This document shows positions 1 to 64,000 of a DNA stretch of 64,000 nucleotides, in pieces; within the stretch, counting starts at the first letter, position 1; every line of letters begins with the position of its first letter. Under the pieces are notes generated by a model. It worked only from the letters and a program-made list of their open reading frames with translations, was not told where the DNA came from and did not search any database. The DNA is from Candidatus Melainabacteria bacterium (GTDB taxonomy: Bacteria > Cyanobacteriota > Vampirovibrionia > Obscuribacterales > Obscuribacteraceae). Both the position numbers and the translations under genes were made by a program. The DNA is taken from contig RXJR01000008.1 of NCBI GenBank assembly GCA_003963305.1, positions 124,001-188,000 on the forward strand, given 5' to 3'.

Positions 1-688
1 TCTGCGGTCCGACCATCTGGTAGATGGGCTGAGGCAGAACCGGGAAGCTGTCATCCGAAGCCGTCGCGTAGAACACGTAGGCCTCGAACGCCGCCTGGCA
101 CTTGCCTTCGAAGTCGTCGACGAAGTTGCCGGGCTGGCTGTTCTTCATCGCCGAGGCGCGCTTGAGGCGGGCCACTGCGGTCTCGTGCTTGTTCATGCGG
201 GCACGCGGACCGACCTGGCTGACGCCGCGACGCTTGTGCGTGCGCACCATCGACTCGGCGAACATCTTCTTGAGCATGTTCGGCAGGCCGAGCGCCTCGA
301 AGAACATCTCGATGAACTCTTCGAAGCTCACCTCGATGAACTCGCCGGGGTCCTGACCGGGCTCGCCCTTGCCGCCGCCGCCCTGACCGTTCTGGTCACG
401 ACCGGGACGCCAGATCGGCTCCTTTTCGGGGTCGACCGGAATGCGAATCTTGCCGGGCTTGGAGATGATCGGGTTGTCGCCGATGATGTCTCCGATCTTG
501 CCCTTGGCCTTCTTCTTCTGACGGTCCCGGTACCGGTCTCGCGACGGACCCGTGGGGTCGCCGGAGTCAGGCGGGGGACTGATGTTGTTGCGATTGGCCA
601 GAATCGGGGCCTCGGTCAGGCTGGCGGCGTCTGCGCCGACTGCCATGACGAAGCGATTCTTGGCCGAATCCTTTTTGGTTCGAGCCAT
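1..688 (-). CDS. yeaH: YeaH/YhbH-type DUF444 protein, 3' part outside window
   Basis: The gene starts at an ATG at 688, behind an AGGAGG ribosome binding site, and runs off the window after about 229 codons. The N-terminus is polar and disordered, with a basic stretch (RDRYRDRQKKKAKGK). It is followed by the region typical of YeaH/YhbH proteins: a glycine-rich linker, then EFIEVSFEEFIEMFFEALGLPN and a KRRGVSQVGP segment. In Enterobacteria yeaH lies next to yeaG (prkA) and acts in stationary-phase and nitrogen-stress adaptation; in spore formers the homologue is a sporulation gene. Here it is third in a same-strand group behind two prkA paralogues. The family call rests on the N-terminal half plus this context. 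The C-terminal von Willebrand-like part cannot be seen. Confidence 0.82.
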   Translation of the reverse strand, partial: MARTKKDSAKNRFVMAVGADAASLTEAPILANRNNISPPPDSGDPTGPSRDRYRDRQKKKAKGKIGDIIGDNPIISKPGKIRIPVDPEKEPIWRPGRDQNGQGGGGKGEPGQDPGEFIEVSFEEFIEMFFEALGLPNMLKKMFAESMVRTHKRRGVSQVGPRARMNKHETAVARLKRASAMKNSQPGNFVDDFEGKCQAAFEAYVFYATASDDSFPVLPQPIYQMVGPQ

Positions 689-777
689 GACTAATACCTC
701 CTATAGATTCTCACGGTGTGAGTAGAAACGTTGTGCAAAAAAGCCAAAACGCTGGTAAAGCAGACCCCGAGGCAAAA

Positions 778-801
778 GGGACCGGTCTTTCGACCAGTCC
801 C
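778..801 (-). terminator. Hairpin between prkA paralogue 2 and yeaH
   Basis: Ten-base arms (GGGACCGGTC and GACCAGTCCC) with one mismatch enclose a four-base TTTC loop. It lies in the 175-base gap between the second prkA gene and yeaH. No long T tract follows on the minus strand, so partial termination or an mRNA-processing or stabilising hairpin inside the operon is as likely as full termination. Confidence 0.5.
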
Positions 802-863
802 TCCGCCCCGGGAATCTACTTATAGAGCAGCCTCAACTTCCCCGCACAAGCGAGGTCGTCAGA

Positions 864-3053
864 TTACCGCTCGACCAGGAAGTCCGAGTTCTCCTCGGCC
901 TCACGCAGCAGCTCCTCGGCGCTCCAGTCGGAGAAGCCGTACTGCTTGACCAGACGGTCCTTCGCGTCGCCGATCTTCCGACGGTCCTCGTCGGTGCGAG
1001 CGTTGGAGCTGGTGAACAGGCGGGCGCCGGCGCGCACCTTCTTCAGAACCGAGCGCTCGATGCAGCGCCGCACCGCCTCGTGGCAGGTGTAGGGCACGTT
1101 CGGCGTCCGCTTCTCGGTCAGGTGCTGGTTGACAGCCGCCAGGATCTCGGCGCGGAACTTCGGAGCCTCGGCGCTCGTCACGCCCCAGTCCGGATCCGTC
1201 TCGATCTCCCGCATGAAGGTCTCGTCGCCACCCACGGGACCGCGCGCGTAGCCACCGGTGCCGCGCACCGCCTGGTTCAGCGCGAAGGCGCGGATGTTGT
1301 CGAGGTACTTCTGCCACGTGTTCTCGCACTCCTCGGGGAAGCTCTCGATGAGCGAAGCGAGGACGATGTCACGCAGCGTCTTCTTGCGCACCTCGTCGAG
1401 GTCGTTGGCGATCAGGCCGAGCAGCCGCTCGAGCGCCTTCTCGTCGGTGACGTTCGACTTGAACCACTCGCGCAGGCGCTCGCGCACCAGGCGGCTGGTC
1501 ACGGTGTTGCCCTTGCCCACCACCTCGGCAGCGACCGAGTTGATGATCTTGGCGGTCTCACGGGGCGACATGCCCTGCAGACCCTCGCGCGCCGAAGCCG
1601 ACTCGCGCAGGTCGTGCACCGTGAGCTTCATGCCCATGCCCTTGGCACGCAGATCGCGACCGTCGTAGGCCTCGACCTTCATGTTGCGGGTGACCTGGGG
1701 GTTGTCCTCGAGACGGGTGAGGATCTCCAGGTGGGCGAGGTAGTCGAACACGTCGGGGTCGACGTGCACGCCGGAGGCGGCGAACTCGGACGAGCCCCAG
1801 ATCTTCTCGACGACACGACGGGCTGCCGACTTCTCCACCGGGTAGGGGAACCAGATCCGGTAGAAACGGTCGAGGTACGGCTCGTTCTCCTTGATGCCGA
1901 CGAACTTGTTGTACTCCGACTCGTTGGAGTTGATGATGACGATGCCGTCGAAGCCGACCGAGCCGCCCAGCGGGTTGGGCAGACGCACGCGGCGACCCTG
2001 GAGGGCCTCCAGCAGGATGCGCTGCGCCTCCGGCGGGTTCTTCAGACCCTCGGTGAGGATGACGATGCCGCGGTTGCCCTTGTTGAAGGCACCGTTCAGC
2101 GTCACCGACCGCGGGTCATCCGAGTCGACGCGACCGATCATCGAGAGGTTCTCGGCGCCGATCCACTCCGCGATGTCGAAGTTGATCGGGTTGACCTCGG
2201 AGACGTCGACGATGCCGACGGAGCCCTCGAAGTCGCTGGAGAAGCGGAAGGACACGACCGGGTAGTCCTGGATCGCGATCGGGTGACCGACCTTGATCTT
2301 CAGACCGCGGACGAGGTCCTGCACGATCGGCTCCGGAGCGAAGACGACGTTGCGCGTCGACTTCGGCAGACCGAGGCCGTAGACCACCGCCGAGACGAAG
2401 TCCTCGGTCGGCAGCTGGGCGATGCCCTCGAAGGTCGCGGGCAGGCCGGCGCCCTTCAGGATCTTGCTGACGCGCTCGTTGATCTCGATCAGACCGCGCA
2501 GGCCGCAGGCCTCCATGATCTCGATCTTGATCTCGACGACGCGCGCGTCGAAGTCCTCGGCGCCCTCGGCGTCAGCCTTGTCGGCCGCCACCGTGTGCAC
2601 CATGTAGAGCAGGTTGAGCGGGTTGTCCCGCACGCGGCTGTCCTTCAGGTACGGCACCGGCTCGGCGTTGCGGAACAGCGCCTTGAGGGTGTTGTCGAGG
2701 TCGGACTTGCCGGACGACGGCGGCCCGATCTGGACGCACGCCTGCTTGGACGTCTCACCGCCCATGGCAGCCGGGAAGAGGTACTTGGTGCGCATCTCGT
2801 GGAGCGCGCGCTCGGTACCGAAGAAGTTGGCGGTCGCGTTGGACGCGACGAGGTTCTCGTTGCCGTACAGGCGCTGCACCTGGAGCGAGCGGGCCTCGTT
2901 GAAGCCCTTGCTCGTCCACAGACGGTAGAAGCGCGAGTGAGCAGACTCGACCGCGGCCGGGTACTGCTTGGCGAAGGCGAGCAGTTCGGCGAACGTGCCC
3001 TTGAACGGAGTCTTGGGCAGAGCCGCCTCGGAATTGGTGATGATGGTGTTCAT
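864..3053 (-). CDS. PrkA-like Ser protein kinase / AAA protein, paralogue 2
   Basis: This 729-aa protein belongs to the PrkA (YeaG) family: an AAA-type ATPase region with a kinase-like C-terminal half. A Walker A loop GPPSSGKS is at residues 110-117 and is followed by a DNPLNLL segment like the family's HENPxxLL motif. I chose the ATG at 3053 because GAGGAT precedes it. A longer reading to 3101 would overlap the upstream gene. E. coli PrkA is about 640 aa, so this protein is longer. It lies 19 bases downstream of paralogue 1 and upstream of yeaH, so co-transcription is very likely. It has clearly diverged from paralogue 1: it lacks that protein's CxxC element near residue 195. The two may form a mixed assembly; that is inference. 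Confidence 0.8.
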   Translation of the reverse strand: MNTIITNSEAALPKTPFKGTFAELLAFAKQYPAAVESAHSRFYRLWTSKGFNEARSLQVQRLYGNENLVASNATANFFGTERALHEMRTKYLFPAAMGGETSKQACVQIGPPSSGKSDLDNTLKALFRNAEPVPYLKDSRVRDNPLNLLYMVHTVAADKADAEGAEDFDARVVEIKIEIMEACGLRGLIEINERVSKILKGAGLPATFEGIAQLPTEDFVSAVVYGLGLPKSTRNVVFAPEPIVQDLVRGLKIKVGHPIAIQDYPVVSFRFSSDFEGSVGIVDVSEVNPINFDIAEWIGAENLSMIGRVDSDDPRSVTLNGAFNKGNRGIVILTEGLKNPPEAQRILLEALQGRRVRLPNPLGGSVGFDGIVIINSNESEYNKFVGIKENEPYLDRFYRIWFPYPVEKSAARRVVEKIWGSSEFAASGVHVDPDVFDYLAHLEILTRLEDNPQVTRNMKVEAYDGRDLRAKGMGMKLTVHDLRESASAREGLQGMSPRETAKIINSVAAEVVGKGNTVTSRLVRERLREWFKSNVTDEKALERLLGLIANDLDEVRKKTLRDIVLASLIESFPEECENTWQKYLDNIRAFALNQAVRGTGGYARGPVGGDETFMREIETDPDWGVTSAEAPKFRAEILAAVNQHLTEKRTPNVPYTCHEAVRRCIERSVLKKVRAGARLFTSSNARTDEDRRKIGDAKDRLVKQYGFSDWSAEELLREAEENSDFLVER

Positions 3054-3072
3054 GATAATCCTCACTTTCGAT

Positions 3073-5262
3073 TTAGCTCTGGATCCAGAGCTTGTAGTCA
3101 CGGAAGTACGTCAGCGCCTGCTGGCGGGTGTAGTCGTTGTAGCCGAGCTTGTCGAAGCGCTCGAGGGTTTCCCGACGCAGCTTCTTCTGCTCTTCGTCGA
3201 GCTCGATTTCCGACTTGAGCAGGTTCTCGAGGACCTTGGCGGTCTCCGAGTTCAGCTTCTTGCGGATACCGTCGGCGATCTCCTGGAGCGACTGCCAGGT
3301 AATGATGCTGCTCTCGGAGTTCTTGAGGCCAGCCTCGTCCTCCTCCAGCTGCATCTGAGTCGCGAGACCGATGCGGGTCTCGATGGAACGGCGGAAGGCG
3401 TCACGATCCTTGTCGGTCGTCATGCCCATCCACTTGTCCATCTCGTCCAGGAAGGCCACGTCGACCTTCACCGTGCGGGTGGACGGAACTCCAGCCTGGA
3501 CGACCTCCTCGCGGACGGTCTTGTCGCCGATGGAGTAAGCCTTCGCGTGCAGGCGGTAGCGCTCGAAGAGCTCCGTTGCACGGCGGTCGAAGTCAGGCGA
3601 AGCAACCTCGAAGAGCTGACGGACGAGCACCCGACGGTACTCCTTCTCGATCACACCAACCTCGCGGTCGGAGTAGCTCTTCGGGCCCTTGAGGTAGCCC
3701 TCGACAGAAGCCAGCACCTCTTCCTGCTTCTTGGTCAGGCCGGGCTGCTTCTTCATCTCGGCGATCTTGCCGCGGAGATAATTGATCAGACCGATGGCGC
3801 TGACGCTCTTGTGCTTCGACTCGAGCGCAGCTTCGGTGATCTCAGAGACGATCTTGAACATGTCGGTCATGTGGAGACCGAACATGCCCTCGTCGGCGCC
3901 GGCGTCCTGCCAGAACTCACCGACGTGCCAGTACGCCTTCTCGGTGTTGCCGAGAGTGCCCGCGGTTCCGGTGCTTGCGGCGCCACCAGTCGAGCCGGTG
4001 GTCGTCTTGGGCTTCTTCTCCACGCGCAGCTGCTCGCCGTCGTACATGCGAGCGCGAGTGACCACGTCGACGTCGTGCTGCACCTTCATGCGGCTGATGA
4101 CCGCGGTCAGGGCGAGCAGCTTGAGCGCCATCGGGTCGAAGTGCGGCTGGTCACGCATGGCGTTGACCGCGTCGCGGTAGGCAGCCTCCTCCTCGGTGAC
4201 CGAGGTGTTGTACGGCACCTGGATGATGGCCATGCGCCGCGTGAACTTGTCCTTGTCCTTCTGAGCGGACATGAACGAGTCCCACGCCCCATCGTTGGTC
4301 TGACCGATGAGGATGGCGTCGAGCGGCATCCAGCCCGTGTCGACGGCGTTGGGGTTGGCCAGCTTGAACGGCGAGCCGGGCAGAGCCACCTCGTTGCTGC
4401 CCATGCCGGGAATGCGACGGTCGTTGGTGGCTTCCAGGAGCAGGTCGAGCTCCGGGTTGACGGCGCCAGGAGCGGCTCCGAGACTGAAGATCTCGGGCAT
4501 GTCCACGACGCCGCGCGAGCCGCGCTTGAGGACAGACAGCAGCGTCTCCTGACCAGACCAGGTGGAGATGCCGAAGTTGCGGCTGGAGAGCCGAACGTGC
4601 TCGACCATGACGTCGCCCAGATTGGGCTCGGTCTTCACATCCTTGCCTTCGCCCATGACCTGGGTCCAGCAGTGATGGCACGGACGTCCGGCGGTGGCGA
4701 CGAGCTGGCGCAGAGACGGCTTGCCCGCCTGCTTCGCTTCCTCGTCGGACATGCCGATCGCCTTGGCGATCGTGTCGAGCCGCTCCGGAGGGAGCAGAGT
4801 CAGCAGGTTGATGGGGTTCTCATGCACCGGGCAGCCTGCCACGGAATGCACGAGCTCGCCCTCCAACGTGTCCTTGATGGCCATCGCGAGCGCGCCCTTG
4901 CCGGAAGCAGGACCGCCCTTGAGGATGATCGCCAGCCTGAGCTGGAGACCATTCTGCGACGCGTTGTACAGGTGTTCCATGAGCAGCGCGACCGTGCGCT
5001 GGGAACCCTTAATGTGATCGAATGCCTTCCACGAGGAGACACGCATCTTCGCTAGCATGCGAAGGTACGGGCGTCGCTCCGGAGGCGCACTGTCGATCTC
5101 GATTTCGCCGCGACTTTCGATCGCGCGAATGAGCATCGAGGCGGCGGTGTCGGCGTACTCGGGGTGATCCTTCAGCGCCAGGAGGAAATCCTGGAACTTG
5201 AGATCGCCCTGCTTGACACCAGCCAACCCCAAGAGCTCTCGGAGTTGCGTGACATCAGACAT
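3073..5262 (-). CDS. prkA: PrkA serine protein kinase, paralogue 1
   Basis: A 729-aa PrkA-family protein. Visible landmarks are a Walker A loop GGPASGKG (residues 116-123), the family motif CPVHENPINLL (about 144-154) and a PCHHCW CxxC element (194-199), all expected in the PrkA AAA domain. The C-terminal half holds the PrkA kinase-like region. The start ATG at 5262 follows a perfect AGGAGGT at a good distance. Family members are Ser kinases, later also described as AAA proteases, induced by starvation or sporulation. First gene of the prkA1-prkA2-yeaH group. GC content and C-ending codons are far above those of nearby prfB. A Ser/Thr/Gly-rich linker near residues 435-455 is not typical of short family members. 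Confidence 0.87.
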   Translation of the reverse strand: MSDVTQLRELLGLAGVKQGDLKFQDFLLALKDHPEYADTAASMLIRAIESRGEIEIDSAPPERRPYLRMLAKMRVSSWKAFDHIKGSQRTVALLMEHLYNASQNGLQLRLAIILKGGPASGKGALAMAIKDTLEGELVHSVAGCPVHENPINLLTLLPPERLDTIAKAIGMSDEEAKQAGKPSLRQLVATAGRPCHHCWTQVMGEGKDVKTEPNLGDVMVEHVRLSSRNFGISTWSGQETLLSVLKRGSRGVVDMPEIFSLGAAPGAVNPELDLLLEATNDRRIPGMGSNEVALPGSPFKLANPNAVDTGWMPLDAILIGQTNDGAWDSFMSAQKDKDKFTRRMAIIQVPYNTSVTEEEAAYRDAVNAMRDQPHFDPMALKLLALTAVISRMKVQHDVDVVTRARMYDGEQLRVEKKPKTTTGSTGGAASTGTAGTLGNTEKAYWHVGEFWQDAGADEGMFGLHMTDMFKIVSEITEAALESKHKSVSAIGLINYLRGKIAEMKKQPGLTKKQEEVLASVEGYLKGPKSYSDREVGVIEKEYRRVLVRQLFEVASPDFDRRATELFERYRLHAKAYSIGDKTVREEVVQAGVPSTRTVKVDVAFLDEMDKWMGMTTDKDRDAFRRSIETRIGLATQMQLEEDEAGLKNSESSIITWQSLQEIADGIRKKLNSETAKVLENLLKSEIELDEEQKKLRRETLERFDKLGYNDYTRQQALTYFRDYKLWIQS

Positions 5263-5286
5263 GGTTACCTCCTATCTGTATCTAGG

Positions 5287-5313
5287 ACGCTGCGAAAGGA
5301 TTTACCGCAGCGT
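5287..5313 (-). promoter_or_regulatory. Leader hairpin of the prkA operon
   Basis: Perfect 8-bp arms ACGCTGCG and CGCAGCGT enclose an 11-base loop, 24 bases upstream of the prkA1 start codon. It lies in the expected 5' untranslated region, so it may affect mRNA stability or translation. No known riboswitch class is recognised. Confidence 0.4.
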
Positions 5314-6268
5314 GCAGAAGATCGTGCTCGCAGGGGACTACGAACACACGAAAGAAAAGCCTTTGCGATGTTGCTGCGACGTTTCCTATGAAAGGAATCT
5401 CTTCCGACGTCGTATGAGCGAACTGAGCTAGTCCCTTAGCACATCGCAGAGAGACCGGTTACCCAAACTACCTTGAGACTTCGCATCGAAAACACCAGAG
5501 TCGAGCCGGCCTTGGTCAGGGGATGAGGGATTCCTGTTATTGGCGGGGGCGGCTCGGACAGATTGGTGGTTTGGCTACGGAGACCTGAGGGCGGAAAGGG
5601 AGGAAAAGATACCTTGGAACCTAACAGAAACAACAATTTCTTCCAAATTGGTCTGGTCGCCCCTGGGGCGTAGATGCTTGAAATCTAAAGAAAAGGCTAA
5701 TCGCTACTTTGCGAGGTCCGTTTTGATCGGTTCGCGCATATACAACATGCCCATCGGTGCTTACTGAAGGCGGTTGTCATGTGTGTAATCCTGACATCCT
5801 CTCCCGGCTATTTTTGGGGTACATTATATGCATTGGAAATCGATTAAGCGGAGCTCAGAATCCGCTCCTGGCCTAGGTTTTGAATCCTTAAGGCAATGTT
5901 TAATAGGTAGCGCGACTCAGTGAGGGGCAGGCGTTTTCGCTGATCCGAAGACTGCAATCGCTGACCGGTGGGCAAATGTTCTTCTGCTATGGAGGAATAT
6001 GAGCGGTGTCACATCTGGTGCACGTATATCAATAGTAATTCGATGGTCGATCGATCGTATAGCCTGAGACCCTTGCCTCCCATGGATTTCAAGAGGCACA
6101 ACCGGGCGAGCTGCGCTAGAGTTTTAAAATGGCGCAGATTGCTGCGCACCACCTGCGATGCTTCCCAAGCGCTTGCAGTTGTTGGAGCTCGCGTAGCTCT
6201 TGGCTCGCGAAAAGGTTTTTGAGCGGCCCCGCATTTTTGTCTGATCCGGGTTGTTAGCGCAGGTATTT
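5314..6268. other. Gene-poor intergenic stretch
   Basis: About 950 bases between the prkA promoter side and the 3' end of prfB. Short open frames on both strands lack convincing ribosome binding sites and protein-like composition. I see no tRNA T-loop, no RNase P or tmRNA core and no clear repeat. The prkA operon promoter should lie near the left end, but I could not fix its boxes. Confidence 0.5.
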
Positions 6269-7400
6269 TCAGATTTGCTCGGCGTTTCTTGCCACGGCTT
6301 TATAGCGCAGATACGATTCTATAAAAGGATCGAGGTCGCCGTTGAGAACACCTTCGACGTTGGTCGTCTCGCACTTGGTTCTCACGTCTTTCACCATTCG
6401 ATCGTCGAGGACATAGCTGCGGATGGCGTTGCCGAATGTAGCCTGTACATTTTCGCCGCGCAGCTGGGAAAGCTCTTCGTCTCGCTCGGCCTGGCGAATA
6501 GCAAGCAGTTTTGACCGCAGTAACTCCATCGCCAGTGCTTTATTCTGCAGCTGACTGCGTTCTTGCTGGCACTTAACGGCGATTCCGGTTGGCTTGTGCA
6601 CAATGCGCACGGCTGACTCAACTTTGTTAACGTTCTGTCCGCCAGCTCCTCCAGAGCGCATCGTGGAGACTTCGATCTCGTCATCTTTGATTTCGACGAT
6701 TGAATCGATGTCACTCATAAGCGGACTGACTTCGACCGCTGCAAAACTGGTCTGTCTGGAATCGCTGCCTTGTTTGAAAGGTGATTTGCGCACCAGTCTG
6801 TGTACGCCTTTTTCGCAGACCAGGTAACCGAAGGCGTACGGTCCATCCACTTTGAACGTGACACTTTTCAGACCTGCTTCTTCGCCATCAGACTGGTCGA
6901 GCAGTTCTGTTTTGAAACCGCGGTTCTGACACCACCTCAGGTACATGCGCAGCATCATCTCTGTCCAATCCTGAGCATCGGTGCCGCCAGCGCCGGCATT
7001 TATCGTCACCAGTGCAGCAGAATCGTCGTAATCACCTGAGAGCAGTCTCTGAAATTCGAAACGCTCCAGTTCGTCGTTGAGCTTTTTGCAGCCGCCTTCA
7101 ATTTCGCCAGCCACCGACTCGTCGCTTTCCTCTAGTGCAACTTCGAGAAGTACTTCAAGATCGCTGAACTGCTTTTGCCAGTTCTTGTACTGTGTCAGTG
7201 TGCCGTCGAGGCGGCTCATGCGTTGAGTTATCTTTTGCGCTTTGGACTGGTTCTCCCAGAATCCGTCCTGACTGGCTTCCTCTTGCAAGCCGACAAATTC
7301 GTTTTCCAGATTTTCTGGATCAAAGATATTCGCGGACTTTCGTCAAGCGCTCCTGAAGTGCTTCGATTTCGCGTTTAAGTTCCGACAACGACAGTGCCAT
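6269..7400 (-). CDS. prfB: Peptide chain release factor 2, programmed +1 frameshift
   Basis: RF2 recognises UGA and UAA stop codons and hydrolyses peptidyl-tRNA on the ribosome. The main reading frame holds the catalytic GGQ loop ([10 protein letters not shown]) and the RF2 recognition SPF tripeptide (VRKSPFKQ). A short first frame starts at ATG 7400 ([16 protein letters not shown]) and ends after 26 codons at an in-frame UGA (7320-7322), directly after TAT CTT. Slipping +1 at CTT yields L-D-P-E-N-L, joining the main frame; this is the classic autoregulated frameshift. The total is about 376 aa, normal for RF2. Some annotations would start the gene at a TTG at 7288 and miss the frameshift. 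Confidence 0.95.
7320..7325 (-). promoter_or_regulatory. prfB frameshift site CTT TGA
   Basis: On the minus strand the codons read TAT CTT TGA TCC, matching the canonical slip core TATCTTTGA. The upstream AGGGGG Shine-Dalgarno-like stimulator of E. coli, three bases before CTT, is not present: the preceding codons are GTC CGC GAA. Slippage here may therefore rely on the slow UGA codon and the CTT slip alone. Confidence 0.9.
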
Positions 7401-7448
7401 GTCCAAATCCTTTATAGTGCAACGTCAACATTGTACTAAAGGACGCGG

Positions 7449-8657
7449 TTACGGACCCTTTTGTTGACCGGCTGCTGTAACAGTTTTGTTCGTCGTCAGA
7501 CCGGGTCGACCAGCGTCGAAAAAGCCTGGCCATTTGCCGTCAAAGGACATCTCCACCAGCAGTTTGCTCATATTCAGTCCATATCCAAGACCGTGCCCGT
7601 TGAAAGCGACGGCATAAAAGAGACCGGGTATTTGTTCGTACTCACCGACAAGCGGCAGTCCGTCCGCCGTGATGCCCATGAGACCGGACCAGCGGTAATC
7701 AATTGGCACACCGGCTACATCAGGGAAACGGTCTTTCAGGTAAGAGAGCAGCGCATTCTGGACAGGCTTGGTAATCATGTCGGCGTAGCCAAGCTCCTCG
7801 TTCAGGAATAATTGTCGGCAGCCGCCTAGAAGCAGGCGGTTGTCGCTCAGTTGCCGGAAATATTCCCATCCATAATTGGCGTAACAGAGTCGGTTTACGA
7901 TCTGTTTTCGCAACGGCTTTGTGACGAGAGCCTGCCCGCGTGCCGGCTGAATTTTGTCGGTAAACGATTGCATGAGCAGTGGCGTGTAGGCGTTGGTGGC
8001 AAGCAGCGCTCTGTCGCATTTTAACGTGCGAGTGGCTGTTTGCACGCTCACGCAACCATCGTATTCGATGCGTACAACGGTCTCGTCTTCGAAGATTCTG
8101 GCATTGCTGGCAGAGGAGAGGGCTCGCACGAACTTGACCGGATTGATGCCGACATCGTTGGGGTTGACCATGGCTCCGTAATAATCGCGTTCGAGCGGGT
8201 CTTCTTTCAAGAATTCCAGTTCGAAGCCGTCTTCACGCATCAAATCTGCTGATTCAGCCAGTTCTTCCAGTTCTTCAAGCGAACAAGCCAGCAGGTAAGA
8301 ACCGCATGGATCGTAATCGAAACAGTTGCCGTACTTATCTTTGAACTCTTTGATGAGCCGCTGGTTCTCTTCGGCAAATCGAAAAATGCTTGCTGCTGTC
8401 TGGCGCCCATAAAGTTTGACGGCGTTATTGTAATAGCTTTGAATACCACGCAAGACGAAACCGCCATTGCGTCCGGAGCTGCCATGGGCAAGTTTGCCGC
8501 TCTCGACCAGTGCCACTTTCAGTTGAGGTCGCTGCGACAAAATGTAAGCACAGCCCGCACCGATTACGCCACCACCGATGATGACTACGTCATAACGCTC
8601 TTCCGCCTTAGATTCAACTGTGCCTGGCGCGTCGTCTAACCATACGGGAAGGGTCAT
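7449..8657 (-). CDS. FAD-dependent amine/amino-acid oxidoreductase (DAO family)
   Basis: A 402-aa flavoprotein of the D-amino acid oxidase fold, closest in layout to gamma-glutamylputrescine oxidase or glycine oxidase-like enzymes. The N-terminus has the FAD-binding sequence VVIIGGGVIGAGCAY (residues 24-38), then an acidic strand end (ALVES) and HGSSGRNGGFV, a pattern common in this group. The C-terminus has GLFYAVAFNGHGLGYGLNMSK, the usual second flavin contact. It would oxidise an amine or amino acid and release H2O2 or feed electrons onward. The substrate cannot be told. It lies 21 bases upstream of nothing related; the next minus-strand gene upstream is a secreted TIG protein, so functional coupling is not evident. 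Confidence 0.82.
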   Translation of the reverse strand: MTLPVWLDDAPGTVESKAEERYDVVIIGGGVIGAGCAYILSQRPQLKVALVESGKLAHGSSGRNGGFVLRGIQSYYNNAVKLYGRQTAASIFRFAEENQRLIKEFKDKYGNCFDYDPCGSYLLACSLEELEELAESADLMREDGFELEFLKEDPLERDYYGAMVNPNDVGINPVKFVRALSSASNARIFEDETVVRIEYDGCVSVQTATRTLKCDRALLATNAYTPLLMQSFTDKIQPARGQALVTKPLRKQIVNRLCYANYGWEYFRQLSDNRLLLGGCRQLFLNEELGYADMITKPVQNALLSYLKDRFPDVAGVPIDYRWSGLMGITADGLPLVGEYEQIPGLFYAVAFNGHGLGYGLNMSKLLVEMSFDGKWPGFFDAGRPGLTTNKTVTAAGQQKGP

Positions 8658-8678
8658 GGCTCTCCCTGTTGCGAGGGG

Positions 8679-9878
8679 TTATTGATAGTTGGTCGGCAGC
8701 AATCTGTTGGATGGTTGGACTTGCAGCGTGTTTTTGCTGGCCACGCCTTTGGTTTTGACGACCAGTGGCACAGCCGCCCAGGCATTGGGAAGTTCAGGCA
8801 TCTGGAACGTAATCGAAGTGGTACTGCATGCGGTGATTGTCGCTGTCACCCCGCCGACAGAGACGACGTTGTCTGCGGCGTTGGGGGCGAACCCTTTGCC
8901 GGTTACCGTTACTGCATATCCGGGAGGCGCTCCGTAAAGGTCTGTTGCTGTCAGCTCAGGAGCATTGCCCTTGATTGTAATTTTGAGCGGCTTGGCAGCG
9001 ATGCCGCCCACTGCCACGTTCAATTTATTTTCTCCCGCAACAGCGTTTTGAGGTACTGTGGCAATCAGTGTCTTGGCGTTGCCGCTTGTGATGGTGGCTA
9101 ACTTATCGCCGACCCAGACTTGGGAAACACCGGTTTTGTTGGAGAAGTTTCTGCCTGTGATCTTGATCGAGTCGCCGGGCGCAGCGGTATCAGGTGTGAC
9201 AGCCGTAAGCACGGCTCGTTGTGTGGTCAGTTTCCAGCTGATCGCAGCGGCTGGTACCCCGTAGCCTTGGATCAGCAGCTGGTTGTCTCCGTTAGCACTC
9301 AATGTGCCGTCCATCTTCAGTTGTAAGACACCGTTCTTGAAATCTTTTTCTGTTGCCAGTTGTTGACCTGCAAGGAAGAGACGCACCGCTTCGAAGGCCG
9401 GGTGATTGGCGTTTCCATTGGTTACAGTCAATGTCAACGGTAGGGTGTCTTGTCCAGACTTGACTCTGATGTAGTCGTAAAACTTCTGCCAGGAAGGCTT
9501 GTTACCCGTCCCAGATGCGACACGGGGGCTTGATGAAGTGACCACCACTGAGTCATCCGTCTTGGTTGTTGTGGTCGGAGCAGTGGTAGTGGCTGCGGCG
9601 TCAGCGGTCTGGCTGCTTGCCGCTGCGGTCGAGCTTGCTGTCTGCGTTGCACCGCGAGTGCCGGCCGTGCCTTGCGTTGTTGACCAATTTGAAGGTGCGG
9701 TGCCTGGTTGCGCCGGTCGGGCACGATTGGCTTGTTGCGGCGCGCTGAATGTGGTTGGCACGGGAGACTTGCTTTCATTTTTGGTTTCCGCGGAGCTTCC
9801 CTGGGCTAAGACAGCCAGGTTTGCCAGTGGAATGCTCAGAGCGAGCGCAACCACTGCGGCTAGAGCGGGTTTAGTCAT
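8679..9878 (-). CDS. Secreted protein with IPT/TIG domains
   Basis: A 399-aa exported protein. A signal peptide covers residues 1-26 (MTKPALAAVVALALSIPLAN, cleavage near VLAQG). It is followed by a long Ser/Thr/Ala/Gln-rich linker (about 30-130), a conserved globular part (about 130-225), and two tandem IPT/TIG immunoglobulin-like domains: VTPDTAAPGDSIKITGRNFS (about 230-300) and the ATDLYGAPPGYAVTVTGKGF region (about 308-385). Such domains occur in cell-surface proteins. Start ATG 9878 follows GAGAGGAG. It ends 21 bases before the oxidoreductase start, so the two may share a transcript. Function unknown; surface structure or binding is inferred from the domains. Confidence 0.75.
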   Translation of the reverse strand: MTKPALAAVVALALSIPLANLAVLAQGSSAETKNESKSPVPTTFSAPQQANRARPAQPGTAPSNWSTTQGTAGTRGATQTASSTAAASSQTADAAATTTAPTTTTKTDDSVVVTSSSPRVASGTGNKPSWQKFYDYIRVKSGQDTLPLTLTVTNGNANHPAFEAVRLFLAGQQLATEKDFKNGVLQLKMDGTLSANGDNQLLIQGYGVPAAAISWKLTTQRAVLTAVTPDTAAPGDSIKITGRNFSNKTGVSQVWVGDKLATITSGNAKTLIATVPQNAVAGENKLNVAVGGIAAKPLKITIKGNAPELTATDLYGAPPGYAVTVTGKGFAPNAADNVVSVGGVTATITACSTTSITFQMPELPNAWAAVPLVVKTKGVASKNTLQVQPSNRLLPTNYQ

Positions 9879-10289
9879 GAAAAGCTCCTCTCAATATCTC
9901 GTGCGTTTGTCAGGTCGATGTCATCCAATTATAGATACTCGACGAGTCAAGAGCGCGGCTTGTTTACGCAGATTCCGTTTCTTCGATGTCAAGCAAAACG
10001 TCTGACCTTCGACAACATCATAGCGAAGTCCTTAAATTCGTGTTGCAATATCTGTTGAAAGGACGCAGCTGAGAGCATTTCCAGCATTCGGGAAGGAGCT
10101 GGTCAGTTGGCAACGGGCCCGGGTCTTCTAAACAACCGTGATCTTGGCTCAAAGAAATTAACGTGGCGAAGGACATATTTGTAAGATATAGCTTTGTAAA
10201 AGCGGTTCTTTGAACCCAGCAAAGCGCTTATAATTCCAAAAACCCACGAGGGGTATATTTGAGCGCCATTTTTTTCGGAGCAATTATTC
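9879..10289. other. Divergent intergenic region
   Basis: About 410 bases between the divergently transcribed TIG-protein gene and the PfkB kinase gene. No coding frame with a plausible start is seen. It should carry both promoters; only the rightward one has a recognisable -10 box. Confidence 0.5.
10206..10234 (+). promoter_or_regulatory. Candidate promoter of the PfkB kinase gene
   Basis: TATAAT at 10229-10234 with TTCTTT 17 bases upstream at 10206-10211. The -10 box is perfect and the -35 weak. It lies 55 bases before the start codon. Confidence 0.4.
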
Positions 10290-11294
10290 ATGGCTGACGT
10301 TTTGTGTTTGGGTGAGCTTTTAGTCGACTGGGTCTGTACAACGCTTGGAGCCGAACTGGATCGGGCTCAGTCGTTCACAAAGGCTGCCGGTGGTGCACCA
10401 GCGAACACTGCCGTAGGTCTAGCCAGGCAGGGCGTATCGGTGGGTTTTATCGGGCGCTGCTCCGACGACCAGTTCGGTATGTGGCTGCGCTCGGTGCTCG
10501 AGGCCGACAACATTGACACTTCAGGTATGAAGTCAGATCCCAACGCTCAAACTCGAATGGCATATGTGGTCACCACGATGACAGGCGATCGCAAGTTAGC
10601 GGAATTTTCCCGGGTCGCCTGTGCTGATGCACGTTTAGAACCCGGTGACTTGAAGCCCGATCAGTTCGCCAAAGCCAGTGTTTTGCACTTTGGATCGATC
10701 TCTTTGATTGCCAGCCCTGCTGCAGAAGCGACTAAGAAAGCGGTTGAAATGGCCCGCAGTAACAAGCTTTTGATCTCTTACGATCCAAACGTTAGATTGG
10801 GATTGTGGCCAAGTCCGGAAGCTTGTAAGTCGAAGATTCTTGAAACTCTGAAGTGGGCCGACATGGTAAAAATCAACGAAGACGAATTGAACTTCTTGAC
10901 TGGATCTCGTGATTTTACTGCCGCTGAAGAATTGCGCAAGACTCACAATATTCCGCTTCTCATTATCACTCTCGACTCGCGTGGAGCTTACATTTCGACA
11001 GCCAAAGGCAATCGAACTGTGCCGGGATTTCAGGTTTCTCTCGTGGAAGCAACCGGCGCCGGTGATGGATTCAATAGTGGCGTTATCGCTGGTTTGATGC
11101 CGCACATAAAGAACGCTCCAGATCGCAGAAAAGTTCTGGAAAATATGGAGATTAACGAGCTGTCTGAGATCATCAGACGGGCCAACGCTATCGGCGCGCT
11201 TGCTTGCACAAGACCGGGCGCGATTCCGGCGTTGCCTACCAAGCAAGAGATCGATGTTTTCCTGGAAGAAATGTCGGCTCAGGCTTCCTCGTAG
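10290..11294 (+). CDS. PfkB-family carbohydrate kinase (fructokinase-like)
   Basis: A 334-aa ribokinase/PfkB-fold sugar kinase. The N-terminus (VLCLGELLVDWV) and the glycine signature GGAPANTAVGLARQG (residues 34-48) form the substrate pocket. The C-terminal signature ATGAGDGF (254-261) contains the catalytic base Asp259 and the anion hole. GELLVD plus GGAPAN is the pattern common in fructokinases, but 2-keto-3-deoxygluconate or other sugar kinases share it, so the substrate stays open. The product is cytosolic. Length is normal for the family. It has its own promoter candidate upstream. The pepF gene follows 77 bases later on the same strand. Confidence 0.85.
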   Translation: MADVLCLGELLVDWVCTTLGAELDRAQSFTKAAGGAPANTAVGLARQGVSVGFIGRCSDDQFGMWLRSVLEADNIDTSGMKSDPNAQTRMAYVVTTMTGDRKLAEFSRVACADARLEPGDLKPDQFAKASVLHFGSISLIASPAAEATKKAVEMARSNKLLISYDPNVRLGLWPSPEACKSKILETLKWADMVKINEDELNFLTGSRDFTAAEELRKTHNIPLLIITLDSRGAYISTAKGNRTVPGFQVSLVEATGAGDGFNSGVIAGLMPHIKNAPDRRKVLENMEINELSEIIRRANAIGALACTRPGAIPALPTKQEIDVFLEEMSAQASS

Positions 11295-11371
11295 AGTTGG
11301 CTCGAACTTCCCTCACCTGACGCCACTGTCTGCGGTGTGACGTCGAAACAGATACAGTGAAAGGAGTGCCT

Positions 11372-13174
11372 ATGACTGCTCAAACTTTGCCTCGTCGTTC
11401 TGAAGTTCCGGAACACATGACCTGGGATTTGACCACCATTTATCAGAGTAATGATTTATGGGAGTCCGATTTCACAAAAGTCAGTGAGACTCTGCCGAAA
11501 ATAAAAAGCTTTCAAGGCCGGCTTTCAACATCATCGAAAACGTTGCTTGAAGCTCTGACTTTGATAGATTCTGCTTCTGAGATTCTCGGTCGCCTCTATG
11601 TTTACGCAAACATGCGTTCTCATGAGGATCTCGGTGACAGCACTTATCAGGCGCTTGCCGATCGAGTCAGTACATTGATGGCTGAGTTCGCCTCCGCATC
11701 ATCTTTTACGACGCCTGAAATACTTTCATTGAGCGCGCTGCAACTGAATGACTGGTTGAATGAGACGCCTGAATTACAAGTTTATCGGCACCAATTCGAT
11801 GAGTTGAATCGCCGTCGTCCCCACGTGCGCAATGCCGAAGTGGAAGCGCTGCTTGCTGATGCCAGCGAAGTTATGGAAAGTTCCGATCGCGTCTATAGTT
11901 TGCTCACCAATGCTGACTTTAAGTTGCCAAAAGTGCCCGATGCAGAAGGCAAGGAGGTTCAACTGAGTCAGGGTAACTATGTGGCCCGGTTTCTCGAGAG
12001 TCACGATAGGGAGGAGCGCAAGCGGGCTTTCGAAGCCATGTTAGGCACGTACGCCCAGTACAAAAATACAATTTCAGCAACTTATTCCGCCCGCGTCAAA
12101 GCAGATATGTTTTACGCTAAAGCTCGCAACTACGAAAATTGCCTACATCAAGCTCTTGAATCCATCAACGTTCCGGTAAGTGTGTATACGACCCTGGTGG
12201 CGACAGTCGAGAAAAATCTTCCCAGCTTGCATCGGTATTTGCGCCTGCGTAAGAAAGTGATGGGTTTGCAAGACCTGCATATGTACGACCTTTACGTACC
12301 CATGGTAAAGGAAGTCGAGTACAAAATCGCCTTTGAACATGCGCGTGAAAAAGTAATCGACGCGCTTGCACCACTAGGCAAGGACTATGTGGAAGCCCTC
12401 AAGCATGGCATGTTATCTCGATGGATCGATGTTGTGGAAACGCACGGAAAGAGATCGGGAGCCTACAGCTGGGGAGCCTTCGGCACCAATCCATTTGTTC
12501 TTTTGAATTATCAGGAGAGCATGGATTCTATGTTTACACTGGCGCACGAGATGGGACATTCCATGCACTCGTACTTTACGCGGCAGTCTCAACCATTCCA
12601 ATATGCCGACTATACGTTATTTGTAGCCGAGGTCGCTTCTACCTGCAATGAGGCGCTTTTGACTGATTACTTGCTCAAGACCACAGATGATAAGGCTTTG
12701 CGCATGTATATCATCAACCACGCCCTGGAAGGTTTCCGCACCACACTTTTCAGGCAGACTCTATTTGCCGAATTCGAAATGCAAGCGCACGCTGCAGCAG
12801 AATCTGGTCAGTCTTTGACTCCCGAATACTTGTGCTCGATTTTCAAAGCTTTGAACGAGAAATATTACGGCGCAGAGGTTATAGTCGATGATGCCATTGA
12901 AATCGAATGGGCTCGCATTCCGCACTTCTATTCCAGTTTTTATGTCTATCAGTACGCCACTGGAATTTCGGCTGCCACCGCGCTGGCTAAGCAAATCGTC
13001 AACGAAGGCCAGCCCGCTGTGCTGAGATATCTCGGCTTTCTGTCGAGTGGCTCCTCCGACTACAGTATCGAACTTCTCAAAAAGGCAGGAGTAGATTTAT
13101 CAACTCCGCAGCCTATTCAAGATGCGCTCGATACCTTTGCCCGTTATGTGGACGAGTTTGACAGCCTGTGCTGA
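11372..13174 (+). CDS. pepF: Oligoendopeptidase F (M3 zinc peptidase)
   Basis: A 600-aa cytosolic metallopeptidase of family M3B that cuts short peptides during peptide turnover. The zinc motif HEMGHSMHS is at residues 392-400 (His392, Glu393, His396), and the expected downstream Glu ligand lies in VAEVASTCNE. The C-terminal Tyr-rich part (FYSSFYVYQYATGIS) is the typical substrate-contact region. Length matches the family. I place the start at ATG 11372, since AAGGAG precedes it by five bases; an upstream GTG at 11357 overlaps that site. Composition is ordinary AT-richer chromosome. Confidence 0.93.
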   Translation: MTAQTLPRRSEVPEHMTWDLTTIYQSNDLWESDFTKVSETLPKIKSFQGRLSTSSKTLLEALTLIDSASEILGRLYVYANMRSHEDLGDSTYQALADRVSTLMAEFASASSFTTPEILSLSALQLNDWLNETPELQVYRHQFDELNRRRPHVRNAEVEALLADASEVMESSDRVYSLLTNADFKLPKVPDAEGKEVQLSQGNYVARFLESHDREERKRAFEAMLGTYAQYKNTISATYSARVKADMFYAKARNYENCLHQALESINVPVSVYTTLVATVEKNLPSLHRYLRLRKKVMGLQDLHMYDLYVPMVKEVEYKIAFEHAREKVIDALAPLGKDYVEALKHGMLSRWIDVVETHGKRSGAYSWGAFGTNPFVLLNYQESMDSMFTLAHEMGHSMHSYFTRQSQPFQYADYTLFVAEVASTCNEALLTDYLLKTTDDKALRMYIINHALEGFRTTLFRQTLFAEFEMQAHAAAESGQSLTPEYLCSIFKALNEKYYGAEVIVDDAIEIEWARIPHFYSSFYVYQYATGISAATALAKQIVNEGQPAVLRYLGFLSSGSSDYSIELLKKAGVDLSTPQPIQDALDTFARYVDEFDSLC

Positions 13175-13207
13175 CTTTGGTCGCAGCTGTTGTTTTTGTT
13201 CGTGCTC

Positions 13208-13522
13208 TTAGTGGCTCACCGTAGTTGTTGAGCTGGTACCGTTGGGTGTGATTACGGTATTTCTGTTGACGCTTACCGGACGCACTGAGATAACTGGTTT
13301 GGTTCTGTGGCGCGTCGTGGTTGTCTTCTGAACCGCCACCGGTGCAGCCTTTTTTGTGGTGGTAGTTGTTGTCGTCTGGGAAGCCGGCACGGATTTTGTT
13401 GTACTGGTGTTGGTAGATTCTGTGGTCGTCGTAGTGGCACCGGACGCATCGGTGCTGTCTTGAGCCGGCGCAGGTGTGCCTAGAGCTGCCAACGACACGA
13501 GCGTCAACAATACATTTTTCAT
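13208..13522 (-). CDS. Small secreted Thr-rich protein
   Basis: A 104-aa protein with a clear signal peptide (MKNVLLTLVSLAALGTPAPAQ, cleavage after APA). The rest is mostly Thr, Ser and Ala, with runs of Thr and a basic segment KTTTTRHRTKP, and ends in TSSTTTVSH. I chose ATG 13522 because AAGGAGAGGAAA lies directly upstream; a longer frame from 13576 would bury this site and the signal peptide. No known domain. An exported, probably disordered, surface-associated or periplasmic protein. It faces pepF tail to tail with 33 bases between the stops. Confidence 0.65.
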   Translation of the reverse strand: MKNVLLTLVSLAALGTPAPAQDSTDASGATTTTTESTNTSTTKSVPASQTTTTTTTKKAAPVAVQKTTTTRHRTKPVISVRPVSVNRNTVITPNGTSSTTTVSH

Positions 13523-13700
13523 TTTCCTCTCCTTCAAATTGATATGGATCCAGAGTGTGTTAGTTGTCTTGAACACCCTGTCCAGTCAACTGCTAGGCGG
13601 ACGTCTGCGCCGGAAAGTTCCTACGGTTAATGGCAATAATCTTTGTTCGTGTTTCGTCTGACTAACCCGTTTTCTACTATTTCATATAAGAAATATGGCA

Positions 13701-13753
13701 AAAGAAAAAGAGGGAGGAAAAGATCTGGTTGAACCAAGACTCTTTTCCTCCCT
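13701..13753 (-). terminator. Rho-independent terminator of the HAD gene
   Basis: Perfect 13-bp arms (AGGGAGGAAAAGA at 13711-13723, TCTTTTCCTCCCT at 13741-13753). On the minus strand the stem is followed by CTTTTTCTTT. It lies 62 bases after the stop codon of the HAD-like gene, whose transcription it would end. Confidence 0.8.
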
Positions 13754-13815
13754 GCAATTTCAAAATCAGCCTGCGACGCCTGACATCACTCCGTCATCAT
13801 GCCGAGGCGCGACTG

Positions 13816-14631
13816 TCAGTGCTTGTCGCAATCACAATCTTCGTCGTGCTGAGCGACCATTCTCTCGCGCTTGCGCAGAAGGCGAGTGATGGCACGGTCT
13901 TCAGCCTCGCGCCAGTCCTTGACGGAGAACGTGTCATGACCGGTGCCGGCGGGAAGCTCGGTGTCATCGAACGACCAGCCCTTCTCGAGCGGCAGGTAGA
14001 TGAAGTTCGTCTCGGTCAGGCATGCACCATCGGAACGGCGACTGTTGCCAATGAAGGCAGACAGCTCCGGATCGATGTTCAGGTCGATGATTGCTTCGCG
14101 CACGCGCTCAGCCTTGTCATCGTTGGGTGTGACGATGATCTCGTCGAAGACAGGGTCGAGCCCGCCCTGACGAATCTTGTACTTCTGAGCCTCACGATTG
14201 CCGATGGTGACGGCGATGATGAGGAAGTTGTGATGGGCGCGGCCGAGTACAGAAGCGGCGTTGGCGAAGAGCTTGGGCTGACGGAAGAAGGGCGAGTTGC
14301 CGATGTCTTCGCAGATCAGTGCGATTTCGCGGCGACGGCGCACCTTCTTCTCCTTGCAAAGCTTGCCGTAAGCGGCAACCATGGAGTTCGGAAAGCGGTC
14401 GCGCTCGAACCCGTGCACATGAGTGTTGCCGAGGTCGGTGTCGCGAAGAGTGGCGATAGCATGCTTCTTGTCGAAACCAAGCATCGCCATCAGGAAACCA
14501 AAGCGCTCGATGGCGCTGTCGAAGTAGGGCTGGCACTCGAGGATCGTTCCGTCAACGTCGACGAAGAGCGCAGCCACCTTGCCGTTTCGGGCGCAGAGAT
14601 TGCGTCCGGGCATGCTGCATTTGCTGGACAT
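13816..14631 (-). CDS. HAD-like hydrolase, GC-rich class
   Basis: A 271-aa protein with the haloacid dehalogenase motif I VDVDGT (residues 24-29; nucleophile Asp25, acid/base Asp27) close to the N-terminus. Further on it has IIVTPNDDKAERVREAI (likely motif III Lys) and IGNSRRSDG (a degenerate motif IV; the usual GD/DD is replaced). The C-terminus is charged (HDEDCDCDKH). Start at ATG 14631 after AGGAAGG. Strong C/G-ending codon use unlike neighbouring pepF. It has a long structured leader upstream and a strong terminator downstream, so it is a single-gene unit. Probable phosphatase or structurally related protein; substrate unknown. Confidence 0.68.
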   Translation of the reverse strand: MSSKCSMPGRNLCARNGKVAALFVDVDGTILECQPYFDSAIERFGFLMAMLGFDKKHAIATLRDTDLGNTHVHGFERDRFPNSMVAAYGKLCKEKKVRRRREIALICEDIGNSPFFRQPKLFANAASVLGRAHHNFLIIAVTIGNREAQKYKIRQGGLDPVFDEIIVTPNDDKAERVREAIIDLNIDPELSAFIGNSRRSDGACLTETNFIYLPLEKGWSFDDTELPAGTGHDTFSVKDWREAEDRAITRLLRKRERMVAQHDEDCDCDKH

Positions 14632-14648
14632 AGTGACCTTCCTGTGGA

Positions 14649-14713
14649 CAGACGATTCGCTCAATCCAGTAAGAGCTTCACCGGCTCAGTTGGATCAAGC
14701 GAATCAACGTCTG
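14649..14713 (-). promoter_or_regulatory. Large inverted repeat in the leader of the HAD gene
   Basis: Nested complementary arms: CAGACG/CGTCTG outside, ATTCGCT/AGCGAAT next, ATCCA/TGGAT, and GAGC/GCTC at the tip, with small internal loops. The structure ends about 8 bases before the ribosome binding site. Either an RNA leader fold controlling translation or a DNA operator; no known riboswitch consensus is seen. Confidence 0.5.
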
Positions 14714-15074
14714 AAGTAGTTTGGAAAAGCGCACGAACCAGGGTGGTTGAAACTCACTCGCGGTCGTGGCGAAAAAAAATAAGCTTCTAGGTGATTAGAA
14801 GAAGTCTGGGATTCGGAAACTTGTATATAGAAACAAAAAAAGGATGCCTAAGCTTAAAGCTGTTGGCATGTCAATCGAAACCCGGTTGACAAGCGGCTTC
14901 TGGTGTCGTCTGGGCATAACAGACGGCAATTTCGTTGCTTCTGGCGCAGTTGTTCTCTGGTTTTCGGCGTAATGTCACAGCTCATTTGGTTGCGCTAACG
15001 CGGTTTCGATGTAGGCTTTCAGGGGACAAGCTGCCTTGCCTGGATGTCATTAGGTACAGTATAATTCGGCGATA
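14714..15074. other. Intergenic region between divergent genes
   Basis: About 360 bases upstream of both the HAD gene and the TPR-protein gene. It is AT-rich around 14770-14860, with A-runs. No coding frame of interest. It contains the rightward promoter described separately. Confidence 0.5.
15036..15065 (+). promoter_or_regulatory. Promoter of the secreted TPR-protein gene
   Basis: TTGCCT at 15036-15041 and a perfect TATAAT at 15060-15065 with an 18-base spacer. Transcription would begin near 15072, only a few bases before the first ATG (15075). The mRNA may be leaderless, or translation may start at the second ATG (15093). Confidence 0.55.
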
Positions 15075-16301
15075 ATGGTGTTAGTTGACTCGATGTTTAT
15101 CAAAAGAAATTTCTGCCATATTGTTGCTGCTCTGACATTGGCGATTGGAGCAGTTTCGAACAGCAGCGCCGTGGCAAAAAGTTCGAATGCGCAACCAGAT
15201 AAGATCGATACTGCCGAAGCTGAAGAGCTGGTAAACAAGCTTGCGCATCAGCCGGAGTTGCTCTGTATTCGCTATTTGCACTATTTTTTTGGTCGACCTG
15301 AAGATTCCCCTGCTAATCGATTCAATACGACTAAGCACTACGTGTGGTATCGTCCTAATCGTCGCGGCGTCAAGTATGAACTGGTGCAAGAGGAGGCTCA
15401 GCCAGGCATTGTTACTGAATCTACGTTGTTGTTCCACACTGATGATTTGGATCTTGATTTGCAAAAGGTGGAGAGTAAGTTCGGTAAATCACCGCGTAAG
15501 TATTTCGACCAGAGCAGCGCTCCCACCGAAGAATATTCTTTTGCACCAAATACGGTGATTAGTTTTACTCAGAAACCAAATACATTTCAGGTCAATCGAA
15601 TCGCTATCAATTACAAAGGAGACCCGCTGCCGCCGCCAAGTCTGGAAGATATGGGAAGAGCGCAGATGCAGCGCAAAGGACTGGCGATGGATCATCTCAA
15701 CCATGGCAGATTTCGTGAAGGCATAGGCTGTTTGAGTGAACATCTGGGCGAAAATCCAGAGGACATTGAGGCGCATCTGGCTCTGGCTCAAGCTTTCAGA
15801 GCTAATTGCCAAATTAATGAGGCAATCGCTCAGTACCGTTATACGCTCGCCAACTCCGGCAATAATCCGGACGTGCAATCTCAGTGCATTAAGGATCTGC
15901 AGGAGATGAAGGTACTGCCTTCTGTCGCTGCTGATACTCAGCTGCAACAACATAATGTCAATCTGAAACAGAAGGGACAGAGGCTGCGCCGAGGTGATCT
16001 GGCGTCAAGCAAGAAGATGTCTCAGCAAGGGCAAGACCCATCCAGCGCGCTCAATGTTCAACCGCTCGATCCGAATGCTGGTCGCGCGCCTGGTGGCATG
16101 CCGATGGCACCAAATTTCAACGCTAATGGACCAGACCTTGGACCTGCGCCCATGCCTGGAGTGATGAACATGCAAATGCCTGGCAGTTCGATGCCTGGGG
16201 CGATGAACACGCAGATGCCCGGCAATTCGATGCCTGGGGCGACGAACACTCAGATGCCCACAGGTCCTTCCGGCAAAGCGCCATCTAACGAACCGTTTTG
16301 A
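15075..16301 (+). CDS. Secreted TPR-containing protein with Met/Pro-rich tail
   Basis: Up to 408 aa. The N-terminus (FIKRNFCHIVAALTLAIGAV) is a signal peptide. The middle (about residues 80-190) has a lipid- or ligand-binding look without a recognised domain. Residues about 205-280 form two tetratricopeptide-like repeats (MDHLNHGRFREGIGCLSEHL; EAHLALAQAFRANCQINEAI). The C-terminus is Pro/Met/Gly/Asn-rich, with about three copies of a 13-residue MPGxMNxQMPGxS unit. Start may be ATG 15075 or, more typical for a signal peptide, ATG 15093; neither has a good ribosome binding site. Exported scaffold protein of unknown role. Alone in its unit. Confidence 0.62.
   Translation: MVLVDSMFIKRNFCHIVAALTLAIGAVSNSSAVAKSSNAQPDKIDTAEAEELVNKLAHQPELLCIRYLHYFFGRPEDSPANRFNTTKHYVWYRPNRRGVKYELVQEEAQPGIVTESTLLFHTDDLDLDLQKVESKFGKSPRKYFDQSSAPTEEYSFAPNTVISFTQKPNTFQVNRIAINYKGDPLPPPSLEDMGRAQMQRKGLAMDHLNHGRFREGIGCLSEHLGENPEDIEAHLALAQAFRANCQINEAIAQYRYTLANSGNNPDVQSQCIKDLQEMKVLPSVAADTQLQQHNVNLKQKGQRLRRGDLASSKKMSQQGQDPSSALNVQPLDPNAGRAPGGMPMAPNFNANGPDLGPAPMPGVMNMQMPGSSMPGAMNTQMPGNSMPGATNTQMPTGPSGKAPSNEPF
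16153..16266 (+). repeat. 39-bp coding repeats, about three copies
   Basis: Imperfect tandem units of 39 bases encode MPGVMNMQMPGSS, MPGAMNTQMPGNS and MPGATNTQMP. They form the C-terminal tail of the secreted TPR protein; slippage could change tail length between strains. Confidence 0.7.
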
Positions 16302-16388
16302 CTGTACTGCTAAGCTTGTCACCTGTTGGTCGGTCGATTTATTAATCAGCTGGACCGTTATTCGTTATTGTTTGTAGGATGATCTGCC

Positions 16389-16814
16389 ATGGACGAACAG
16401 AAAGAGCGATTTTGCCGCGAACTTATTTCGGTTGCCAGAGAAGCAGCACTGAAGACTTATTCTCCATATTCTGATTTCCCTGTTGGCGCAGCGGTGCTTA
16501 CTGGCGACGGAAGTCTCTACACTGGCTGCAACATAGAAAACCGCAGTTTCAATGTGTCGATTTGTGCAGAACGCACTGCTTTCGCCAAGGCGATTTCGGA
16601 AGGCGCGAGACAATTTAAAACGGTTGCCGTTTACAGTCCACGTGGGGGCGATTGCTGGCCCTGTGGGCTTTGTCGCCAATTCATGTCTGAGTTTGGGGAC
16701 CAGGTCGAAATAATAGTAGAGGCGAAGGACGGAAGTTTAATCTGCCGCAAACTAGCCGAAATATTGCCAGAACACCCACAGGCGCCGGAAAAATCTCTTA
16801 TAAAAAATGCTTGA
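16389..16814 (+). CDS. cdd: Cytidine deaminase
   Basis: A 141-aa homotetrameric-type cytidine deaminase converting cytidine and deoxycytidine to uridine forms in pyrimidine salvage. The zinc site is complete: CAE (residues 59-61, Cys59 and catalytic Glu61) and PCGLCRQ (Cys92, Cys95). The substrate motif GCNIENRSFN is also present. Length is normal. Start ATG 16389 follows AGGATGA. The stop codon overlaps the -35 box of the next gene's promoter, so the downstream gene can be transcribed independently. Confidence 0.93.
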   Translation: MDEQKERFCRELISVAREAALKTYSPYSDFPVGAAVLTGDGSLYTGCNIENRSFNVSICAERTAFAKAISEGARQFKTVAVYSPRGGDCWPCGLCRQFMSEFGDQVEIIVEAKDGSLICRKLAEILPEHPQAPEKSLIKNA

Positions 16815-16838
16815 CATTCCCTCGGGGTAGAGTATATT
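16811..16838 (+). promoter_or_regulatory. Sigma-70-type promoter overlapping the cdd stop
   Basis: Perfect TTGACA at 16811-16816 and TATATT at 16833-16838, separated by 16 bases. The -35 box overlaps the end of cdd. Predicted start near 16845 gives a leader of about 38 bases to ATG 16883. Confidence 0.6.
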
Positions 16839-16882
16839 TGACCTATCTCGACGTATCCCTTCAGATCTCATTCTTACCAATC

Positions 16883-17242
16883 ATGACCGCCCAAAACAAA
16901 CCGGGAATATTTGATAAGCCGTCAGCCCCACGTGATGGGGTGATGGAGTCGTTCACCAAGGGTGTAAATGCTTTTCCTGAGGCATTCGATGAAGCTCGTG
17001 CTGCGACTTTTGGTAGTCGAACTGTCTTCAGAATGGATCAGAAACCGGTTGAAGACCCTAAGTCAAAAACTAGTGATGTCGCACTTGCGGCTACGCTCAA
17101 CAAAGGTATTGAACAGACGGCCAGCCTTTATCCGAAAGACGAAATTCGCTTGATGGCTGAAAGAAAGGCTGAGGATAAATTATTCGGACAGCAGGCTAAG
17201 CCGAAACTAGAACCCTGGCACCCAGACTACAAGGTTGCCTGA
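16883..17242 (+). CDS. Hypothetical small polar protein
   Basis: 119 aa beginning MTAQNKPGIFDKPSAPRDG and ending EPWHPDYKVA. It is charged, without signal peptide or membrane segment, and probably helical in the middle (EDPKSKTSDVALAATLNKGIEQTA). Start ATG 16883 is chosen because the promoter TTGACA/TATATT lies 45 bases upstream; the longer frame from 16811 would start inside the promoter. No ribosome binding site is evident. No family recognised. The CPXCG gene follows 24 bases later and may be co-transcribed. Confidence 0.55.
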   Translation: MTAQNKPGIFDKPSAPRDGVMESFTKGVNAFPEAFDEARAATFGSRTVFRMDQKPVEDPKSKTSDVALAATLNKGIEQTASLYPKDEIRLMAERKAEDKLFGQQAKPKLEPWHPDYKVA

Positions 17243-17266
17243 GGCTTAGTAGAAGCCTAGAGTTTT

Positions 17267-17452
17267 ATGCTTGAAGAGCACTTTTTCGCGTGCCCATATT
17301 GCTGGCAGCAAATTTCGATGCTGCTGGACTTTAGCTCAGGCAGCCAATCTTATGTCGAGGATTGCGAAGTGTGCTGCAATCCGATTTCGATTGCTTATGA
17401 ATGTGATGATGAAACGCTTACATCTTTTTGTGCAGAACCGCTCCAGTCCTGA
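17267..17452 (+). CDS. CPXCG-motif cysteine-rich protein
   Basis: 61 aa with two Cys pairs, CPYC (residues 9-12) and CEVC (33-36), separated by the conserved-looking stretch QQISMLLDFSSGSQSYVED. This is the layout of the small CPXCG-type Cys-rich family (Pfam Cys_rich_CPXG), a presumed zinc-ribbon whose biochemical role is unknown. The usual CPxCG glycine is Trp here. Length fits the family. Likely co-transcribed with the hypothetical gene upstream. Confidence 0.72.
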   Translation: MLEEHFFACPYCWQQISMLLDFSSGSQSYVEDCEVCCNPISIAYECDDETLTSFCAEPLQS

Positions 17453-17535
17453 CGTTCATTGATGACTCTGAAGAATTGAACTATTGACAGGATTCTGACG
17501 TATTACTTATTGTGGTTAATACGGAGGAAACTGCG

Positions 17536-18231
17536 ATGCCAGAGCCAGTTGAAGAGTTGATTTCAATGCTCAGATTTGAGCTTAGATCTGGATTTGAGTT
17601 GGTTGCCTCACGTATTGACGAAACGAATTCGCGTATTGACGAAACGAATTCGCGCATTGACCAAACGAATGGACGACTAGACCAGACCAATGTGCGACTG
17701 GACCAGAGCATTGAGCGACAGGACCAGAGCATTGAGCGACAGGACCAGACCAATGCGCGACTGGACCAGACCAACGCGCGACTGGACCAGACCAACGCGC
17801 GATTGGACCAAAGCATTGAGCGAATAGACCAGACCAATGCGCGAATAGATCAGACCAACGCGCGATTGGACCAAAGCATTGAGCGAATAGACCAGACCAA
17901 TGCGCGAATAGACCAGACCAATGCGCGAATAGATCAGACCAACGGGCGATTGGATCAAAGCATTGAGCGACTGGACCAAACCAATGAGCGTATAGACCTA
18001 GCAGTCAATCGCTTGGATGCGACTGTCGAGCTGCTGGGCACGGCGGTTCAGCGATTGGATCGGCTTGAAGCCAATTTTGATAGTTTTTCCCATGAGGTTT
18101 GCGGAAAGCTCGATGGCATTGCGGAATTCTTGATAGCTTCCGAGCGTAATTCGACGAGATTGGACGTCCGCATTTTGAAACTTGAAAAAAGAGTTGATGA
18201 TATTGAGCGCGGGCAGAACCGCTCCGCCTAA
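17536..18231 (+). CDS. Heptad-repeat coiled-coil protein
   Basis: 231 aa, almost entirely alpha-helical coiled coil. Residues about 20-155 are a long run of seven-residue units such as ARLDQTN, ERIDQTN and ARIDQSI, with Ile/Leu at one core position. The C-terminal part (RLDRLEANFDSFSHEVCGKLDGIAEFL) continues as a less regular coil. No signal peptide or membrane segment. Start ATG 17536 follows GGAGG (17523-17527). It resembles trimeric or tetrameric stalk proteins and phage-tail-like or t-SNARE-like coils, but no specific family can be named. Its stop overlaps that of the convergent SGNH gene by three bases. Confidence 0.7.
   Translation: MPEPVEELISMLRFELRSGFELVASRIDETNSRIDETNSRIDQTNGRLDQTNVRLDQSIERQDQSIERQDQTNARLDQTNARLDQTNARLDQSIERIDQTNARIDQTNARLDQSIERIDQTNARIDQTNARIDQTNGRLDQSIERLDQTNERIDLAVNRLDATVELLGTAVQRLDRLEANFDSFSHEVCGKLDGIAEFLIASERNSTRLDVRILKLEKRVDDIERGQNRSA
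17596..17998 (+). repeat. 21-bp tandem repeats encoding coiled-coil heptads
   Basis: About 19 near-identical 21-base units (variants of CGACTGGACCAGACCAATG) run in frame through the coiled-coil gene. Blocks of two and three units are themselves duplicated (for example 17800-17870 and 17860-17930), which shows recent expansion by slippage or unequal exchange. Confidence 0.85.
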
Positions 18232-19463
18232 TTGCGACGGTCTTGTTGATTCACCGGAGCTTCTCCATTTTGTGTAGCGTCCAGGTCGTGTCGAGCCGAT
18301 AGTTTTTCGATTAGTGGTTCTAGTTGCTGGGCAACGAAAGCATGACCCCTGGATGAGAAGTGGTACTCCAGGAAGTATGAATGGAAATCAGCATCGAAAA
18401 ATGGTCGGGTCAGATCGAGAAATGCAAAGTTTTGACGATGAGCCAGGAGCTCGAATAAACTTTGCTGCCGTTGTAAGTCAGGATCCTGAACAACGTTAGG
18501 AAAGATAATCAAGGCGAACTTGCCACCGTCTGCGGTGATTTCCTTGTTTATTCTGGTGAGCAGGGCTTCGGTAACATTGTCCGGGTTTTGTTTGGCATAA
18601 GGTACTGTCCATGTCGATGGTCTGTCATTCTTCACAAACGCGTTGGTTAGATTGGTTAACCAGCCCATCCACTTCCTGTAATTGTGTTCGTTGATGCTCA
18701 ACACTAAACCCGTCGCCGAGATAACTCCGTAAATGCGACTGTTCTCTTTCAGGTAGTCCCAGAAAGGATGAGGTTTTAGCTTGCTGCTGCAGGCTTCAAG
18801 CACGCTTGGATCCATCTGTAACTGATTGTTTGCGTCGAGGTAAAAGTACGGTCTTGGTTGAGAAAGCACCGTTGGTCCCGGCGTAAAAATGTTTTCGACT
18901 GAATCGCCTCTGTTGTAGAGCAAGAGAACGATGTCGGGGTGGTATTGGCGCACGTCGCGCTCGTACTGCAACAGCTGCTGTCCTGTCGAGTAGCCCGAAC
19001 AGGCGAAATTTATAACTTCGTACTTTTGTCCGCCCTCGTTCAAGAGCCTCTCTACGACTTTGCCGTAGGTTTCGTTGAGAGGAACTTGCATGCCTTCGGT
19101 CGATGAATCACCAAGCAATGCGATCCTTCTCACGCCAGGTGATTTGCTTATCTGGTGCTCGCTGTCGCGCAATCCTGATGAGCTGAGTTTGTCGTGCGAA
19201 TAGCCTTCCATGCGCCATGTGACAAGTTTGCCCGGAATGTGCTTCGAGCCGAGCTGTTTGTCGGGTTGGAGAAATTCTTGTTCCCCGATTCCTGCAAATT
19301 TGAAAAATGTTTCTAAAACAAGAACCGCCAGAATTAACAAGATGATGAACTCGCCAGTGCGGAGAAGCCATCGTTTCTTGGCTTTTGGAGCGCCTGGAGG
19401 CAGTGTGATGTCCTGCGTTTCTGATTCTGTCTTTACTTGCTGTGGTGTCATAAGTGGTGTCAT
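18228..19463 (-). CDS. SGNH-hydrolase-like partner of MBOAT acyltransferase
   Basis: 411 aa. After a cytosolic tail there is one membrane segment (about residues 37-54, GEFIILLILAVLVLETFF), then an extracytoplasmic SGNH/GDSL-type domain with block I LLGDSSTEG (Ser120) and a late HFSSRGHAF carrying the His. Such proteins work with AlgI-type MBOAT acyltransferases to O-acetylate polysaccharides outside the membrane. The ATG at 19463 overlaps the MBOAT stop as TGATG, so translation is coupled. The C-terminal end is a polar tail. The precise polymer modified cannot be told. Confidence 0.75.
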   Translation of the reverse strand: MTPLMTPQQVKTESETQDITLPPGAPKAKKRWLLRTGEFIILLILAVLVLETFFKFAGIGEQEFLQPDKQLGSKHIPGKLVTWRMEGYSHDKLSSSGLRDSEHQISKSPGVRRIALLGDSSTEGMQVPLNETYGKVVERLLNEGGQKYEVINFACSGYSTGQQLLQYERDVRQYHPDIVLLLYNRGDSVENIFTPGPTVLSQPRPYFYLDANNQLQMDPSVLEACSSKLKPHPFWDYLKENSRIYGVISATGLVLSINEHNYRKWMGWLTNLTNAFVKNDRPSTWTVPYAKQNPDNVTEALLTRINKEITADGGKFALIIFPNVVQDPDLQRQQSLFELLAHRQNFAFLDLTRPFFDADFHSYFLEYHFSSRGHAFVAQQLEPLIEKLSARHDLDATQNGEAPVNQQDRRN

Positions 19464-20926
19464 CAGAATTGGAAGTATATAAAGGGAGCAACTTGCATGG
19501 GTGCAAATCCCAAAATTACAATTGCGATGCTTAAATAGGCAACTGTTTGAGCTGGAGCCGAGTTTAGCCACCAGTGCAGGACGGCGGCGGCATATTTATT
19601 GCTGCTCTTTTCAAAGAAGGCTTTGATTAGAAGGAAGCACCAGTAAAGCGAAAGTGCCAGGGGTAAGCATGATGAGAGGAAGCTGTCGACGACTATGCCG
19701 GATGCTGCTGGAATGTACATCTTCTGCGCTATGGCGAATGCTTGAGGCAGTCCATCGGCTCTAAATAGAATTCCAGCCTGGAACAGAAAGAAGATTGTGA
19801 AAGCTATGCCGGCGCAGTGCCAGATGGGCGTTGGGCGCAACTTGGTCAGCGCAGGAATTTTGGAAACCAGATCGTGCCACTCTTTCGATAGCACCAGTCC
19901 CATGCCGTGAAACGCCCCCCAGATCACGTAGTGCCAGGCTGCACCGTGCCATAATCCACCCAGCACCATCGTAATGAATACGTTTCTTCGCACTTTCCAT
20001 GCGCTTCCACGAGAACCGCCTAGTGGGATGAAAAGGTAGTCACGTAGCCATGTGGAGAGAGACATGTGCCAGCGTCTCCAGAAGTCAGTCAAGTTGGCCG
20101 CCAGAAACGGTAAGTTGAAATTCTCTGGAACCTTGTAGCCAAAGAGAAGCGCGGAGCCTCTTCCTATATCTGTGTAACCGGCGAAGTCGAAAAAGATTTG
20201 AAACGTAAATCCAGCAACGGCGATCCATGCATCCAGCATGCCAAGTTTGTCGATGTGACTGAAACCCGCATTCACAACGGCTCCCAGATTGTCTCCCAGT
20301 ACAATTTTTTTGAAGAGTCCCTGAAAGATGAGGAATAATCCGTCGTAGAAATTTTGAAATTTGAAGACGATTTTTTCATCGAGCTGGTGGATAAAATCCT
20401 GAAAACGCTTGATTGGTCCTGCGATTTGCGAAGGAAAGAAGGCTGCAAAAAGAGCGAAGTCGCGAATGTTTTTTACTGGTTTGTGGCCGCGATAGATATC
20501 TGTAATGTAATGAATGAATTCAAAAGTGAAAAATGAAATGCCGAGCGGCAAAATGATCTTCAAAGCAGGGCTCTGGAGAGTGGCAGCCTGAGCGCCTGCT
20601 GTGTGAGTGATCCAATTGACGGATTGCACCACTGAATCGACCAGAAAATTTGCGTACTTAAAGAAGCAAAGGCATCCGAGGTTGAAAACCAGACCCGCCG
20701 TCAAAAGAGATTTTCCTTTTTCACGGTGTTTGTCGATGGCAATGCCGATTGCGTAATTGACCAGTGTGAGAGCCAATATCAGCAAGCCGTAAGCCGGCAT
20801 CCAGTTCATGTAGAAAATGTAGCTTGCCACCAAAAGTAGTGTGCGGCGGAATTTTTCCGGCAGCACCCAGTAAAGCAAGACAACGATCGGCAGAAAAACT
20901 AGATATGTAAAGCTGTTGAACAGCAT
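19463..20926 (-). CDS. MBOAT O-acyltransferase (AlgI-like)
   Basis: A 487-aa polytopic membrane protein of the MBOAT family, as in alginate or cell-wall O-acetylation. Hallmarks: FFPSQIAGPIKRF (residues 164-174), DFWRRWHMSLSTWLRDYLFIPLGG (281-304, His287) and LGGLWHGAAWHYVIWGAFHG (322-341, with His327 the likely catalytic histidine). It would carry acetyl groups from the cytosol across the membrane to an exported polysaccharide through its coupled SGNH partner. Length and motif order are normal. No polysaccharide synthase genes are nearby, so the acceptor is unknown. Confidence 0.92.
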   Translation of the reverse strand: MLFNSFTYLVFLPIVVLLYWVLPEKFRRTLLLVASYIFYMNWMPAYGLLILALTLVNYAIGIAIDKHREKGKSLLTAGLVFNLGCLCFFKYANFLVDSVVQSVNWITHTAGAQAATLQSPALKIILPLGISFFTFEFIHYITDIYRGHKPVKNIRDFALFAAFFPSQIAGPIKRFQDFIHQLDEKIVFKFQNFYDGLFLIFQGLFKKIVLGDNLGAVVNAGFSHIDKLGMLDAWIAVAGFTFQIFFDFAGYTDIGRGSALLFGYKVPENFNLPFLAANLTDFWRRWHMSLSTWLRDYLFIPLGGSRGSAWKVRRNVFITMVLGGLWHGAAWHYVIWGAFHGMGLVLSKEWHDLVSKIPALTKLRPTPIWHCAGIAFTIFFLFQAGILFRADGLPQAFAIAQKMYIPAASGIVVDSFLSSCLPLALSLYWCFLLIKAFFEKSSNKYAAAVLHWWLNSAPAQTVAYLSIAIVILGFAPMQVAPFIYFQF

Positions 20927-21044
20927 CGCAATTACCCGCTACGCCCGAGAAATCAAGGGTTGAGCGATGATAGCATGCTCTGCACTTGCAAACCTTTTCT
21001 GGGTCACATATTAGCTGCGTCTTCTAATTGCAGTCAGGTGCAGA

Positions 21045-21467
21045 CTAGTTCTTGAGCGGAAGGACATTCAACTGTTTGATGCCGCATCCAGCTGCCGCGT
21101 CCATAACAGCAACGACATACTTTTGCAAAGCGTCGCCTTCAGACTGAAGATTGAGAGGAATATCGGTTTGCCCTGCGGTGGTTTGTTCGGCCTTGATCGC
21201 TGCTGCGACACCGGTTGTATCGGGCGGATTGACGGGTTTTCCGTTCAGCATGATCTGACCGCTGGCTGTTACTGTTACGTCTATTTTCGGTCCCTTGCTG
21301 GGTGGGCTGGGTGAGCCACCACGCTTGGGCGGTTCAACTTTCAAAACAGTGGTGTTTACCAGTGGTGCAATCAAGATCATGATTACGAGCAGCACCAGAA
21401 ACACGTCGGTGAGCGGAGTGACATTGATTTCGGTAAATACTTCGCCGGCGCGACCGCCAATTGCCAT
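21045..21467 (-). CDS. ExbD/TolR-family biopolymer transport protein
   Basis: 140 aa with the ExbD layout: short cytosolic N-terminus, EINVTPLTDVFLVLLVIMILIAP (residues 13-35) with the proton-path Asp21, and a periplasmic domain ending GCGIKQLNVLPL. It would form a proton-driven motor with an ExbB/TolQ partner, energising outer-membrane transport or envelope work. No exbB or tonB is beside it, which is unusual; the partner must be elsewhere. A Gly/Pro/Ser insert lies after the membrane segment. Confidence 0.85.
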   Translation of the reverse strand: MAIGGRAGEVFTEINVTPLTDVFLVLLVIMILIAPLVNTTVLKVEPPKRGGSPSPPSKGPKIDVTVTASGQIMLNGKPVNPPDTTGVAAAIKAEQTTAGQTDIPLNLQSEGDALQKYVVAVMDAAAGCGIKQLNVLPLKN

Positions 21468-22052
21468 CTCTCATCAACCTCTGCTTGTAACTGGATGTAA
21501 GTTTAACGCCTTCCAGGCTATCTGAGCCACCTGAAAAACCCTGATGTTAAGGCTGTCCGCTTGACAAGCTTTTCTGCAGAGACGACCTCGCAGGTCGTCG
21601 GTGGCTACGTCAGCCGCGCTAACTTCTTATCTCATTACTTTTTCGGATCATGACTGGTAATTAAAGACATGCTTTAAGTCTTTAAGTCAGGCGTGCCGCG
21701 CGAAGAAGAAATTATAGAGCCTCTAGATCCTCGCTGCACAGGTTTCTCCAGCAACTTATCATTCGTTCTCAGGATGTTGCCTTTGTCAAGAGTCTTGCTC
21801 TAGGGTCAGGGTCTCATCCCGTTTTCTTGTTCTACCCGGCTTAACAGCAAACCAAGTAGTCCCTGCCTAGCACGACACCGTCACCTGCGCATTCATCAAG
21901 CGTGTGTGTGTTGCCGTCTGTCAGTCACATCGATGCGCACTCCGGTCGCTCGGTGCTTGGAGCAATGTTAGCCATTTTGTTTTCAATCCGACGCAGGCGG
22001 TTCGCTTTGATGAGGTGCGTTCCGTGCTCGTGTCACAAACGAAAGTGAAATT
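21468..22052. other. Intergenic region between divergent genes
   Basis: About 585 bases between exbD (leftward) and the small GC-rich gene (rightward). No convincing coding frame. It holds one perfect 8-bp hairpin at 21581-21599 (GACGACCT, CGC loop, AGGTCGTC) and a repeated CTTTAAGTCTTTAAGTC element near 21672. The promoters could not be fixed. Confidence 0.5.
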
Positions 22053-22307
22053 ATGAAAATCGTACAACCGCTCCAGATCCTGGGCGCTCCCGAATCGACC
22101 GGCCGCGAAATCCCTTCCCCCAGCGGTGAGGGCACTGGCCGCATCTACGCCGACGGCAGCGTGCTGTGCCTGACTACCGGCAAGTGGTACGCGCCCGAAG
22201 CCGCTGACACCGAGCTCATCGCCATGCGCCGCGAGTTCGACCGTGTCAACGGCATCACCGTTTCCGACCGCATGGGGATCAGCACTCCGCTGCCCCACCG
22301 CTTCTAA
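22053..22307 (+). CDS. Small orphan protein, GC-rich class
   Basis: 84 aa, MKIVQPLQILGAPESTGREI..., ending ISTPLPHRF. Probably a small globular beta-rich protein: GRIYADGSVLCLTTGKWYAPEAA looks like hairpin strands. No membrane segment or known domain. Strong codon bias for GCC, CGC, ACC and CTG marks it as expressed and real, although the ribosome binding site is weak. The hydrolase gene lies 122 bases downstream on the same strand. Confidence 0.62.
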   Translation: MKIVQPLQILGAPESTGREIPSPSGEGTGRIYADGSVLCLTTGKWYAPEAADTELIAMRREFDRVNGITVSDRMGISTPLPHRF

Positions 22308-22429
22308 CCATCCGCACCCTCGCAGAGAGCTGAAGAACTAGCTATCGCTCAGGCGACAGTTCTCCAACACACCGCCCGTGGTGCCCTAGACGAGGACGCG
22401 CATCGTTGCGCCCTCCAGGGGTAACTATC

Positions 22430-23278
22430 ATGAAAAAGTCCACCAAGCTCATGGCCGGCTTCGCTCTGGCTGACCTTGTTCTCTGGATTGCCCTCTCACC
22501 TCGTTTCGCCACCAGGCTGTATCACTCCAAGCTCTTCAAGAGCAACGGTGTGCGCGGCTCGATGGACCTGGTTCGCCAGTACGACGAGGTGGAAACTTCG
22601 CCCATCGACTTCCAGGCGAAGGACGGCACTCCTCTTCGAGGCTGGTTATACAAGCATCCGACCAGCAAGAAGGTTTTCATTTACAACCAGGGTCGCAGCA
22701 GTGACCTGGGTAAGGCGCTGAACTACGCGAAGGTGATGTTGGCGGCTGGTGCTTCGGTTTTCTCTTACGAGTACCGCGGCTTCGGCGACACGCCAGGAGA
22801 GCCTTCCGTGGTCGGTATATGCGAAGACGGTCTGACCGCGTATGACTACGTGGTCGAGCAGCTCGGCTATGAACCAGAGGACATCATCATCTACGGTGAG
22901 TCGCTCGGTGCCGGGGTTGCTGCCTACGTTTCTGAACGCCGCAAGGCTGCCGGACTCGTACTCCAGTCTGGCTTCGCATCGCTCGAGCGCATCGGCAAAG
23001 ACATGTTCGCTGCGCTCAGGGTCTACCCGAGTTGGCTGTTCCCTCGTCCGAAGCTGGATAACGCCAGGGCGGTGACCAAAAATCACCCGCCCCTGCTGGT
23101 TATCCACGGGGTTCACGATGAAGTCATCCCCGTCCATCACTCGCGCCTCATCTTCGACGGCGCCAGTGGCTCCAAGCAACTGGTTCATCTGCCCAACTCC
23201 GGTCACACCGACCTGGTCGAGGCTGATGGTCCGGCGTTCGTAGGTGCGCTCCAGAACTTCCTGACCGCGCTTGCGTAG
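22430..23278 (+). CDS. Alpha/beta hydrolase with N-terminal membrane anchor
   Basis: 282 aa. The N-terminus (KLMAGFALADLVLWIALSP) is a signal-anchor-like helix. The alpha/beta-hydrolase domain follows, with the complete triad: GESLGAG (Ser158), HDEVIP (Asp230) and SGHTDL (His259). YEYRGFGDTPGEPS is the oxyanion-side loop common to BEM46/YqkD-like members of the family. A serine esterase, peptidase or lipase-like activity is expected; the substrate is unknown. ATG 22430 is preferred over an upstream ATG at 22406 because AGGGG lies just before it. Belongs to the GC-rich class. Confidence 0.82.
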   Translation: MKKSTKLMAGFALADLVLWIALSPRFATRLYHSKLFKSNGVRGSMDLVRQYDEVETSPIDFQAKDGTPLRGWLYKHPTSKKVFIYNQGRSSDLGKALNYAKVMLAAGASVFSYEYRGFGDTPGEPSVVGICEDGLTAYDYVVEQLGYEPEDIIIYGESLGAGVAAYVSERRKAAGLVLQSGFASLERIGKDMFAALRVYPSWLFPRPKLDNARAVTKNHPPLLVIHGVHDEVIPVHHSRLIFDGASGSKQLVHLPNSGHTDLVEADGPAFVGALQNFLTALA

Positions 23279-23290
23279 TTTCTCAAGCCC

Positions 23291-23317
23291 GGCTGCCCGG
23301 TGTCGAATCGGGCAGCC
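23291..23317 (+). terminator. GC-rich hairpin after the alpha/beta hydrolase
   Basis: Perfect 9-bp stem GGCTGCCCG/CGGGCAGCC with a 9-base loop, 12 bases after the stop. A CTCA/TGAG pair extends it with a bulge. No T tract follows, so it may be an attenuating or 3'-end-protecting hairpin. Confidence 0.5.
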
Positions 23318-23424
23318 TGAGGCGCTTTGCGTCTCGTTTCCGCGCATTGTCCAACTCAGACAAGACGCATTTTTCCTCCAACAACACTAGAAAACCAGGC
23401 TCAGACCTGGAATAGGAGAAGCTT

Positions 23425-24849
23425 ATGAATCAACTTCTGAATTACGTTCGAAACGCGCATCCGCGGCTGTTCCGAGCCATCTTTCCGCTGCTCGTCAGCG
23501 TCTACGGCGACCGTGCCTTCCGTCTGCTCGCGAAGTTCATCACGCATGACCACTGGGATTGCGACAACAACGCCGAGACGGTGCTCGCTCTGCTCTTCCT
23601 GCGCGGCAAGTTCGATGTTCTTCCCAAGGACGTCGTCAAGCACCTGCGCGCCGTCGAGGTGGATCGGTCTCTCACCGGCGACGCGTTGATGCGGGCTGTC
23701 TGTCTGAACCCCAACTTCCAGGTGGCACTGGCTCGGTATCGGCGGTTCATCGTCCAGGAGCCTGGCAAGGTCAACCTGGGCGATTACGTCAAGATCATCG
23801 CCGACAACAACGTCGCAGTCATGCAGACGGAAGAGGAGCTGCGGCTTTTCACCCGTCAGCGCATCGCCCGTGCCGTCGCCGAGAACGTCCAGGGCATGGT
23901 GTGGCGCGGCGCCCCGCTCTACCACACTGCCGAAGGACTGAGTGGTGACGACGTCGTGCGCGTCATCGCCGAGGAGTGCGACAGGGCACCCTTCCCGATG
24001 GTGCTCGAGCTGTGCGCTCTCCGTCACGAGGCGCGCGTCCCTGTCTTGCACGACCGGGCGGAGAAGGTGGCTGACCTCTGCATCCGTTTCACGGACAGCG
24101 TCGGCTACATGGACTTCGCTGCCGACGAGACCTCTTTCCATTCCCGGGAAGACTATCGCTGGTATCTCATCGACGCCGTTCGTGCCTGGACCGTACGTCT
24201 GGCCCTGGGGCGTCCGCTCGTCATCGACACGCACATGGGCGAGACCGTGGCGGTCGGCGACTCGGACCGGCAGATGCTCGACCAGGTCGAGGCGCTTCTT
24301 CAGAAGCTCGCCCGCAACATGGCTGGGCTCGCTCGTCGGGCTGATGGCGATGTCGGCCTGGTGGAAGGACTCGAGACCATCTTCGGCAGCTTCAGCGAGG
24401 CGGAGAAGCCCCGTTTCGAAGCGGCTGAAGTCGAGGTGCGTCGTCTCATCGCTTCGCGCGGTTTCACGGCGGACCTGAAGGGCGGGAAGGCGATGTTCTT
24501 CTCGGTCTTCCTCGGTCACGGCATCAATGACCTGGTCAGCGATCGCCCGCGTTCCATCTGCGTCAGCTCCAACCTGTATCTGCTGCCCGAAATCGGCTCG
24601 GTGGACAATCACAGCATCGGTCAGCTCTTCGCCGAGGGCAAGCCGATCACACTCGGTCCTGATGGTCTCGACCCGCTCGGCATCGTCGATGCCAGCCAGG
24701 ACTACGCTCTGCTCTGGCACAGCAAGCATGCGTTCCGTCTGCCCGACTTCAAGCGCATCGCTTTCACTGCCGTGAACACGTTCAATGCGTCGCCCGAGAA
24801 GGTGGCCAGAGCTCGTGCTGCGGCGGTGAAGTTCTACGGTGAGGAGTAA
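23425..24849 (+). CDS. 474-aa orphan protein, GC-rich class
   Basis: Start ATG 23425 behind TAGGAGAAGC. The protein is soluble, rich in Arg, Val, Ala and Asp, with no signal peptide or membrane helix. The first 125 residues look helical. The conserved-looking middle has GMVWRGAPLYHTAEGLSGDD and CALRHEARVPVLHDR; the C-terminal part has FFSVFLGHGINDLVSDRPRS and VSSNLYLLPEIGSVDNHSIG, which look like active-site or ligand loops. I do not recognise a family. Its composition matches the hydrolase upstream, with 146 bases and a hairpin between. It may be an enzyme; nothing more specific is supported. Confidence 0.7.
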   Translation: MNQLLNYVRNAHPRLFRAIFPLLVSVYGDRAFRLLAKFITHDHWDCDNNAETVLALLFLRGKFDVLPKDVVKHLRAVEVDRSLTGDALMRAVCLNPNFQVALARYRRFIVQEPGKVNLGDYVKIIADNNVAVMQTEEELRLFTRQRIARAVAENVQGMVWRGAPLYHTAEGLSGDDVVRVIAEECDRAPFPMVLELCALRHEARVPVLHDRAEKVADLCIRFTDSVGYMDFAADETSFHSREDYRWYLIDAVRAWTVRLALGRPLVIDTHMGETVAVGDSDRQMLDQVEALLQKLARNMAGLARRADGDVGLVEGLETIFGSFSEAEKPRFEAAEVEVRRLIASRGFTADLKGGKAMFFSVFLGHGINDLVSDRPRSICVSSNLYLLPEIGSVDNHSIGQLFAEGKPITLGPDGLDPLGIVDASQDYALLWHSKHAFRLPDFKRIAFTAVNTFNASPEKVARARAAAVKFYGEE

Positions 24850-24938
24850 TCGCTGTTTGCTGTAAACCGGTATCGGCTGCCGTTCTGGTAAACCGATATC
24901 GGCGCGCAGCGGAGAGCAACGGTTGAAAGACCGTGAGG

Positions 24939-24971
24939 AAGGTAGGTGGGCTTCGGCCCTCCTGCTTTTCT
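24939..24971 (+). terminator. Rho-independent terminator of the 474-aa gene
   Basis: A 12-bp stem (AAGGTAGGTGGGC with GCCCTCCTGCTTTT, one mismatch, two wobbles) closed by a TTCG tetraloop and ending in TTTTC. It lies about 90 bases after the stop codon. Confidence 0.65.
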
Positions 24972-25074
24972 CAAACCCCCTATATACTATAGCGTATCGT
25001 ATAAGGTCATGATTTTTTCCAACATTTGTCGTGACTGAAGCGCCACGGTTACCACTTCCTAGGACGGACGTCAA

Positions 25075-25106
25075 AATGCCACCATTCCAGGAGGAGCGGT
25101 GGCATT
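25075..25106 (-). terminator. Hairpin terminator of the 1552-aa gene
   Basis: Perfect 9-bp arms AATGCCACC/GGTGGCATT with a 14-base loop, 22 bases after the leftward stop codon at 25129. On the minus strand it is followed by TTTTGACG, a short T run. Confidence 0.6.
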
Positions 25107-25128
25107 CTCAATCGGCAAGAGGCAGGTG

Positions 25129-28100
25129 TTAAAACTTGGGAGCGCCCTCATTCAGGTCAATTGGCTTGGCCGGTGGCTTCGGAGGTGTCTCGTCTTGCAA
25201 CGGCACGGGTCCCTCGAATGTCGGGGGTGGCGGTGCGCTGCCTTTCGCTGGACCATCTCCCGACCCAAGCTTCGGCACTTCCAGACCCTTCGGCTTGGGG
25301 GGCTCGAGGTTCTCTACAGGACGTCCATTTTGTTCGAGTAATCTTCCTCTTTCCGCTGATTGAGCACGACCGACCATCAACTTCTGGAGTGCATCGTAGT
25401 CGTAGACGAAGCTCATGAAGCCTAGATGTCCGGCTTGCCAGCCTTTTTCCGTGATGCTGGCTCCTCTCAGTGTGGCACCAAATCCGTTGGTTTTTAGAGG
25501 CGCTGTTGCCATGCCCTTGACTCTTCCAAAGAGACTGGCTTCTTTCGCGTAGAAATTCAGTGGCAGAGAACCGACCGGCATGCCACCAAAGATCAGAGCG
25601 CCATTGCCCAGTAAAAAGCCCCTGGTCAACGTGTTATTTTCAAGGCTCTGATAGTTGGCTCGCATCAATGACTCCGCATAGGAGTACTTTTGACCTGTAG
25701 CTGGATTGATGTCTCTGTCGAGTGAACGAACAGACTCGAGGGCAAACAGACCACCGCTAGCTGAAGCCCAATTGCCGTACATGCTGCGCACGGCGAGTTG
25801 ACCTGTACTGGCGGTAGCAAGGTCTAATTTCGTGAACGGGTTGACGACGTTTTTGATACCGCCCATGGTGTTTTGACCGAGTCTGGTCAAAAATGGGGTC
25901 GATGCTGCGGCGGTTCCTTCTGCTGTTGCCTCGGCTAGCGGTGCCAGCGGTGCCAGATGTCGTGCCAGGGTGGCAGACTGGGCCGCGTTCAGTCCGAGCT
26001 TGCAATTGGCGAAGACTGCTGCATCTACAGTTCGGCCTGTCGCGACGACCAGGTCTTTGTTTTTGGCCATCCATTCGACTGTTTCTTTTGGAAGACGAAT
26101 GTTGGCTCTGGCATAAAATTCGCTCAGCTGCTCGACTTTGAGAATTTTTCCGCTGCCTGCTGCAGCGCCTTCTGCGACTTTGCCGTGCGTTTCCACTACA
26201 CGCAGGAGCGCACCTTCCTCGGTGGCACCACGGAAGAGGAATCTGTTGACTGCGCCGCGAGTAGCATAGATGCCGCCTATCCCCGCAACACCTGCGGTGG
26301 CGTGAATGAGACTCGTACTGAAGTCTTCAGTTTCGCCAGTGGCCTGGTGATGCAATAGCGCACGGGTGCCGACTGCACTGCCAAAGGCAGTGGTGCCGAT
26401 GGCGACTTTGCCACCCAGTGAAAGTGTTCTTTGTGTTGCTAGAGCGGCTCCTTCCGCCGTTATTGCCGCCTTTTCAGCTGTCAGGGCAAATTTGAAGATA
26501 GGTCTTCTCAAGGCCAGTGATGCTAGATAAGATGCGACGGTCACGGCCACAACACCGGCGGTGGCATCAATTATGCCGTTAGACCAGTATGTGTCCCATT
26601 GTTTCTTATCTTCCTTCAATTTCTCCGAGGCGAATTGAGAGAAGTCTTTCGCCATGGATAGCAATTGCGGGTCTGCTTTTGGATTTTTGGTCAAGTCGAT
26701 ATTGTAGAGGCGCAACTCAGCAGCCCGGGTGTCGTTGATCATCATGATCGCTTGATCTGGCTTGAAGATTCCCGGTGTTTCCGGATCGCGTCCGCTCATG
26801 TAAAAGCATGCAGCAGTCTTGCGACTGGAAATCGGCATGTAGAGCAAACCATCATCTTTTGAACTTGTCGAACCGGCGATTTGTTCAAACATGACACCGA
26901 GATCTGCTTGATTCATGCGCTTGATGTTCGGGTTGCGCATGTCAACGGAGAGCTGTTCGAGTTCATCGCGGAAAAGCTGCAGCGGCAATTGATCGGACAG
27001 CTTGATGCGCTCGAGATACATCTTTTGAGCAGAATCGAACTGTTTGTATTCCGTCAGCAATTGTGCATATTGCGCGCGCAGTTGGATGCCAATCGTCGCT
27101 CTGGCAAAGGTGTTGTTCAGAAGAGCGTGTATCTCTTCTCTTTCAGGCACGGTCAGGGCCTGACCGTTGTCTTTCTTGCCTGATTTCAACCACGAGACTA
27201 GCTTCGTTGCATCAGCCGTGTCTTTCTCGGTGTAGAGCGAATCGGCTATTCTAATGCCGTCTTCGAACTGTTTCTTTGTTGCAGCTGTCATGCCCTCTGT
27301 GCGCAACATTTGCTTGGCTTGATTGATAACCTGTTCCGGCCTGTAGCCCTGATTCTCATCACTGACACCAGCAATGGTTTCTCTGTTTGTTTTCGAGGTT
27401 TCACGCGGAGGGTCACTGCGCAGGAGTAGAGCGTCCGCAGCGATCGGCAATTGATTTGCGTTGAAGCCAATTTTTTGCGCCAGAGCTTCTACTTCTTTGT
27501 TGCTAAAAAACGCCTTTTGATAGGTCGCTGGAATGGCGGCCATCCCCTCGACAAATTTTGTCGCGGCAGTGCTCATGTCGCCTGCTTGTTCTGCGCACAG
27601 TGCAGTGAAGAAGCGCGACATGAATCTGCCTTTGGTGGCAGCGACCATCTCTTGCTCGTCCTTCAAGGTCTGGTTGAATTTGACCAGAAACTCCTTGCTG
27701 GTCAAACTTTCAAATTGGTCGTTGAGTGAGACAAATCTCGGTGCAGTTTGAGTGAGATATTGGCGCAGAGCTGCGCGCTCGGAGTCTGGCAACGCAGGGT
27801 CCTGGAATTTTCTCGCCGCCTCCAGAACGGGCGCCGTCATCTTCTCCTTCTCTTCGATTATTGCTCGTCCGAATTCCTGTGCTTTGGCTATTTTTTCTGG
27901 AGTCAATTGTGCGTTCAATTCCGCCGAGAGTTTTTCCAGCGCCGGAATTTTTTTCATTGTGGTTTCGAATTCGGCATCTGCTTTTGAAATAGCCTTTTCG
28001 AAATCTGGCTTCATTTGACTGAATACGGTGGACGGATTACCACCACGCGCAATTGCTTCTTTAAACTTATCCAGCTGGAAGAAAATTTGTTCTTCGGCAC

Positions 28101-29787
28101 TTCCGTTTGGATTGAGAACCGGTTGTTTAGTATCTTTCAGTGGATGTACTGTGTCGGTCGGCGTTGATGCGGTGAGGCCAAAACGCTCTGCGGTTTTTTG
28201 CCAGTAAGCATTTTGGGCCGCGTCACGACTGTTGTTCAGAGCCATTGCCTCTGCCATCATCGTTTTTGCTTCTTCAATTCTTCCAGCTTTCTCCAGAGCC
28301 AGAGCAAAGGTAAATCTGGTCACGGCGGCTTGATTGAATTCTGCCTGGTTGTCTTTATTCTGGAATTGCTTTTCAATTGCAGTTTGCAGTTGCGCGTTGT
28401 TGAAAATAAGCTGCAGTAATTGCGGTCCCATAATTTGATCGCGCTGTTGCAAAAGCTGTTTGAATTCAGGATTCAAAGCAATAAGTTGGGCCTGAGCATT
28501 AGCGCGTTCCTGCGCAGTGCCGACTCGGTCAATCTGGCTAAACAATTGTGCTGCGGCCATCTGTTGCTCTTTTGGCATGCGTTCCATGAGTGCCACAGCA
28601 GATTGGTCAAGCGCCGCGATCGCGTTTACGATTTGTGGGTTGGCAGTGGCGAATGTAGCGATTGCCTTCAGGGCTTCGTGTTGTTTCTGAATGTACGGTT
28701 GGATGCGTGGAGACATGCCAGAGTCAGCGTTGTCGATAGTCTGCAGGAATTGTTGGAAAACCTCGGGACTCATAGCCTTGGCGTTTACAACTTTGGCGAA
28801 GAGCAGAGCTGCCACTTCGATAGGCGTGTGATTTTGTGCGTCCAGCTTCGAGAATCTACCCGCCGTCATGTCACCAGGAGTGGTGGCGATGGGGGCCTCA
28901 TAGGTGGGTCCGCCGGGTTGGCGCTGCAGGGGCTGTACGTCGTATGGCGCCGCATAGGTCGGTTGTTGAGGAGCCGGCTGTCCGGGACGTGGCGGTACAA
29001 ATTGTTGCTGAGGAGCAAATGTCTGTGGTTGCTGAGGAGCAAACGTCTGTGGTTGCTGAGGAGCAAATGTCTGTGGTTGCTGAGGAGCAAACGTCTGTGG
29101 GGCAAGGCCAGGCTGTGCCGGTTTAGCTGGCTGACCGGGTTTATAGAGAGCAAGTTGCATGTCCTCCGGTATCGTAGGTTGCGGAAAACCTGACGGAAGC
29201 TCGTCACTTGGCTTTGCCGTGCGTACACGCTTTGAATTTTCCCCGTCTTCGAAGGCTTCCTTTAAGTGCCTTTTGAAATTTAGATCCGAATTCATTTCAG
29301 GATCAAGTTCTTGTGCACGGACGAGCAATTTTGCACCGTTGAATTGATCGCCGTGTCGAATCAGTACCAGTGCATAGTTAGCCAGGCTAAAGCCGCGGCT
29401 TCGCTCCAGGACGTGCAAGTCGGCATCTCGCTGAAGCAGTTCTTTACGTTCTTGAGGAGAAAGATCTGCATCCTTCAATGCTTCTTTAATGTTGCGTCTT
29501 TCACGAGCGACTGCTACTTGATCTACCGTCTCGGCACTGCGAATGGCAGTTGAATAGGCGCGTGTCGCGGCTGCCATGTCACCGCCGGCAACGTAGTTGC
29601 TCGCTTTCTCCAAATTGCTGATTATGTCGTCGAGCTTTTTCATCAGCTCTGGCGTCGACATTGCCTTCCGGTCTTGCGGCGTGAAGACTTCACTGCGCAG
29701 CCGGTCTTCAGGATCCGACTGTATATCGGCAGCGACCGGCTGAGTAGTTGTGCGTTCGGTTAAGCTGACTCGGCTTGGATTGCCCAT
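25129..29787 (-). CDS. Very large TPR-like/membrane protein of unknown function
   Basis: 1552 aa. ATG 29787 follows GAGGA. Residues about 40-180 hold TPR-like helices (AASNYVAGGDMAAATRAYSTAIRSAE; LANYALVLIRHGDQFNGAKLLVRAQ). A Pro/Gln linker (about 210-310) contains four PQTFAPQQ copies. A long helical region with many AxxxEKAGRIEEAKTMMAEA-type segments follows (about 320-1080). Hydrophobic segments appear near residues 1110-1200 (IIDATAGVVAVTVASYLASLAL and others), then a glycine/alanine-rich part with further hydrophobic stretches and a Pro-rich C-terminus (PPKPPAKPIDL). There is no signal peptide. No known family recognised. It is preceded 22 bases upstream by a small gene, and both probably share a transcript. 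Confidence 0.75.
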   Translation of the reverse strand: MGNPSRVSLTERTTTQPVAADIQSDPEDRLRSEVFTPQDRKAMSTPELMKKLDDIISNLEKASNYVAGGDMAAATRAYSTAIRSAETVDQVAVARERRNIKEALKDADLSPQERKELLQRDADLHVLERSRGFSLANYALVLIRHGDQFNGAKLLVRAQELDPEMNSDLNFKRHLKEAFEDGENSKRVRTAKPSDELPSGFPQPTIPEDMQLALYKPGQPAKPAQPGLAPQTFAPQQPQTFAPQQPQTFAPQQPQTFAPQQQFVPPRPGQPAPQQPTYAAPYDVQPLQRQPGGPTYEAPIATTPGDMTAGRFSKLDAQNHTPIEVAALLFAKVVNAKAMSPEVFQQFLQTIDNADSGMSPRIQPYIQKQHEALKAIATFATANPQIVNAIAALDQSAVALMERMPKEQQMAAAQLFSQIDRVGTAQERANAQAQLIALNPEFKQLLQQRDQIMGPQLLQLIFNNAQLQTAIEKQFQNKDNQAEFNQAAVTRFTFALALEKAGRIEEAKTMMAEAMALNNSRDAAQNAYWQKTAERFGLTASTPTDTVHPLKDTKQPVLNPNGSAEEQIFFQLDKFKEAIARGGNPSTVFSQMKPDFEKAISKADAEFETTMKKIPALEKLSAELNAQLTPEKIAKAQEFGRAIIEEKEKMTAPVLEAARKFQDPALPDSERAALRQYLTQTAPRFVSLNDQFESLTSKEFLVKFNQTLKDEQEMVAATKGRFMSRFFTALCAEQAGDMSTAATKFVEGMAAIPATYQKAFFSNKEVEALAQKIGFNANQLPIAADALLLRSDPPRETSKTNRETIAGVSDENQGYRPEQVINQAKQMLRTEGMTAATKKQFEDGIRIADSLYTEKDTADATKLVSWLKSGKKDNGQALTVPEREEIHALLNNTFARATIGIQLRAQYAQLLTEYKQFDSAQKMYLERIKLSDQLPLQLFRDELEQLSVDMRNPNIKRMNQADLGVMFEQIAGSTSSKDDGLLYMPISSRKTAACFYMSGRDPETPGIFKPDQAIMMINDTRAAELRLYNIDLTKNPKADPQLLSMAKDFSQFASEKLKEDKKQWDTYWSNGIIDATAGVVAVTVASYLASLALRRPIFKFALTAEKAAITAEGAALATQRTLSLGGKVAIGTTAFGSAVGTRALLHHQATGETEDFSTSLIHATAGVAGIGGIYATRGAVNRFLFRGATEEGALLRVVETHGKVAEGAAAGSGKILKVEQLSEFYARANIRLPKETVEWMAKNKDLVVATGRTVDAAVFANCKLGLNAAQSATLARHLAPLAPLAEATAEGTAAASTPFLTRLGQNTMGGIKNVVNPFTKLDLATASTGQLAVRSMYGNWASASGGLFALESVRSLDRDINPATGQKYSYAESLMRANYQSLENNTLTRGFLLGNGALIFGGMPVGSLPLNFYAKEASLFGRVKGMATAPLKTNGFGATLRGASITEKGWQAGHLGFMSFVYDYDALQKLMVGRAQSAERGRLLEQNGRPVENLEPPKPKGLEVPKLGSGDGPAKGSAPPPPTFEGPVPLQDETPPKPPAKPIDLNEGAPKF
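29004..29099 (-). repeat. 24-bp coding repeat, four copies
   Basis: Four tandem 24-base units starting at 29004, 29028, 29052 and 29076 differ only at one C/T position. They encode the octapeptide PQTFAPQQ repeats in the Pro/Gln linker of the 1552-aa protein. Near-identity points to recent expansion. Confidence 0.88.
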
Positions 29788-29809
29788 TAGAATCGTCCTC
29801 TTTTGTTGA

Positions 29810-30175
29810 TTAGTTGTTTTGCCAAATTGACGAGGCGTGATCAATTTGGTGATCTACAGCGTGACGGAAGTCTGCGTACGTCAGGCTTCGTTCGCTCAGA
29901 GCGAGCCGGGTTCTATGCAAATCGCAGTGCTCGAAAGCTGATGCTGAGGGTGATTCGAGTTGTGCTACGAATTTGCCGAAGTCGCGAATTGATTTGTGAT
30001 CAGGCCGATTTTCTACCTCCGGCAGTTGAATTCTGCTGCTCTGTGCAGCATCAGTTTGATTGGGAGCGAAATTATGCAATGTGTCATTTTGTTGTTGCCC
30101 GTGAGCTGAAGGCGCGATGCAAGTTGCCATAGCCGAGATCAAGTTTGTTGCCTGGAATTGAAAATAGGATGACAC
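29810..30175 (-). CDS. Small hypothetical protein upstream of the giant gene
   Basis: 121 aa, GTG start at 30175 with a strong AGGAGA six bases before it, which is why I accept this frame. Sequence begins MSSYFQFQATNLISAMATC and is polar, His/Gln/Asp-rich; DFRHAVDHQIDHASSIWQNN at the C-terminus looks helical. A TMH or signal peptide is not convincing. No family recognised. Its stop lies 22 bases before the 1552-aa gene, so the two are a likely translational pair. Confidence 0.55.
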   Translation of the reverse strand: MSSYFQFQATNLISAMATCIAPSAHGQQQNDTLHNFAPNQTDAAQSSRIQLPEVENRPDHKSIRDFGKFVAQLESPSASAFEHCDLHRTRLALSERSLTYADFRHAVDHQIDHASSIWQNN

Positions 30176-30440
30176 TTAATTTCTCCTGCTCAATGCACCA
30201 CTGTAGTGCTGCGCAAGAATGCTCTTGAGCAGCCGTCTCAGACGTTTGGTCGTAGTTTTTTTTTCTGCTGAACTTTTGGTTCGTGTGTTGATACTAGATT
30301 TGAATTGTTGCCGAAAAATGTCTGGTCATCTTCTGGCTTAACACTCTGCATTTTTTATACAACTAAAGGGTATAGTAATAAAGCTGTTTTTTAGTCGTAA
30401 CAGAGACGGCCTGCCGATCCGCATTTGTTTGTGTGCCATA

Positions 30441-30479
30441 CGAGAAGGAGAAGTGCCCTCCAGGCACTTCTCCTTCTCG
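30441..30479 (-). terminator. Perfect 17-bp hairpin after the NDK-like genes
   Basis: Arms CGAGAAGGAGAAGTGCC and its exact complement with a 5-base loop, starting 12 bases after the last stop of the leftward NDK gene group. No T run follows on the minus strand. The strong stem suggests transcription stop or 3'-end protection. Confidence 0.65.
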
Positions 30480-30491
30480 CAAGGTGTCAGC

Positions 30492-31013
30492 TCAGCTGGT
30501 CGGGAACGAGGTCCTCACCTGCTGGTCCTGCCGGTGCGCCTTGCTGAAGTGAGCCCTCCAGCGCTTCCACTGCAAGCCCGGTCGGTACAGCCCGAGCTGC
30601 CAGCGCTCGCGGAAGCTGAAGACGATCGACAGCTCGCGCCAGGCGCAGGCCGGGTCGTCGCTCGTGTGCACGGCGTTGTCCCTGATCGTCACCCCGAGCG
30701 CGTGTTGAATCGTGCCGGGCTTAGCCTTGGCAGGGTCGGCGTAACCCGCCATCGAGGTGATCAGGGCGCAGCCGTCCTCGCGAACGAGAATCAGCGCCTG
30801 CACCGGGCCCGAGACCATGAACTCGACGATCAGGTCGAACCATTCCTGGTCGCGCCACATGTGGTAGTGCTCTTTCACCTGCTCCCTGGTCAGCTGCACT
30901 CGCTTGCTCGCCACGAAGCTGAAGCCCGCCTCGTGGTAGAACTTCACCACATCTGCGATCTGTCCACGGCGAACCGCTCCCGGCTTGACGTACGAGAACG
31001 CCAGCTCTTTCAT
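30492..31013 (-). CDS. Divergent nucleoside diphosphate kinase-like protein 1
   Basis: 173 aa with the NDK fold signature: VKPGAVRRG (residues 9-17), LTREQVKEHY, FMVSGPVQALIL, KPGTIQHALG and DNAVHTSDD with the phospho-accepting histidine His116. The usual KPDG is KPGA, and the phosphate-binding Arg of PGTIR is Gln103, so activity may be altered. A C-terminal extension of about 35 residues is basic. NDK normally moves gamma-phosphate between nucleotides. It lies 46 bases downstream of a second NDK-like gene; the pair probably arose by duplication. Could be a regulatory or specialised kinase. Confidence 0.8.
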   Translation of the reverse strand: MKELAFSYVKPGAVRRGQIADVVKFYHEAGFSFVASKRVQLTREQVKEHYHMWRDQEWFDLIVEFMVSGPVQALILVREDGCALITSMAGYADPAKAKPGTIQHALGVTIRDNAVHTSDDPACAWRELSIVFSFRERWQLGLYRPGLQWKRWRAHFSKAHRQDQQVRTSFPTS

Positions 31014-31059
31014 CGTGTTTCCTCTTCTCTTTCGTCTTCTCTTGTCTGTCTTGACCTGG

Positions 31060-31503
31060 TTACGCGCTGCGCCGCCACCAGGCTCTCATGCCCAGTGTGT
31101 AACGCTCGCGGATCTGAAAGAAACGCCGCAGCTCGATTTCGCCTTCTCCCGGCGATGACGTGTGCACTGCGTTGTCGGTGATGCTGACGCCGTAGAGTCG
31201 CCTCCAGGTGCCGGGCTCAGCCTCGATGGGCACGGTTGTTCCGGCCAGCTCCTCGAGCCTCTGCGCGTCGCCCAGGGCGGCGATCGCAACCGATGGTCCC
31301 GAGGTCATGTGGTCCAGCAATCCGTCGAACCACGCTTCTCGTTGCCACCGCCAGTAGTGCGAGGTGACCTGGCGGCGCGTCAGAGTGAGGTGCTTGAGAG
31401 CCAGCAGCTGGAAGCCTTCTTGTTCGAGGCGGCTGATGATATCGCCAACGTGCCCGCGCCTGACGCCGCCGGGTTTGACGATGATGAAGCAGTATTCGTT
31501 CAT
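31060..31503 (-). CDS. Divergent nucleoside diphosphate kinase-like protein 2
   Basis: 147 aa, start ATG 31503 (MNEYCFIIVKPGG). NDK landmarks: VKPGGVRRGHVGDII, LTRRQVTSHY, HMTSGPSVAIA, EPGTWRRLYG and NAVHTSS with active His114. As in its neighbour the KPDG Asp is Gly, but the Arg after PGT-W is kept. A longer frame from 31608 has no support; the ribosome binding site before 31503 is weak. The C-terminus ends MRAWWRRSA. It belongs to a leftward GC-rich group with an HD protein and a glycosyltransferase. Confidence 0.78.
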   Translation of the reverse strand: MNEYCFIIVKPGGVRRGHVGDIISRLEQEGFQLLALKHLTLTRRQVTSHYWRWQREAWFDGLLDHMTSGPSVAIAALGDAQRLEELAGTTVPIEAEPGTWRRLYGVSITDNAVHTSSPGEGEIELRRFFQIRERYTLGMRAWWRRSA

Positions 31504-31627
31504 TTGATGGTCATCTTTTCTCTCGTCTCCTTGCTGCACATTAGTCCAGGAAGTATTCACACTGCGTTCATGCCGTTTCTTGGCATAATCGTTCAATGTC
31601 ACTTCCAAGACAAACCGCTGCGTGGGT

Positions 31628-32881
31628 TTACTGCATAGGCAGTTCTATCGAGTCGCAGGTCGCGGTCAGAACCGGGTCGCCCAATCCCAGCTGCCTGGCA
31701 TGTTCCGACAGCCACCTGGGTTCGTCGCAGTCGACGCCCGGCGGCTTGATCACGGTGCCTGCGCTTGGCATGGTCAGCCACCTGCGGTAGCAGTCGAGAG
31801 CCTTCCGTGCGATTACTGCCGCATCGAAGTGCTGCCTGATCGCATCACGACCAGCCTGGCCCAGCTGCGTCAGATGCTCCTGGTTCGACAGCAAGCGCAG
31901 CACTTCGTCTGCCCAGGTGTCGAGGTTGTCATTGACCACCACTCCGGGAGCGCCTTCGATGTAACCGTTGGTGGCTTCCGTGGTGGCAAGCACCGGCAGT
32001 CCGGCGGCCTGGTAATCGAGCAGCTTCTTCTTCTGTCCACTGCCCACGAGAAGCGGTGCCACAGCCAGTGCGATGTTGGCCGTCACAGTGTTGAGGTCGC
32101 GCACCAGTCCGGTGAATTCGACACCCTCTGCCTGACAGTTGATCAGCTCGTCTGGCCCTCGTCCGACGATGAGCGCCGAGATCTCGTGCCCACGTCGTCG
32201 CAGGTCGCCGATCAGCTCGACCAGGAACCAGGCCGCCTGAGTGTTCGGGTGGTAGAAGAGATTTCCGATCATGAGCAGTTGCTTCGACTCGGGGCGAGCC
32301 CCCCAGGCGTTGCGTTCGGCGAAATTGATTCCGATTGGAGCGATCAACAGCCGCTTCTCGTCCACTCCGTAACGCCGCATCGTCTGCGCCTCGCGCTCGG
32401 TGAGCACGGTGACGAAATCAGCGCTGAGGGCGGCACTGCGTTGCCAGTCCGCCTGTGTGGAGACGATGTCGTCGTCATGACCGGCGTCTCTTGCCAGTTG
32501 CGCTTCATCGTCGTGTGCCTCGTAGATGAGGCGGGCGCCTGCTTGCTCTGCCCAGTGCCTGCCGTTCAGCGCCACCACTTGCGGGTCGGCGATGATGATC
32601 AAGTCCGGGTTCAACTTGCGCAGAGCTGGAACGAGATTCTGAGCCGGTCCGTAGAGCAGGTCCGGATTCACCAGCACGCCCTCGAAGTGCCACTGCTTAG
32701 CTGCGCTGACCGTCATACCGCGGTCGCCCAGAACAAACGAGACATTGGCTCCGGCTGCCCTCAGGGATTCTGCCAGTGTCACCATGCGCGCCGGAAGTCC
32801 AGCTGTGGCTACACCTGTTGAGAGGTTGGGTGTGTCGAGGATGATGCAGACGCGAATCCTCGAGCCCGTCGACTCTTCCAC
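31628..32881 (-). CDS. Glycosyltransferase family 1/4-like
   Basis: 417 aa, GTG start at 32881 behind AAAGG. The two-Rossmann GT-B layout is visible. The N-terminal domain has RVCIILDTPNLSTGVATAGLPARM and PDLIIIADPQ. The C-terminal domain has LLMIGNLFYHPNTQAAWFLVELI, VEFTGLVRDLNTVTANIALAVAPLLVGSGQKKKLLDYQAAGLPVLAT (nucleotide-sugar binding region with GSGQKKK instead of the more common GtG) and a Rossmann end. It would transfer a sugar from a nucleotide donor to an unknown acceptor in the cytosol. Part of a leftward GC-rich group. Confidence 0.78.
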   Translation of the reverse strand: MEESTGSRIRVCIILDTPNLSTGVATAGLPARMVTLAESLRAAGANVSFVLGDRGMTVSAAKQWHFEGVLVNPDLLYGPAQNLVPALRKLNPDLIIIADPQVVALNGRHWAEQAGARLIYEAHDDEAQLARDAGHDDDIVSTQADWQRSAALSADFVTVLTEREAQTMRRYGVDEKRLLIAPIGINFAERNAWGARPESKQLLMIGNLFYHPNTQAAWFLVELIGDLRRRGHEISALIVGRGPDELINCQAEGVEFTGLVRDLNTVTANIALAVAPLLVGSGQKKKLLDYQAAGLPVLATTEATNGYIEGAPGVVVNDNLDTWADEVLRLLSNQEHLTQLGQAGRDAIRQHFDAAVIARKALDCYRRWLTMPSAGTVIKPPGVDCDEPRWLSEHARQLGLGDPVLTATCDSIELPMQ

Positions 32882-32964
32882 ATTTTGCCTTTCGATGTCG
32901 TCGTGCTATTGCTTTTGCTTTGATATAGGATGGCTGGTGCGTGCCATTCAGATGGGAGAGTGTG

Positions 32965-33558
32965 CTACTGCTGGGCGGCGTTGCCGCAGCACTTCCTGGT
33001 CGCCCACAGCTTGTCGCGCGCTTCCACCGAGAAGAGCCAGTTCAGGTGCTTCCAGAGGTGGCGCACCGTCTCGTCTTCCGTCTGCAGGTCGCGCAGCGAC
33101 CACTCGAACTCCGGCATCTCGTCGCGGTAGAGCTCGTACTTGCGCTGATAGCCGGAGACCGCAGCGTGCTCGACGTTGGCGATGCGATCGCAGAGCTTGA
33201 CGATGACGGCGCCGTAGACCATGCGGATCTTGCGGTAGGCCTGGAACTTGCGCTCGGCGCGTGTGTCTGCATCGCCGTCGGTGCAGGCCCAGATCAGAGC
33301 CACCTCGTACGGGTTGAATCCCGCCTTGAGCAGGTCTTCGATCGTCTTGTCGGTGTCTTCCAGCATGTCGTGCCCCCAGCACGCCGTCAGGATGGCCAGG
33401 TTGCGAACACCGAATCGGCGCGCGACGGCAGCAGTCTCGGCCAGGTGCACGGAGTAGGGGTGGTAGCCGTCCATGCCACCGTCATCGGTGGCGGTGTTGC
33501 CGTACTTCTGGTCGCCATGTGCGTTGGCGCAGTACTCTTGCTTGGCTTGCAGGTTCAC
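32965..33558 (-). CDS. HD-domain protein (SpoT/YfbR-like hydrolase fold)
   Basis: 197 aa from a GTG at 33558 with AAAGG upstream; a frame up to 33753 is possible but lacks a site. HD landmarks: HPYSVHLAETAAVARRF, ACWGHDMLEDTDKT (the HD pair) and VIVKLCDRIANVEHA (late Asp). This is the order seen in RelA/SpoT hydrolase domains and related metal-dependent nucleotide phosphohydrolases, without synthetase or ACT parts. It could degrade alarmones such as (p)ppGpp as a small alarmone hydrolase, but other nucleotides are possible. Its short tail is Cys-containing. First gene of the leftward group. Confidence 0.75.
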   Translation of the reverse strand: MNLQAKQEYCANAHGDQKYGNTATDDGGMDGYHPYSVHLAETAAVARRFGVRNLAILTACWGHDMLEDTDKTIEDLLKAGFNPYEVALIWACTDGDADTRAERKFQAYRKIRMVYGAVIVKLCDRIANVEHAAVSGYQRKYELYRDEMPEFEWSLRDLQTEDETVRHLWKHLNWLFSVEARDKLWATRKCCGNAAQQ

Positions 33559-34208
33559 GTTGGTCGCCTTTCTACGACGTGACCGGTCAGGTTGATTGAT
33601 TCTCGTGTCGAGCATACCCGCTGAAAGTGTGATCGGCCCGGTTTCGAGAGATGTCTCAGTCGACTCGCGCTCTGGCGAGTGAAATCTGCGAAAACGTTGG
33701 GCGAGGGCTCGTAGGGGTGAGGAGTCTCTCGGAACGAAAGGGCTAACGGGCAAGTTGCATTTTCACTATGCGGGCCGATTTGATGAGCAAACAATGAGAA
33801 GTAAACGATTGAAACTGCTATTTCCAAAAAGTTTGGGTGCGCTAGGTGTTAATGGACTGGCCGGCATGCTGCAAAATTGGAAAAACCGGCCGCAGAGTTT
33901 CTCTAAACGGTGCAGTTGACTGAGCTGCGTCAACGATTGCTTGACCGGGATCTGTCGCCAGCAGGTGCTTTTATCGAAATAACCTTCCCAGTCTGATCGA
34001 GCTTTGAATGACGAGGGAATTCTTGTATTCCTCTAACAAATCTCAAAAATAATTCAAAAGTACTTGAAAGACCCGGATGTATTGTCAGTCTTGCCATAGA
34101 GGGCTCAGATAATTGCGAAAATCTGATTATTGGCAAGCAAAAACGAAAACAATAGTACAAACATGTGGGCTGAAGCCGCGCAACACTTTTCATTAAGGAG
34201 AACTCCAA
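33559..34208. other. Divergent intergenic region
   Basis: 650 bases between the HD gene and leucine dehydrogenase. The left half is GC-rich like the HD gene, the right half AT-rich. No coding frame with a good start is seen. It must hold promoters for both directions, but I could not fix boxes with confidence. Confidence 0.5.
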
Positions 34209-35336
34209 ATGGTGGGAATCTTCAACGATCTGGAGAGCTACGGACACGAACAGGTCGTTTTCTTCCATGATAAGGAATCTGGATTGAAAGCTATCATCGG
34301 AATCCACAGCACTGTTCTTGGACCAGCCCTGGGCGGCTGTCGTATGTGGAATTACGCTGACGAAGCTGCTGCATTACGCGATGTTCTTCGTCTGTCGCGC
34401 GGTATGACCTACAAGGCTGCAGTTGCCGGTCTCAACCTGGGTGGCGGCAAGGCTGTGATCATCGGCGATGCGAGAACACAGAAGACTGATGAAATGATGG
34501 CTGCATTCGGCAGAGCAGTTGAGTCTGTGGGCGGACGCTACATCACGGCTGAAGATGTAGGCATGAGCGTCAAAGACATTGATTTGATTCGCAATTTCAC
34601 TAAGCATGCAGTAGGCGGCAGCAATGAAGGCGGCAGCGGCGATCCATCTGTCATGACCGCGTTTGGTGTCTTCCAGGGCATGAAAGCTGCTCTCAAACAT
34701 GTCGGATTGGGCGGCGGCAGTCTGGAAGGGCTGAAGGTTGCTGTTCAAGGTGTAGGAAACGTCGGCTATCACCTCTGCAGCTATCTCTCTGCTGCTGGTG
34801 CCAAGCTCATCATCACAGACATTTATCCGAAATCTGTAGAGCGCATAGTGCAGGAATTTGGCGCAGAAGTTGTTTCGCCAGATGAAATCTACAGTGTCGA
34901 ATGCGATGTTTTCGCTCCATGCGCTCTCGGTGCCATTCTCAACAATCGCACCATTCCTCAATTGAAGTGCAAAATCGTTGCCGGTTCTGCTAACAACCAG
35001 TTAGAGACCGACTCTGATGGAGCCGCATTGCAGGCAAAGGGCATCGTCTATGCTCCTGATTACGCCATCAACGCCGGCGGTTTGATTAATGTCGCCGCAG
35101 AACTGGATGGATATAATCCTGAGCTGGTCAATCAGAAAGTCTCCAAGATCTATCAAACGATCGAAGACATTCTCAATCGCGCATCCTCAGAAGGTATCCT
35201 GCCACATCAGGCTGCAGATAAATTGGCCGAACAAAGACTGGACGAGGTACGCAAATCAGCCAATGCCCCCAAGTCTTTTCAAAACCCAAGCAGCCGAAAC
35301 GTCGGTCAAACAAAAAGCCTCGTGATCGCTAAGTAG
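34209..35336 (+). CDS. Leucine/branched-chain amino acid dehydrogenase
   Basis: 375 aa of the Glu/Leu/Phe/Val dehydrogenase family. Landmarks: GPALGGCRMW, MTYKAAVAGLNLGGGKAVI (residues 66-84, Lys69 and Lys81 in the active site) and the NAD-binding VAVQGVGNVG (177-186). Size and lack of the long glutamate dehydrogenase inserts point to leucine dehydrogenase, which reversibly deaminates leucine, valine and isoleucine with NAD. Start ATG 34209 follows AAGGAG. The C-terminal 25 residues are an extra Ser/Asn-rich tail. A Cys protein and a class-V aminotransferase follow in the same direction, perhaps a nitrogen-metabolism unit. Confidence 0.85.
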   Translation: MVGIFNDLESYGHEQVVFFHDKESGLKAIIGIHSTVLGPALGGCRMWNYADEAAALRDVLRLSRGMTYKAAVAGLNLGGGKAVIIGDARTQKTDEMMAAFGRAVESVGGRYITAEDVGMSVKDIDLIRNFTKHAVGGSNEGGSGDPSVMTAFGVFQGMKAALKHVGLGGGSLEGLKVAVQGVGNVGYHLCSYLSAAGAKLIITDIYPKSVERIVQEFGAEVVSPDEIYSVECDVFAPCALGAILNNRTIPQLKCKIVAGSANNQLETDSDGAALQAKGIVYAPDYAINAGGLINVAAELDGYNPELVNQKVSKIYQTIEDILNRASSEGILPHQAADKLAEQRLDEVRKSANAPKSFQNPSSRNVGQTKSLVIAK

Positions 35337-35359
35337 GCAGTTGTTCTAAGGAATCTCGA

Positions 35360-35716
35360 TTGTCGTTCAACACTGTCTACAGCGATTTAGAATGTCCTTT
35401 CTGTAAAGTGAAAGTGACTTCTGGTGTTGGTTTTCAGGTCGGTGCGATCGAGAACAAGAACTACAAAATTGGCGACAAGCTCAATTGGGACGGCAGTAAA
35501 TGCCGTCCCTCTGTGCGTCCGGCTGACGGCAACATCAAAAGTATCGGTTACTTCAACTGCGACAATATCCGTTGCTCAACCTGGCAAGACTGCTATCCGC
35601 AAATACAACAAGCACTTGTTACAGTCGAAAACGACATCATTACTGACGTTTGCGTTTTTCATGAACGACGTGAAGGTCAAAACTTTGACATCATAGAACC
35701 GAACGGTCTATCCTAA
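35360..35716 (+). CDS. Small protein with Cys pair, unknown function
   Basis: 118 aa beginning at TTG 35360 (MSFNTVYSDLECPFC), with AAGGA eight bases upstream. CPFC (residues about 12-15) and later CDNIRC and CYPQ could bind zinc. No signal peptide. No family recognised. It sits 23 bases after the dehydrogenase and 23 before the aminotransferase, so all three are probably one transcript. Confidence 0.6.
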   Translation: MSFNTVYSDLECPFCKVKVTSGVGFQVGAIENKNYKIGDKLNWDGSKCRPSVRPADGNIKSIGYFNCDNIRCSTWQDCYPQIQQALVTVENDIITDVCVFHERREGQNFDIIEPNGLS

Positions 35717-35739
35717 TCGCCTCTTTTGGAGCGATTACC

Positions 35740-36897
35740 ATGCCTATTCAACCACGTGAGTTCTTGATGATTCCCGGCCCGACACCTGTGCCGGATGCTG
35801 TGCTGGAGTCGGTGGCGCGCCACCCGATCGGACACCGCACCCCGGAATTTTCCAAGGTCGTGCAGGATGTCATTCAAGATTTGAAGTGGTTGGGAAAGAC
35901 TGAAAATGACGTCTTTGTCCTTACCGCCTCTGGCACTGGTGGCATGGAAGCGGCTGTCTCCAACACGATAAGCCCTGGAGACAGAGTTCTCAGTCTGATC
36001 TGCGGTGTATTCGGCGAGCGCTGGGCGAAAGTTGCGGAAGCATTCGGTGCTGAAGTGGAGCGTATGACAGTCGAGCCCGGCAAAGCAATCGATCCCAAAG
36101 CAGTGGAAGCGAAGTTGGCTTCTGCTCAGCCCAAGTTCAAGGCCGTGACGATAACTCATAACGAAACATCTACCGGCGTCATAAACGATCTGCAGGCTCT
36201 TGCTGCTGCTGCCAAAAAACATTCTGCGCTTTCGGTAGTCGATGCCGTCACCAGTTTCGGAGCGGTTGATTTACCGATTGATGCCTGGGATGTTGACGTG
36301 GTTGTCACAGGCAGCCAGAAAGCTTTGATGCTGCCTCCCGGTCTGGGCATCATCTTCTTTGGCAAACGCGCCTGGGAAGCCAAGGCGAATTGTCAGAGCA
36401 AAAGTTTCTACTTCGATTTGAAGAAGTACAAAAAATCGCTCGACGCGAATACAACGCCGTACACGCCTAATGTTTCGCTCTTCTGCGGCTTGGCAACGGC
36501 TTTGAAGATGATGCGCGAGGAAGGCACAGAGTCCATCTTTGCTCGTCACATGCGTCTGAAACAATCATTGCGAGCTGGTTTGCAGGCGATGGGGCTGGAG
36601 CTCGTAGTTGACGAAGAGGCGGCCTCTCCTACCATTACCTCAATCAAACCGCCGGCAGACCTGACTGTCGATGCGATTCGCAAAAAGCTGAAAGAGCGTT
36701 ACAAGATACTCGTCGCTGATGGACAGGAAGAGCTGAAAGGCAAAATTTTTCGCATCGGACACATGGGCTACGTTTTCGAGCGCGATGTTTTGATGACACT
36801 GGCATCACTGGAAGCAACTTTGATCGAACTGGGTCACAAAGTGGAGCCCGGCAAAGCAGTACGTTCGGCTTCAGATTTGCTGGCTGCCAGAAAGTAG
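35740..36897 (+). CDS. Class-V aminotransferase (alanine/serine-glyoxylate type)
   Basis: 385 aa of PLP fold type I. Landmarks: IPGPTPVPDAVLESV (residues 11-25), GHRTPEFSKV (31-40), TASGTGGMEAA (cofactor phosphate, 62-72), SVVDAVTSFGAVDL (PLP Asp168) and TGSQKALMLPPGL with the Schiff-base Lys194. This pattern is that of alanine-glyoxylate and serine-glyoxylate aminotransferases and the related hydrogenase small subunit-like group. It would transaminate alanine or serine with glyoxylate in glycine/serine metabolism. Start ATG follows GGAG. Substrate preference cannot be settled by eye. Confidence 0.85.
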   Translation: MPIQPREFLMIPGPTPVPDAVLESVARHPIGHRTPEFSKVVQDVIQDLKWLGKTENDVFVLTASGTGGMEAAVSNTISPGDRVLSLICGVFGERWAKVAEAFGAEVERMTVEPGKAIDPKAVEAKLASAQPKFKAVTITHNETSTGVINDLQALAAAAKKHSALSVVDAVTSFGAVDLPIDAWDVDVVVTGSQKALMLPPGLGIIFFGKRAWEAKANCQSKSFYFDLKKYKKSLDANTTPYTPNVSLFCGLATALKMMREEGTESIFARHMRLKQSLRAGLQAMGLELVVDEEAASPTITSIKPPADLTVDAIRKKLKERYKILVADGQEELKGKIFRIGHMGYVFERDVLMTLASLEATLIELGHKVEPGKAVRSASDLLAARK

Positions 36898-37072
36898 TTT
36901 CTGCTATCGATCTCTCTGCGCATCGACTTTTCGTGGGACAATCCCCACGGTGGAGGCGCACGCAATGTTGCAGTTTCAATAAGAGGAACTTAAACTATTT
37001 GAAATAAATAGGCACAGTGCTGCTTTTAGTGGTATCAAAGAGGTCTAAGTTGGAACGTTTGGGAGTCAGACC

Positions 37073-38008
37073 ATGAAGCGGTCATTAACCCCGAGATCCC
37101 TTGCAATTGTCGCAGTAAGCGTTGGACTGTCGTTTGCAACATTCTTGCAGCCAGCTCACGCTCAGTATTATTTCAACAATCTGCCGTACGCTCTCAGTTC
37201 GTCTTTGATTTATCCGATCGGGCGAATGTTTCTCGGTGGCGGCACCAGCATCTACAACATCGCCAACCCCTACTACTTGACGAATCGGCTGGTTAACGGC
37301 GGCATCAATTCGAGCGGATTTTTCCGGGCACCAGGTTATGGACCGATGCCAATGGGAGTAGCTGGTTACACCGACGAAGAGCCCTTGAATTCGCCTCGCC
37401 AGCGCAATCGACCGTTCAGGTACGGTCAGTGGGGCGTCGACCAGACGGCATACGCAGGCGGTTACATTGCTCCTAATCCAAATGCGGTCGTGCCGCAAGC
37501 AGTGGGTCAACCCGGCGCGCCCGGTATGCCTGCCATCATTCCTCCTCAGCAAGCCAATCAGATGCCACCGACTGCGCCGCAGCGTGGCAAGAAAAAGCAC
37601 TCGAAAAATCAGCAGGTGGCTCAGTATGCACCACAGGCGGTAGCAAGTGCAGCTGCTCCTCAGCTGCCAGCAAGTTCTCCGGCTCCGCTTGCCCAGGGTT
37701 TTGTCACTATGGTGAATACCAAATACGACGGCGATATATCGAAAGCTCTGTTCAGCCCAGAAGGCAGGTCGTGGGCCCACACGGTTGGGCTTGTTGATAA
37801 TAACGACATCTTTAGCGCTGATTTAAGTCAGGAACGCGTTTTAGTGATTGGCAAGATCTTCAAAGATCCGGGACTGGACCCTGTCAGCAAACTGGATGCA
37901 GTCAAGATATTGCTGCGCACCTCGCCTGCTTCCAGCTCAGCAGTTGCAGCGCCTGCGATAGTGCCCGGCGCGCCTCAGACTGCAGCAGCACCAGGCACGA
38001 GCAACTGA
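37073..38008 (+). CDS. Secreted Pro/Gln/Ala-rich protein
   Basis: 311 aa. Signal peptide residues 1-30 with AHA-QY cleavage. The mature part starts with Tyr/Asn/Gly-rich sequence (YYFNNLPYALSSSLIYPIG; GGGTSIYNIANPYYLTNRL), then a long Pro/Gln/Ala linker with a basic RGKKKHSKNQQ patch. Near the end is a short conserved-looking block VNTKYDGDISKALFSPEGRSWAHTVGLVDNNDIF (about 212-245). No known domain. Start ATG follows GGGAG. An exported surface or periplasmic protein. Confidence 0.62.
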   Translation: MKRSLTPRSLAIVAVSVGLSFATFLQPAHAQYYFNNLPYALSSSLIYPIGRMFLGGGTSIYNIANPYYLTNRLVNGGINSSGFFRAPGYGPMPMGVAGYTDEEPLNSPRQRNRPFRYGQWGVDQTAYAGGYIAPNPNAVVPQAVGQPGAPGMPAIIPPQQANQMPPTAPQRGKKKHSKNQQVAQYAPQAVASAAAPQLPASSPAPLAQGFVTMVNTKYDGDISKALFSPEGRSWAHTVGLVDNNDIFSADLSQERVLVIGKIFKDPGLDPVSKLDAVKILLRTSPASSSAVAAPAIVPGAPQTAAAPGTSN

Positions 38009-38143
38009 AGCAATCTGGTTTGAAGCGAATGTTGCGCTTTCCCCATGCTCGTTATCGAGTGTGACGAAGCTGTGTTGTCATGCAGATTTCGGCTCGGCCG
38101 GTTCGGTATATTTAGGCTCCCCGGATGTCATAAAGGAGTGCTC

Positions 38144-38863
38144 ATGAATACTGAGTCTTTTACGCAAGAATTGAACGCGCGAATCGCAAAGTACGATTTG
38201 CTCAGCCATCCCTTTTATAAATCTTGGAGCATGGGTGCACTCAAGAAAGATGAGATTAGAGAGTACGCCTGCGATTACTATCATCATGTAGCCGAATTTC
38301 CCAACTATCTCGATACGCTGCAAAAGCGCTTGCCTGAAGGGGAATTGCGTAATGTAGTTCTTGAAAATAAGGGTGACGAAGAAGGTGTTCAGTCTCGTGA
38401 CGGACGTTCTCATGCTGAAATCTGGCTTGATTTTGCTCAGGGAATGGGCGCCAGTGCCGAAGATATCGTAGATCATGAGCCGATTGAAGAAATTGAACAA
38501 CTGATAGCCACCTTCAAAGATGTTGTTGCAAACGGCTCCACCGCTGAAGCACTGGCTGCCCTCTATGCCTACGAATCACAAGTGCCGCGCGTGGCCACTG
38601 AAAAAGAGCGCGGTCTGAAAGATCACTATGGTGCTGATGATAAGACCAGCTACTACTTTACTTTGCACAAATCGTTCGATGTTTTGCACGCGAGAACATG
38701 GCTCGAACAGATTGCCCGTGAAGTTGGCACCGACGAGGCTGTGCAGCAAGCGGCTCTAAATGCTGCTGAAAGAGCTGCAAAATCGCTCTGGAACGCTCTT
38801 GATGGCGTTGAGCGCGAGCGCCTCTCGATCGCAAACAGCGGCACAAGCGTTTGTTGCCACTAG
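38144..38863 (+). CDS. CADD-family self-sacrificing pABA synthase
   Basis: 239 aa, ATG 38144 behind AAAGGAG. Helical TENA/heme-oxygenase-like di-metal fold. Landmarks resemble chlamydial CADD: Tyr25 in SHPFYKSW, His90, Glu144 (YAYESQ), Lys154 ten residues later (ATEKERG) and His175-x3-Asp179-x2-His182. In Chlamydia trachomatis the equivalent residues (Tyr27, Glu142, Lys152, His174, Asp178, His181) bind metal or supply the ring for p-aminobenzoate, made from the protein's own tyrosine. It is 14 bases upstream of folP and heads a folate operon. This context strongly supports pABA supply without pabA/pabB/pabC. Whether it is active is inference. Confidence 0.85.
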   Translation: MNTESFTQELNARIAKYDLLSHPFYKSWSMGALKKDEIREYACDYYHHVAEFPNYLDTLQKRLPEGELRNVVLENKGDEEGVQSRDGRSHAEIWLDFAQGMGASAEDIVDHEPIEEIEQLIATFKDVVANGSTAEALAALYAYESQVPRVATEKERGLKDHYGADDKTSYYFTLHKSFDVLHARTWLEQIAREVGTDEAVQQAALNAAERAAKSLWNALDGVERERLSIANSGTSVCCH

Positions 38864-38877
38864 ATAGATGAGGGCAG

Positions 38878-39756
38878 ATGCTAGGCTTGAAACCCGTCGA
38901 TAGTGATCTGTCGAGACGCCTGCATCGCGGCGCTCTGCGTGTGCGAGATTTCTCTCACTCGTGGGGATCTCGCACCCTGATTATGGGAATTGTTAACGTC
39001 ACCCCGGACTCCTTCTCTGGAGACGGGGTGCTTAACTGTGCGGATGCAGTGGCTAAAGCCTCTCTGCAGGCTGATTCTGGCGCCGACATCATCGATATTG
39101 GTGGGCAGTCCACACGCCCGGGGCATGAACCGGTGTCAATAGACGAAGAGTTGAAGCGTGTTTTGCCTGTACTTTCTCAGTTCAGGCAGCAGATGCCCGC
39201 CGCTCTTGTTTCTCTCGACACCACTAAACCAGAAGTTCTGCAGCAGGCTCTGGAGGTGGATTTACTTAATTCCATCTGGGGAATCAGCGATCAGCTGCTT
39301 GCCATAGCTGTCGAGCGTGCACTGCCTGTGGTGGTAATGCACAATAAGGAGCGTCCGCAATACTCTTCCAGTGTAGTTGATGAAGTCTTGCGTTATCTGG
39401 ATAATCAGGCGAGAAAGGCAGTTAGAGCCGGTCTCAAGCACGAGCATGTTATTCTCGACCCGGGCATCGGATTCGGTAAGACGGCAGAGCACAATTTGCA
39501 AGTTTTGAACCAGTTGCATCGCTTGACTGCGCTGGGCTTTCCTACCCTGATAGGCACATCCCGCAAGTCATTTTTAGGTAAATTGACCGGCAAAAATGTG
39601 GACCAACGCCTGGCTGGTTCGCTTGCTACGGTATCGCTGGCGGTGGCGGCAGGAATAGATATTGTGCGTGTTCATGATGTCGCGCAAACCAAAGAAGCTC
39701 TAGCTGTCAGTGACGCCATAATTCGCCAGACACGCCCGTCTGGCTGGGAGAGCTGA
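38878..39756 (+). CDS. folP: Dihydropteroate synthase
   Basis: 292 aa. Joins pABA with dihydropterin pyrophosphate to make dihydropteroate. Family motifs: MGIVNVTPDSFSGDG, IDIGGQSTRPG, VSLDTTKPEV, VILDPGIGFGK and IGTSRKSFLG. The usual His/Asn loop is VVMHNKERPQ. Start ATG 38878 has GAGGG before it. The stop overlaps the folB start as TGATG. Second gene of the CADD-folP-folB-folK operon; the target of sulfonamides. Confidence 0.95.
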   Translation: MLGLKPVDSDLSRRLHRGALRVRDFSHSWGSRTLIMGIVNVTPDSFSGDGVLNCADAVAKASLQADSGADIIDIGGQSTRPGHEPVSIDEELKRVLPVLSQFRQQMPAALVSLDTTKPEVLQQALEVDLLNSIWGISDQLLAIAVERALPVVVMHNKERPQYSSSVVDEVLRYLDNQARKAVRAGLKHEHVILDPGIGFGKTAEHNLQVLNQLHRLTALGFPTLIGTSRKSFLGKLTGKNVDQRLAGSLATVSLAVAAGIDIVRVHDVAQTKEALAVSDAIIRQTRPSGWES

Positions 39757-40136
39757 TGTCTGAAACGGTGGACCGATCTTTGCCTGTAGATGTTATTCGC
39801 ATTGATAAGATTGTCGCTCGCGGAAAACATGGCGTGACGGCGGCCGAGCGCGAGCAAGAATTGCCGCTGGAGCTTTCCGTGGAACTGCTCGTTGATCTCT
39901 CTAGAGCGGCTCAGACAGACAACATTGACGACACGATCAATTATTCGACTTTGAATCAAGCGATCGTGTCGGTTGTGCAAACCAGATCCCGGCACCTGAT
40001 TGAAAAGTTGGCAGAAGACGTACTGGAAGTGATTTTTCAGGACCAGCGTGTCAGGCAGGCGACTGTTCGTATCGCCAAGCCTGAAAGATTGAACGGAGCT
40101 ACTCCCAGCGTTACGCTGGTACGCAGGAACGAATAA
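39756..40136 (+). CDS. folB: Dihydroneopterin aldolase
   Basis: 126 aa. Converts 7,8-dihydroneopterin to 6-hydroxymethyl-dihydropterin, feeding folK. Motifs: IDKIVARGKHGVTAAEREQ, DDTINYSTL, RSRHLIEKLAEDV and VRIAKPERLNG. Start codon overlaps the folP stop by one base (TGATG), so translation is coupled. Length is normal. Confidence 0.93.
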   Translation: MSETVDRSLPVDVIRIDKIVARGKHGVTAAEREQELPLELSVELLVDLSRAAQTDNIDDTINYSTLNQAIVSVVQTRSRHLIEKLAEDVLEVIFQDQRVRQATVRIAKPERLNGATPSVTLVRRNE

Positions 40137-40138
40137 GC

Positions 40139-40606
40139 ATGGTCTATGCATATATTGGTCTCGGGTCTAACCTGGGAGATACGGCTCAGAACTTGCGCAA
40201 TGCTCTGCGCGAAGTAGAGGCTTTTGGTCAGGTTTATGCCAAGTCGCGCCTCTATCATTCCAAGCCGTGGGGGGTCACCGATCAGCCGGACTTTTGTAAT
40301 GCAGTTATTCAGCTTGAAACGTCACTTTCGCCTCAGGAATTGTTGAAAGGCTTGAAGGACCTGGAGAAGCGCATGGGGCGTGAGGAATCGCGGCGCTGGG
40401 GCCCTCGCTTAATAGACCTGGACATTCTCACTTATGGTGAAGAAGTAGTGAGAGATGAAAATTTGACTGTGCCGCATCTGCACATGAACGAGCGAGCGTT
40501 TGTCTTGATGCCGCTTTGTGATATCGACCATAACTACAAGGACGCCCTTATGGCGCTTCCGGTTGAATCAAGAGAGGAAGTGCAGTTGACCGGTCTGACC
40601 TGGTAG
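40139..40606 (+). CDS. folK: HPPK, dihydropterin pyrophosphokinase
   Basis: 155 aa. Transfers pyrophosphate from ATP to 6-hydroxymethyl-dihydropterin, making the folP substrate. Motifs: IGLGSNLGDTAQNL, QPDFCNAVIQLET and RWGPRLIDLDILTYG (conserved DxDIL). ATG 40139 is two bases after the folB stop. Ends the folate operon; GTP cyclohydrolase (folE) is not in the window. Confidence 0.95.
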   Translation: MVYAYIGLGSNLGDTAQNLRNALREVEAFGQVYAKSRLYHSKPWGVTDQPDFCNAVIQLETSLSPQELLKGLKDLEKRMGREESRRWGPRLIDLDILTYGEEVVRDENLTVPHLHMNERAFVLMPLCDIDHNYKDALMALPVESREEVQLTGLTW

Positions 40607-40632
40607 ATAGGACCGTCAGGCGTCTTTCAAGG

Positions 40633-41115
40633 CTAAAGATTGACACCGAAAAGCCAGCGAAAGAACTGCCAGGTTCTGCTTTTGTTCAGCTTTTCCAGTA
40701 ACTCGTGCGTCTCTTTCAATTCTTCTTCGTATTCTTGGATTGATTCAAGCAGAGCGTGGTTCTCTCTTTCGATTAAGATAGCTTTGGCCGCTCTGGCTCT
40801 GAACTCACCCAGCACCTTCAGTTGCTCTTGCATGCTGTCTACCTGAGACTCCAGGTAGCCGATGCGGTACATCGCACCTTCCAGCCTGACGGCGGCAAAA
40901 TCCAGACTCTCCAGCACGTCACCTACATGTTTGGCTGTAGTATCGGCGCGGGTCTGCGTTGATAAGCCGGTTGATTGAACGGTTGTGGTTAACTCTGTCG
41001 AGGGCGGTCTCACCTCGGCTGGTGGCTTCGCATCTGGTGTCATATCGATCACGCCGGTATTGTTGAACAATGCGTCAATGGCCGATGTGGTCGTTTCAGT
41101 AGGTGCAATGTCCAT
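40633..41115 (-). CDS. Coiled-coil protein of unknown function
   Basis: 160 aa. A Thr/Pro/Ala-rich first half (residues 1-62) is followed by a long coiled coil (about 70-145, ALLESIQEYEEELKETHELLEKLN), then a short aromatic C-terminus WQFFRWLFGVNL that could contact a membrane. No family recognised. It converges on folK with 26 bases between the stops. Confidence 0.55.
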   Translation of the reverse strand: MDIAPTETTTSAIDALFNNTGVIDMTPDAKPPAEVRPPSTELTTTVQSTGLSTQTRADTTAKHVGDVLESLDFAAVRLEGAMYRIGYLESQVDSMQEQLKVLGEFRARAAKAILIERENHALLESIQEYEEELKETHELLEKLNKSRTWQFFRWLFGVNL

Positions 41116-41285
41116 CGCTAGATCCTTCCGTTCTCGGTACTAATCCGGGTCCCAGAAGATTATGAGCCTATCGACGATTGCTGTCTAGTACCGTATCCGG
41201 TGGGCACTAGATATGGTGTAGCTTGTAGTGGTAATGATGGATATATTGTAGTGGTACCACCGGTGCTGGCAAAATATTGCTCATC

Positions 41286-41471
41286 TCAGTTCTTTTTCTC
41301 AGTCGTGCTGCTCCTATTCTCGCCGCCGGCAGTTTTGCTGCCGGTTGCTTCGTTTTCAGGACGAATTGCTTTGGACAGGGCGTTGGCCGCGTCTGCGATT
41401 GCTTTGCCTAAGTCCTGGTCGCGATTAGTCTCAAAGTTGTTGAGACTATCGTTTTTAACTGTATCTGACAT
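41286..41471 (-). CDS. Small polar protein
   Basis: 61 aa, MSDTVKNDSLNNFETNRDQ..., charged, Asn/Thr-rich, with one likely helix (DLGKAIADAANALSKAIR) and a disordered tail. GAGG lies 12 bases before ATG 41471, a possible ribosome binding site. No family recognised. It may be real because of the site and the clean composition, but support is modest. Confidence 0.4.
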   Translation of the reverse strand: MSDTVKNDSLNNFETNRDQDLGKAIADAANALSKAIRPENEATGSKTAGGENRSSTTEKKN

Positions 41472-41951
41472 AAAACCAGCCTCTATTGTGAGTCAAGGTT
41501 TCTTTCTGTCAGTTGTTGTTGGTAAGTGTGCGGAGGAACGTTGTTGCCAATTCTTCCGCCTTACCATGGTCGCCTCTGGAGCCTGAATTGTGTGCTAGTA
41601 CGGGCTATAAAAGCGGTTAGGAAAACATGTATCTTTCCAGGGTTGGGTCTGTCACTTTGCAAGCTTCGCTAGGACATATTTTCTAATAAGCCTATAAAAG
41701 AGAGCTTCTAGCATTTTTATATACCGTTCTGTGCTGGCTTTTCGAGCGCCATTAGCGCTAGGGTTAATCATTCCTTCAGTTTCGTTTTTTTCGCCGATAT
41801 TTAAACCCTAACCCTTTCACCGCCAACCAAAACCTTAACCGGCTGCCACCTAGTGGGCTGCGAGTCGTTTAACGCTTTGGCTGGTCAACTTGAACATCCG
41901 TACGCCAGAGGCAGTGTTGCAACGCTGAACCGCTGGTAGTTAGGAGCATCC
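41472..41951. other. Intergenic region upstream of the DUF218 gene
   Basis: 480 bases, AT-rich. It includes AGGGTTAAT near 41760 and the complementary ACCCTAACCC near 41808, which could pair over a 40-base gap. No coding frame with a start site. The promoter of the DUF218 group should lie near the right end. Confidence 0.45.
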
Positions 41952-42590
41952 ATGCACGATCACAGCGATTCAGTCACGCCCATTGTTGTTGTCCTCGGTG
42001 GAGGCATGAGCAACGATGGCCGCGGCGGACCAGCAACAATTTTACGAGCCCGCAAGGCCGTCAAGTTGGCGAAAGCCAACCCCACCTGGACCTTCATTCT
42101 CTCGGGAGATGGACGTGTTGACCCTGCCTCGTCAGACTTGACCGAGGCTCAGTTCATGGCGCGCATCCTCGTTGAGGCTGGAGTTGACGGTTCTCGACTG
42201 CTGCTCGAAGACGAGTCTCGCGACACCATCGGCAATGCTGTTCTGGTGGCGGCTCGTTATCTCAGGCACCTGCAGCCGCGGACCCTGTACGTCGTCACCT
42301 CGCCCTTCCACTCGACTCGCGCCCTGCTGCTCTTCCGCGGCGTGCTCGGTCCTGCCTGGGACGTGCAGGTGGCAGCATCATCTCCGGCGCGCGGCGATGC
42401 AACGCGTCGAGCCAACGAGCCTGGTGGCATCGACTGGACAAGGCGCTTCTTCGCCGGCATCACGCCTGGCGACCTCAAGGCTTGCATCCGCAAGCTGATC
42501 GCTGACCGTCCTGGCTATGCCACCAGCCGCACACTGCAATTTGACGACAACCCCGATGGCAGTGATACCACGCTCGGTACCGCTGCCTGA
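41952..42590 (+). CDS. DUF218/YdcF-like protein
   Basis: 212 aa of the DUF218 (SanA/ElyC/YdcF) fold. Landmarks: VVVLGGGMSNDG, ILSGDGRVDP, EAQFMARILVEAGVDGSRLLLEDESRDTIGNA and YVVTSPFHSTRALLLF. The family is a Rossmann-like enzyme-related fold linked to envelope or vancomycin resistance in some members; YdcF binds S-adenosylmethionine in vitro. No membrane segment here, so it is the cytosolic type. Start ATG 41952 follows TAGGAG. First of three rightward GC-rich genes. Confidence 0.82.
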   Translation: MHDHSDSVTPIVVVLGGGMSNDGRGGPATILRARKAVKLAKANPTWTFILSGDGRVDPASSDLTEAQFMARILVEAGVDGSRLLLEDESRDTIGNAVLVAARYLRHLQPRTLYVVTSPFHSTRALLLFRGVLGPAWDVQVAASSPARGDATRRANEPGGIDWTRRFFAGITPGDLKACIRKLIADRPGYATSRTLQFDDNPDGSDTTLGTAA

Positions 42591-42618
42591 TCGCACAGCG
42601 CCGAAGGAGGCCTATGTC

Positions 42619-43407
42619 ATGCAAACTTCAAACCGCTCAGGCGGATTCTTTCTGATTGGCGGCAAGTCCAAGACTTGTTTCGCCGTTTTTCTGAAACTGG
42701 CTGGCGGTTCTGACGCGAAGATCGTCGTCATTCCCCACGCCAGCAGCGTTCCGTCCGAAGCCGCTGCCGACGTGGTCGAGCAGTTCGCTTTGCTCGGTGC
42801 GCGCAATGTCACCGTGCTCGAGCCGCCGACACTGTTTCGAGCACGCGTTGCTTCTTTCCTCTGGAAGCTGGGTGCTCGCTGGCTGAGTCGGTTCGTCTCA
42901 GACACGGTCATTCCCAGCGGGACTGACGCCGTGTATATCTCCGGTGGCGATCAGGACCAGCTCGTTGAGAAGCTCGGTGCCGGTGGCATCGCCACTCTCC
43001 GTGCATTCAGTCGCGCCGGTGGGTTGGTCTCGGGTACCTCGGCTGGCGCGGCCTGCATGGGGAACTACATGATCACAGGAGGCATGTCAGACGGAGCAAT
43101 CCGTGCCGGCTCGCTCCGAACCGGGCGCGGACTGGGGCTGACTGGGCGCATTCTTTTCGACACGCACATGAAGCGCAACCGCTTCAACCGCCCCATCGTC
43201 GCACTGGCCACTCTCGACATGGACGCTGCTTTCGGCCTTGATGAAGACACCGGCGTCCACATCACGAACGGAACGGCCAGTGTGCACGGTGTCGGCAAGG
43301 TCTGGTACTACCGGCGCGGCGCCGATTTCGGCGTCGATTTCTCGGCTGGTTCCGCGCACGGTGTGAACGTCGAAGTTCTCACCGCAGGTGGTGTCATTGC
43401 CATCTGA
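42619..43407 (+). CDS. Cyanophycinase-like S51 peptidase
   Basis: 262 aa. Class I glutamine amidotransferase-like fold with the serine nucleophile elbow GTSAGAA (Ser141), the early FFLIGGKSK and VVIPHASS, VYISGGDQDQLVEKL and FDTHMKRNRFNRP, all in the order of cyanophycinase. Cyanophycinase cleaves the Asp-Arg polymer cyanophycin, a nitrogen reserve, into beta-Asp-Arg dipeptides; the family also has other Ser peptidases. ATG 42619 follows AAGGAGG. It starts 28 bases after the DUF218 stop. No cyanophycin synthetase is in the window, so substrate is inferred. Confidence 0.82.
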   Translation: MQTSNRSGGFFLIGGKSKTCFAVFLKLAGGSDAKIVVIPHASSVPSEAAADVVEQFALLGARNVTVLEPPTLFRARVASFLWKLGARWLSRFVSDTVIPSGTDAVYISGGDQDQLVEKLGAGGIATLRAFSRAGGLVSGTSAGAACMGNYMITGGMSDGAIRAGSLRTGRGLGLTGRILFDTHMKRNRFNRPIVALATLDMDAAFGLDEDTGVHITNGTASVHGVGKVWYYRRGADFGVDFSAGSAHGVNVEVLTAGGVIAI

Positions 43408-43522
43408 CCAGCTGGTCATTCGGTGCGATTGTAAACCGTTGCTCGGCTTGCAATCGCATTCTATCCACCGCCTGCTCACAGCGGGCGGCTTTGTCTGCTA
43501 GCAGACACAAGGACTGATTCTT

Positions 43523-44656
43523 ATGACGACAACAACGAATCCCGCAGCGATGGAAGAAACTCCGTTGGTGCGGGCACAGCGAAAGCTTTACGAAATTTCC
43601 GGCGGCAGCAAAAACAGCAACAACGTTCGCGCCGCCCGGTTGACCACTGCCGACCGCATCGCTTTCTTCAACAGCTCCGAGTTTCGCGAGTGGGTTGCCT
43701 CTGAAAAGGCTGCCGGTCGTGAAATCTTCTGGCTCAAGGATGTCGACAAGACGCAGGCTGCGGGCGACATCTTCACGTTTTTCTTCAAGTGGCGAGCTGA
43801 CAACAACAAGTTCACAGCGGCGCAGTTGAAGGTGATCGAGAAGTTCCTGCTGCGTCGGCCCCACGCCCTCGCCCGCGGGCTGATTCGACTGATTCGCGGT
43901 CTGGCGCGCATTCCCAATCGCCTGGGATTGACCACGGCTGCTCCTCGTTTTGCCAACTCTACTCCTCACCACGTCGTGGAATCTTGGCAGAGCAAGGAGC
44001 AGGGCGGCGACGGCATAAGCCTTCTGGACTTCTGGTCCGGGGCTTACTGGCCGTCGCAGGTCGGTCTGACCGAGGCCGAAAAGGTTGCTCAGGTGCAGGA
44101 ATTTGCGCACCACTACGCAGCCAAAGTTTTCCCCGGCGTGCCCGAGGAAAACCGTCTGCTGGAGTCGCTCGGCGTGCATGTCGTGATCGTCTCCAACGGC
44201 GACCAGGACCTGGCTCGAGCTGTGGCTGGGGTGCTCGGCGTCAATCCGCTCAACGTGGTGGGTTCTCACCTCACCTACGGTGCGGACGGGCGCGCCACCG
44301 GCGTCAATCACAGCTACGATGTCACCGATGAGACGTGGTTGAACCGCCCTCAGCCAGGTAAGCCCATCAGCTTCCACTACTGGATGCACATCAACCGTGG
44401 TCGCTTCGGCTGGGATCACATCGACGAGGACAAGATCGTCATCGCCGGGCGTGATGGCGATTCCGCTGCCAATGATGGTGGCATGATGATCATGCTGCCT
44501 ATCCCGGCTGCCCTCGGCAACTTCATGGTCGACGTGCCTGGAGAGCCGGCTCGCATCGAGAAGTTCTACAAGCTGGCGGCCAAATATGGGTGGACGAAGG
44601 GCAAGTTCTTCACCCTGGTTCAGGCGCCGTCGCGTACCGGTCACTTCCCCGACTGA
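43523..44656 (+). CDS. SerB-like HAD phosphatase with extended N-terminal part
   Basis: 377 aa. HAD motif I LKDVDKT (Asp73, Asp75), motif II VIVSNGDQDLARAVAGVLGV, then VVGSHLTYGADGRATGVN, and motif IV IAGRDGDSAANDGGMM. The order is that of phosphoserine-phosphatase-like HAD enzymes that dephosphorylate small metabolites. There is a larger cap region between motifs I and II (about residues 80-200). Start ATG 43523 behind AAGGAC. GC-rich class, third in the rightward group and followed by a strong terminator. Confidence 0.72.
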   Translation: MTTTTNPAAMEETPLVRAQRKLYEISGGSKNSNNVRAARLTTADRIAFFNSSEFREWVASEKAAGREIFWLKDVDKTQAAGDIFTFFFKWRADNNKFTAAQLKVIEKFLLRRPHALARGLIRLIRGLARIPNRLGLTTAAPRFANSTPHHVVESWQSKEQGGDGISLLDFWSGAYWPSQVGLTEAEKVAQVQEFAHHYAAKVFPGVPEENRLLESLGVHVVIVSNGDQDLARAVAGVLGVNPLNVVGSHLTYGADGRATGVNHSYDVTDETWLNRPQPGKPISFHYWMHINRGRFGWDHIDEDKIVIAGRDGDSAANDGGMMIMLPIPAALGNFMVDVPGEPARIEKFYKLAAKYGWTKGKFFTLVQAPSRTGHFPD

Positions 44657-44700
44657 TACCGCATTTGATGCGTCTGGCTTGCCGTCTTGCATTTGAAAAC

Positions 44701-44779
44701 TAGTCGGGATGCTCCTGGTGTCTGGCGGGAAACCGCTCGATGCCGGGAGCTCTCGACTATGTTTTTTCTTTTCTTTTTG
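44701..44779 (+). terminator. Rho-independent terminator of the DUF218-cyanophycinase-HAD group
   Basis: Nested arms TAGTCG/CGACTA and GCTCCTGG/CCGGGAGC (one mismatch), with GGCGG/CCGC at the tip. A long T-rich run (TGTTTTTTCTTTTC) follows. It lies 45 bases after the phosphatase stop. Confidence 0.8.
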
Positions 44780-44868
44780 CTAACTAGATACTGTAGTACT
44801 CAATGTTTATCCCATGAATGCTGCCAGTCTGCATTCGGCTGTAGTTCTTTGATCGTGCCGATCCGCAG

Positions 44869-45498
44869 TTAATTTGAGGCTGCTAGTAGTTCTTCTAGCG
44901 CGTCGCACAGACTGGTTAGTTCTTCGTGCAAGTAACCATCGGTTGCTTCAGCGATTGGCAGATATTCAGTGCGAGTTTCGACAAGATAGCGCTGTTGAAA
45001 AACAAGGTCATTACAGGTTAAACATTCACGCATGTTATCCAGTCTGTCAGCCAGTTTTACAAGACGCGTCGGCACCGCTGCTTGAGCGATTCTCTCGTGA
45101 TAAGTTTTGAGTTGCGCCTCACGTGGAATTTTTTTGTCGGGTGCTGGTTTTGTCAAAACCGAGACCATGAGTGCGATTATGCGTCCAAATTTGCGCTCGA
45201 GATCGCTTGTCGTGACTCGACCGTTGCTATCCTCCACCACATCATGCAAGATCGCAGCACAAATCGCTTCTGTGTCTTTCAGACCCAGCTCTTCGAACAA
45301 AATCAAAGCAACCCGCATGGGGTGTACGATGTAAGGCTCACGCAGATCTGGATCTTGTTTGGAAGGTTTGCGAAACTGTCCTTCGTGAATGGTTTCGGCA
45401 AGTGCTAAAGCTCGCGTCAGCAACACGCGTTTTGGATGCTGCAGGTCATCGACTCGCAGCATCAATCGGTGTCGGAGTTCTCCGCGTAAGCCGGTCAT
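44869..45498 (-). CDS. HD-domain protein, RelA/SpoT hydrolase-like
   Basis: 209 aa. HD-domain landmarks match the RelA/SpoT hydrolase: HEGQFRKPSKQDPDLREPYIVHPMRVALIL, ICAAILHDVVEDS (HD pair) and RLVKLADRLDNMREC (late Asp). This looks like a stand-alone alarmone hydrolase or a related metal phosphohydrolase; synthetase and TGS/ACT domains are absent. ATG 45498 follows AAAGAG. It is AT-richer than the genes around it and converges on the HAD phosphatase group terminator. Unlike the HD protein at 33 kb, it keeps the SpoT-like HP/HD/DN motifs closely. Confidence 0.8.
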   Translation of the reverse strand: MTGLRGELRHRLMLRVDDLQHPKRVLLTRALALAETIHEGQFRKPSKQDPDLREPYIVHPMRVALILFEELGLKDTEAICAAILHDVVEDSNGRVTTSDLERKFGRIIALMVSVLTKPAPDKKIPREAQLKTYHERIAQAAVPTRLVKLADRLDNMRECLTCNDLVFQQRYLVETRTEYLPIAEATDGYLHEELTSLCDALEELLAASN

Positions 45499-46160
45499 TT
45501 GCATCTCTTTGAAAGTTTCTAACAAGATTATACGCAGTCTCTCACTGGTATTGGACAGTGAAATTTTGTCGGCTTCTATCTGTCATCTCTGTTGAGTTTG
45601 AGGCTGAGTTCAGGGTTGGATACAGAGCTGTTCTATTTTCGCCAGGTGCGCCTGGAAAGTTGTTTCTCAAGGCATGCTGAAACAAGCTGCGCTAACTCTG
45701 AAGTCAGGTGCTTGCGAGAGCCGAAACAGGCTTCGTCCTGCTGGTTGTCAATTGGCTTGGCGAAGCGGCTCTGGTTAGAGCCGCTGATGTGCCGCTTCTC
45801 AGGCTCTTTCTTGTGTCGGCAGTTTGAATTTGCTGCGCCGGATCCCCTTTGAAACCCTGTTGGTGAGCAGGCTAGCGCGCGCTAACAATCATGAACTTCC
45901 TTCAACGTCATTGTTTTGGCCTTATTGAGAGCGTTAGTTTTAGGGCGTCTTTGATTTTTAACTTTCAGCAAATTTTTTTCACACACAACCGCCCTTCCGA
46001 TTTTGCAGTCTGACTTGAACGCTACGACGCGCTTCGTATGTGTTCGCTTAGATGTTTGCAAACGATTCAGGGCGCAATGCTAGCTTCGCTCTGTGCGCGA
46101 GCTCGCTGTCTAACTTCGTTCGGATGCTGTTCTACGGTGTCCAGTTCAGTGAGGTCAATC
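45499..46160. other. Divergent intergenic region
   Basis: 662 bases between the HD gene and the double hotdog gene. Short frames lack start sites. A perfect 9-bp hairpin (AGCGGCTCT, GGTT loop, AGAGCCGCT) is at 45764-45785, without T run; it could be an sRNA end or regulatory element. Promoters were not resolved. Confidence 0.5.
45764..45785. repeat. Perfect 9-bp hairpin in intergenic DNA
   Basis: AGCGGCTCT/AGAGCCGCT with a GGTT loop, about 265 bases upstream of the HD gene start and 375 upstream of the hotdog gene. No T tract on either strand; role unknown. Confidence 0.5.
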
Positions 46161-47150
46161 ATGAACGAGAATCACAAGTGTCCAGCTGTTCGGGTCGGGA
46201 TGTTTCCCAAAGACACGAACGCGACTGGCACGAATATCTTCGGCGGAGTCATTCTCAGCCACATGGATATAGCCGGTGCAATCGCTGCCCGCGAGGTCAC
46301 CGAGCACCGTGTTTTCACCGTCAGTTTCGACAAGGTTGTCTTCAAGCAGCCGGTCCACATTGGCGATGTGCTTACTTGCTGGTCTGAGGTGACGAAGATC
46401 GGTCGCACTTCTATCACGACCAGAATCGCCGTCGAAGCGCAGCGTCGCGGCGTCTTCATTCCCGTCACCGAAGGTGAGGCGGTGTACGTTGCGGTCGATG
46501 ATGACGGGCATCCCGTGCCGGTCAACAGTCCGCTCACGTCTGCTGAACCATGTAAGTGCGGCGCGGTCTGCCATCACGACAGCGGTCGCTCTGTGACACC
46601 GAAAGCGGTGCGCAAGAAGGTGGCGGAATTCACTCTCGACTCGCCCAAGTGCCCCGCTGTTCGTATCGGCATGTTCCCGAAGGATACAAGTGTGGCCGGC
46701 ACAAACATCTTCGCCGGTGTCATCCTCAGCCACATGGACACCGCCGGAGTGATTGCCACGCGCGACGTCACCACCAACCGGGTCGTCACCATCAGTTTCG
46801 ACAAGGTTGTCTTCAAGCAGCCGGTTCATGTGGGAGATGTGCTCACCTGCTGGTCTGAAGTGACCAGGGTGGGACGCACCTCCATCACCACCCGCATCGT
46901 CGTCGCCGCTCAGCGCAAGGGCGTCTTCATCCCGGTCACCGAGGGTGAAGCGGTCTACGTCTCCGTAGACCCTGACGGTAAGCCGACTCCGGTTAGACCG
47001 GAAGGGACGACGACTGCGGTCGTCAGCTCCTCCAGTTGTGGTCCTACTTGCAGCTCATCTGACTCTGCTTCCGGCAAAGGCAAGAAGAAAAACAAGAAGC
47101 GGAAGACCAGCAAGAGCAAAAAGAAGTCCAAGAAGAAGGGCGACAGGTGA
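46161..47150 (+). CDS. Tandem-fused YciA-like hotdog thioesterase
   Basis: 329 aa, ATG 46161 behind GAGG. Two hotdog domains in one chain (residues about 7-122 and 163-280) share most of their sequence: TNIFGGVILSHMDIAGA and TNIFAGVILSHMDTAGV, both followed by FDKVVFKQPVH(I/V)GDVLTCWSEVT. This matches acyl-CoA thioesterases of the YciA/ACOT type, which hydrolyse acyl-CoA and normally assemble from single-domain chains. The linker has CKCGAVCHH, which could bind metal, and the C-terminus is a Lys-rich tail (KGKKKNKKRKTSKSKKKSKK) of nucleic-acid- or membrane-binding type. Both tail and fusion are unusual. Confidence 0.82.
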   Translation: MNENHKCPAVRVGMFPKDTNATGTNIFGGVILSHMDIAGAIAAREVTEHRVFTVSFDKVVFKQPVHIGDVLTCWSEVTKIGRTSITTRIAVEAQRRGVFIPVTEGEAVYVAVDDDGHPVPVNSPLTSAEPCKCGAVCHHDSGRSVTPKAVRKKVAEFTLDSPKCPAVRIGMFPKDTSVAGTNIFAGVILSHMDTAGVIATRDVTTNRVVTISFDKVVFKQPVHVGDVLTCWSEVTRVGRTSITTRIVVAAQRKGVFIPVTEGEAVYVSVDPDGKPTPVRPEGTTTAVVSSSSCGPTCSSSDSASGKGKKKNKKRKTSKSKKKSKKKGDR

Positions 47151-47210
47151 CACCACATCCGGTGTGCACTCTGAGCGCCCTCCTCCCCTAATTTCGAGAA
47201 GGACCAGCCT

Positions 47211-47876
47211 ATGGCCGAATATCTTGTTCTGGTGCGTCACGGCGAAACGTTGCCCAACGTCCTTGTGGAAAAACAGGCTGATGGACTGTTCTACGAGGTG
47301 TCAGGCTCCGATGAAACCGTGACGCTTACCGACCTTGGTGTGCAGCAAATCGTGAAAGTTGGGAAGTGGCTCGCCCGACTGTTTACGAAAGACAATCCAC
47401 TGGGTCGCATCATTGTCTCGGGGTACAGGCGCACTCGTCAGTCAGGTGAACACCTGGCGCAGGAGCTGCCTTACCCTGTTCTTTTGGCTGAAGATCGACG
47501 CTTCGACAAGAGGAGCTATGGCGACTTCTGGAACATCACCTATCGTGGTGTACAGGAGTTGCACCCTGAAGAGTATGCTCGTTTTCTGGCGGAGGGACCG
47601 TTAGACTATGCCCCTCCCGGTGGCGAGAACTACCCGCAGCTGTTCGCTCGTGTCTCTGACGGGCTTAGCGATATTTCGAAGCTGCCCGGCAACAAGTTGA
47701 TCGTCTGCCACCTCGTCGTCTTTCTGGCTATCCAGCGCGAGTTGGAGGGGCATGCAGACGACCATGTGCACGCCAGTTATGAGGCGAGCGCGTTGCCCAA
47801 TGCTCACACTCGTGTCTATAAGCGCGAGAGCCCGGAGCAGCCCTGGCAGCCGGTTGACGTTGTAGCTTGCGACTGA
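47211..47876 (+). CDS. Histidine phosphatase (phosphoglycerate mutase superfamily)
   Basis: 221 aa. Catalytic LVRHGETLPN (His9, the phosphohistidine), SGYRRTRQSGEHLAQEL and YGDFWNITYRGVQ follow the branch-1 histidine-phosphatase order; the late His is in VCHLVVFLAIQ. A phosphatase of small phosphometabolites is likelier than a true glycolytic mutase. ATG 47211 behind GAAGGA, 60 bases after the hotdog gene, GC-rich class. A strong terminator follows. Confidence 0.8.
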   Translation: MAEYLVLVRHGETLPNVLVEKQADGLFYEVSGSDETVTLTDLGVQQIVKVGKWLARLFTKDNPLGRIIVSGYRRTRQSGEHLAQELPYPVLLAEDRRFDKRSYGDFWNITYRGVQELHPEEYARFLAEGPLDYAPPGGENYPQLFARVSDGLSDISKLPGNKLIVCHLVVFLAIQRELEGHADDHVHASYEASALPNAHTRVYKRESPEQPWQPVDVVACD

Positions 47877-47887
47877 TCAGGTGGAGG

Positions 47888-47945
47888 AGTCACTGTGTAC
47901 ATGCGGTTCAAGCCGCACGTACATAGTGACTTCTTCGCCTTTTTG
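47888..47945 (+). terminator. Terminator of the histidine phosphatase gene
   Basis: A 19-bp stem with two G-T wobbles (AGTCACTGTGTACATGCGG with CCGCACGTACATAGTGACT) and a short loop, then CTTCTTCGCCTTTTT. It starts 12 bases after the stop codon and leads directly into the repeat block. Confidence 0.75.
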
Positions 47946-47954
47946 CACTTTTTG

Positions 47955-48242
47955 GGGCTGGCCTTATTTCGGCCGCTTTTTGTGCTTTAAGGGCTGGCCT
48001 TATTTCGGCGGCTTTTTGTGCTTTAAGGGCTGGCCTTATTTCGGCCGCTTTTTGTGCTTTAAGGGCTGGCCTTATTTCGGCCGCTTTTTGTGCTTTAAGG
48101 GCTGGCCTTATTTCGGCGGCTTTTGTGCTTTAAGGGCTGGCCTTATTTCGGCGGCTTTTTGTGCTTTAAGGGCTGGCCTTATTTCAGCGGCTTTTTGCAC
48201 TTTAAGCGGTTGGCCTTATTTCGGCTACTTTTCGCACTTTAA
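47955..48242 (+). repeat. 36-bp tandem repeat block, eight copies
   Basis: Units start at 47955, 47991, 48027, 48063, 48099, 48134, 48170 and 48206. Each carries GGCCTTATTTCGG, then a GC pair, a T5 run and TGTGCTTTAA. Copy 5 is 35 bases (one T lost), which breaks any reading frame. Copies 1, 3 and 4 form GGCC-N7-GGCC followed by GC and T5, a short terminator-like unit. The block lies between a terminator and the kinase gene. No spacer structure, so not CRISPR. Confidence 0.9.
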
Positions 48243-48359
48243 CGGGGGAACAGGGATTCTTAGCTCTGGCAGCTTCGGTCATGAGAGCAAACGTGCGGTG
48301 TCGCGTTCCATTTTGGGGGTAGAACAGTGTGAGGGCGAACTCTGTATCATCGAGAGAAT

Positions 48360-49796
48360 ATGGCCGAACTACAGTTGGTAATTAGTTACAAGCCTTTGGT
48401 GCTGCGACCGTTTTATTCGGTGGCTTATCTCGCCAAATGGCTTTTCATCATAATCATCCCAACGTTGTGGCTGTCAGCTTTGCTTGCTTTTCTTCTCGTA
48501 CCAGCGCTGCATAACTCACTCTATAGTCAAATCGGGCTTTGCGTCATTTTTCTTGGAATAGCTTATGCAATGTTTGCTACCCTGGTTGGTCTAATTTTGT
48601 GGCCCTTTTACGACCATCAGATAAAGTTGTCCAAAGAAGGCATAGTGCTGCCATTCTCGACGGCCAGCACGCGGGGCAGGAAAGCGGGTTATGTCTGGTC
48701 TGAATTCAACTCGGCTTCAGTTGCTCAGAGTGCGGACTCGTGTAAGTTGCTACTCGGATCAGCTGATGGCAAAAAGCTTGTTTTAGACACTAAGGCGTTT
48801 GAGAAGTCTGAGTTGGAACAACTGTTGCTCGGCATTGAGCTATGGGGCACAAGCATCATGCGCACCCCTGAGTTCATGGATTATCAAAGTAGTCTGCAAA
48901 ACGAGATGAAAGGATTGGACGTAAACTACACGCGCATGTGGGAGGAAGAGCTGAGCAGGAGGTTCAAGGCTACATCGTTTCTGCCTCTGGAGCCGAAGCA
49001 AGCGCTTCAGAGTGGTCGACTGACAGTTCAGAAGCAACTGGCATTTGGCGGGCTGAGCGCTATTTATCTTGTTCAACGTAACGAAAATGAATTGTTTGTT
49101 CTCAAGGAAGCGGTCGTCCCTGCTGATGCTGACCCGGAAATGCGACGGTTGGCTGAAAAGCATTTGTCGCGTGAGGCTAAAATTCTGGCTTCGGTTTCGC
49201 ATCCGAACATCGCCAGAGTTGTTGATTATTTTGTCGAGGAGGGACGCAATTATTTGTTGCTTGAATACGTCAATGGTCAAGATTTACGCCAGTTCGTTCG
49301 ACAAAATGGATTGCAGCCGCCCTCAAAGGTAATCGACTGGGCGTTACAGTTGGCGGATTCATTGCGGTATTTGCATGGGCAAGATCCGCCTGTTGTGCAT
49401 CGGGATGTTAGTCCCGACAACATAGTCTTGAATAACAATGGGTCCTTGATTCTCATTGATTTTGGCGCTTCTAACGAGTTCATTGGCACCGCTACCGGTA
49501 CCTTGATTGGCAAGCAGGCTTATATGGCACCAGAGCAATTACGTGGTAAAGCCACCACCAGCAGTGATGTTTATGCGTTTGGTGCCTGCCTTTTCTTCCT
49601 CTTGACGGGGCGGGATCCGATGCCGCTTTCCGCCTGCCATCCCAGAACTGTGGTGCCTGACCTGCCCGAAGATTTGGACGAGTTGATCGCGGCAATGACA
49701 GAGCCCGAGCAAAGCGATCGAATCAGTGATTTCTCGCAAGTAATTGTTCGTTTGCAATCTCTAAGTTCTTCGCTTACTGTCGCGCGTGAGGCATAG
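48360..49796 (+). CDS. Membrane-anchored Ser/Thr protein kinase, first of cassette
   Basis: 478 aa. Two membrane helices (about residues 24-50 and 58-82) are followed by a small beta-rich module (about 84-165, IKLSKEGIVLPF...KKLVLDTKAF), similar in place and start to the one in the second kinase, then the Hanks kinase domain (about 222-470). Catalytic landmarks: FVLKE (Lys249), HRDVSPDN (347-354) and DFGASNE (367-369); APE at MAPEQL. The P-loop is FGGLSA, lacking one classical Gly. Start ATG 48360. The next gene begins two bases after this stop. Receptor-type signalling kinase; ligand unknown. Confidence 0.85.
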   Translation: MAELQLVISYKPLVLRPFYSVAYLAKWLFIIIIPTLWLSALLAFLLVPALHNSLYSQIGLCVIFLGIAYAMFATLVGLILWPFYDHQIKLSKEGIVLPFSTASTRGRKAGYVWSEFNSASVAQSADSCKLLLGSADGKKLVLDTKAFEKSELEQLLLGIELWGTSIMRTPEFMDYQSSLQNEMKGLDVNYTRMWEEELSRRFKATSFLPLEPKQALQSGRLTVQKQLAFGGLSAIYLVQRNENELFVLKEAVVPADADPEMRRLAEKHLSREAKILASVSHPNIARVVDYFVEEGRNYLLLEYVNGQDLRQFVRQNGLQPPSKVIDWALQLADSLRYLHGQDPPVVHRDVSPDNIVLNNNGSLILIDFGASNEFIGTATGTLIGKQAYMAPEQLRGKATTSSDVYAFGACLFFLLTGRDPMPLSACHPRTVVPDLPEDLDELIAAMTEPEQSDRISDFSQVIVRLQSLSSSLTVAREA

Positions 49797-49798
49797 AC

Positions 49799-51301
49799 TT
49801 GGACAAACGGATTGATGAGCTTGAAGAGATCAATTTGAAAGTAGTTGATGACGTCGATGGTGCGGTCAGCGTGCCTGATTCTGCAACTCCCGACGCCGCT
49901 GAACTCGACGTCACCGTGCCTTCACCTGTCCCTGATCTTCAGGCGAATTTGCAGAACATCTCCGAAGGAACTGATCCGACGGGAGGCGGGGAAGGGCTCG
50001 AGAGTAAGAGCAGGTCTGCTCGCTTTTCAAAAACGACAATTCGGAAAACGTTTCTGGTTGTGGTTCTAGGGGCTCTTGCCGTATGCGCAAATAATGGGCT
50101 TAAGTCCTTCTGGAGTTCCCCGATTAGCTCGCAGTCAATTGTATTCTTAGGACCATCGATATTTTCTGCCTGGTGTGGAGAACTCGATTCAGCCAATGCT
50201 TTGCAGGCTTTGCCAACCATGGCAGTTGAAGTCAGTTCCACCGGAGCCGCTTTGCCGCCACAGCGTCGAGCTGCTGTGGTAGCCAGTTTGGAGCGTTTTG
50301 TAGGAAGTGCGCCGGTTGAGAAGCGCCTCATGTCTACTCTCGTAGATGCAGTTATGCTGGCGGTAAACGGAAAATCAGATCGGGCAGCAGTGCTCCTTCG
50401 AGAGCTAGACTCGAACAGCCCGCTTGTTAGCGGATTTCACGCTGCGGTGCAGACGATGATCGGTCAGTATCCCGCCGCCCTGGAAACCTGTGATCGCGGG
50501 ATTCGCGTGCTTGAAACCAGTAGTGGTTCATTTGCGCCGTCCACCTACGATGCACTTTGGTCTGTCAAAGCGGAAATCTTGATTGCAATGGGGCGGCCTG
50601 AAGATGCTCTCAGGGTTCTCGAGTTGCCTGGATTCCCAGAGAAATACAAGGAAGATGCGCTTAAGCGTGACAACATTCTTGAGGCTAAAGCAGCAGCCTA
50701 TTTGCGTTCCAATCAACCTGATCAGGCAATTAAAGTTGCCTGTCAAATGCGTCAATTGAATCACATGATTCTTTCAACCGCTTATCTCATGGAAGGCGAT
50801 ATCGCTGAAGCCGAGCAACATGCGGGAAAATCATATCTGGCATTATCCAAAATCTACAGCAAGACGGGGCGTCTCGAGGAAGCTCTAAAATACGCAAAAT
50901 TGGCTGACCAGGCTAATCTTGGCGTTGCCGGACGCGAGCAGCATGTGTTCGTATTGAATCAGATGGGGCGTTTTCGTGAGGCGATCGCTCTTTCCACCGA
51001 CTTGGCTGCTTTACCGAAAGTGCCATTTCTGCTCGAGTCTATGCATAATATGCCGGAATTGCATGCGGACCTGGCCTGGGCTTACGCCAAACTTGGAGAA
51101 ATCAGACAGGCTCGTGAGCATGCTAATTGGGCCCTTAATGTGGACCCTAACTGTCGTCAGGCGCTGGAAGCGGAGCGGCTGGTAAGCCAAATTACTGGTG
51201 ATAATGAGAAGTACGAGGCGTATGATTCCCGCTTGAAAAATTTGCAGGCAGACCTCTACGATCGACCGGTATTGTTCACGAATAAAAACACTAGATATTA
51301 G
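49799..51301 (+). CDS. Membrane TPR protein between the two kinases
   Basis: 500 aa, TTG start at 49799 (GTGAGG lies eight bases before); no other in-frame start is close. An acidic cytosolic N-terminus (about 1-80) precedes one membrane helix (KTFLVVVLGALAVCANNG, about 82-99). The outer part has TPR-like helix pairs (ALQALPTMAVEVSS; AALETCDRGIRVLE; EALKYAKLADQANL; LHADLAWAYAKLGEIRQAREHANWALNVDP). TPRs bind peptides or partner proteins. Lying between two kinases on one transcript, it may be a sensor, scaffold or substrate of them. Confidence 0.75.
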   Translation: MDKRIDELEEINLKVVDDVDGAVSVPDSATPDAAELDVTVPSPVPDLQANLQNISEGTDPTGGGEGLESKSRSARFSKTTIRKTFLVVVLGALAVCANNGLKSFWSSPISSQSIVFLGPSIFSAWCGELDSANALQALPTMAVEVSSTGAALPPQRRAAVVASLERFVGSAPVEKRLMSTLVDAVMLAVNGKSDRAAVLLRELDSNSPLVSGFHAAVQTMIGQYPAALETCDRGIRVLETSSGSFAPSTYDALWSVKAEILIAMGRPEDALRVLELPGFPEKYKEDALKRDNILEAKAAAYLRSNQPDQAIKVACQMRQLNHMILSTAYLMEGDIAEAEQHAGKSYLALSKIYSKTGRLEEALKYAKLADQANLGVAGREQHVFVLNQMGRFREAIALSTDLAALPKVPFLLESMHNMPELHADLAWAYAKLGEIRQAREHANWALNVDPNCRQALEAERLVSQITGDNEKYEAYDSRLKNLQADLYDRPVLFTNKNTRY

Positions 51302-51316
51302 AGGAAGACTCTGCCT

Positions 51317-53629
51317 GTGGAATTGAAATCTAAACAAGACGAAATTCACCTCAAGGCGGCGCAATCTTCGTCTGATCAAAAGCACTCCATATTGATACCG
51401 CATCCGGTTGCAAAGCCCGATTCTAAAGTGAATGAGTCCGGTAAGAATTCACTTAAGCCCTATCGTCCAAGCTGGTCTCTGTGCTTGATTCAAAGTTTCG
51501 CTGATCTGGTAATTGTCAGTGGTATTGGCGGACTGATCACGTTTTTGATGATTTTTACAGCACTTGGCTGTGTCGCCGGTTCGACTGTAAACATAATCGC
51601 CGTTGCCGAAACCAGCATGTTCATCGGTATGGTGGCATCTGGTATGTGGTTGATGTGTTGTGCGTTTCCAGTCTGGTTGGGTTTTAGCCTGCTGACCCTG
51701 CAGGCGGCGGCTGGTGGTTTTGTGGGCGCATTCGTTTTCGACGCAGCGTGCACGGCGCTGCAGCTCGATCCGCTTGCTGCTGGTGCCCTCGGCAGTGTAT
51801 TTTCGGTGGCATTGACCTTGATGCTTACTGTTATTCCCGCTCTCGCCATGCCGTTTTACCTGGCAATTTGCAACAGCTCTCCGCTTCGCAAGACTTTAGG
51901 TGCCGGTTTTGCCGATTTCTATACTGCCGATCTGCGAGGCAATCGTCTCACGTTCAGGCAGGCCTGGAAGCGCGGCATTCTGTTTGCCCTTGAGTCTTTC
52001 TTGTATCCACTGTCGGTGGCGACCGGCAAAAATTATCCGGACCGTCGAACCTGGCTTGAGCAGGCGAGCGGCACGATGTACGTAAAGCATCCGGATAAGC
52101 TCGAAGAAGAGGTCAATAAGTCTAAGGAAACAGTGGCGGTTCGCTATCGCGCTTTTCAGGAAATCGAAAGTGTTCTTGGTCAAGAACAAGATACCGTGCC
52201 CCGTGTCATGCGCAAGGTTGATCAGCCGTTCAGGCGGGCGCTGTACGGTGTGGCCGCACTTGCTATGGTGACGGTGGCGGTGGCATTGCCTGCCGGGATG
52301 CGGGCCCCAATGGTTCTGATGCGCAATATTCTCTTTGCCGGGGGGGAATTTGGATCCGGTCCCGGCAGTCATCTCTTGTACGGACTGCAAACGCTGGTCA
52401 ACAATGGACTGAGTGTCTTCTTCGCTATGGTGGCGATCTTGGTGCTTTATTTTGCTGTGGCTATGTGCAGGCCGACCCATATTCAGTTATCGCGCAAGGG
52501 CATAAGGTTTACCTTTCAGATGATGCCCAGTTTCATGTGGGATGCGATTTGTCCCTGGGAAAAGGTCGAGCAGTTGAGACTCGAGCAGACTCCCGGAAAG
52601 GCTTCCATCGCCGATCATCGCCTGGTTTTCAAATTGAAAGACGGGAAAAAGATGCGCATGCGTCTGGGCAGCATCAGCTCGGTGGCCGGAAAAGAGGAAA
52701 TATTGAGAGCCGTCGAACGTTGGGCGCCTGAGTTGCCTCGTTCAGCAGAAGTGATTTCAGCTTTGCAGCCGCCCTGTGATTTCAGCTACACGGAGCTCTG
52801 GATGGAGGCACTGACAGCGCCTCCGAAACGCGAGAAGCTGAAGCCGTTGATTGACGGTGCTGCATTGCGTGAGAACCAGTACACAGTGGCGAAGATGCTT
52901 GGTGTGGGAGGGCAGGGCACTGCATATCTGGCTGACGATGCTCTATCTGGACAGTCTGTCGTGCTGAAAGAGTTTCTTTTGCCGGTTTATGTTGATGTGA
53001 GCGCAAGACGTCGCGCCCTTGAAACTTTTGAGCACGAAGCTCGGCTTTTGAAAGAATTGAGTCACTCAAATGTCGTTAAACTTGTTGATTATTTTGTCGA
53101 GGACCATCGGGCTTATCTTGTTCTCGAGCACATTGACGGCAAATCGCTGCGCCAGATCGTGCAGCAGGAAGGCCGGCTGGACGAGGAGCAGGTTCGCAAT
53201 CTGGCCAGGCAAATGTGCGAAATTCTCGCTTACTTGCATGCTCAGTCACCGCCTGTAGTGCATCGAGATTTTACTCCAGATAATTTGATTCTTCGTAAAG
53301 ATGGCACGTTGAAGTTGATCGACTTCAACGTGGCAAGGCAAAGCGATGACGCAAGCGCTCTCAGCTCAGTAGTCGGTAAGCCCAATTACTTGTCGCCTGA
53401 ACAGTTCCGCGGTGCGCCGGTGCCTGAAAGTGACCTCTATGCGTTTGGCGCCTGTCTTTACTTCTTGCTGACTGGCGAAGACCCAGTGGCGATAATCAGT
53501 TCCAACCCAGCTTCTGTGCGTGACGATGTCTCGGAGCAACTTTCCGCCATAGTGCAGAAAGCAACGCAGCCGGAGTTGAAGAATCGGTTTGCTAGCGCTG
53601 CAGAGATTTTGCTTCAGTTAGAGCAATAA
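51317..53629 (+). CDS. Membrane Ser/Thr protein kinase with RDD-like and PH-like modules
   Basis: 770 aa, GTG start after GAGGAAG. The N-terminal part has several membrane helices (about 58-185) and an RDD-like signature (GNRLTFRQAWKRG... DRRTWLEQASGTMYV, about 208-256), then two more helices (308-326, 362-384), a PH-like module starting HIQLSRKGIRF (about 388-470) like that of the first kinase, and a Hanks kinase (about 520-765). Landmarks: GVGGQG (529-534), VVLKEF (Lys551), HRDFTPDN (649-656). Motif DFG reads DFN (669-671), so metal binding may be altered. The 3' end overlaps the convergent phosphatase gene by 38 bases. Confidence 0.83.
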   Translation: MELKSKQDEIHLKAAQSSSDQKHSILIPHPVAKPDSKVNESGKNSLKPYRPSWSLCLIQSFADLVIVSGIGGLITFLMIFTALGCVAGSTVNIIAVAETSMFIGMVASGMWLMCCAFPVWLGFSLLTLQAAAGGFVGAFVFDAACTALQLDPLAAGALGSVFSVALTLMLTVIPALAMPFYLAICNSSPLRKTLGAGFADFYTADLRGNRLTFRQAWKRGILFALESFLYPLSVATGKNYPDRRTWLEQASGTMYVKHPDKLEEEVNKSKETVAVRYRAFQEIESVLGQEQDTVPRVMRKVDQPFRRALYGVAALAMVTVAVALPAGMRAPMVLMRNILFAGGEFGSGPGSHLLYGLQTLVNNGLSVFFAMVAILVLYFAVAMCRPTHIQLSRKGIRFTFQMMPSFMWDAICPWEKVEQLRLEQTPGKASIADHRLVFKLKDGKKMRMRLGSISSVAGKEEILRAVERWAPELPRSAEVISALQPPCDFSYTELWMEALTAPPKREKLKPLIDGAALRENQYTVAKMLGVGGQGTAYLADDALSGQSVVLKEFLLPVYVDVSARRRALETFEHEARLLKELSHSNVVKLVDYFVEDHRAYLVLEHIDGKSLRQIVQQEGRLDEEQVRNLARQMCEILAYLHAQSPPVVHRDFTPDNLILRKDGTLKLIDFNVARQSDDASALSSVVGKPNYLSPEQFRGAPVPESDLYAFGACLYFLLTGEDPVAIISSNPASVRDDVSEQLSAIVQKATQPELKNRFASAAEILLQLEQ

Positions 53630-54416
53630 TCAGTTTGGCAATTTCGGTTGTATCTGCAACCTGAAACTGCGAGCAAGTGTTGCTGCTGCCCGAGCCCACT
53701 TTTACAGTCACTCCGCCGCGTTTATTCACCCAGTCGAAGGCTGGTTCGTCAGGCGGAGAATCACCGATGAAGACGTAAGCCCGTTCGCTTTCGGCAGGCA
53801 CCATCTGGTCTAGTTGTGCCAGAGCGCGACCTTTGTCCCAATCTATTTTGGGAAGGAATTCGTAGCTAGTTGGTTGTGCGCGCAAGAGCAGGTCTTTGAA
53901 CTGGTTGGAAATGCGCTCAATGTGATGGTGCAGAATTTCGCGTGCTTCCACTGCTACTGTGTGCCAGTGTACACACACCGAGTAGCCGTGGTCTTCCACT
54001 ATGGCGTTGATCTCCGGTCTCGCCAGCGAGGCGAGCTTGTCGCGTACCTCTTTCATTGATTGTCCGACCGCTGCTGCCAGGTCGTTTACCACTGGTTCTT
54101 GCTTTGGCAGCGCTGTCTCGAGTCCGTAATTACCAGCCAGAAACAGTCTTTGATAATCAAACTCGCCACGCAATAGCGCCATGCTGCGGGCGCTGACAAT
54201 GCCAGCCAGTACTCCCGGTTTGATGGACAGCTCGCGCAGACTTTCGTGAACATGCGGATCGAGCAAGGCATTTTCTGGACGGTCTGCATAAGGCACGATT
54301 GTTCCGTCTCTATCGAAGCCTATGAGAAGCTCTTTTCCTGCGGAAATTCTTTCGATTGCGTATGCTATTTCAGCACTGCTGGCAGCCTTTTTGTTTGTAC
54401 AATTCTCGGTTTTCAT
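53592..54416 (-). CDS. otsB: Trehalose-phosphatase-like HAD protein
   Basis: 274 aa. HAD type IIB fold as in trehalose-6-phosphate phosphatase: FDRDGTIVPYAD (Asp35, Asp37), IVSARSM, FLAGNYGLETA, EFLPKIDWDKGRAL and YVFIGDSPPDEPAFDWVN (the usual GDDxTDE is GDSPPDE). It would remove phosphate from trehalose-6-phosphate or a related sugar phosphate. ATG 54416 is one base after the debranching-enzyme stop (TAG-T-ATG). Its last 38 bases overlap the 3' end of the kinase on the other strand. No otsA is in the window. Confidence 0.83.
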   Translation of the reverse strand: MKTENCTNKKAASSAEIAYAIERISAGKELLIGFDRDGTIVPYADRPENALLDPHVHESLRELSIKPGVLAGIVSARSMALLRGEFDYQRLFLAGNYGLETALPKQEPVVNDLAAAVGQSMKEVRDKLASLARPEINAIVEDHGYSVCVHWHTVAVEAREILHHHIERISNQFKDLLLRAQPTSYEFLPKIDWDKGRALAQLDQMVPAESERAYVFIGDSPPDEPAFDWVNKRGGVTVKVGSGSSNTCSQFQVADTTEIAKLIIALTEAKSLQR

Positions 54417-54417
54417 A

Positions 54418-56643
54418 CTAGCTCTCTATCACTACGCGTACTTTTCCTGACTTGTTCAGGACCTGACAGGCTCCCCTGCCGTTGTGATTTGTAAAACTCA
54501 GCCCGACTACTGCCGAACCTACTCTCAACCCTTGCACCGTGAATTTGTCGAGCCAGTCGGGCAGGCTTGGTTCGACGACGCGCAATAAATTGTGGCAAGC
54601 ATCCGGATGAAAGTTGACGCATGTTTTGAGCAATTGAAAAATGGCTCCAGCTGCCCATGCCTGCGGTGAGCAAGAGACAGGATAATCGATTGGTCTGTAT
54701 GCGCCGTCGCGTTCGAATCCGCAAAATAACTCAGGCAATCGGAAGTCTGGCTGGAACTGCGCCGCTTCGAGCAGACCCAGCATAATTTTGTGAGCATCGG
54801 CTACGCGTCCTATCTTGCGCATACCTTCTGCAATAATGGCGTTGTCGTGCGGCCATATAGATCCATTGTGGTAACTCATCGGGTTGTAAGCGATGGTGCT
54901 TCTGGAAAGAGTTCTGATGCCCCAGCCTGACTGCAGTTCGTTGGACATCAGTCTGTCTGCTACGTGATTAGCCTTTTCTTCATCGAGAATGTCCGTAAAC
55001 AGTAAGTGACCGGGGTTTGATGAGATAACGCCGACTTGCTTGTTGTCAGCGTCAAGAGCGAGCGCAACGTAATTTTCGTCTTCCATCCAGAAATCGCGCT
55101 GAAATCTAGCCTTTAGCTGTGCAGCTTTGGTTGTTAGCGACTCGGATATCTCTTTGTGACCAAGCAGGCTTGCTGTGCGAGCCATCGTCGTCCAGGCTGC
55201 GTAAAGATAGCCCTGCACCTCGCACAAGGCGATCGGTGGATTCGCCAACTGACCGCTTGTGTGCATGACTGAATCGCCGGAATCTTTCCAGCCCTGGTTT
55301 TCCAGTCCTTTTTCACTTTCACGTTTATAGACTAGATAGCCTGTCTCGGTAAGAGTGTCATCGATCCATTGCAGCGCCGCTTTAGCTGATGTCCACATTT
55401 TAGTGGCGAAATCCAGATCTCCCGACCATTCCACATATTCACCGAGTACGAACAGCCATAACTGCGTCGCGTCGACTGTTCCGAAATACGGGCTGTGTGG
55501 AATCTGATTAGTGCGTGCCATTTCACCGATGCGCAGCTCATGCATGATGCGCCCAGGTGCTTCCGCTCTGTACTCGTCGACTACGGTTCCTTGATAGGCG
55601 CCTAGAACTTCGATGCACTCTCGAGCCAGATCCGGCAAAAATGGCAGCACCTGCCAGGCCGTTATGGCGCTGTCTCGGCCAAACAAGGCGCAGTACCAGG
55701 GCACTCCAGCCGAAAGACCGTTGCCTTTGGGTGTTGGCTGTCTGAGTATGTAGAGGTCGCGGAAGGCTCTGTCTACAGCCATGTCGAAGAGTTGATGTCC
55801 GGTGCGAATAATAGTTGAACGGTTGCACCACTCGCGGTATCGTTCGTCTGCGGCACGGCGGGCATCGCCATAGCCCGTCTTGCGCACATTGGGAGCTGAA
55901 GACTGCCCACCCCAGCGGGTTGAGACACAAATTTGAATTTCCTTGACTTGGTGAACCGGCAGTGTCAATTTGAAAGTTACTTCGCCTTCACCGTTTATTT
56001 CGTCTGGTTGAATGCCGTAAAATTCGATCACTGTCTCGAGCAGCTCGTTATCCAGCCCCCTGTAAGCAAGAAAGAGAGTGCGCCCGTTTTTCCCGGGGAC
56101 GGGCATCATGCGTTGCCCGCGTTTTTCTACGTTCAAACCTCGCACTTCGAACATGTCGGCGAAGTCTGAACTGAACGCCATCTTGAGCTCAACGTCAAGA
56201 GGCGTGGCGTGAAAATTTTGCAGGGTCAAACGCTCCCACAGTAAGTCCCCCAATACGACCTCGCGTTGAATGGTGATTTTTTGCTGCGGAGTTTGTTCGG
56301 TGTGCGGATTGGTGTAGAGAAATTGTCCCGCGTAGCCTTCGTTGACTGAGCTGGAAAGCAGCGACAGAGGAGCGCCGTTCATTGTCAGTTCCCACTGGCT
56401 GATGTGGCGGGTATCGTACCGGTAGTAACCGTAACCAAGTGTGTTGCAACCAGGAATTAGCGCGCTTTGATCCATGACCAGAAAGTGACTGCCGTGCTTG
56501 AGTACGAAGCGCGGATGAGCTGCATCAGTGAGCACAAATGGCATGCCCTGGCACAAGGGGCGTGAGTCGAGTGTGTACTCTGGAAATGTTGTTGAGCTGG
56601 CACTATCGTCAGCAACGTCAGAAGAAATCGGCGTGTGGGTCAT
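54418..56643 (-). CDS. Glycogen-debranching-like amylo-alpha-1,6-glucosidase
   Basis: 741 aa. An N-terminal GDE_N-type beta domain (about 40-240; LGYGYYRYDTRHISQWELTMNG, FSSDFADMFEVRG) is followed by an (alpha/alpha)6 barrel (about 280-680) with WYCALFGRDSAITAWQ, YRAEAPGRIMHELR, YFGTVDATQLW and HDNAIIAEG. This is the bacterial debranching-enzyme N-terminal-domain family, acting on branched glucans or related sugars. Length and domain order are normal. It is followed after one base by the phosphatase gene, so both enzymes probably act in one storage- or compatible-sugar pathway. Confidence 0.85.
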   Translation of the reverse strand: MTHTPISSDVADDSASSTTFPEYTLDSRPLCQGMPFVLTDAAHPRFVLKHGSHFLVMDQSALIPGCNTLGYGYYRYDTRHISQWELTMNGAPLSLLSSSVNEGYAGQFLYTNPHTEQTPQQKITIQREVVLGDLLWERLTLQNFHATPLDVELKMAFSSDFADMFEVRGLNVEKRGQRMMPVPGKNGRTLFLAYRGLDNELLETVIEFYGIQPDEINGEGEVTFKLTLPVHQVKEIQICVSTRWGGQSSAPNVRKTGYGDARRAADERYREWCNRSTIIRTGHQLFDMAVDRAFRDLYILRQPTPKGNGLSAGVPWYCALFGRDSAITAWQVLPFLPDLARECIEVLGAYQGTVVDEYRAEAPGRIMHELRIGEMARTNQIPHSPYFGTVDATQLWLFVLGEYVEWSGDLDFATKMWTSAKAALQWIDDTLTETGYLVYKRESEKGLENQGWKDSGDSVMHTSGQLANPPIALCEVQGYLYAAWTTMARTASLLGHKEISESLTTKAAQLKARFQRDFWMEDENYVALALDADNKQVGVISSNPGHLLFTDILDEEKANHVADRLMSNELQSGWGIRTLSRSTIAYNPMSYHNGSIWPHDNAIIAEGMRKIGRVADAHKIMLGLLEAAQFQPDFRLPELFCGFERDGAYRPIDYPVSCSPQAWAAGAIFQLLKTCVNFHPDACHNLLRVVEPSLPDWLDKFTVQGLRVGSAVVGLSFTNHNGRGACQVLNKSGKVRVVIES

Positions 56644-57358
56644 TTGTTTTTCCGAGGTGGCGGCTCAACTGACGGGATCTAATGAGTTCCAGGAGTTCTC
56701 GTTTGGACTTTATGAATTCTCCGCGGACCTTCTATTGATGAGACATGCTTTCACTTAGTTCCAATAGAATGTCGTTGTTGCGGGTTCTTACATTTTAAAT
56801 TGAAACAAAGCGCCTTTTCATTGTAGCCAGAGATACTACATCTTGATGCTCAGTGTAAATCAAACTGAAAAGCGCCGTCTTAAACTGACACTCTTTCTAA
56901 AATCGGATGATTATCTCTTGAACTGTGTAGCTATTTCTTGAACTGCATAGCGTTGTAGACACAAAATCGACAGCATTCGCGCGATGTCAGCTAAGGTGAG
57001 TGCTCAATATTTTCTCTGGCGCGCTTGATTCGTGCTTTGCGATAACCTCACGCGAGCGAGTTGTCAGGCGGGTTTGTTGATGCGCCATTCTGATAAAGAT
57101 CCAATATCCAAGTGCTCAGAAGTGGTTGAGTTGAGCATAGTGAAATCAATAGAGTTGAGTGTCTCCTTTTCCTTCTTCTTTCCATAAGCCCAATCCCCCG
57201 CAAAGCTCTGACCGTTTACATCTGCGTGTTTTTTCTTCCTGTTTAGCCGGGAAGAGCAGTGTGATGGTTTCGCATGTGTCGGTTTTGAGCCTGGAAAGAA
57301 GTTCCCTATGTCAACGCGTTTGCTACTTCAGCATCCGCCAACTACTGAGGACAAGACC
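56644..57358. other. Intergenic region
   Basis: 715 bases between the debranching-enzyme start (leftward) and the small Ala-rich gene (rightward). Near-repeated TCTTGAACTG elements occur at about 56918 and 56936. Reading frames lack start sites and typical composition. No RNA gene recognised. Confidence 0.45.
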
Positions 57359-57589
57359 ATGAAGAACTCCGAAACCGCCCCCACCAACCCCGCCGCCGTC
57401 ACCGAGTGCCTCGCTGCCGCCACCAAGTCCGCCACGACCGCTCTGGGCGCCGCCGACAACCGCAGCGTCACCGCCGCCGCCACCCTGAGCGTCGCGGTCA
57501 CCGAAGCGGGCGTCACCAAGACCAACAAGGCGAACGCCAGCGTCACCGTCGGCTCCGAGACCTCCGAGGAAGCCGCCGCCTCCAAGTAA
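57359..57589 (+). CDS. Small Ala/Thr-rich protein, GC-rich class
   Basis: 76 aa, MKNSETAPTNPAAVTECL..., mostly Ala, Thr, Ser and Val, without signal peptide, probably a helix or disordered chain (TAAATLSVAVTEAGVTKTN). ATG 57359 has GAGG nine bases upstream. Strong C-ending codons match the other GC-rich genes. A 12-bp hairpin follows 57 bases later. The opposite strand has a Gly-rich open frame, which I take to be a shadow. No family recognised. Confidence 0.55.
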   Translation: MKNSETAPTNPAAVTECLAAATKSATTALGAADNRSVTAAATLSVAVTEAGVTKTNKANASVTVGSETSEEAAASK

Positions 57590-57645
57590 CGCGTCGGCGC
57601 CGGCAAGCATGAACGAATGAAGGCATTTTTCGTTCTTGCTCAACC

Positions 57646-57683
57646 TGAATTCGCGAATCGAGCCTTCACGGTTCGCGAATTCA
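57646..57683 (+). terminator. Terminator-like hairpin after the small Ala-rich gene
   Basis: Perfect 12-bp arms TGAATTCGCGAA/TTCGCGAATTCA with a 14-base loop, followed by CTTTCTTTCG. It ends the Ala-rich gene; the rest of 57590-58028 holds no gene, only an AT-rich stretch with repeated AATCGATT at 57830-57850. Confidence 0.65.
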
Positions 57684-58028
57684 CTTTCTTTCGCAATTAA
57701 TTACCTCGGAGTAAGGCGCTGAGAAGGCACCGAGCCGTAAGAATGCCGCAGAGCAAGGCTTCGTGGTTCTGGGGCTGATCTTGTTTTAATCGTGGACGTG
57801 GTTGTGGCGCATGAACATTGGATTTTGGGAATCGAATCGATTGAATCGATTATGGGGATTACCTTTTAGGATTTTCGGACATTTAAAATTTACCCTAAAA
57901 TACTATCGGCTGTAGCAGGTTCTGCGAAATGAGAAATGAGAGATCGATGGAGATCGACACGCATACGTAACTGCTATCCACTCTTGTTTGCTTTCACGGC
58001 TCAGGTCGTGCGATACACACGCTCAGGT

Positions 58029-59273
58029 TCATTCTGAGAGTTGCTTTGTCTCAGGCATGAACCAGAGAAAGAATGCCATGGCCGCGATGGAAATGCCTGC
58101 TAGGGTCAGGAAACCGGCGTTGTATCCCGCGAATTTGACGATAAAGCCAATCAGCAGATTGCTCAATCCTGCGCCGATGCCCAGTCCGGTAGCGATGATT
58201 CCCTGGACAACATTGAATCGTCCAGTGCCGCGTGTCAGATCGGCTGCTACGACGACGCCGAGAACGCCATAAATGCCCGCACCGATTCCATCAAGAATCT
58301 GAGCCGCGATCAGGGCGTAAGGGTTGCTGGTGGAAGCGAAGATAAGGGCGCGCAGAGGCAGTGATGCAAACGCAATCAGAAAAACAGGCTTGCGACCCCA
58401 GCTTGCCGCATATTTGCTGGCCAGTAGTGCTGCCGGGACCATACAAAATTGGGCTACGATGATGCAGGCTGACATGCAGACACCGGCATCCATGATCTTC
58501 GTCTCCGCCACCTTTTGCCCGGCTTGCGGCAGCATGGCAGCATTTGCGAAGTGAAACAGAATCGCACTCAAAGCAAATATGGCAATGCGTTTGTCTCGCA
58601 ATGTATGCATGAGTCCTTCGGGGCGGTGATTCTCATTATCGGCAGTATGCTGGCTTCCTCGAGCAAGAGCATGGTCGATATCGCTTCTTTTGATAAACAA
58701 CACGCTCAAGACGCTGCTTAGACCGAGCAGGGCTACGACGTTGAATATCGCCCCAATTGAGAATGCTTTGCTGACAGCTCCTGATAGCACTGCTGCTGTG
58801 ACATTGCCGCTATGATTGAAAGCTTCGTTTCGTCCGATTCGCCGATCGAATCCATGTGGGCCGACAAGCCCCAGGCTTATTGCTGCCACTGCCGGCGGCA
58901 GAAAGGCGCTGGCCGAACCAATTAAGGCTTGTGCGGTAATGACACAGGCAAAGCATGGGAAAGCAACGAGGAGAAGGCACCCGGCTGCGATTATCAGTGC
59001 TGAAATTATAATCACAGCACGTTTGTGTTCGACTCGGTCGACAATCGCTCCAGCTGGAGTCTGGAACAGTACCGCGCAGACGCTCGCAGTTGCCATAGCC
59101 ATTCCGATTGCTCCAGCGTCCCACCTCAACGTAGATTTCAGGTAAACAGCCAGATATGGACCAACTCCGCCCACGACATCGGCGAGAAAGAAGTTCAGTG
59201 CATCCAGGGCGATCAGGCTTCTCTTCGAAGTCGGGTTCTGTTCTCGTGATTGTAATACCGAATGTGATACCAT
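58029..59273 (-). CDS. Major facilitator superfamily transporter
   Basis: 414 aa with about 12 predicted membrane helices. The N-terminal half shows DVVGGVGPYLAVYL and, after helix 2, PAGAIVDRVEHKRA (the MFS loop 2-3 motif). The C-terminal half has QILDGIGAGIYGVLG. Proton-driven export of a drug or metabolite is typical for this layout, but substrate cannot be assigned. GC is intermediate. It is divergent from the HAD gene 276 bases away, in whose spacer GGTAAGT-like words recur. Confidence 0.85.
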   Translation of the reverse strand: MVSHSVLQSREQNPTSKRSLIALDALNFFLADVVGGVGPYLAVYLKSTLRWDAGAIGMAMATASVCAVLFQTPAGAIVDRVEHKRAVIIISALIIAAGCLLLVAFPCFACVITAQALIGSASAFLPPAVAAISLGLVGPHGFDRRIGRNEAFNHSGNVTAAVLSGAVSKAFSIGAIFNVVALLGLSSVLSVLFIKRSDIDHALARGSQHTADNENHRPEGLMHTLRDKRIAIFALSAILFHFANAAMLPQAGQKVAETKIMDAGVCMSACIIVAQFCMVPAALLASKYAASWGRKPVFLIAFASLPLRALIFASTSNPYALIAAQILDGIGAGIYGVLGVVVAADLTRGTGRFNVVQGIIATGLGIGAGLSNLLIGFIVKFAGYNAGFLTLAGISIAAMAFFLWFMPETKQLSE

Positions 59274-59549
59274 GAAAAGACCGTGCGCTTTTTCGTTGAC
59301 ACGCTGATTGGTAAGTCCTGGCCTGAACTCGGACTGGATTGGTTTTTGTCTGTTGAAGCGCTACCCGTACGATTCTTTCTCAGAAACCTGACCGGTGAGT
59401 TACTGCTCTGACCGAACCGCTGCCCGGTAAGTTCCCGTTCTTGATTTGAACTAATGTTGCACTTCTCCGTTGTCAAAGTTCGATCTTATTTGAAAAGCTT
59501 CGAAAAGCTCGCTAGATTGTGTATCTGACCTCGCCTCGAAGGATTTGAA

Positions 59550-60191
59550 GTGGCACCAAAGACCGAAATTACTACAGTTTTTTGTGATGTAGGCGGCGTT
59601 TTACTGACAGATGGCTGGGGCCATGAATCCCGAAAGCTGGCTGCCAGGCACTTCAATTTTGATTATGAAGAGTTCGAAAAGCGACATCAGCCTCTCGCTG
59701 AAGACCTCGACTGCGGTTTTATCAATGTCCTGGATTATTTGAATCAGACTCTCTTTTATCGTCCTCGCGCCTTCAATCAATCGGAATTTATGGAATTCAT
59801 GAGAGCGCAGTCCGAGCCATTCTCTGACCGCATCGAAGTGATCGCGGAAATCGCCTCGTCGAAGAAATTCTTGATGGCGACCATCAACAATGAGTCCCTG
59901 GAACTGAATTCTTACCGCATAGGTAAGTTCGAGCTATACAAATACTTCTCGCTTTTCTTTTCGTCCTGCTATATGCGTTCGAGCAAGCCGAAGGCGCCAA
60001 TTTTCGACAATGCTCTTTGTATTACCCAGAAGTCCGCTCGGGAGTGCGTGTTCATCGACGATCGCGAGACCAATCTCGTCGTTCCAAAGCAGTTAGGAAT
60101 GCGCACCATACTTTGCAAGGAAGCAGGTCAGTTGCGCAAAGAATTGATGGATCTCGGTGTATTCACGCAACGCCCACCACATCTGGTTTAG
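59550..60191 (+). CDS. HAD-IA-like hydrolase
   Basis: 213 aa, GTG start behind AAGGA. Motif I is FCDVGGVLL (Asp13; the second Asp is Gly, as in the epoxide-hydrolase-N-terminal-like HAD-IA group). Motif II is in LMATINNES, motif III KPKAPIFD and motif IV CVFIDDRETN. Likely a small-molecule phosphatase or a related hydrolase. It converges on an MFS gene with 14 bases between stops. Confidence 0.78.
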   Translation: MAPKTEITTVFCDVGGVLLTDGWGHESRKLAARHFNFDYEEFEKRHQPLAEDLDCGFINVLDYLNQTLFYRPRAFNQSEFMEFMRAQSEPFSDRIEVIAEIASSKKFLMATINNESLELNSYRIGKFELYKYFSLFFSSCYMRSSKPKAPIFDNALCITQKSARECVFIDDRETNLVVPKQLGMRTILCKEAGQLRKELMDLGVFTQRPPHLV

Positions 60192-60205
60192 TTCGAGCTA
60201 TTGCT

Positions 60206-61435
60206 TTAGTTCACTGAGGTTTTACTTGTCTCCGTCGCCAGGCGTTGAATCTGTTCTTCGTGGCGCTGAGCGAGTGAATTCGCTACGAATACCATGACCG
60301 TGCAGGTCGCAAGCAACGCTGCCACCAGTCCGTAAGCGACAAAAATACTGGAGCGGTCAGCAATGAATCCCAGTACCAGAGGCGCCACTAAAATCGACGA
60401 ACCCGTGCCCAGTGACATGCGCGACGTGGCACTGGCGGCTCTGTCTGAGGCTACGGCAATTGCTGCCGAAAGAGTCATTGGATAGAAATTTGCGATGCCC
60501 AGTCCGGTGATAAACAGGCCAATCACACTGAGAATGGCGTTGTTGCCCAGCCAGTAGAGAGCAAATCCACTTAAGGCTGTGACAGCCGCTATCGGTAAGA
60601 GTGTGTGAATATCGAAATTGCGGGTCAGTCGACTGCCGCAGATTCTACCCAGCAACATCGCGGCCATAAACACTGATACGCAGGCTGAAGCATCGATTCT
60701 GGGCAGTTTTACCACCTTCTCCAGAAAATCGGCACTCCAGAAAATCAGCGACCATTCGCATCCTACGTTTAACAAAATGACGATCCAGTATGCCCAGTAA
60801 GCCTGAGGTAAGGCTGCTGCCGCTTTTGACTTTGTTTTTGGTTCCGAGCCCGGTACTTGTCTTTTTCTGAAAGTCAGGAACAAGATGCTCAGCGTCAGGA
60901 GCGGAACCGCTAACGCGAGGCGCCAATTTATGCCGTACCGCATTGACGTGCTGACGGCTAACGGCGCGAGAAAGCAACTGATGCTGCCAATAATATTGGC
61001 TTCAGTGATGGCGATTGCTCTTTGTGAGCCGAATCTGTCAGAGAGAATGGTATTGATCGTTTGACCCATCGTGCTGCCCGAGAATCCACCCAGCAGCGCA
61101 CCGAATATGGTGAATATGGGATTTCTGCTCACAATAATCAAAAGAATACCAAGGCAGATTCCCGCACTGCCTGACCAGATTACCTTTTGGCGGCCGAATC
61201 TTTGCATGCTCTTGTCGCCGCTCAACCCGGCTAGAAGCACACCGATCGCCCAGGCGCTGAAGTGCAGCGCCCCGACCGTATAAGTCAGATGCAATTCTGA
61301 GCGTAAAAATGGCATAAATGGACCGAAACACGAAATCGTGTAGGTCGAGCTGCCAATCAACAAATAACCCAGCCAGGTGAAACCGTCCCTGACGAAGTTT
61401 TGTGTCGTGTCTTGATTTGGCACTTTATCGGGCAA
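60206..61435 (-). CDS. Major facilitator superfamily transporter
   Basis: 409 aa with about 12 membrane helices. N-terminal half: FGPFMPFLRSELHLTYTVGALHFSAWAIG and LSGDKSMQRFGRQKVIW (the GDxxGRR-like loop 2-3 motif). C-terminal half: LFITGLGIANFYPMT. It resembles cytosolic-face sugar or metabolite MFS carriers, but substrate is unknown. The Arg/Ser-rich central loop is normal. Divergent from the LRR kinase gene with 110 bases between. Confidence 0.85.
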   Translation of the reverse strand: MPDKVPNQDTTQNFVRDGFTWLGYLLIGSSTYTISCFGPFMPFLRSELHLTYTVGALHFSAWAIGVLLAGLSGDKSMQRFGRQKVIWSGSAGICLGILLIIVSRNPIFTIFGALLGGFSGSTMGQTINTILSDRFGSQRAIAITEANIIGSISCFLAPLAVSTSMRYGINWRLALAVPLLTLSILFLTFRKRQVPGSEPKTKSKAAAALPQAYWAYWIVILLNVGCEWSLIFWSADFLEKVVKLPRIDASACVSVFMAAMLLGRICGSRLTRNFDIHTLLPIAAVTALSGFALYWLGNNAILSVIGLFITGLGIANFYPMTLSAAIAVASDRAASATSRMSLGTGSSILVAPLVLGFIADRSSIFVAYGLVAALLATCTVMVFVANSLAQRHEEQIQRLATETSKTSVN

Positions 61436-61545
61436 CCTTAGTGAACCCTATTCAACTCCTTTTCTTTGTATTCAGCAAGTGCCTGCTAAGACAAGTGAAC
61501 CATTACATGGAATACTTGTAGGAAGATCCTTTTCGATTTTAGCCA

Positions 61546-63807
61546 GTGGAAGACTCTAATCAAATCAGTAGTGACGGACCCTCTTTCGGTCAGCTCTCCA
61601 ATACGTATCGTTTCTTCGGAAAGATTGGTGCCGGAGGTATGGGCGCTATTTACAAAGCGCACCATACGATGCTCAAGAAAGATGTAGCAATCAAGATTCT
61701 GCATCAGGTTAATGAGTTTACGGTGCAGCGATTCCAGCGTGAGGCGCAAGCTGCTTACAACTTGCATCACGAAAATGTAGTCGCTGTGCATGAGTTCGGT
61801 GTCACAGAAGATGGGCAGCCGTACATGGTGATGGAATTTATCGAAGGCAAAACGCTCTCTGCCGTCATCGATGAGCGTGGTGCCTTACCACTCGATCTGT
61901 GCGTCAAGATATTCAAGCAGGTTTGCAGCGGCGTTGCGCATGCGCACTCCAGGGGAGTCTTGCATCGAGATTTGAAGCCCAGCAACATCATGTTGACTGA
62001 GCCTGACAGCTGGAATCCGCAGGTGCGAATTGTTGATTTCGGCATAGCAAAAGTTCTTGATTTGCCTGAAGACGATACCAGTACAGGAAAGCTGACGCGC
62101 ACAGGTGATTTCGTTGGCAGCCCCCTCTACATGAGCCCAGAGCAATGCCTGGGGAAGAACATTGATTTGCGTTCAGATATCTATTCGATCGGTTGCATCA
62201 TGTACGAGGCTCTGACGGGGAATTCTCCTTTTGCGGGCGGGACATCGATGGAAATTATGCTTCGCCAGATGAGCGATAAGGCTCCCACGCTCAGAGAAGG
62301 AGCTAATGGAATCACTTACCCGGCCTGGATAGAGAGGCTGGTAGCTCGTGCTCTGGCCAAGGATCCTGATCAGCGTTTCCAGAGTATCGAAGAGGTAAGA
62401 AAAGCTCTGGACGAGCGTCTGGTCGCAGAAGTAAGGACAAATAGGCGTGATGGTGGCTCGGCTTTCAGCGTTAATAAGGTGGTCATCGCCAGTGCCGCTG
62501 CTGCATCACTTGTGGTGGCAGCCGGCGGGTTCTATTTTTTCAATCAAAAGTCTGAGAAAGTTCATGAGAAGATGCCATCGGAGCTACTCGCCGATCAGTT
62601 TCCCGATTTGAAAATTGAAAAGAACAATAAATCCGGAACGAACGAATCGTATGACGATATCAGTAAAGATCCGACAGCTCTGACGGCGCCCATGCACGAT
62701 GAGATCGTTGAAAGAAGTGTGGCAGACCGTTCGCAGACAGAGATCTCCTGTCAGGGACAGACTTTGTCAGACAGTGCTCTTAATGGGTTGAAAGACCGAT
62801 TTGATATCAAAGGTCTGCTGCTCGCTGACTCCGGCATATCAGACAAAGCTTTGCAATATGCGCGCCATCTGCCGCTTGTTAAAGTCGATCTTGGCAATAA
62901 TCCAAAAATTACAGATCGGGTGCTTGCTTACCTGAACCCCGGCACGTTAGAGGAACTGTATCTTTCCAGGACTGGTTTTAGAAGTTCCGGATTGGCTGCT
63001 CTTAGTAAGTTCAAGAATTTGCGCATGCTGGCGCTCGATTCAGACAGCATCTATGAAAAGGATTTGCCGGCGCTGCTTAATTGCAGCAATTTGATCAATC
63101 TCAGTCTCTCAGGCAATCTGGAGATTTATCAAACGGCGTGCCCGGTCATCTCGCGCTTGTCTCATCTGCGTTATTTGAATATTGGTCACACGCGCGTTGA
63201 CGGTCGGGGAATGTCTCACTTGCGCGCTTTGAAGGAATTGAATGTACTGATATTGAACGGCACAAGGGTTGATGACGCAGGTGTGGCCGCTCTTCAAGGG
63301 TTGCCGCTCAGTACGCTTGAGTTGCAGTGGACTGCCATTACAGATGGTGCTACAAGGACTATCTCCAAAATGAAAACACTGCGCGAACTCGCTTTTCAGC
63401 ATCTGCCTATGTCGCACGATGCGATTAAGTTGATAGCCGCCTTGCCCCTCAATAAGCTCGTTCTCTACAACTGCGATATAGACGATGTAGATCTGGAAAT
63501 TCTCTCGCATTGCAAAACTTTGCGAGAGTTGCATCTAAGTGGCAACAGAAAAATTACCGCCGCCGGGTTGAAGTTGTTGTCCGGCCTGCCCCTTCAGGTT
63601 TTGGTTCTGGAAAAGGTAGATGTGAACAATCTTGATTTGCCCATTTTTGCAAGCTGGAAAAACCTGAGAACTATCGATTTGAGGAACTGCCCGGGCGTCA
63701 CAACAGTCGGAGCCGATCGCCTCAAAAAGGCTATCGGACATGACCTCTCGGTTCTGCCTTTCGACGAACCAAGCATCAAAAATATCAACTTCGGGTCGCC
63801 TTTCTAA
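61546..63807 (+). CDS. Ser/Thr protein kinase with extracellular LRR domain
   Basis: 753 aa, GTG start at 61546 without a clear ribosome site. Cytosolic Hanks kinase (about 20-290): GAGGMG (28-33), VAIK (Lys50), HRDLKPSN (140-147), DFG (164-166) and SPEQ. One membrane helix (about 311-332, VVIASAAAASLVVAAGGFYFF) then an outer part with many leucine-rich repeats (about 440-740; LEELYLSRTGFRSSGLAALSKF, LRYLNIGHTRVDGRGMSHL, LRELHLSGNRKITAAGLKLLSGL). Layout is like a receptor kinase turned around: kinase inside, LRR outside. Complete catalytic residues imply activity; the ligand is unknown. Confidence 0.92.
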   Translation: MEDSNQISSDGPSFGQLSNTYRFFGKIGAGGMGAIYKAHHTMLKKDVAIKILHQVNEFTVQRFQREAQAAYNLHHENVVAVHEFGVTEDGQPYMVMEFIEGKTLSAVIDERGALPLDLCVKIFKQVCSGVAHAHSRGVLHRDLKPSNIMLTEPDSWNPQVRIVDFGIAKVLDLPEDDTSTGKLTRTGDFVGSPLYMSPEQCLGKNIDLRSDIYSIGCIMYEALTGNSPFAGGTSMEIMLRQMSDKAPTLREGANGITYPAWIERLVARALAKDPDQRFQSIEEVRKALDERLVAEVRTNRRDGGSAFSVNKVVIASAAAASLVVAAGGFYFFNQKSEKVHEKMPSELLADQFPDLKIEKNNKSGTNESYDDISKDPTALTAPMHDEIVERSVADRSQTEISCQGQTLSDSALNGLKDRFDIKGLLLADSGISDKALQYARHLPLVKVDLGNNPKITDRVLAYLNPGTLEELYLSRTGFRSSGLAALSKFKNLRMLALDSDSIYEKDLPALLNCSNLINLSLSGNLEIYQTACPVISRLSHLRYLNIGHTRVDGRGMSHLRALKELNVLILNGTRVDDAGVAALQGLPLSTLELQWTAITDGATRTISKMKTLRELAFQHLPMSHDAIKLIAALPLNKLVLYNCDIDDVDLEILSHCKTLRELHLSGNRKITAAGLKLLSGLPLQVLVLEKVDVNNLDLPIFASWKNLRTIDLRNCPGVTTVGADRLKKAIGHDLSVLPFDEPSIKNINFGSPF

Positions 63808-63817
63808 ATTCGAAGAG

Positions 63818-64000
63818 CTACTTCTGTTCGCTCATAACGAAGTCCAGCGTTGCGCGAGCGCCTTTGTCGTAGAGCATGTTGACGAGTAACTCCAGCTCTT
63901 TGACGAAGCGATCGTCTTTGCCCAGGTCTCCGAAGATATCGGTCAGCTCGAGCAATGCTTTTGGATCGCGGGTCTTCTTGGTTACGCCGGTGAGCCGGTC
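63818..64000 (-). CDS. Partial gene, C-terminal end only
   Basis: The last 60 codons of a leftward gene whose start lies beyond the window: DRLTGVTKKTRDPKALLELTDIFGDLGKDDRFVKELELLVNMLYDKGARATLDFVMSEQK. The helical DIFGDLGxDDRF segment resembles the C-terminal end of mannitol/fructuronate-type dehydrogenases, but this is a weak guess from a short piece. It faces the LRR kinase stop with ten bases between. Confidence 0.5.
   Translation of the reverse strand, partial: DRLTGVTKKTRDPKALLELTDIFGDLGKDDRFVKELELLVNMLYDKGARATLDFVMSEQK

Follow-up and report, generated by a model that had tools for sequence, protein, structure and literature searches.

A predicted self-sacrificing p-aminobenzoate synthase of the CADD family at the head of a folP-folB-folK cluster in a melainabacterium

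We have found that a 64-kb stretch of the genome of a melainabacterium (hereafter the window, meaning the whole stretch that was analyzed) carries a folP cluster whose first gene codes for a protein of the CADD family. With a probability of about 0.9, this protein would be a heme-oxygenase-like dimetal enzyme of the CADD/PabS type, which is its own substrate and supplies p-aminobenzoate (pABA) to the co-encoded FolP, allowing the synthesis of folate without chorismate-derived pABA. This self-sacrificing route is proposed because the usual pab genes were not found in the host genome. The features involved are the following:

38133..38138, + strand: AAGGAG, ribosome-binding site located 5 nt upstream of the start codon of CADD (from the sequence itself)
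38144..38863, + strand: predicted self-sacrificing p-aminobenzoate synthase of the CADD family (pabS-like), 239 aa (TIGR04305, match to CADD in the PDB, residues, AlphaFold model)
38878..39756, + strand: folP, dihydropteroate synthase, the pABA user, 292 aa (TIGR01496, 281.5 bits, cut-off 162.6)
39756..40136, + strand: folB, dihydroneopterin aldolase, 126 aa (TIGR00525, 80.7 bits, cut-off 72.15)
40139..40606, + strand: folK, hydroxymethyldihydropteridine diphosphokinase, 155 aa (TIGR01498, 146.6 bits, cut-off 54.1)

The four genes form a tight cluster on the + strand in which CADD is the first, with a gap of 14 nt between CADD and folP, an overlap of 1 nt between folP and folB and a gap of 2 nt between folB and folK. 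The coordinates, order and gaps given in a preliminary description of this DNA coincide exactly with the called ORFs. Its term "complete operon" holds for folP-folB-folK and not for the whole pathway, since folE, DHFR and two folC genes are located on other contigs. An in-frame ATG at 38045, that would provide a longer CADD, was rejected; 38144 is the likely start because it is preceded by the Shine-Dalgarno motif AAGGAG and the relatives align from there. No Rfam family was matched in the 64-kb window, and a scan for promoters and terminators gave signals at chance level. The gene order is conserved in a palsa-soil MAG assigned to Candidatus Melainabacteria (G002, locus L098). Directly upstream of CADD (37073-38008) there is a gene for a 311-aa protein without Pfam match, 74% conserved in the same MAG, and its C-terminal part is also found upstream of CADD in another genome of the family (G005). 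Further downstream, past the folate cluster and a DUF218 gene, positions 42517-43407 encode a member of the Peptidase S51 family, which by this family would be cyanophycinase-like.

The product of the first gene scored 205.7 bits (cut-off 200, E 6e-61) with TIGR04305, a model named "CADD family putative folate metabolism protein". Among the solved structures of the PDB, phmmer placed closest to it Chlamydia trachomatis CADD (E 1e-38) together with 8va9 and 9pj4, entries that bear the name "4-aminobenzoate synthase". The match to PF03070 (TENA_THI-4/PQQC, 62.5 bits, cut-off 22) is at the superfamily level. The printed alignment with CADD gave the equivalences (window=CADD) Y25=Y27, Y41=Y43, Y45=Y47, E79=E81, H90=H88, W94=W92, Y143=Y141, E144=E142, K154=K152, Y171=Y170, H175=H174, D179=D178 and H182=H181. 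The preliminary description had singled out Tyr25, Glu144, Lys154, His175, Asp179 and His182 as the residues shared with CADD, and the alignment upholds all of these equivalences. Glu79 and His90, two further metal ligands that it did not name, are present too, and aligning the protein with CADD and with the Nitrosomonas-type pABA synthase, a check that it had proposed, showed all the catalytic residues to be conserved.

A predicted 3-His/3-carboxylate dimetal site (E79, H90, E144, H175, D179 and H182) is thus complete in the window protein, as it is in 77/77 aligned homologues, a set formed by the six melainabacterial sequences and their public duplicates, the acidobacterial ones and 9pj4. 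The sacrificial pair is also present, with Tyr25 (77/77) and Lys154 (76/77) as the probable donors, by homology, of the carbon and the amine respectively. The aromatic residues Y41, Y45 and W94 correspond to the essential or radical-path residues Y41, Y45 and W99 of the Nitrosomonas europaea enzyme NePabS, in which Tyr25, Tyr41 and Lys159 are essential by mutation and Tyr45 and Trp99 have been implicated (PMC11965152). Tyr25 and Lys154 are discriminating residues, because the weaker heme-oxygenase-like homologues aligned from the same surveys, including PqqC-like ones, lack both.

Model building agrees with this assignment. The AlphaFold2 model of the window protein, for which 41 window and locus sequences were the input, had a mean pLDDT of 95.8 and, when compared by Foldseek and VIA-align, superposed on C. 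trachomatis CADD (1rcw) with a Z of 30.3 and an rmsd of 1.3 Å over 213 residues at 36% identity. CADD ranked first, followed by PqqC (Z 27.3, 2.9 Å), HrmI, UndA, FlcD and BesC. The predicted structure is, as in CADD, a heme-oxygenase-like helix bundle.

The host is a melainabacterium with a genome of 7.48 Mb in 44 contigs, an estimated completeness of 95% and 4.7% contamination. There is a single chorismate-binding enzyme in this genome, TrpE, whose gene heads a trpEGDCFBA series on contig C24 (the trp names beyond trpE and trpG were read from translations). That it could act as PabB was rejected given this position and its best family, trpE_most (484.7 bits, slightly below the cut-off of 517.7). 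It carries an IAGT motif, which we take to be of the TrpE type. A pabB, i.e., a second Chorismate_bind gene, was not found in the draft genome, nor was a pabC; of the three class-IV aminotransferases, two were IlvE and the third was D-amino-acid-transaminase-like, and no score came near the pabC cut-off. This is the outcome of the genome-wide search for pab genes that had been suggested before. All the other folate steps checked are present, so the pABA branch is represented by CADD alone, with the caveat that the absence of one gene from a draft genome is no proof. A second CADD-like gene on contig C30 (L201:982-1695, 29.6 bits) was rejected as a pABA synthase since visual inspection revealed neither the HPFY nor the ESQ...K motif. 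This weak CADD-like protein also appears in two genomes of the same genus.

The association between CADD and folP is apparent all over the host family. Among 36 genomes (G000-G035), with CADD called above 160 bits, folP was detected in nine and CADD in six, and none contained a second chorismate-binding enzyme (0/36). FolP genes were present in 6/6 genomes with CADD vs 3/30 without it (counts 6/0/3/27, Fisher p = 4e-5), a p-value that is only a guide because the genomes are related and it overstates their independence; restricting the test to genomes with a completeness of 85% or more gave 5e-4. CADD adjoins folP in all six, located just upstream and in the same direction in five of them. In the sixth (G004, L078:9675-13768) CADD converges on a folK-folP pair, with a 3'-end overlap of ~50 nt between CADD and folK; what seem to be pyrC and pyrB genes lie upstream of this pair. 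The family CADDs are 47-85% identical and keep all the active-site residues. Three genomes (G006, G015 and G031; loci L082, L083 and L084) had a folP-folK pair but lacked both CADD and a second chorismate-binding enzyme, indicating that folP can occur in the family without a visible source of pABA. In G006 and G015 the chorismate-binding gene again adjoins a trpG-like gene. In the tree, the nine folP genes of the family form one clade (100/100) in which those from genomes with and without CADD are mixed. Taken with the aligned catalytic residues and the failure to find pabB or pabC, the presence of folP in every genome with CADD (6/6) supports the pab-independent folate route that had been put forward from the window.

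Two other explanations of these data have to be weighed. The protein could be a related heme-oxygenase-like enzyme such as PqqC, BesC, TenA or another member of the HDO group, acting on a different substrate and merely located near folate genes. The fold is indeed the same, PqqC reaches a Z of 27, and there are weak sequence matches to the BesC and PqqC models; these matches, of 62 bits for BesC and 46 bits for PqqC, stay far under the respective cut-offs of 500 and 240, whereas that of TIGR04305 is passed. CADD is nearer both in rmsd and in identity, the sacrificial Tyr and Lys that PqqC-like and other weak homologues lack are present, and CADD co-occurs with folP, all of which makes this explanation very unlikely. 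It is also hardly probable that we are dealing with a decayed or redundant CADD that has another role, the pABA coming from outside or from an unrecognized route. Scavenging or unrecognized routes may exist, as suggested by the three family members that keep folP-folK without CADD or pabB and by the many acidobacterial genomes with one chorismate-binding enzyme and no CADD. However, the frame is open in the window, the active-site residues have been maintained over the divergence seen within the family, and CADD heads the folP cluster and was accompanied by folP in all six genomes of the family that have it.

If the protein is a self-sacrificing pABA synthase, O2 would react at the dimetal site, and the oxidizing equivalent would move through the conserved Tyr and Trp residues to Tyr25, the side chain of which would be cut off and oxidized to the benzoate. 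Lys154 would supply the amine, with one pABA produced per protein molecule, and FolP would then join this pABA to the pterin provided by FolE, FolB and FolK.

The enzyme family, its chemistry and the link with folate genes were already known (PMC1971073, PMC11965152, PMC13108848). The window protein resembles C. trachomatis CADD (CT610, 1rcw/8va9) in its predicted fold, identity, ligands, sacrificial Tyr and Lys and a Tyr/Tyr pair (see below), and both genes have folate genes as neighbors (PMC1971073). They differ in gene order, in a loop before His90 that is 4 residues longer in the window protein, and in the host, which is here non-chlamydial, has a large 7.5 Mb genome and possesses folE, absent from Chlamydia (PMC1971073). 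NePabS (NE1434) shares the sacrificial and essential residues (PMC11965152) but its gene adjoins glyA and not folP; the window protein is 34% identical to 9pj4, which is of the same type, and the Nitrosomonas type has Phe at both selectivity positions. The PabA-PabB-PabC route likewise produces pABA for FolP, with the difference that pabB and pabC were not found in the window genome. The novelty lies in the host lineage, in the gene arrangement CADD-folP-folB-folK, in the coupling with folP across the family and in the metal-type prediction; our search of open-access papers retrieved nothing relevant on melainabacterial or acidobacterial CADD. Folate synthesis independent of pab genes would thereby reach a lineage outside the chlamydiae that has CADD coupled to folP, a natural replacement of pabB.

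Regarding the metal, changing F148 and F177 of NePabS to Tyr, as in CADD, switches the enzyme from Fe/Fe to Mn/Fe, while F148Y alone accepts both metal types; the authors suggested that the use of Mn/Fe reflects iron restriction in the host (PMC11965152). The equivalent pair in the window protein, Tyr143/Tyr171, is that of CADD (Tyr141/Tyr170), and for this reason the cofactor that we predict is the Mn/Fe of Chlamydia, not the Fe/Fe of Nitrosomonas. A cofactor of iron alone in an otherwise identical enzyme retains an appreciable probability, rather below one half: most of the studied HDO enzymes use only iron, and according to a 2026 review CADD of C. trachomatis is the only known Fe/Mn member and the primary ligands do not reveal the choice of metal (PMC13108848). 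Against Fe/Fe stand the match of both tyrosines and the effect of the Phe to Tyr swap on the Nitrosomonas enzyme (PMC11965152). At the two selectivity positions Tyr was found in 75 and 76, respectively, of the 77 aligned sequences, nearly all from soil MAGs, and a Tyr/Phe pair in 11/11 members from oxygenic cyanobacteria (L182-L192), in a sample with a bias toward relatives of the window protein and under a metal rule that rests on two characterized enzymes. If the Tyr/Tyr rule is true, Mn/Fe or mixed use would be common in free-living bacteria. We advance, with slightly less than even confidence, that the Mn/Fe type of PabS may be the rule in large free-living soil Melainabacteria and Acidobacteria, so that Mn/Fe use would not be driven by host iron restriction, and that oxygenic cyanobacteria may represent a natural Tyr/Phe intermediate similar to the mixed-metal F148Y variant. 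It is the Tyr/Tyr pair of nearly all 77 homologues that challenges the published idea. The Mn/Fe cofactor as a pathogen adaptation becomes in this way testable, with the Tyr/Tyr of soil, the Phe/Phe of Nitrosomonas and the Tyr/Phe of cyanobacteria as natural variants.

When 84,980 species genomes were scanned, at least 500 homologous stretches were retrieved, and the best 80 of these were almost all acidobacterial. Their identities to the window protein, of up to 56%, equal or exceed those of the other genera of the host family (47-49%). In the tree, the sampling of which was centered on the window protein and in which some branches are long, the six melainabacterial CADDs formed a group (97/66) that joined a single acidobacterial sequence (99/89) and was nested within the Acidobacteria. 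The simplest reading of these sequence relationships is a transfer of CADD from Acidobacteria. Photosynthetic cyanobacteria, of the same phylum, have strong TIGR04305 members (L182-L192, 282-312 bits) with the sacrificial residues; since these are only 33-37% identical to the window protein, vs up to 56% for the acidobacterial ones, the window gene is not simply the inherited copy of the phylum, and direct vertical descent from a cyanobacterial copy was rejected.

The replacement of pabB seems to be looser in Acidobacteria. Ten acidobacterial genomes with CADD had at most one chorismate-binding enzyme each, but in a sample of 121 genomes of the acidobacterial class a second one was found in 3/24 with a strong CADD vs 33/97 without CADD (p = 0.047). 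Because of the former three, replacement is not strict in this class, and strict mutual exclusion of CADD and pabB was rejected in favor of a weak trend; many genomes of the class have one chorismate-binding enzyme and no CADD. The acidobacterial TIGR04305 proteins close to that of the window (54-56% identity, for example L109, L118 and L141) have the same residues, and the sequenced genomes mostly one chorismate-binding enzyme. The loci differ from the window in that folP was beside CADD in none of the acidobacterial ones among the best 80 of at least 500, in the flanks examined. In just two of them, L130 and L164, both on an early branch, folK is located directly upstream of CADD, a folate link of CADD within the Acidobacteria.
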